Below are positions 1 through 5,760 of a DNA stretch of 5,760 nucleotides, piece by piece; the stretch's first letter is position 1, and every line of letters begins with the position of its first letter. The position numbers were made by a program, and so were the translations under genes. Source of the stretch: Vicinamibacteria bacterium (GTDB taxonomy: Bacteria > Acidobacteriota > Vicinamibacteria > Vicinamibacterales > UBA2999); NCBI GenBank assembly GCA_025938035.1, contig JAICQE010000216.1, forward strand, positions 1 through 5,760, written 5' to 3'. Below the pieces are notes generated by a model, which searched no databases, was not told the origin of the DNA, and saw nothing but the letters and a program-made list of their open reading frames with translations.

Positions 1-57
1 CCGGCACTCCCACACGGGCGAGCGGTCGCTCGTGCGACGCCCCTGCGGTGTTTGGCC

Positions 58-1491
58 CTACCCGCCTCTAATTGCCACCCCGCGCGCGGGGGTGCCCACG
101 GCGGCCGCCCCGCCGCCGCCGTGGAGGTCGTGGCTCCAGCGGACCTTGCCGGTCTGATATTCGATCGCGCGAAGCACGCCGCGGCCGTGCACGGTATAGT
201 CGGCGCCCGCCCACCCGTGCGCACCGTGCTCCGGCTTGAAAAAGTAGATGCCGTACGCGTCATGCGCGCTGACGATCAGCAGTCCCGTTGCCGGATCGAA
301 CGCCGGTGAACGGTAGTTCGTGCCGCCGGCCTCGTCCGGAGCCACCAGCCGGCCATCGCGCGCCGGTTCCTTGCCAGGATCGGGAACCGGCCGGCCTTCG
401 GCGTCGACGCCCTTCGCCCAGTTGACCGCCGCAAACGGCGTCGTCAACAGGTTCTGTCCGGTCGTCCGGTCGAGCACGAAGTAGTAGCCGTTGCGTGACG
501 CCTGCAGCAGCAGCTTACGGCGCGTGCCGCCGAAGTCCGCGTCGACAAGCACCGGCACTTCGGCCGCGTCCCAGTCGTGCGTGTCGTGCGGCACCGCCTG
601 GAAGCCCCACTTCTGCTCACCGGTGTCGGGGTTGAGCGCGACGATGCTGCCGGTCCATTTGTTGTCGCCCGGACGCACCGGTCCGTTCAGCACTGGAGTG
701 GGATTCCCGGTACCGACGTAATACAGGTTCAGTTCCGGATCGTAGGTCCCGGTCATCCACATCTGCCCACCAGTGGCGCCACCGCTGATCGAACCGGGCG
801 TGCCCGGCGGCGGCGTGCTGTAGTAGGTCCACTGCGGCTTGCCGCTTTCAGCGTCGAACGACTTCAGGATGCCCGGCAGATTGTCGAAGTCTCCGGAGAC
901 GCCGACGATGACGTGATTGCGGATGACCATCGGCGCGTTGGTGCACCAGTAGCCGCGCCGCCAGTCGGCGATCTCGACGTTCCACCGGACGGTCCCGTTA
1001 CGCGCGTCGAGCGCGAGCAGCCGCGCGTCGCGGGTGGTCAGATACACGAGGTCGCCGCGGACGGCGACGCCGCGGTGGCCGATGTTGAACGCCTGGCCTG
1101 GCGGGTAGGTATAGCGCCAGATCTGACGTCCGGAGCGCGCGTCGATCGCCCACAGATTGTCGACCGTGGTGACGTAGATGATTCCGTTGACGAGAATGGG
1201 CGTCGCTTTGATCGACTGACCCTGATTGGTCTGAAATGCCCACGCGAGCGTCATCTGGCTCACGTTCGCCGGCGTGATCTGCGTCAAACGGCTATGGTGC
1301 TGTCCCGAGTAGTCGCCGTGGTAGGTGGGCCAGCTGTCGGGCGTCGGCTTCAGCAGGAGAGATGGGTCCACGGCTTGAGCGGACGCCATCGGCGAAGTCA
1401 AAGTCAAAAGGCAAAAGGCAAAAGGCAAAAGAAAAGGACCCAAGAAGGTCTTTTGACCTTTGCCTTTTGACTTTTGCCTTTCGTCGTCCAT
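58..1491 (-). CDS. Exported PQQ-type (quinoprotein-like) beta-propeller dehydrogenase, C-terminus apparently truncated
   Basis: Predicted 477-residue secreted protein of the PQQ-dependent alcohol/glucose dehydrogenase propeller family, expected to act in the periplasm. Residues 1-40 look like a signal peptide: a basic stretch at 5-14, a hydrophobic core at 15-31, and a likely cut after ASAQA (36-40). The mature part has repeated W-motif blade signatures (DARSGRQIW, DARNGTVRW, NPDTGEQKW, YQTGKVRW) and the family block YDPELNLYYVGTGNP (250-264), RPGDNKW (273-279) and PHDTHDWD (301-308). N263 and D276 match the metal-ligand Asn and catalytic Asp of methanol dehydrogenase-type enzymes. The adjacent Cys pair is absent (AFNIGHRG, 134-141). 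The start at 1491 is chosen because it lies one base after the cytochrome stop (TGAAATG), implying translational coupling; an in-frame ATG at 1554 would lie inside the cytochrome gene. After HDLHGGGG the protein ends in unrelated residues, about one blade short of its relatives. It may belong to the 'acido-empty-quinoprotein' type known from Acidobacteria (from memory, unverified). Confidence 0.88.
   Translation of the reverse strand: MDDERQKSKGKGQKTFLGPFLLPFAFCLLTLTSPMASAQAVDPSLLLKPTPDSWPTYHGDYSGQHHSRLTQITPANVSQMTLAWAFQTNQGQSIKATPILVNGIIYVTTVDNLWAIDARSGRQIWRYTYPPGQAFNIGHRGVAVRGDLVYLTTRDARLLALDARNGTVRWNVEIADWRRGYWCTNAPMVIRNHVIVGVSGDFDNLPGILKSFDAESGKPQWTYYSTPPPGTPGSISGGATGGQMWMTGTYDPELNLYYVGTGNPTPVLNGPVRPGDNKWTGSIVALNPDTGEQKWGFQAVPHDTHDWDAAEVPVLVDADFGGTRRKLLLQASRNGYYFVLDRTTGQNLLTTPFAAVNWAKGVDAEGRPVPDPGKEPARDGRLVAPDEAGGTNYRSPAFDPATGLLIVSAHDAYGIYFFKPEHGAHGWAGADYTVHGRGVLRAIEYQTGKVRWSHDLHGGGGAAAVGTPARGVAIRGG
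78..91. repeat. GC-only palindrome near the 3' end of the propeller gene
   Basis: CCCCGCGCGCGGGG is a perfect 14-base palindrome. With one extra G and one mismatch it extends outward to about 74-97 (GCCACCCC against a near-complement). It falls exactly where the propeller protein stops resembling its family, about 18 bases before the stop codon. No T-run follows on the minus strand, so I do not call it a terminator. It may mark a rearrangement or repeat junction. Confidence 0.6.
1396..1482. repeat. Heptad-based imperfect inverted repeat inside the quinoprotein signal-peptide coding region
   Basis: On the plus strand the left arm (about 1397-1431) has three exact tandem copies of AAAAGGC (1406-1426) plus a partial fourth, preceded by AAGTC. 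The right arm (about 1449-1482) is the reverse complement of variants of the same heptad (AAAGGC, AAAAGTC, AAAAGGC, AAAGGTC, AAAAG). The arms pair imperfectly over roughly 30 bases around a centre at about 1432-1448. The A/G-versus-T/C strand bias is unlike the surrounding GC-rich coding sequence. The element sits wholly inside the reading frame of the propeller gene, encoding its residues 4-32. Similar AAAAGGC-type arrays are, from memory, common between genes in Vicinamibacteria-like genomes. I see no transposase and no terminator-type T-run. Confidence 0.85.
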
Positions 1492-1492
1492 T

Positions 1493-2344
1493 TCAGCGCA
1501 GCGTCTGCAAGTACGCGAGAACATTGTGCATATCCGCATCGGTGTACTTTCCAAGCTGGTCTACGTGCGCCGCGCGCGGGTCGTTGACGGTGAATCGAAC
1601 CTGCTTCGCCGCCCATGATCGGTACCAGCCCGATGCATCGGTCAGCGCAATAGTGAATTCGTCGCGATACGCGAGCCGGCCGGTGATGACCTGTCCGGAG
1701 GGAAGCGTGACGGTCACTTGGGCTGCGCGCTTCGGGTCGCGGATCTGGCCCCCCGGATAAAGCATCCGCTGCAGCAGCGGGAGCCCCTGCAGCCGCGTGG
1801 CGATGCCGGCGAGATCCCCCGTCGCCGAGTGGCAGCGCGAACACGCGTTGTCGAAGTAGCGCTTGCCGGCGTCGGCGTTCCCCGTCTGCAGATCGGCGAG
1901 GTCAACGCTCCTGCGTCCGCCGACGGCCGATTCGGCCTGCGTCTTCTGGTCGTGGATGAATGCGACGATGGCCGTCATGTCCGCGTCGGACAGCGCGAAC
2001 CCCGGCATGTTCTGCCGTCCGCTCCTCACGACCGGGGCAATCCGATCGCCGCGCACGTCCGCAGCCACGAGCTCGGAGCGGGTCAGATCGGGTCCGCCCT
2101 CGCCCCCGCCCGCGTCGCGTCCGTGGCAGAAGCCGCACTGTGCGGCGAAGCGGACACGGCCGGCCTCGACCTGCTCCGGCGCGTACTGCTGCGGCGTGGC
2201 AGTCTGCGGCGGACGCTGCGACGCCGGACTCCCCTGCCCGCGGCCCTGCGGAGCGGCGGGCGCGGCGCCGCCGGCGCGTCCGCGCTGCGCATCCACAACC
2301 GCGGCCGCGTACACCAACAGCGCGCAGACGACGAGAACTCGCAT
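1493..2344 (-). CDS. Exported di-haem cytochrome c, second domain carrying an inserted beta-rich segment
   Basis: Predicted 283-residue periplasmic electron-transfer protein. Residues 1-19 form a signal peptide (hydrophobic VLVVCALLVYAAAVV, cut near VDA-Q), followed by a Gly/Pro/Gln-rich linker to about residue 50. Domain 1 has the haem-binding CGFCH (70-74), a PDLTRS loop, the likely axial Met113 in QNMPGF, and a C-terminal helix ending AFIHDQK. Domain 2 begins GNADAGKRYFDNACSRCH, with haem motif CSRCH at 168-172. It is then interrupted at about 207-255 by a beta-rich segment (VTVTLPSGQVITGRL, DEFTIALTD) before a last helix, YTDADMHNVLAYLQTL. No MP-type axial Met is visible after that insert; His260 or another residue would have to serve. 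The start at 2344 puts the ATG directly before the signal peptide, although no Shine-Dalgarno is visible and a hairpin ends eight bases upstream. An in-frame ATG at 2428 would add a repeat-encoded extension ahead of the signal peptide. The gene is first in an operon with the propeller gene and is its plausible electron acceptor. Confidence 0.9.
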   Translation of the reverse strand: MRVLVVCALLVYAAAVVDAQRGRAGGAAPAAPQGRGQGSPASQRPPQTATPQQYAPEQVEAGRVRFAAQCGFCHGRDAGGGEGGPDLTRSELVAADVRGDRIAPVVRSGRQNMPGFALSDADMTAIVAFIHDQKTQAESAVGGRRSVDLADLQTGNADAGKRYFDNACSRCHSATGDLAGIATRLQGLPLLQRMLYPGGQIRDPKRAAQVTVTLPSGQVITGRLAYRDEFTIALTDASGWYRSWAAKQVRFTVNDPRAAHVDQLGKYTDADMHNVLAYLQTLR

Positions 2345-2352
2345 CGGGGTGG

Positions 2353-2398
2353 GGCGAGCCTTGTCAGGCTCGCCAACGCGGACGTGACAACGTCCGCG
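2353..2398. repeat. Pair of adjacent perfect hairpins with complementary loops
   Basis: Hairpin 1 (2353-2374) has a perfect 9-base stem, GGCGAGCCT/AGGCTCGCC, and loop TGTC. Hairpin 2 (2377-2398) has a perfect 9-base stem, CGCGGACGT/ACGTCCGCG, and loop GACA. Only two bases separate them. The centres TTGTCA (2361-2366) and TGACAA (2385-2390) are exact reverse complements, so the two loops could pair. The unit lies just upstream of the cytochrome start codon and would be in that gene's mRNA leader. It resembles REP-type paired palindromes; the family assignment is inference. Confidence 0.8.
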
Positions 2399-2438
2399 CC
2401 ATGATCTGGCTGGTTTACCGAACAGCATGTGCGGACGA

Positions 2439-2466
2439 GTATTATCGGGTCTCGAATCCAGGTCAA
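2439..2466. promoter_or_regulatory. Candidate divergent promoter core
   Basis: This is the A/T-richest short patch in the divergent intergenic region. On the plus strand TATTAT (2440-2445) is a 5-of-6 match to a -10 box, but no good -35 box lies 16-18 bases upstream. On the minus strand GATAAT (2446-2441) is a 5-of-6 match, with TTGACC (2466-2461) as a 5-of-6 -35 box, though the 14-base spacer is short. Either or both operons could start here. The call rests on motif resemblance only. Confidence 0.25.
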
Positions 2467-2565
2467 TCGAACGGTTCGAACGACTCGAACGACTCGAACG
2501 ACTCGAACGATTCGAACGATTCGAACGATTCGAACGATTCGAACGATTCGAACGATTCGAACGGG
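2467..2565. repeat. Tandem 9-base minisatellite, 11 units
   Basis: Eleven contiguous 9-base units start at 2467 and recur every nine bases. Unit 1 is TCGAACGGT, units 2-4 are TCGAACGAC, units 5-10 are TCGAACGAT, and unit 11 is TCGAACGGG. Identical variants are clustered, as expected from slippage or local duplication. Because nine is a multiple of three and the unit lacks stops, reading frames stay open through it on both strands, giving artefactual Arg-Thr-Ile or Asn-Arg-Ser runs that are not protein. Junctions TTCGAA are palindromic. The last unit supplies the first three Gs of the next gene's Shine-Dalgarno. Confidence 0.95.
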
Positions 2566-2568
2566 AGG
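2563..2568 (+). promoter_or_regulatory. Shine-Dalgarno sequence for the oxidoreductase gene
   Basis: GGGAGG lies four bases before the GTG codon at 2573. This decides the start: the upstream in-frame ATG at 2429 would translate the tandem repeat, and the downstream ATG at 2588 would remove the first strand of the Rossmann fold. Its first three bases are the end of the last 9-base repeat unit. Confidence 0.75.
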
Positions 2569-2572
2569 TTAC

Positions 2573-3724
2573 GTGAAACGGATCGGGATGGGCCTCGTCG
2601 GCGCCGGGTTCGTCGGCCCGCATCACATCGACGCCGTTCGACGTCTCGGCTTCGTCGATATCGTCGCCGTCGCCGGCAGCAGCGACGCGTCAGGTCAGCA
2701 GAAGGCGCAGACGCTCGGCGCACGGAAGGGATACGGCAGTTATCAGGCGCTGATTGACGATCCGGACGTGCAGGTCGTCCACAACGCCACGCCCAACTAC
2801 TTGCACTACGAGGTGACGTCCGCGGCGCTGGCGAAGGGCAAACATGTCGTCTCCGACAAGCCGCTGGCCATGACCGCCGCGCAGTCACAGAAGCTTGTCG
2901 ACGAGGCACGCCGCGCCGGCGTCGTCACCGCGGTCACCTTCAACTACCGCGGCAACCCGCTCGTTCAGCACGCACGGCAGGCGATCGCGAACGGCGACAT
3001 CGGCACGCCGCGATTCCTGCACGGCTACTACATACAGGACTGGCTGCTGAACGAGACCGACTACTCGTGGCGGCTCGATCCGGCCAAAGGCGGCGCGTCT
3101 TCCGCGCTGGGCGACATCGGCTCGCACTGGTGCGACCTCGCCCAGCACATGAGCGGCCTGACGATCACGCACGTGCTCGGCGACATCACGACCACGCTGC
3201 CGAAGCGGAAAAAGCCGCGCGGCTCGCGTGAGGCGTTCGCGGCTGCCGGCGGCGAGGACACCGACATCGTCGATATCACCGTCGAGGATCTCGCATCGGT
3301 GCTGGTGCGATTCGACAACGGCGCGAAAGGAACGTTCTCGGTCGGTCAGGTGTGCCCCGGACACAAGAACGACCTCGTGCTGGAGATTTGCGGATCGAAA
3401 TCCTCGGTCAAGTGGCGGCAGGAACACCAGAATGAGCTCTGGTTCGGCCATCGCGATCGCGCGAACGAGATCCTGCAGAAGGATCCCTCGCTCATCGTCG
3501 ATCAGGCGAAGCCGTACGCGCATCTTCCCGGCGGTCATCAGGAAGCGTGGGCCGATGCGTTCTGCAACCTGATGCGCGACATCTACGGCGCCATCGCGGC
3601 CGGAAGGCCCTATCGTCCGCTCCCCCCGACCGTCGCCACGTTCGAGGACGGCTATCGGGCCAACCGGATCGTCGAAGCCATCCTCGAGAGCGCCAGGCAC
3701 GGCGGCGTGTGGACGAACGTATGA
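2573..3724 (+). CDS. Gfo/Idh/MocA family NAD(P)-dependent oxidoreductase
   Basis: Predicted 383-residue cytoplasmic oxidoreductase, a normal length for the family. The N-terminal Rossmann domain starts with the dinucleotide-binding GLVGAGFVG (7-15), followed by NATPNYLH (71-78) and SDKPLAM (94-100), a variant of the usual EKP motif in which Lys97 is the expected catalytic or nicotinamide-contacting residue. The C-terminal alpha/beta domain has [18 protein letters not shown] (173-190), with Asp181 and His185 in the positions of the family's DxGxH catalytic motif. Family members oxidise or reduce sugars, inositols, keto-glycosides or amino sugars; the substrate cannot be read here. The GTG start ([15 protein letters not shown]) is supported by the Shine-Dalgarno and by complete retention of the first beta strand. 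It is the first gene of a two-gene operon and overlaps the next by ATGA, a pairing with TIM-barrel isomerases often seen in sugar catabolic clusters. I see no signal peptide or Tat motif, so I infer a cytoplasmic location. Confidence 0.92.
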
Positions 3725-4962
3725 GCGTGACTGCCTTTGCACCGAAGTTCATGAAGGTCGGAATCCTGACGGCCGCGCTGCAGGAGCTGACGCCGCGCGA
3801 CGTACGCGACGCCGATCCCGACCGCGCGATCGAAGACTGGCTCGACTTCGCGAAGGAGCTCGGCGCCGACTACGTTCAGCTGTCCGCGGCCCTGCATCCG
3901 TCGGAGACGGACGTTCCTCCGGACGCGATGCTCGATCCGGTTGCCAACACGCTCGACCTGAGGAAACCGTTCGACACGTATCGCGCCATGCGGGTGCAGG
4001 CGGCGATCACGGCTTCAGGCACGCGCATTTCCGACCTCGCGTACTTCGACAATCTGCTCCACCACGATCGCGCCACGCGAAAGAAGAAGCACGACTTCCT
4101 GCTGCGCGTGTTCGACGCGGCTGTGCTCCTTGGCGTCGACGCCGTCTGTGGATTCGTCGGGCGCAATCAGCAGCGCAGCATGGACGAGAACCTCGTCGAC
4201 TTCGAACATCACTTCGTCCCGCTGCTGAAAGAGGCGAAGTCACGCGGGCTCACCTACCGCGTCGAGCAGTGCCCGATGCCCGGCTGGACGACGGCGGACA
4301 ACTGGCACAACAACATCGCCTACACGCCCGGAGCCTGGATCGCGCTGCACCGCATCTGCGAGAAGCACGGCGTCGGCGACCAGTTCCGCATTCACTACGA
4401 CCCCTCCCACGCCATCCTGATGGGTCAGGACACGCGATCGATCTTTCAGTTCCTGAAGGACCAGGGCTACGGCTTCCTCATTGGCGGATTTCACGTGAAG
4501 GGGCAGGTCGTCGATGCACAGGGTGTCGCGGCCTGGGGCTACGGCGGCCAGACGATGGAGCGCGGCGACTGGATCGGCGGCAAGCCGTCGAGTAAACCGG
4601 CCGATCAGTTGAATGCCTGGAAGAAGCAGGTGGTGCTGTGCGAGCACGAGCTGCCGGGAACAGCGCGGCACGATCCGCTTGCCTATCTGCAGAATCGAAC
4701 CGTGGACTGGCTGGATCATCAGCTCGCCGCGCGCGAGCTGCTGCCGCTCGACATCGCCGATACCTACCTCATCGTCGAGCACGAGTATCCCGCCGCGCGC
4801 ATTCAGGACCGCGAGCGGCTCAAACCGATCCTGCAGGGCTCATTGGCATTCGTGAGGCACATCGACCAGGCCGCGGCGGCTATGTACGGGCTGCAGCACG
4901 AAGTTCTTGCCAGCCAGGGAATTCCGATTCAGGGCGTCGGACGCGAGGCGTTCAGGAGCTGA
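3721..4962 (+). CDS. Sugar phosphate isomerase/epimerase family protein (xylose isomerase-like TIM barrel)
   Basis: Predicted 413-residue cytoplasmic protein of the AP-endonuclease-2/xylose-isomerase-like TIM-barrel superfamily. Beta-strand patterns include VGILTAAL (13-20), [12 protein letters not shown] (49-60), VDAVCGFVG (139-147) and LTYRVEQCP (177-185). Candidate metal ligands sit at the barrel's usual places: Glu182 (RVEQCP), Asp227 with His230 (HYDPSHAIL), His258 (GFHVKG) and Glu353 (IVEHEYP). About 95 residues lie between His258 and Glu353, including AWGYGGQ (271-277), making it longer than the common 270-330-residue members. The start at 3721 overlaps the upstream stop (ATGA), implying translational coupling. 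An internal ATG at 3751 ([10 protein letters not shown]) resembles the start of shorter relatives and is the alternative. Together with the adjacent oxidoreductase it probably isomerises, epimerises or cleaves a keto-sugar or related compound. That role is inferred from family and context; the substrate is unknown. Confidence 0.9.
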
Positions 4963-4989
4963 CCGCGGCAGATTGCCCGGCCTGCGCGC

Positions 4990-5760
4990 TCAGGGCAGCC
5001 CCGCGACCGGATTCGTCGTGCCGCCGTTGTTGATGAACGCTTCGATCACGGGATGGTAGTCGGTGAATTTCTTCACATCGGCTGCCGCCCGCGTCGTCTT
5101 CGGCGCCGAGGCGAGATTGCGCGCGACGGCAGCGAGCCGATCGTGCAGCGCTTTCTTGTCCCACACCGGCTCGCGGCCGCCGCGCGCCACTTCCGCGGAG
5201 AACTTCTCCCGCAACTCCGGAATCGACTGGATGCGGCGCGCCAGCGCCGCCCGTGGCGTCTGAAACGGGCTCTGAATCTTCGTGATCCGGGCGATGGCCC
5301 AGAACGACGAGTCGGCGCCGTACGGAATCATGATCAGGCGGCCGTCGCGCGGGTGCGCGTATAGATAGGCGTTGTTGACGTTGAATGAGAACCCGTCGTA
5401 GTTGCTGGTCGCGGCTTCGACCGCATAGAAGGTGATGTAGCGATCGAGATCGAGGTACTTCGACACCGCGGCGGCGAATGTTTCCGCCGGCGCGGTCTGC
5501 ACCGCATCGGCCGCGCCGACGAGCTCCGTCCGCTGACGCTTCTGCTCGACTTCATCCTTGAGCGCAATCTGAGTCGGCGACACCATCGGGTCGGGCCGGT
5601 AACTCAGTTCGTAGAGATTTCCGCCGGAAAAGCGCCGTCCGAAGTTGCGCGTGAGGAAGTCCCTGTTGATCGCCTCCCGCATCACGTAGATGCCGCTGTC
5701 GATCCCGTTGATCGTGACGTGGGCATGAGCGGTCATGGGCGCGGCGATGCCGGCGCGGCG
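4990..5760 (-). CDS. CotH kinase-like family protein, N-terminal part outside the window
   Basis: The last 256 residues of a CotH-type protein are visible; the frame stays open to the right edge (RRAGIAAP before the first visible Met at 5736), so that Met is probably internal and the gene is 5'-partial. Family hallmarks are AHVTINGIDSGIYVMREAINRDFL (about 5724-5650), GNLYEL, YLDLDRYITFYAVEAATSNYDGF, then NNAYLYAHPRDGRLIMIPYGADSSF (near 5376-5300). Members have a protein-kinase-like fold; spore-coat CotH phosphorylates coat proteins in Bacillus, but in non-sporulating bacteria the role is mostly unknown and many are exported. The usual metal-binding PWDxD appears here as PYGAD, keeping the second Asp and losing the first. 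The C-terminus (FINNGGTTNPVAGLP) is ordinary and ends in TGA. The gene converges on the isomerase gene with 27 bases between their stops, so it is a separate transcription unit. Confidence 0.82.
   Translation of the reverse strand, partial: RRAGIAAPMTAHAHVTINGIDSGIYVMREAINRDFLTRNFGRRFSGGNLYELSYRPDPMVSPTQIALKDEVEQKRQRTELVGAADAVQTAPAETFAAAVSKYLDLDRYITFYAVEAATSNYDGFSFNVNNAYLYAHPRDGRLIMIPYGADSSFWAIARITKIQSPFQTPRAALARRIQSIPELREKFSAEVARGGREPVWDKKALHDRLAAVARNLASAPKTTRAAADVKKFTDYHPVIEAFINNGGTTNPVAGLP

Follow-up and report, generated by a model that had tools for sequence, protein, structure and literature searches.

A heptanucleotide inverted array read as a predicted Sec signal peptide in an Acidobacteriota quinoprotein-like gene, and its recurrence over other genes

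Introduction

Signal peptides turn over fast. The origin of new ones is an open question. One survey of Enterobacterales describes entire signal peptides that appear or vanish between orthologues by insertion, transposable elements having been sought as the cause and none found according to the accessible part of that report, in the main text of which the word "repeat" occurs 0 times (PMC5952966). The precedent for repeat-derived predicted signal peptides is a MITE of Yersinia, RU-2/YPAL, which, in the accessible parts of the reports, forms part of the predicted signal peptide of YPO1552, a second locus, YE2643 with RU-1f, being also said to give a predicted signal peptide (Delihas, 2007; PMC2759123; PMC2229807). 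Besides, Rickettsia palindromic elements are palindromic repeats read in frame within protein genes; these are described as inserted within proteins and tolerated, and not, in the portion of the source at hand, as export signals (PMC2229807). Repeats of seven nucleotides reportedly outnumber every other class of long repeats in most genomes; among them, the TAACTGA repeats of Beggiatoaceae form tandem arrays located mainly between genes and ahead of starts, in an account whose main text has 0 occurrences of "signal peptide" (PMC4679880). In the literature searched, no account of heptad arrays as signal peptides was found.

The locus presented here resembles the Yersinia MITE as accessibly described, in that an intergenic repeat fused in frame forms part of a predicted signal peptide, the relatives of YPO1552 having unrelated signal peptides. 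While the Yersinia case concerns a 168-bp MITE with one locus worked out, the heptad arrays are tandem, neutral to frame and strand, and found over many conserved families. Unlike AAAAGGC/GCCTTTT, TAACTGA, as reported, has stops in one orientation. As regards MITEs and palindromic mobile elements, for which terminal inverted repeats, a constant consensus and a target duplication would be expected, the heptad elements are seen to vary in length, copy number and number of arms. The reading preferred here, to which a probability of about three in four is given, is that a heptad inverted array has come to lie over the 5' end of an exported-protein gene, is translated as a Sec signal peptide and was kept after replacement. 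A 7-nt repeat spelling a basic and then a hydrophobic peptide in every frame and on both strands would be a concrete source of signal peptides, including those of conserved envelope proteins such as LptE; for annotators, it is also a warning that, in MAGs rich in repeats, starts and signal peptides may be mistaken for junk or intergenic DNA.

An inverted heptad array at the start of a quinoprotein-like gene

The window, i.e. the whole stretch of 5,760 nt analysed from a Vicinamibacteria bacterium, carries on its minus strand a quinoprotein-like beta-propeller ORF at 61..1491 (477 residues from ATG 1491, stop codon at 58-60), with a match to PF01011 at E 9.8e-71. The closest NCBIfam model, TIGR04528 (acido-empty-quinoprotein group A), gives 616.2 bits, under its cut-off of 650, which leaves the protein outside the family as defined, and is covered over positions 1-437 of 493, the C-terminal part being missing. 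On the same strand, an upstream cytochrome c ORF, recognised by profile search, extends over 1493..2626 as its longest open frame, the true start probably lying further in, and its TGA stands 1 nt ahead of ATG 1491. Between the cytochrome c gene and an oxidoreductase gene, a 9-nt tandem array of TCGAACGAT is present in 10.8 copies (2467-2563); three consecutive units of it were encountered in none of the other 400 loci, both strands being scanned.

Residues 5-31 of this PQQ-type propeller protein are the in-frame reading of an inverted array, the 7-nt unit of which is AAAAGGC/GCCTTTT. The preliminary description had placed this in-frame repeat at 1396-1482; the in-frame reading stands, the arms really ending at 1400 and 1481. 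The repeat search of the window delimits two arms of 33 nt, at 1400-1432 and 1449-1481, which are 88% complementary and separated by a 16-nt spacer, and TRF finds period 7 in both, with 4.6 copies each, as expected of a heptanucleotide simple sequence repeat. Read on the minus strand, the purine-rich arm (1449..1481) encodes the basic stretch RQKSKGKGQK, the spacer (1433..1448) about TFLGP and the pyrimidine-rich GCCTTTT array (1400..1432) the hydrophobic stretch FLLPFAFCLL(TL), followed at 1372..1395 by SPMASAQA, a candidate c-region with an AxA-type cleavage site according to the alignment and the rule given below (cut after ASA). From ATG 1491, the reading is thus MDDERQKSKGKGQKTFLGPFLLPFAFCLLTLTSPMASAQA, then the conserved mature domain. 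The inverted-repeat score reaches 21 in the 200 nt ahead of the mature domain, whereas the highest value among 200 dinucleotide shuffles is 12, and, as RNA, the array folds at -44.7 kcal/mol (z -7.0; equalled by 0 of 200 shuffles). In the frame that opens with ATG 1491, this hairpin begins as early as nucleotide 9, so close to the start that initiation could be impeded. At gathering thresholds, Rfam gave 0 matches in the window.

Signal peptides were called throughout with a rule of our own, from which export function is predicted: a 10-residue core free of DEKRHNQ and averaging a KD of 1.5 or more, preceded by K/R and followed by an AxA-type site or a lipobox. The N-terminus of the window protein scores 4.43. 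RQKSKGKGQK brings the positive charge of a Sec SPI n-region, although MDDE comes first, the uncharged core has a mean KD of 2.63 over 10 residues, and MASAQA provides the AxA-type site ahead of VDPSLLLKP. By the same rule, no second signal peptide occurs between the array and the mature domain of the window protein, and the next Met downstream would yield MASAQA. The array is thus predicted to form the basic n-region and the hydrophobic core of a Sec signal peptide, in agreement with the roles initially proposed for the two arms. While this layout holds, the start at 1491 that came with it is less certain, since another in-frame ATG at 1522..1524, still inside the 3'-terminal part of the cytochrome c ORF, reads MFSRTCRRCAEMDDERQ (MFSRTCRRCAE...), much like the start listed for many homologues (M..RTCRRFA...). 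Whichever of the two starts is used, the array makes up the n- and h-regions.

Homologues of the window gene and its shortened C-terminus

Among the best 120 of 7614 homologues, 104 are positive by the signal-peptide rule vs. 1 of 333 internal Met windows. The comparison of orthologues called for at the outset gives a two-sided picture, the mature part being conserved across 12 aligned homologues and the N-termini varying from relative to relative. Judged by eye on the protein sequence only, those of P0001 (the closest homologue), P0002, P0005, P0006, P0041 and P0045 look repeat-built; for one homologous locus, L074, the DNA itself shows a 34-nt inverted repeat of another unit, translated RGTRRTRRTLFGFLLCVLCVLRG. 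For the 50 testable of 80 quinoprotein loci, the inverted-repeat score exceeds all 60 shuffles in the signal-peptide region of 4, and in the mature control of 0; over a shorter stretch, with tandem or inverted repeats counted, 2/50 stand against 2/50, so that the quinoprotein gene is not generally repeat-rich at this position. Of note, L019, titled Bordetella parapertussis (MAG), carries a quinoprotein gene like those of Acidobacteria records and is perhaps a mislabelled bin.

The other end of the protein is short, by about 61 residues relative to P0001. From the motif YHGDYSG to the C-terminus, 421 residues are present in the window vs. 444-498 in the 118 measured of 120 listed homologues, all 118 of which extend 23-77 residues further. 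Over 58..92 (minus strand), alignment, tblastn and length comparison agree that the protein diverges from the aligned homologues and stops early, and tblastn with the C-terminus of P0001 found no clear continuation of the window gene. This early stop is either a real truncation or an assembly join; truncated at its 3' end, the gene may be in decay. The pseudogene envisaged in the preliminary description is rather unlikely, about 410 residues from YHGDYSG being open and conserved (88% identity to P0001) with a GC3 of 0.81 for the gene, and the C-terminus being nonetheless short.

Recurrence of heptad elements over other genes

Among 193 genomes from the class, 13 contain the pattern GGCAAAAGGCAAAAG, with at most 43 matches per genome, overlaps counted, and 8 contain the reversed control pattern; among 396 from the phylum, 9 contain (GGCAAAA)3 and 1 its reversed control. 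From 22 Acidobacteriota genomes and the window, 154 elements were assembled, 88 in a first set that includes the window and 66 in a second, separate set, drawn in each genome from the listed places rather than from every match. As detection merges matches within 60 nt (first set) or 90 nt (second set), some physical elements are split, e.g. at L128. Gene calls are our own; gene models were retrained for the second set, the first models failing on lower-GC genomes, with the signal-peptide rule unchanged. Retraining brought that set from 25 element-gene pairs, 7 of them with an open frame and a sense pyrimidine arm and 2 with a signal peptide, to 45, 20 and 11, respectively.

Both sets together comprise 110 pairs with a coding onset within 150 nt; 44 of these have an open frame and the pyrimidine arm in sense direction. 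A signal-peptide core inside the element, with no other signal peptide, is called in 19 of these 44 vs. 0 of 40 pairs with the purine arm last. Once the window itself and L088 are dropped, the latter as an implausible signal peptide on what we take to be an acyl-CoA dehydrogenase-like product, 17 genes remain in 7 genomes (L095, L104, L130, L206, L134, L145, L323, L362, L252, L350, two genes at L341, L343, L345, L346, L347 and L349), L095 and L362 needing GTG or TTG starts. Three further cases, L128, L137 and L328, are clear by eye and lie outside the fixed rule; L210, devoid of a usual start codon, was left out of the counts. The predicted use of the array as a signal peptide in the window gene thus recurs in 17 further genes by one rule and 3 by eye, mostly unrelated to one another. 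According to Pfam, they include LptE (L323), SCO1/SenC (L341), cytochrome c lipoproteins (L104, L341), solute-binding proteins (L252, L346), TPM (L362), PA14 (L343), PD40 alone (L095) or with gamma-glutamyltranspeptidase (L134), TPR (L206, and L130 below the cut-off only), fn3 (L347), glyoxalase (L345), ThuA (L128) and FG-GAP/ASPIC (L137). L350 and L145 have no Pfam family; scanned with NCBIfam only, L349 has no match and L328 a weak one below the cut-off. Glyoxalase-fold proteins, as at L345, are often cytosolic.

Over genes of cytosolic type, the called start comes after the array; those recognised behind elements are presumably EF-Ts, NuoD, NusA, ValRS, FabZ and TsaD. Three exported genes (L133, L144, L215) retain their own signal peptide downstream of the element. 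Two arrangements can be mentioned besides. At L343:3007-5202, the signal region runs from the GCCTTTT array into a second heptad array, CAACTTT, translated FNFQLSTFNF; at L141:3708-7915 (genome G117), three of four heptad elements lie within spans of called genes, near a gene that we take to be DNA-polymerase-like.

Frame, strand and polarity of the repeat unit

The preliminary description supposed that the arms must fall in the right frame, which proves unnecessary: whatever the frame, AAAAGGC gives KRQKAKG and GCCTTTT gives AFCLLPF, and the unit is stop-free in all six. Seven being no multiple of three, and neither strand containing a stop, frame and copy number hardly matter. Such units are scarce, as 21 of 2344 heptad rotation classes, i.e. 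21 of the 1184 in which neither strand has a stop, combine a core KD of at least 2, none of DEKRHNQ, and a partner net charge of at least +2. All two-armed elements are purine-first, namely 25 of 88 in a looser scan (17 of 88 in a strict one) and 13 of 66 in the strict scan of the second set, so that either strand reads basic, then hydrophobic; in the strict scan of the 88, 37 are single pyrimidine arms and 34 single purine arms.

Whether stretches coding for signal peptides are richer in repeats was approached by successive exploratory tests, the first of them negative, and not by one planned test. A metagene of repeated 14-mers gave no signal-peptide enrichment (2/216 vs. 3/216; 0 vs. 0 of 134), their coverage being spread across the coding sequence. 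At looser thresholds for tandem and inverted repeats, lags of 3n included (cut 11), signal-peptide-coding stretches gave 12/317 and 7/225 vs. 3/317 and 2/225 for the mature part of the same genes, with 3/375 and 1/166 for the N-termini and 4/375 and 1/166 for the inner parts of other genes. Because amino-acid repeats could mimic a DNA repeat, lags of 3n were then dropped in favour of non-3n tandem repeats and strong inverted repeats, which were detected in 6 of 542 signal-peptide-coding stretches vs. 4 of 2707 stretches from other parts of genes (p 0.0024, Fisher test) among L001-L080 and contigs of G115 and G117, the contigs being fetched irrespective of elements from two genomes chosen as repeat-rich. 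Four of the five tandem matches among these six have lag 7; L009 lies before the start codon, L003 is the GC-rich n-region of a quinoprotein and L074 is another of the six. Other heptads, CTTTGTT, TTGGTTA and TCTCCTG, are likewise found in signal regions. CTTTGTT, encountered in a signal peptide within contigs not chosen for elements, is one of the 21 qualifying units, to which neither TTGGTTA nor a CGTTTTT-like unit belongs.

Probable replacement and retention in the ThuA and cytochrome c families

For ThuA (L128), 116 of 120 listed homologues are positive by the rule; near homologues keep a decayed repeat-like signal peptide (P0121, MQKAKRKLRFLLLGIFVSCLLPFALQAQ; P0128, P0140, P0195), distant ones have ordinary signal peptides (MKRALLVVLLA...), and no repeat is apparent by eye at L237 (83%), the closest of the other loci with a nucleotide sequence. 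At two further ThuA loci, L238 and L246, the hydrophobic core consists of a 9-nt GGGCTGGTG array whose copy number is not the same in the two genomes, hence possibly length-variable signal peptides. For the cytochrome c lipoprotein (L104), 97 of 120 listed homologues are positive, and CLLP appears within the first 60 residues of 31 of these 120 vs. beyond residue 60 in 0 of 120. L372 and L371 both read AFCLL, yet all five codons differ synonymously, as would be expected if the peptide were under selection, or had arisen by convergence. Within this family, the core contains TCTCCTG heptads at L392 and a 14-nt period at L385, and a scored repeat lies just ahead of the core at L393 (8 nt) and L398 (7 nt). 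By shuffle test, the signal-peptide region is repetitive at 5 of 30 cytochrome c lipoprotein loci and 3 of 9 ThuA loci (9 of 15 being placeable) vs. 0 of 30 and 0 of 9 for mature controls; these sets include the element-chosen query loci L371 and L236, without which the counts are 4/29 and 2/8.

As homologues of these two genes bear ordinary or decayed repeat-like signal peptides at the same place, an older signal was probably replaced by the repeat. The general route to new export signals put forward in the preliminary description is supported by the recurrence in two separate element sets; as to creation from nothing, it is not favoured, the repeat having probably overwritten a pre-existing signal peptide and been kept, rather than export having been gained de novo.

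Alternative explanations

Several explanations compete with an array translated as a signal peptide and kept. The repeat could be intergenic or leader DNA only, translation beginning downstream and the in-frame peptide never being made, and the many elements just upstream of genes recognised as cytosolic, as well as the signal peptides kept after the element at L133, L144 and L215, are what would then be expected; still, the window gene and 17 others are left, by the rule, without another signal peptide after the element, and a start at the next Met of the window would leave MASAQA in a family where most listed homologues are signal-peptide-positive, which makes this explanation very improbable. 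Scarcely better placed is a two-way intrinsic terminator with accidental coding use: purine-first polarity and T-rich arms look terminator-like and one weak match occurs at 1437-1450 (0.4 expected), to be set against the single-armed majority of the strict scan (37 and 34 of 88) and the number of elements inside coding frames. That the window gene is a decaying pseudogene on which a repeat merely landed fits the short C-terminus and the missed TIGR04528 cut-off; it appears unlikely, though not outlandish, given the conserved open stretch, its identity to P0001 and the GC3 reported above, and given that most other genes with such signal peptides match Pfam domains.

The explanation closest to the preferred one holds that signal-peptide regions are weakly constrained and repeats merely tolerated, with no special fitness for the role; it overlaps with the preferred reading and differs from it on selection only. 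The low frequency of repeat signal peptides per gene (6/542), the occurrence of several repeat families and the finding of TTGGTTA and CGTTTTT in the same contigs, both absent from the list of 21, speak for it, whereas the heptad belongs to the 21 of 2344 classes with hydrophobic and basic stop-free strands, as does CTTTGTT; on balance, tolerance is doubtful while deserving to be taken seriously. Under the preferred reading of a translated and retained array, a 7-nt tandem repeat, possibly arisen by slippage, with a purine arm then its reverse complement, would land over the 5' end of an exported-protein gene, the purine arm giving Lys/Arg/Gln/Gly and the pyrimidine arm Leu/Phe/Ala/Cys/Pro, while the host gene would contribute the AxA or lipobox cleavage site. 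In some Acidobacteriota, such arrays are mostly intergenic. Where the gene concerned encodes a cytosolic protein, they stay upstream of the start; where it encodes an exported one, they could overwrite the old signal peptide, serve in its place and persist, a retention that we infer to be due to selection.

Purine arms as possible ribosome-binding sequences

The purine arm ends 0-10 nt ahead of the coding onset in 15 of 55 pairs vs. 4 of 55 for the pyrimidine arm (p 0.010), which tentatively suggests a second role as a Shine-Dalgarno-like sequence. A broader proposal, the odds of which are put somewhat short of even, would make heptad inverted arrays ready-made start-and-export cassettes, with the purine arm as both RBS and n-region and the pyrimidine arm as core, in any frame and on either strand; such cassettes would repeatedly overwrite the signal peptides of Acidobacteriota, even that of LptE, and then be refined by selection until the repeat is invisible, a share of present signal peptides being repeat-descended. 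Purine heptad arms in Shine-Dalgarno position are seen at L128:4029-4051, L122, L129, L205, L225 and others and, at L128, the ATG itself lies inside the array.
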